From assembly GCA_020725805.1 (NCBI GenBank), contig DYEF01000048.1, forward strand, positions 1 through 7,382: DNA of 7,382 nucleotides, written 5' to 3'. This document shows positions 1 to 7,382 of this stretch, in pieces. Below the pieces are notes generated by a model that saw only the letters and a program-made list of their open reading frames with translations, had not been told where the DNA came from and did not search any database. Both the position numbers and the translations under genes were made by a program. The number at the start of each line of letters is the position of its first letter. Position 1 is the first letter of the stretch. The stretch comes from Bdellovibrio sp. (GTDB lineage Bacteria > Myxococcota > SpSt-1050).

Positions 1-107
1 GGGCATTTTGTTTACATAGTCCTTGCAAACATAAGGAAACAAGAGGCTTAGAGAGACAGATTGCTTTTAGATAGTAGTAAAATCAATAATCCCTGCTCTC
101 ATACACT

Positions 108-383
108 CTAAAAATACCAAAATTTTGGGGTATATTCAGTTCTTATGTGGGAAATGAGCTGAAAACCGTCCATCCGGGGTAGTTTTAGGTCGATTATAAT
201 GAGTGCAGGAATTATGTTGCCGGTTATATCGTTTTTATGCTCTATTTCATTAAGCCTTTCTATCGAACTTTCCGCATCCTTGAACCAGACGATTTCGTTG
301 GTGATGCCGTCGACTTTCAGAAAAGTTGTAATGAGTTCAGCGTGGTCAATATCATCTTCGACAAGAAATATCTCTTTAGACAT
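108..383 (-). CDS. Truncated response-regulator receiver domain protein
   Basis: A 91-residue protein that begins like a CheY/Rcp1-type single-domain receiver. Seen: beta-1 followed by the acidic cluster E9-D10-D11 (LVEDDIDHAEL), and the phosphoacceptor D65 in LIIIDLKLPRMDG, followed by alpha-3 (GFQLISHIR). The spacing between these motifs fits the Rcp1-like group. The frame then ends at TPKFWYF, where family members continue with beta-4 (conserved Thr/Ser), alpha-4 and the conserved Lys of beta-5, so about 40-50 residues are missing. None of the three frames of the remaining 107 bases supplies them. The start at 383 is chosen because GAAGGG sits 4 nt upstream and homology begins there; an in-frame ATG at 443 would add 20 residues unlike the family. 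It follows folP by 72 nt. It is probably non-functional as a phosphorelay protein: a degraded gene or one cut by rearrangement. Confidence 0.72.
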   Translation of the reverse strand: MSKEIFLVEDDIDHAELITTFLKVDGITNEIVWFKDAESSIERLNEIEHKNDITGNIIPALIIIDLKLPRMDGFQLISHIRTEYTPKFWYF

Positions 384-414
384 AATACCCTTCAGATTAC
401 ATATTATTAAGCCC

Positions 415-443
415 CTAATAATACATTTTGATTCTTTTTGCAA
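415..443 (-). promoter_or_regulatory. Weak candidate promoter before the receiver gene
   Basis: In the 72-nt gap between folP and the receiver gene, the minus strand reads TTGCAA, 17 nt, TATTAG. An overlapping TATTAT hexamer has only a 14-nt spacer. The gap is AT-rich, so chance matches are likely. I see no terminator hairpin in the gap, so read-through from folP is equally possible. Confidence 0.22.
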
Positions 444-455
444 ATAAATATTTTT

Positions 456-1664
456 TTAGAGTGCTCTGGCTACCTTTATTGCATCCATAGTTGCCTTTAC
501 GTTGTGGACTCTCAGGATATCCGCACCGCTCATAGTCAGAATAGTATGGATGGCTGTTGTGGCATCCTCCCTCTCTGGTATTTCCTTCCCTGTTATAAAT
601 CCCAGAAGGGATTTTCTGGAAACACCGATAAGTACGGGTCTTTTCAGGCTTCTGAAGGCAAGCAGGTCCTGAATTATACGAATATTATGCTCGGGCCGTT
701 TTCCGAATCCTATACCGGGGTCAACGGCGATATTCTCGAAATTTACTCCTGCATTCAAAGCGGTATGAATCGATTTTTCGAGGTAATCTGTAATCTCTGT
801 AATGACGTTTTTATAATAAATCTCTCCCTTCTGCATATCTCGTGGTCTGCCTCTGATATGCATCAGTATGAGACCGCAACCGGATTTACCTGCAATTTTT
901 GCAATTTTTGGGTCGAATCCCAGTCCTGAGATGTCGTTGATGATAGAGGCTCCGTTATCAAGAGCCGCCTTTGCGACTTCCGATTTTGTAGTATCTATCG
1001 ATATCGGAGTCTTGATTCTGCGCTCAAGTGCCTTTATTACGGGAATTACCCTCTTTATTTCTTCCCTTGCATCAATCCCTGTTGAGCCGGGTCTCGTGGA
1101 TTCACCGCCTACGTCGATGATATCTGCCCCCTTTTCGGATAATTCTATCCCGTGCCTGATAGCATCGTCTGCACTGAAATATTTACCTCCGTCTGAGAAG
1201 GAATCCGGTGTAATGTTTAATATACCCATAATGAGCGGTCTGTCATCGCATTTGAGCACCCTGTTCCCGGCAATCCTGAAGAGAGGCCTTTTCTGTTCAT
1301 TAAGTATCTTCTCGATCTCCTTGCCGATTTCCTTCAGGAAGAAAGGTTCAGATTTTAGCTTTTTTGACAGCAGACTGAGTTCTTTGCCGGTACCTGAAAG
1401 CAGCACATTGCATTTTCTGGATTTGCATTCGACAGCCCTCATAGGCACAGCTGCCTCTGCACCGCAGGCGAGTGCCTCCTGTTTCAGTATGTTGCACTCG
1501 GGAGATGTCAGTCCTGTCAGGTAGAATACGAAGAGACTGAATTTGCTGCTCATTATTCTGATGCCGGCAGGATGTACTCCTATTTCTTCAAATCTTTCAC
1601 GGATATTTTTCAGGTCGAACTTCCTTAACAGAAATATTCTCTTACCCTCGTTCATCTTCAACAA
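456..1664 (-). CDS. folP: Dihydropteroate synthase, long form with N-terminal extension
   Basis: Condenses 6-hydroxymethyl-7,8-dihydropterin pyrophosphate with p-aminobenzoate to give 7,8-dihydropteroate in cytosolic folate synthesis. The TIM-barrel core is residues about 134-402, the usual length. Motifs seen: MGILNITPDSFSDGG (146-160), DVGGESTRPGS (184-194), SIDTTK (222-227), NDISG (243-247), LMHIRG (267-272, more often LMHMRG), DPGIGFGK (315-322), GVSRKS (347-352) and RVHNV (385-389). Pterin and pABA-loop residues look intact, with no sulfonamide-resistance-type insertion visible. Residues 1 to about 130 form an extra domain with NILKQEALACGAEAAV (58-73), a segment shared with long DHPS of Geobacter-like and other anaerobic bacteria as I recall; its role is unknown to me. 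The gene overlaps the upstream DedA gene by 23 nt, so translation is probably coupled. Start choice: TTG at 1664 or 1661 or ATG at 1655; see the RBS entry. Confidence 0.95.
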   Translation of the reverse strand: MLKMNEGKRIFLLRKFDLKNIRERFEEIGVHPAGIRIMSSKFSLFVFYLTGLTSPECNILKQEALACGAEAAVPMRAVECKSRKCNVLLSGTGKELSLLSKKLKSEPFFLKEIGKEIEKILNEQKRPLFRIAGNRVLKCDDRPLIMGILNITPDSFSDGGKYFSADDAIRHGIELSEKGADIIDVGGESTRPGSTGIDAREEIKRVIPVIKALERRIKTPISIDTTKSEVAKAALDNGASIINDISGLGFDPKIAKIAGKSGCGLILMHIRGRPRDMQKGEIYYKNVITEITDYLEKSIHTALNAGVNFENIAVDPGIGFGKRPEHNIRIIQDLLAFRSLKRPVLIGVSRKSLLGFITGKEIPEREDATTAIHTILTMSGADILRVHNVKATMDAIKVARAL

Positions 1665-2295
1665 TCTTCTCCTCTTCCTTGTCGATGTAGTAGGTCTCTT
1701 TCTTCTTGGTCCATCTTCTTATTACAATCCAGATAATAACTGCTGCTATAATTACTACGGCAGCTGCCTCTTTCATCCTGATTATATATACCTTGAGGTG
1801 GTCGATCTGTTCACCGAAATGGAATGCCAGATAGACGAGCGCCGGTACAGAGAGTATTGCAGCGAGACCGTCGAATAGAAAGAACCTGAAGAATGAGGTC
1901 CCTGTCATTCCTGCTATCAGAAATATAGTTGATCTGATGCCGGGCATAAATCTTGCCGAAAAGAGTATCTTTGCCCCGTGGCTTATGAAATACTGGGTGA
2001 GTGTCGCAACCCTTTTGCCGGTAAAAATCCGTCTGAACCCCGGCAGGGTAATTACCTGCGGCCCCAGATATTTCCCGAGAAAAAATATGGTGGAATCACC
2101 GAGCATTACACCAAAGTATGAAACCAGTATAAGCAAATAGATATTTACGCTATCCGGATACAGATATGCTATATATCCTCCGGTTATCAGAATTATATCT
2201 TCGGGAATAGGGACACCGAGTCCGCACATAAAGAGGAGCAGGAAGACTCCTATGATAAGGTAGCTCTCGACAAAATTTATTACGAATGATTCCAT
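1642..2295 (-). CDS. DedA-family (VTT domain) inner-membrane protein
   Basis: A 217-residue polytopic membrane protein of the DedA/SNARE-associated (VTT) family. Members include lipid scramblase/flippase-like carriers such as UptA and PetA and proteins needed for membrane-potential homeostasis; the substrate here cannot be told from sequence. Seen: an N-terminal hydrophobic segment leading into the re-entrant motif GVPIPEDI (27-34) with the conserved acidic residue, a membrane segment with GD (66-67), the signature ARFMPGIRSTIFLIAG (114-129) with the conserved Arg and Pro-Gly, and a last hydrophobic helix about 178-193. It ends in a charged tail (about 194-217, Lys then Glu rich), part of which is encoded in the overlap with folP. 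It starts 7 nt after the porB stop; the only SD-like sequence (AAGGAG) is about 20 nt upstream inside porB, so translation coupled to porB is likely. Confidence 0.9.
   Translation of the reverse strand: MESFVINFVESYLIIGVFLLLFMCGLGVPIPEDIILITGGYIAYLYPDSVNIYLLILVSYFGVMLGDSTIFFLGKYLGPQVITLPGFRRIFTGKRVATLTQYFISHGAKILFSARFMPGIRSTIFLIAGMTGTSFFRFFLFDGLAAILSVPALVYLAFHFGEQIDHLKVYIIRMKEAAAVVIIAAVIIWIVIRRWTKKKETYYIDKEEEKIVEDERG
1669..1674 (-). promoter_or_regulatory. folP ribosome binding site that bears on the start codon
   Basis: GAGGAG on the minus strand lies inside the 3' end of the DedA gene. It is 4 nt from a TTG at 1664, 7 nt from a TTG at 1661 and 13 nt from the ATG at 1655. By spacing the TTG at 1661 is best and the ATG is far. 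The three options differ only by up to three residues, so the protein is barely affected. Confidence 0.5.
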
Positions 2296-2302
2296 TAAGG
2301 GA

Positions 2303-3211
2303 TCAGGAGGATGCGCTCCTTTTCTTCAGGAGCTCATTCATAGTTACCTTGAGTTTCAGTCTGTCCCATTCTCTGTCGACGAACTCCTGATACAACTTGT
2401 ATTCCTCGTCACTGATATGAGAAAAGCGGGCCTGCTGTTTCATATATTCTTTTACAGGAACGCCTTTGGGTTCGTAGTTGATGACATATTCCTCACCGTT
2501 GTAAATCTCATAGAGAGGGAAGTATTTCGATTCGGTTGCCAGCCTGGCGATTTTGATTGAGTAATCAGAGGATATCTTCCAGCCCGGAGGACACGGGGCG
2601 AGTATGTGAATGAATCTCATTCCCTTAATACCCATTGCGGTCTTTACTTTTCTCATAAGGTCTTCGGGATAGGCTACGTTTGCTGTGGCTGTGTACGGAA
2701 TTCTGTGGGCAGCCATAATCTCTATCATATTCTTTTTGCGTTCGGCCTTGGGGGTCTGGGATGGTGTAGTGGTAGTCCATGCGAGCTGAGGGGTTGCGGA
2801 ACTCCTCTGAATACCTGTATTCATATATGCTTCGTTGTCATAACAGATATAAATAATGTTCTCGTTTCTCTCTGCGGCGCCCGACAATGCCTGAAAACCT
2901 ATGTCGAATGTACCGCCGTCTCCGGCCCATGCCAGCACCTGAATGTCGGTTTTGCCCTGCATATCCAGAGATGCCCTGACTCCTGTTGCGGCAATTGCAG
3001 CTGTCTCAAACGCCGTATGCATAAACGGGACTTTGACTGCTGAATAGGGGAAGGGTCCGTTTATGACAGACCAGCAGCAGGCCGGTACAACGACCACTGT
3101 CTTTTCTCCCATAACTTTAAGGGTTAGTCTCATTGCAAGCGCACCTCCGCATCCCTGACATGCAAGGTGTCCCTGACTTACAAGTTCTGTCTCCGGATAT
3201 TTATTATTCAT
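2303..3211 (-). CDS. porB: Pyruvate:ferredoxin oxidoreductase (2-oxoacid:ferredoxin oxidoreductase) beta subunit
   Basis: The thiamine-diphosphate-binding subunit of the multi-subunit 2-oxoacid:ferredoxin oxidoreductases, which convert pyruvate and CoA to acetyl-CoA and CO2 with reduction of ferredoxin in the cytosol of anaerobes. Seen: GHLACQGCGG (14-23) with C18 and C21, C45/C46 in PACCW and C207 in APCPPGW, the expected ligands of the 4Fe-4S cluster near the cofactor; the ThDP/Mg motif GDGG (97-100) with N126 following 26 residues after the GDG; and YDNEAYMNTGIQRSSATP (124-141), strongly conserved in PorB. The length (302) is normal for the separate beta subunit. AAAGGAG lies 9 nt before the ATG. 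Alpha, gamma and delta subunits are not in this window: a YqaA gene stands upstream and a DedA gene downstream. A close paralogue acting on 2-ketoisovalerate or another 2-oxoacid cannot be excluded. Confidence 0.9.
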   Translation of the reverse strand: MNNKYPETELVSQGHLACQGCGGALAMRLTLKVMGEKTVVVVPACCWSVINGPFPYSAVKVPFMHTAFETAAIAATGVRASLDMQGKTDIQVLAWAGDGGTFDIGFQALSGAAERNENIIYICYDNEAYMNTGIQRSSATPQLAWTTTTPSQTPKAERKKNMIEIMAAHRIPYTATANVAYPEDLMRKVKTAMGIKGMRFIHILAPCPPGWKISSDYSIKIARLATESKYFPLYEIYNGEEYVINYEPKGVPVKEYMKQQARFSHISDEEYKLYQEFVDREWDRLKLKVTMNELLKKRSASS

Positions 3212-3243
3212 TCTGAATAACTCCTTTCCAAAATGACAGTATT

Positions 3244-3272
3244 TTTATAGGTAAAATAAAATGAAAATGCAA
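3244..3272 (-). promoter_or_regulatory. Sigma-70-like promoter for porB-dedA-folP
   Basis: On the minus strand: TTGCAT (3267-3272), a 17-nt spacer, then TATAAA (3244-3249). This lies in the 102-nt gap between the YqaA gene and porB and predicts a transcript start near 3237, about 25 nt before the porB start codon. The spacing and hexamers are good; the gap is AT-rich, which tempers confidence. It suggests that porB and the genes after it form their own transcription unit. Confidence 0.55.
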
Positions 3273-3313
3273 TATAAATTGTAGATGCGATATATTTTTA
3301 ATCTTTGAAAATC

Positions 3314-3949
3314 TTACATAAGTTTCTTCACGACAACGAACCCGCCGATCAGCAGAATTGTGAATACTATGGCGAGCAGGTCAAAGTATTTGTCGATGAA
3401 TCTCTTTATCGGAGGTCCGAATATGTAGATAAGCCCTGCAACAAGAAAGAACCTTCCCGCCCGTCCTGCCAGCGAGCCCAGAAAGAGCGACAGGACAGAT
3501 ATTTTACACACACCGCCGGCAATAGTAAAAACCTTGTAGGGAATCGGGGTAAATGCCGCTGTAAATACAGCAAGTGTTGCATTATCCTGATATTTCTGAA
3601 CAACGATATTGAATACTTCTTCTGAAAAGACATACTTAAAGAAGAAGGCCTTCAGGTTCAGTTCTTCCCAAAGGGCAAATCCGATGTAGTATCCGAGGAA
3701 TGCTCCGAGTATTGAGCCTGCGGTACAGATCAATGCAAACCAGAATGACCTGTTCCTCATTCCCAGACAGAGGGCAATAAGCAGGACATCCGGAGGTATA
3801 GGAAAGAAAGAGGATTCTGCAAAGGCTATCAGAAAAAGAGCTGGTGCACCGTATGGTGTCTCCGCCCAGTGAAGTACCCAGTCGTATAGCCTTTTCATAT
3901 AATAGAAAGGCAGGCGATACCATGCAACTGATTGAACTGAATCTGACAT
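3314..3949 (-). CDS. YqaA-family (VTT domain) membrane protein
   Basis: A 211-residue polytopic membrane protein of the YqaA group, distant relatives of DedA. Its biochemical role is not known to me. Seen: MKRLYDWVLHWAETPYG (18-34), the usual beginning of family members, then the motif FAESSFFPIPPDVLLI (43-58), a glycine-rich helix GSILGAFLGYYIG (78-90), AAFTPIPYKVFTIAGG (131-146) with the second Pro-containing re-entrant motif, GRAGRFFLVAG (162-172), and a final helix near 190-207. The start at 3949 is preferred because GAGGA stands 4 nt upstream; the ATG at 3898, where typical family members begin, has no ribosome binding site, so 17 extra N-terminal residues are predicted. It lies just downstream of the lipoprotein terminator and is followed by the porB promoter. 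I see no clear promoter or terminator of its own. Confidence 0.9.
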   Translation of the reverse strand: MSDSVQSVAWYRLPFYYMKRLYDWVLHWAETPYGAPALFLIAFAESSFFPIPPDVLLIALCLGMRNRSFWFALICTAGSILGAFLGYYIGFALWEELNLKAFFFKYVFSEEVFNIVVQKYQDNATLAVFTAAFTPIPYKVFTIAGGVCKISVLSLFLGSLAGRAGRFFLVAGLIYIFGPPIKRFIDKYFDLLAIVFTILLIGGFVVVKKLM

Positions 3950-4024
3950 AGTTCCTCACTTAATAAAGGTAAAAGCCGCTCTTATTATGAAAAATCAGGT
4001 TTTGCAAATGGAAAAAGTTCAAGT

Positions 4025-4055
4025 AAAAAAAAGAGGCACCCGTATGGGTGCCTCT
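4025..4055 (-). terminator. Intrinsic terminator of the lipoprotein gene
   Basis: On the minus strand, a perfect 10-bp stem (AGAGGCACCC / GGGTGCCTCT, 4032-4041 and 4046-4055) with a 4-nt loop runs straight into eight consecutive T (4025-4032 read in reverse). It lies 27 nt after the lipoprotein stop codon. On the plus strand there is no T-run, so it acts one way. Confidence 0.93.
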
Positions 4056-4060
4056 GTGGT

Positions 4061-4081
4061 ATCTGATGTTAAGAATCAGAT
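4061..4081. repeat. 7-bp inverted repeat between stop codon and terminator
   Basis: ATCTGAT (4061-4067) and ATCAGAT (4075-4081) flank a 7-nt spacer. In RNA this would form a small AU-rich hairpin between the lipoprotein stop codon (4083-4085) and the main terminator stem. It could protect the 3' end, or be chance. Confidence 0.4.
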
Positions 4082-4082
4082 T

Positions 4083-6551
4083 TTACTTGAGTTCGCAGAC
4101 AGGTGCACAGGCAGGAGCCTTGACATCGCCGCCGCACTTCTTGGTGTAGTCTGCATCCTCGGGTTTGAGTTTCTTGATGCAGCTGATGGTGCTGAATTTC
4201 TCGACAGGTGTCATAAGGTCTGCCATTGAGCCCTTGCCGCCGGCTGCAACGATATCCTCGAATGTCCATCCGGCTGTCAGCTTGATTGAGTGGATGGTGA
4301 GGTCTGAATCAGCCTTAACTGCGCCGAAACCGTTCGGGATGGCAGGTATCGCAAATTCTGTCCCAACCTTTGTCGGAGCCATATAGATGAACCAGCCATT
4401 GCCGTTATCGGTCTCGATAGCATATCTGTAGAATGAAGCGCCGTCGACCACCTGTGTCTTGATCTTCATACTTGTTCTGTCGAAGTATGAACCATCACCG
4501 CCTTCGGGGAAGCCAAGGAATTTCTCGGATGAGAGATTATATGTCTTCTCTACCTTGTTGGTCATCTTGATTATGGCTGTAATAGCATTCTCTGTTCCGC
4601 CGCCGAAGTTGTTGAAGTCGATTGCGAGGAATGCATAGACGTAAGAGTTGGTCTCGAATCCGTTGTAGGCCGGAGCCATTCTGAGCATAAGCTGACCATC
4701 AACGAGGTTGTCCGGATTGTTGGTCGGCTTGTTGATCTTGCCGTCGCCCGGTACCTTCGGGTCATCGGTATCTGTTCCGGCAGTGAGACCCATCGGAACA
4801 ACGCCCATCTCAGGAACATACATTGCACCCAATCCAATCAGACCGCCGAAATATGCACCGCGCAGAATCGGGAGTGTCGGCATATCGAATACCGTCTTGA
4901 GGAGGAGCTTCATTGTGAGTGTCATATTGACCTGCGGGAATTTGTCGAAATCAGGAATCTTCGGTTTGTCGGAGATCGGTTTGCTTGCACACTTGCCTTC
5001 TCCGTTGGGTGTATCGATTGTCGGGATGAGTTCGACCTTGAGTGCCGAGGCTGAGCCGTGGCTGAATTTGTTGAAGAGCGGGAGAATCGATGCAAGGAGC
5101 TGACCGATGTTGAGGTCATCGCCGCTTGAAATAATCGGTGAAAGCAGGTTGATGAGGGCTGTAATCTCTGAATCTGAGAGACCACCGCCGAGTCCCCATG
5201 CTGACCTGAAGCCTTCCTCGCAGGCTACCCTGTAGTTTTTCGGAATCAGGTCATTGATGCCATATTTCTTTGCGGTAGCCACAAGACCTGACGGGAGTGA
5301 TATACACTCATCGACGGCTGTCGGTTCTGTCAGGACAATGCTTTCGGCAAGCATCTCACCAACAATGGTATTGAGGTCGAAATTCAGAAGGTCTCCTGCA
5401 ACGCTGCAACCGGCAATACCAAGCTCTATTGAATGATATTTGAGCTGTGAGAAGTCAAATTTGCCTCTGAATCCGCCTGCCTTGTTGATGTCGGCCTTGG
5501 GCGGGAGATAGATTACATAGTCGCTCTTGTTTGCGCCGATTACTGATACGTATGAGTAGTTCGCGTGGAAGACGTGTACATCAGCCGGACCACTTACGAC
5601 CTCTGCAAGACCGGTGGCATCTGTTACGACCGGTGACTTGTCACCGATTACAACCGTTGCGTCTTCAACCGGTTTTCTTGTCTTCTGGTCGAGGACTACT
5701 ACTCTGACATTGCCGCTGTCCGTGTTGAGGAGATTCTTTACGTTGAGGGTGTTTTCGCAGTCAATACTTCCGACTTTTGCAGAAATCTTTGATACACCCG
5801 CTGAATCTCCGCCTGTGATAACGCCGTTTGCGTCTACTGCTACTGAAGCCGGTACCGAGGAAGTCCAGGTAAAGGTCTGCCACGGAATGATTGTTGTGCC
5901 CTTATAGGCAATTGCGTGGAGCTGAATCTTCTGGCCTTTGTAGATTGTGCTGACTTTTGAGGTGATTGCGCATTTGTCCGGGGTCTCCGAGAAGTCTCCG
6001 CACTTTCCTGCAATACACTTCTTGGGTGTACATTCTTCGTCAGAAGAGCAGGCAGGGGCAACACATTCACCGGCTACAAGGTCACAAACCTTGTTTTCAG
6101 CCTCGCAGTCCTTATCGGACTGGCAGATTGCGCCGCACTTCTTGTCTGATTTGCAGATAATGGGTTTCTGCCCTTTTGCCGCAGGACAGCAGTCATCATC
6201 GGTCTCACAGCTTCCGCCAACCTTTTCGCACTTTGCACAGACACCGTCGAAGTTACACCACTGTGCACTGGGTGACTGACAGCATTCGTTGTCTTCAAGA
6301 CAAGATTCGCCTTCCTTGAGACAGGAGACGCACTTGCCTTCGACACAGGTATACTCGTCACAGCATTTGTTGTTGTCATCGCAGGCTTCGTTCTCTTTTT
6401 TGCAGCCGCCGCCGTTGGTATCAGTCAGTGATACATCCTGTCCGGCTGTGTCGGTCGGGGTACTCCCGCCATCTCCGTCACCTCCGCAGGCTGCGAAGAG
6501 AAAACCAAAAATCGCCATTGTTAATAAAATGCCCAATAACTTACCTTTCAT
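4083..6551 (-). CDS. Large cysteine-rich lipoprotein with tandem knottin-like modules, BIG2 and carboxypeptidase-regulatory-like domains
   Basis: An 822-residue surface or periplasmic lipoprotein of unknown function. Signal peptide residues 1-21 end in the lipobox LFAAC with lipidated C22, then a Gly/Asp/Thr linker (GGDGDGGS...) to about residue 48. Residues 50-139 hold three cysteine-knot-patterned modules (separate entry); 143-184 hold eight more cysteines. About 194-275 resembles a bacterial Ig-like BIG2 domain (ITSKVSTIYKGQKIQL, WTSSVPASVAVDANGVITG, GVSKISA), bracketed by C194 and C265. About 280-352 looks like a carboxypeptidase-regulatory-like beta-sandwich (GNVRVVVLDQKTRKPVEDATV, TDATGLAEV). 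Residues 353-822 are not recognised: partly helical (about 455-497), then beta-rich, ending in CGGDVKAPACAPVCELK. No catalytic motif is visible. An ideal SD (AAAAGGAGGT) precedes the ATG and a strong terminator follows the gene. Such architectures are familiar in myxobacteria-like deltaproteobacteria; adhesion or ligand binding is a guess. Confidence 0.88.
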   Translation of the reverse strand: MKGKLLGILLTMAIFGFLFAACGGDGDGGSTPTDTAGQDVSLTDTNGGGCKKENEACDDNNKCCDEYTCVEGKCVSCLKEGESCLEDNECCQSPSAQWCNFDGVCAKCEKVGGSCETDDDCCPAAKGQKPIICKSDKKCGAICQSDKDCEAENKVCDLVAGECVAPACSSDEECTPKKCIAGKCGDFSETPDKCAITSKVSTIYKGQKIQLHAIAYKGTTIIPWQTFTWTSSVPASVAVDANGVITGGDSAGVSKISAKVGSIDCENTLNVKNLLNTDSGNVRVVVLDQKTRKPVEDATVVIGDKSPVVTDATGLAEVVSGPADVHVFHANYSYVSVIGANKSDYVIYLPPKADINKAGGFRGKFDFSQLKYHSIELGIAGCSVAGDLLNFDLNTIVGEMLAESIVLTEPTAVDECISLPSGLVATAKKYGINDLIPKNYRVACEEGFRSAWGLGGGLSDSEITALINLLSPIISSGDDLNIGQLLASILPLFNKFSHGSASALKVELIPTIDTPNGEGKCASKPISDKPKIPDFDKFPQVNMTLTMKLLLKTVFDMPTLPILRGAYFGGLIGLGAMYVPEMGVVPMGLTAGTDTDDPKVPGDGKINKPTNNPDNLVDGQLMLRMAPAYNGFETNSYVYAFLAIDFNNFGGGTENAITAIIKMTNKVEKTYNLSSEKFLGFPEGGDGSYFDRTSMKIKTQVVDGASFYRYAIETDNGNGWFIYMAPTKVGTEFAIPAIPNGFGAVKADSDLTIHSIKLTAGWTFEDIVAAGGKGSMADLMTPVEKFSTISCIKKLKPEDADYTKKCGGDVKAPACAPVCELK
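6000..6125 (-). other. Second cysteine-rich segment of the lipoprotein
   Basis: Residues 143-184 contain C143, C149, C156, C163, C168, C174, C179 and C184, with spacings 5-6-6-4-5-4-4. There is no CC pair, so the framework differs from the three modules before it. It resembles two short repeats of the type CxxDxxC...C...C seen in secreted deltaproteobacterial proteins, each beginning with a C-x-S-D-x-(D/E)-C-like unit (QSDKDC, SSDEEC). Confidence 0.55.
6135..6404 (-). other. Three tandem cysteine-knot (knottin)-patterned modules in the lipoprotein
   Basis: Residues 50-139. Each module has six cysteines in the pattern C-x6-C-x5-CC-xn-C-x4or5-C. Module 1: C50, C57, C63, C64, C69, C74 (n=4). 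Module 2: C77, C84, C90, C91, C99, C105 (n=7). Module 3: C108, C115, C121, C122, C133, C139 (n=10). Modules are joined by two-residue linkers. The first two gaps are identical in all three, and the loop after CC grows by three residues each time. This is the classic cysteine framework of inhibitor-cystine-knot peptides; the disulfide pairing itself is inferred. Confidence 0.7.
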
Positions 6552-6555
6552 TACT

Positions 6556-6565
6556 ACCTCCTTTT
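6556..6565 (-). promoter_or_regulatory. Strong ribosome binding site of the lipoprotein gene
   Basis: AAAAGGAGGT on the minus strand, 4 nt before the ATG at 6551, contains a full anti-16S match (AGGAGGT). It fixes the start codon and suggests high translation. Confidence 0.85.
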
Positions 6566-6597
6566 AAAGGTTAAAAACTTTTTTGCCCTCATAGAAC

Positions 6598-6629
6598 ATT
6601 ATAACTTTAAGGTTTCTTTCACCTCCTTT
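6598..6629 (-). promoter_or_regulatory. Leader of the lipoprotein gene: orphan SD and perfect -10 hexamer
   Basis: The 84-nt gap between the two envelope genes has, reading leftward, a strong SD-like AAAGGAGGTG (6620-6629) with no ATG, GTG or TTG at a usable distance after it, and then TATAAT (6598-6603). No TTGACA-like -35 lies at 16-18 nt from TATAAT. TATAAT would put a transcript start near 6590 and give the lipoprotein its own short leader. The SD-like stretch overlaps where the -35 would be. Confidence 0.35.
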
Positions 6630-6635
6630 CATTGG

Positions 6636-7169
6636 TCAGTAGGTCCTTCCCACTGTAATTTTGGTTCTTATTCTGTATTTCTCTTTGGGAAGAGTCATTA
6701 CAGAAAATTCCTTGTATGGCAGAAGGTTCTTGCCTTCGCCTATCTGACCGCCTGTCTCCTGAGCCTTTGTGAAGTATGCATCGGATTCCATCGGGGTAAG
6801 CACGATCTTGTCCGAATTGAAGAGTTTTTTCAGAACGGGCTTCAGTTTCTTGTCTTCTATGTGATACATTTTCTTCATATTGAGGTCTTTGTCTTTGCCT
6901 TCGGGGACCTTATCTACGTCAAGATTGTCTACCAGAAACTGTGCGCCTATTACATTTGGGTCAATATATATCTTGATCTTGAAGTTGTAGTCCTTGTTCT
7001 TGTATTCGAGATTCTTGAACCCCTTGCCGTTGAACTCCCACCCCTGCATATTATTGACAAAGAAATCCTTGACCTGCTCTTCGGAAAAACCAATGATATT
7101 GGCTGCATAAAGCGGCAGGGATAATATCTGAAATAAAAGTAATAGTACAATAACGCTTATTCTTTTCAT
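6636..7169 (-). CDS. Small secreted protein of unknown function
   Basis: A 177-residue protein I do not recognise. Residues 1-22 are a clear Sec signal peptide: K2-R3, a hydrophobic core VIVLLLLFQIL, and a likely type I site after LYA (22) or LYAA (23). There is no lipobox cysteine, and no cysteine anywhere in the protein. The mature part (about 154 residues) is lysine-rich with alternating charged and aromatic residues, for example FNGKGFKNLEYKNKDYNFKIKIYIDP, broken here as FNGKGFKNLEY then NKDYNFKIKIYIDP, suggesting a small mixed alpha/beta domain exported to the periplasm or outside. The C-terminus KYRIRTKITVGRTY looks like an edge beta strand. AAGAGGT stands about 8-10 nt before the ATG. 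It precedes the cysteine-rich lipoprotein by 84 nt on the same strand with no terminator between, so co-transcription is likely and a shared envelope role is a reasonable inference. Confidence 0.8.
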   Translation of the reverse strand: MKRISVIVLLLLFQILSLPLYAANIIGFSEEQVKDFFVNNMQGWEFNGKGFKNLEYKNKDYNFKIKIYIDPNVIGAQFLVDNLDVDKVPEGKDKDLNMKKMYHIEDKKLKPVLKKLFNSDKIVLTPMESDAYFTKAQETGGQIGEGKNLLPYKEFSVMTLPKEKYRIRTKITVGRTY

Positions 7170-7198
7170 AATATAAGAACCTCTTAATACGGCTTTTT

Positions 7199-7227
7199 AT
7201 ACTACACAAGTAATTTATAAAAAGCAA
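7199..7227 (-). promoter_or_regulatory. Candidate promoter of the secreted-protein gene
   Basis: On the minus strand: TTGCTT (7222-7227), 17 nt, TAGTAT (7199-7204), with a predicted start about 25 nt before the start codon. Matches are 3/6 and 4/6 to consensus, so this is tentative. It lies outside the repeats at the right edge. Confidence 0.35.
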
Positions 7228-7251
7228 CACAAAATAACATAAATGTTGTTC

Positions 7252-7296
7252 CAAAATAGAAATGTTACATTATCTGCAAAGTAGAAATGTTACATT
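7252..7296 (+). repeat. Pair of 20-bp direct repeats with 25-bp period
   Basis: CAAAATAGAAATGTTACATT (7252-7271) and CAAAGTAGAAATGTTACATT (7277-7296) differ at one base and are separated by ATCTG. A partial third match (AAATGTT, 7241-7247) lies just outside. The 25-bp period suggests binding sites for one protein; a transposase is the preferred reading, a host regulator the alternative. Confidence 0.85.
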
Positions 7297-7333
7297 TAAT
7301 AGGTTTGGATATAAAGAAAAGTTAGGGATTAAA

Positions 7334-7382
7334 GTGGAATTACAGGGAAAAGTATATGTTTCCCTATGGGGGGTAATAGGGA
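7334..7382 (+). CDS. Possible 5' fragment of a transposase-like gene
   Basis: A plus-strand frame begins with GTG at 7334, 5 nt after AGGGA (7324-7328), and reads VELQGKVYVSLWGVIG to the window edge without a stop. The frame is also open further upstream, back to the stop at 7235-7237, through the direct repeats. Sixteen codons are too few to name a family. The case rests on its place just inside a probable insertion-sequence end. Confidence 0.33.
   Translation, partial: MELQGKVYVSLWGVIG

What the first reader, a model, noticed from the sequence alone, without database searches (positions are those of the whole stretch)
6000..6404. Bacterial lipoprotein with three tandem inhibitor-cystine-knot frameworks
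Seen: six-cysteine modules with identical first two spacings (x6, x5, CC) repeated three times, with a loop that lengthens 4, 7, 10 residues, then an eight-cysteine segment of different spacing. Known: this framework is that of knottins, common in animal toxins, plant inhibitors and some surface proteins; tandem copies on a bacterial lipid anchor followed by BIG2 are not something I can match to a described family. Inference: an oxidatively folded, protease-resistant display region in the periplasm or on the surface, with variable loops that may bind a partner.
Basis: partly seen in the sequence, partly recalled or inferred. Interest (0 to 1): 0.72.

Follow-up and report, generated by a model that had tools for sequence, protein, structure and literature searches.

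The report
Bacterial lipoprotein with toxin-type knotted modules
A lipid-anchored envelope protein of an uncultured myxobacterial relative begins with three small cysteine-knot-like modules of the kind best known from spider toxins, which here look like extra-braced versions of the four-cysteine beads that form a variable-length stalk in a protein family found across the phylum.

Summary
Residues 50-184 of an 822-residue lipoprotein (window 4083-6551, minus strand) hold three C-x6-C-x5-CC modules with a third loop of 4, 7 and 10, then eight more cysteines. None of 300,000 shuffles of the segment gave three such modules.

A confident model (pLDDT 85.6) has one hairpin per module, and its plausible structural neighbours are ICK toxins, knottin inhibitors, Dickkopf and colipase. 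Disulfides could not be read out; only module 1 has textbook ICK spacing.

The protein is not an isolated oddity. Its family is found in 68 of 97 relatives (Myxococcota). Module 3 aligns with plain four-cysteine repeats lacking knot cysteines 1 and 4. Cysteine 4 occurs only where an odd number of cysteines lies upstream (10 of 10), as a cysteine 1-4 bond requires, and cysteine counts are even in 36 of 36 members.

Best reading: a variable-length, disulfide-braced stalk on a lipid anchor, with three beads upgraded from two to three disulfides. Loops are as conserved as the rest, against hypervariable display. The partner and cellular role are not shown.

The parts
4083..6551 (-). Lipoprotein gene, 822 aa, stop included
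   Evidence: ORF with ATG and a strong Shine-Dalgarno (AAAGGAGG) upstream; 81% identical protein in a same-genus genome
6486..6551 (-). Signal peptide and lipobox, lipidated Cys22 (residues 1-22)
   Evidence: sequence MKGKLLGILLTMAIFGFLFAAC; lipobox-type Cys in the aligned relatives
6405..6485 (-). Low-complexity G/D/T linker (residues 23-49)
   Evidence: translation; 74% identity to sister protein, lower than the modules
6330..6404 (-). ICK-like module 1 (Cys 50,57,63,64,69,74)
   Evidence: spacing 6-5-0-4-4 fits the published ICK consensus (PMC4942781); model hairpin carries Cys69 and Cys74
6237..6323 (-). ICK-like module 2 (Cys 77,84,90,91,99,105)
   Evidence: spacing 6-5-0-7-5; hairpin with Cys99 and Cys105; structural match to conotoxin GXIA over this region
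6135..6230 (-). ICK-like module 3 (Cys 108,115,121,122,133,139)
   Evidence: spacing 6-5-0-10-5; matches hanatoxin over 34 residues at 2.3 A; aligns with four-Cys repeats in distant relatives
6063..6125 (-). Four-Cys repeat A (Cys 143,149,156,163)
   Evidence: all four Cys invariant in 22 aligned proteins; model hairpin with Cys156 and Cys163
6000..6050 (-). Four-Cys repeat B (Cys 168,174,179,184)
   Evidence: all four Cys invariant in 22 aligned proteins; model hairpin with Cys179 and Cys184
5742..5978 (-). Bacterial Ig-like (Big_2-type) domain, residues about 192-270
   Evidence: Pfam Big-like E 0.003 and Big_2 E 0.034, below cut-offs; Foldseek probability 1.00 to Big_2 domains, rmsd poor over the whole alignment
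5478..5714 (-). Carboxypeptidase-regulatory-like beta sandwich, residues about 280-358
   Evidence: CarboxypepD_reg found in 9 of 22 aligned proteins, not in this member itself
4086..5477 (-). Conserved beta-rich core of unknown function, residues about 359-822
   Evidence: invariant G447, W452, P561, G583, G588, F678, W720 across 22 aligned proteins; no Pfam match; model mean pLDDT 64.6

Best explanation
The segment is a stretch of a disulfide-braced, variable-length stalk between the lipid anchor and the conserved Ig-like and beta-rich domains of a Myxococcota envelope lipoprotein. The basic bead is a four-cysteine hairpin (inferred pairs 1-3 and 2-4). In this lineage three beads carry one more disulfide, between a cysteine seven residues before the first and a cysteine directly after the second, which makes them ICK-like (1-4, 2-5, 3-6). 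Presumed working: export, lipidation, oxidation by the VKOR-DsbA enzyme, then a stiff protease-resistant stem that holds the C-terminal domains away from the membrane. Shown: spacings, family, conservation, hairpin prediction, structural neighbours, coupling of cysteines 1 and 4, presence of an oxidase. Inferred: exact pairing, rigidity, stalk role, surface exposure.
For: Model pLDDT 85.6 with the last two Cys of all five modules on the two strands of a hairpin. Foldseek/VIA neighbours: double-knot toxin, SGTx1, Dkk1 CRD2 (Z 5.0), colipase, mamba intestinal toxin 1, hanatoxin, EETI-II, scorpion toxin U1-liotoxin-Lw1a 2kyj. Module 3 Cys115, 121, 133, 139 invariant in 22 aligned proteins while Cys108 and Cys122 come and go together. 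Cys4 present implies an odd number of Cys upstream, 10 of 10; without it 22 even and 4 odd, each of those 4 with one other extra Cys in the module; total even in 36 of 36. Over modules in the fetched loci Cys1 and Cys4 co-occur, odds ratio about 15 to 59 depending on definition. The number of modules before the two conserved repeats varies from one to more than ten at the same place in the protein. VKOR and DsbA domains in one ORF.
Against: No structural hit reaches E 0.001, which is usual for 30-residue domains but leaves the fold unproven. C4-C5 loops of 7 and 10 exceed the consensus C-x3-7-C-x3-8-C-x0-7-C-x1-4-C-x4-13-C, and a tick toxin with a long loop there has ICK pairing but another fold (PMC4942781). 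Modules and homologues are related by descent: the tree needs only 3 changes and starred branches force only 1, so the coupling rests on few independent events. The stalk function rests on position, variation in number and analogy.
Confidence: 0.6

Rival explanations
1. The modules are a binding display: knotted scaffolds whose loops recognise a partner such as a prey or neighbour surface, a glycan or a protease.
For: Knottins and tandem ICK toxins act as high-avidity binders (PMC6262176); module 3 resembles channel toxins and trypsin inhibitors in fold.
Against: Loops are not more variable than the rest between sister species (83% against 81%), no inhibitory or binding loop is recognisable, and module number changes freely between relatives.
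Confidence: 0.2
2. Modules 2 and 3 are not independent ICKs but one colipase-like or Dickkopf-like two-subdomain unit, with a separate small module 1.
For: The best structural matches span modules 2 and 3 together (model 31-98, protein 75-142): Dkk1 CRD2 Z 5.0, colipase 3.8, MIT1 3.4; Dickkopf_N gives 22.8 bits on the region; Dkk domains consist of two ICK-like subdomains (PMC6078440).
Against: Dickkopf_N is under its cut-off of 25 bits; Z 5 is within the range of common arrangements; modules also match single ICKs alone. This rival and the best explanation overlap: a stalk could be made of such units.
Confidence: 0.25
3. The cysteines bind metal or stay reduced, and the resemblance to knots is only a matter of spacing.
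For: Pairing was not measured.
Against: Exported lipoprotein, oxidase in the genome, even cysteine counts in 36 of 36 family members, and structural neighbours that are mostly disulfide-rich proteins.
Confidence: 0.05

Closest known systems
Inhibitor cystine knot toxins and knottins (hanatoxin, SGTx1, EETI-II, double-knot toxin)
   Same: Cys order and first spacings; module 1 spacing; hairpin with the last two Cys; structural neighbours of the model
   Different: Bacterial, lipid-anchored, serial beads of a large protein; modules 2 and 3 have longer C4-C5 loops; no known target
Dickkopf cysteine-rich domains (PF04706) and colipase fold
   Same: Weak profile similarity in three stretches and best VIA match, Dkk1 CRD2 Z 5.0; many matches in the phylum, over the cut-off in 43 of 58 genomes
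   Different: This protein is under the cut-off; the array has single beads in series; no Wnt pathway in bacteria (general knowledge)
Disulfide-directed hairpin (DDH) peptides
   Same: Four-Cys hairpin beads; scorpion toxin U1-liotoxin-Lw1a (2kyj), a DDH peptide, among structural hits
   Different: Described so far in arachnids and sea stars (PMC11891777); pairing of the bacterial beads unproven
Myxobacterial Cys-rich repeats of TraA (TIGR04201)
   Same: Cys-rich tandem repeats proposed as a rigid stalk on the myxobacterial surface (PMC3325183); a long-array relative matches at 22.3 bits, just under the cut-off of 25
   Different: The window protein itself has no TIGR04201 match and no PA14 domain match in Pfam; it is a lipoprotein, with other Cys spacing
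SCREPs (secreted cysteine-rich repeat proteins)
   Same: Tandem disulfide-rich domains; the survey noted many bacterial members (PMC6262176)
   Different: Its text on the whole set does not describe this family, and ICK was not among its 20 commonest folds
DUF7107 (PF23416)
   Same: Matches the four-Cys arrays of long relatives, E 4e-21 at best
   Different: No match in the window protein

Membership tests
Inhibitor cystine knot | Consensus spacing C-x3-7-C-x3-8-C-x0-7-C-x1-4-C-x4-13-C, module 1 | tested here: met
   6-5-0-4-4 (consensus from PMC4942781)
Inhibitor cystine knot | Same consensus spacing, modules 2 and 3 | tested here: not met
   C4-C5 loops of 7 and 10 against 1-4, so these two are called ICK-like only
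Inhibitor cystine knot | Disulfides 1-4, 2-5, 3-6 | tested here: inconclusive
   Coupled presence of Cys1 and Cys4 and even counts fit; no coordinates or mass spectrometry
Inhibitor cystine knot | Hairpin that carries Cys5 and Cys6 | tested here: met
   Predicted strands around 68-70/73-75, 97-99/104-107, 131-133/138-141 (model numbering plus 44)
Dickkopf_N (PF04706) | Score over the curated cut-off of 25 bits | tested here: not met
   22.8 bits for the region, 10.4 for the whole protein
Disulfide-directed hairpin (four-Cys repeats) | Two disulfides bracing a hairpin | tested here: inconclusive
   Hairpins predicted at 155-157/162-164 and 178-180/183-185; pairing unmeasured
Myxo_Cys_RPT (TIGR04201) | Profile match | tested here: not met
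   No match at E 1 for the region or E 10 for the protein
Big_2 (PF02368) | Score over cut-off 22.8 | tested here: not met
   14.5 bits; 8 of 22 aligned proteins match at E 0.01 or better and the model resembles Big_2
Bacterial lipoprotein | Signal peptide with lipobox ending in Cys | tested here: met
   LFAAC, Cys22, and lipobox-type starts in relatives; lipidation itself not testable here

The most novel reading that the evidence does not exclude
Myxococcota carry an old family of serial single hairpin beads in which two-disulfide (DDH-type) and three-disulfide (ICK-type) forms replace each other at the same position of one protein. This would be a bacterial case of the disputed DDH-ICK transition and a model for the single-subdomain ancestor proposed for Dickkopf and colipase domains.
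Probability: 0.25. Interest if true: 0.78.

Novelty: new variant of a known kind. Interest (0 to 1): 0.5.

Why it matters
Whether ICK arose from DDH or the reverse is disputed, and direct evidence was said to be lacking (PMC4942781, PMC11891777). Here both forms seem to sit at one alignable position inside an otherwise conserved protein, in a phylum with many further copies, so the question can be tested by larger trees and by disulfide mapping in harmless bacterial proteins. It also gives knot-type modules a structural context, a braced stem on a lipid anchor, that is unlike a venom.

Tried and rejected
Sequence search of the PDB with the Cys region: no match at E 10. NCBIfam: no match for the window protein. 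Genome contigs with the single protein found nothing; an alignment of five found six loci. A first alignment of 22 was too diverse for pattern search. A first parse of modules counted the last Cys of the preceding repeat as Cys1 and was discarded; the second prefers whole units. Automatic lipobox finding was wrong for several relatives; the parity test was redone with lipoboxes set by eye. The core model (pLDDT 64.6) was too weak to name a function beyond the Ig-like start. dS between sister proteins is saturated, so no dN/dS is given. Plasmid records: no match. Papers on bacterial Dickkopf or knottin modules: none found in the held library, which lacks most subscription journals.

Full report
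What is there. The minus strand at 4083-6551 encodes an 822-residue protein with a signal peptide and lipobox (Cys22), a short G/D/T-rich linker, and 26 cysteines between residues 50 and 184. These form three modules with the spacings 6-5-0-4-4, 6-5-0-7-5 and 6-5-0-10-5, then two four-Cys repeats with 5-6-6 and 5-4-4. Shuffling the segment with its own composition never gave three complete modules in 300,000 trials.

The rest of the protein. After the Cys region come a Big_2-type Ig-like domain (sub-threshold in Pfam; Foldseek probability 1.00 to Big_2 domains), a stretch that is CarboxypepD_reg-like in 9 of 22 aligned family members, and some 460 residues of beta-rich core without a Pfam match. 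The gene follows a small secreted protein gene (6636-7169); this pair is kept in the same-genus genome at 84% and 81% identity.

Family. A search of 97 genomes found related proteins in 68, in 41 of 63 genera. Records found by pattern search in named genomes are MAGs titled Deltaproteobacteria, Myxococcota or Myxococcales, so the phylum is taken to be Myxococcota. In 22 aligned proteins the four Cys of module 3 that are knot cysteines 2, 3, 5 and 6, and all eight of the two repeats, are invariant. Upstream of them the number of modules differs widely: no Cys at all in L004 and L014, five six-Cys modules in L036, ten or so four-Cys repeats in L006, L007 and L013. The anchor and the C-terminal domains are constant; what lies between changes in length.

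Six-Cys modules elsewhere. A profile of 19 such modules matches 77 of 195 genomes of the phylum at E 0.01, in other proteins too: for example at the C-terminal end of an unrelated protein in L082. Dickkopf_N matches are abundant in the phylum (54 of 58 genomes, over the cut-off in 43; none of 14 control genomes over it), though the window protein itself stays under the cut-off.

Fold. AlphaFold2 with a six-row alignment gave a mean pLDDT of 85.6 for residues 45-190, with a short hairpin for each of the five modules; in each the last two cysteines lie on the two strands (protein residue = model residue + 44). Foldseek against the PDB gave no match under E 0.001, but the list is led by the double-knot toxin, SGTx1 and Dkk1 complexes, with Dkk4, colipase and many single ICK toxins below, among some unrelated large proteins at low probability. 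VIA-align gave Dkk1 CRD2 (Z 5.0), colipase (3.8) and mamba intestinal toxin 1 (3.4) over modules 2 and 3 together, and single ICKs over single modules: hanatoxin and Pn3a on module 3, conotoxin GXIA over the module 2 region, protoxin-1 over the module 1 region, and the trypsin inhibitor EETI-II. That the plausible neighbours are of this class is the main support for the knot reading. The tools did not hand out coordinates, so disulfide pairing could not be checked.

Coupling of cysteines 1 and 4. If the third disulfide joins cysteine 1 to cysteine 4, they should come and go together. In four members of the order both are present in module 3; in L004 both are absent. Across 36 members a parse-free test was made: cysteine 4 of module 3 is present in 10, and all 10 have an odd number of cysteines between lipobox and module; of the 26 without it, 22 have an even number, and the 4 odd ones have one other extra cysteine inside the module (Fisher p 4e-6 without correction for relatedness). 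The total is even in 36 of 36. Over hundreds of modules in the fetched loci co-occurrence gives odds ratios of about 15 to 59. Limits: loci were partly chosen for such modules, relatives are not independent, and on the core tree the trait changes only three times, with one origin not ruled out by starred branches.

Oxidative folding. The same genome has one ORF with VKOR and DsbA domains, the machinery expected for a protein whose 36 cysteines other than the lipidated one are even in number.

Mechanism. The most economical reading is a braced stem. Position next to the lipid anchor, change of length between relatives, and constant terminal domains fit a spacer; TraA's Cys-rich repeats were proposed as a rigid stalk in myxobacteria (PMC3325183). 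Display of variable loops is less likely, since the non-Cys residues of the knot region are 83% identical between sister species, the whole protein 81%, and all 37 cysteines are kept. Inhibition or channel binding cannot be excluded but has no positive evidence.

Relation to what is known. Module 1 meets the published ICK spacing; modules 2 and 3 do not, because of the C4-C5 loop (PMC4942781). Dkk domains are made of two ICK-like subdomains, and a single-subdomain ancestor was proposed (PMC6078440). DDH peptides were known from arachnids and sea stars, and the direction between DDH and ICK is disputed (PMC11891777; PMC4942781). Tandem Cys-rich proteins in bacteria were noted in bulk in 2018 (PMC6262176), but I found no description of this family or of ICK-like beads in it in the held library.

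Verdict. A real and well-conserved feature, correctly seen; a new variant of known disulfide-rich repeat proteins rather than a new kind. Its value lies in the apparent exchange of four- and six-Cys beads at one position.

Noticed in passing
L082:1554-3056: An ORF unrelated to the lipoprotein (TolB/PD40-like by eye) in a Myxococcales MAG ends in a six-Cys ICK-like module preceded by another CC-containing cluster.
   Followed up: partly
L087, L094, L096 (G000:C75:about 3998-9412): The window's genome has an 1878-residue reading frame made of dozens of four-Cys repeats.
   Followed up: no
L142, L143 (G000:C66:83796-84884): VKOR and DsbA domains in one 446-residue ORF, the likely disulfide-forming enzyme of this organism.
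   Followed up: partly
L019, L023, L027: Instead of cysteines 1 and 4 these relatives have one upstream cysteine and one directly after cysteine 6, perhaps another way to add a third disulfide.
   Followed up: partly
window 6636-7169: Small secreted protein of 177 aa directly upstream of the lipoprotein, without Pfam match, kept next to it in the same-genus genome (84% identity).
   Followed up: partly
window 1642-3949: Two VTT (DedA-type) membrane protein genes flank a gene for a thiamine-pyrophosphate enzyme subunit of ferredoxin oxidoreductase type.
   Followed up: no
L031, L079: The G002 genome holds several paralogues of the lipoprotein, two of them on one short contig.
   Followed up: no
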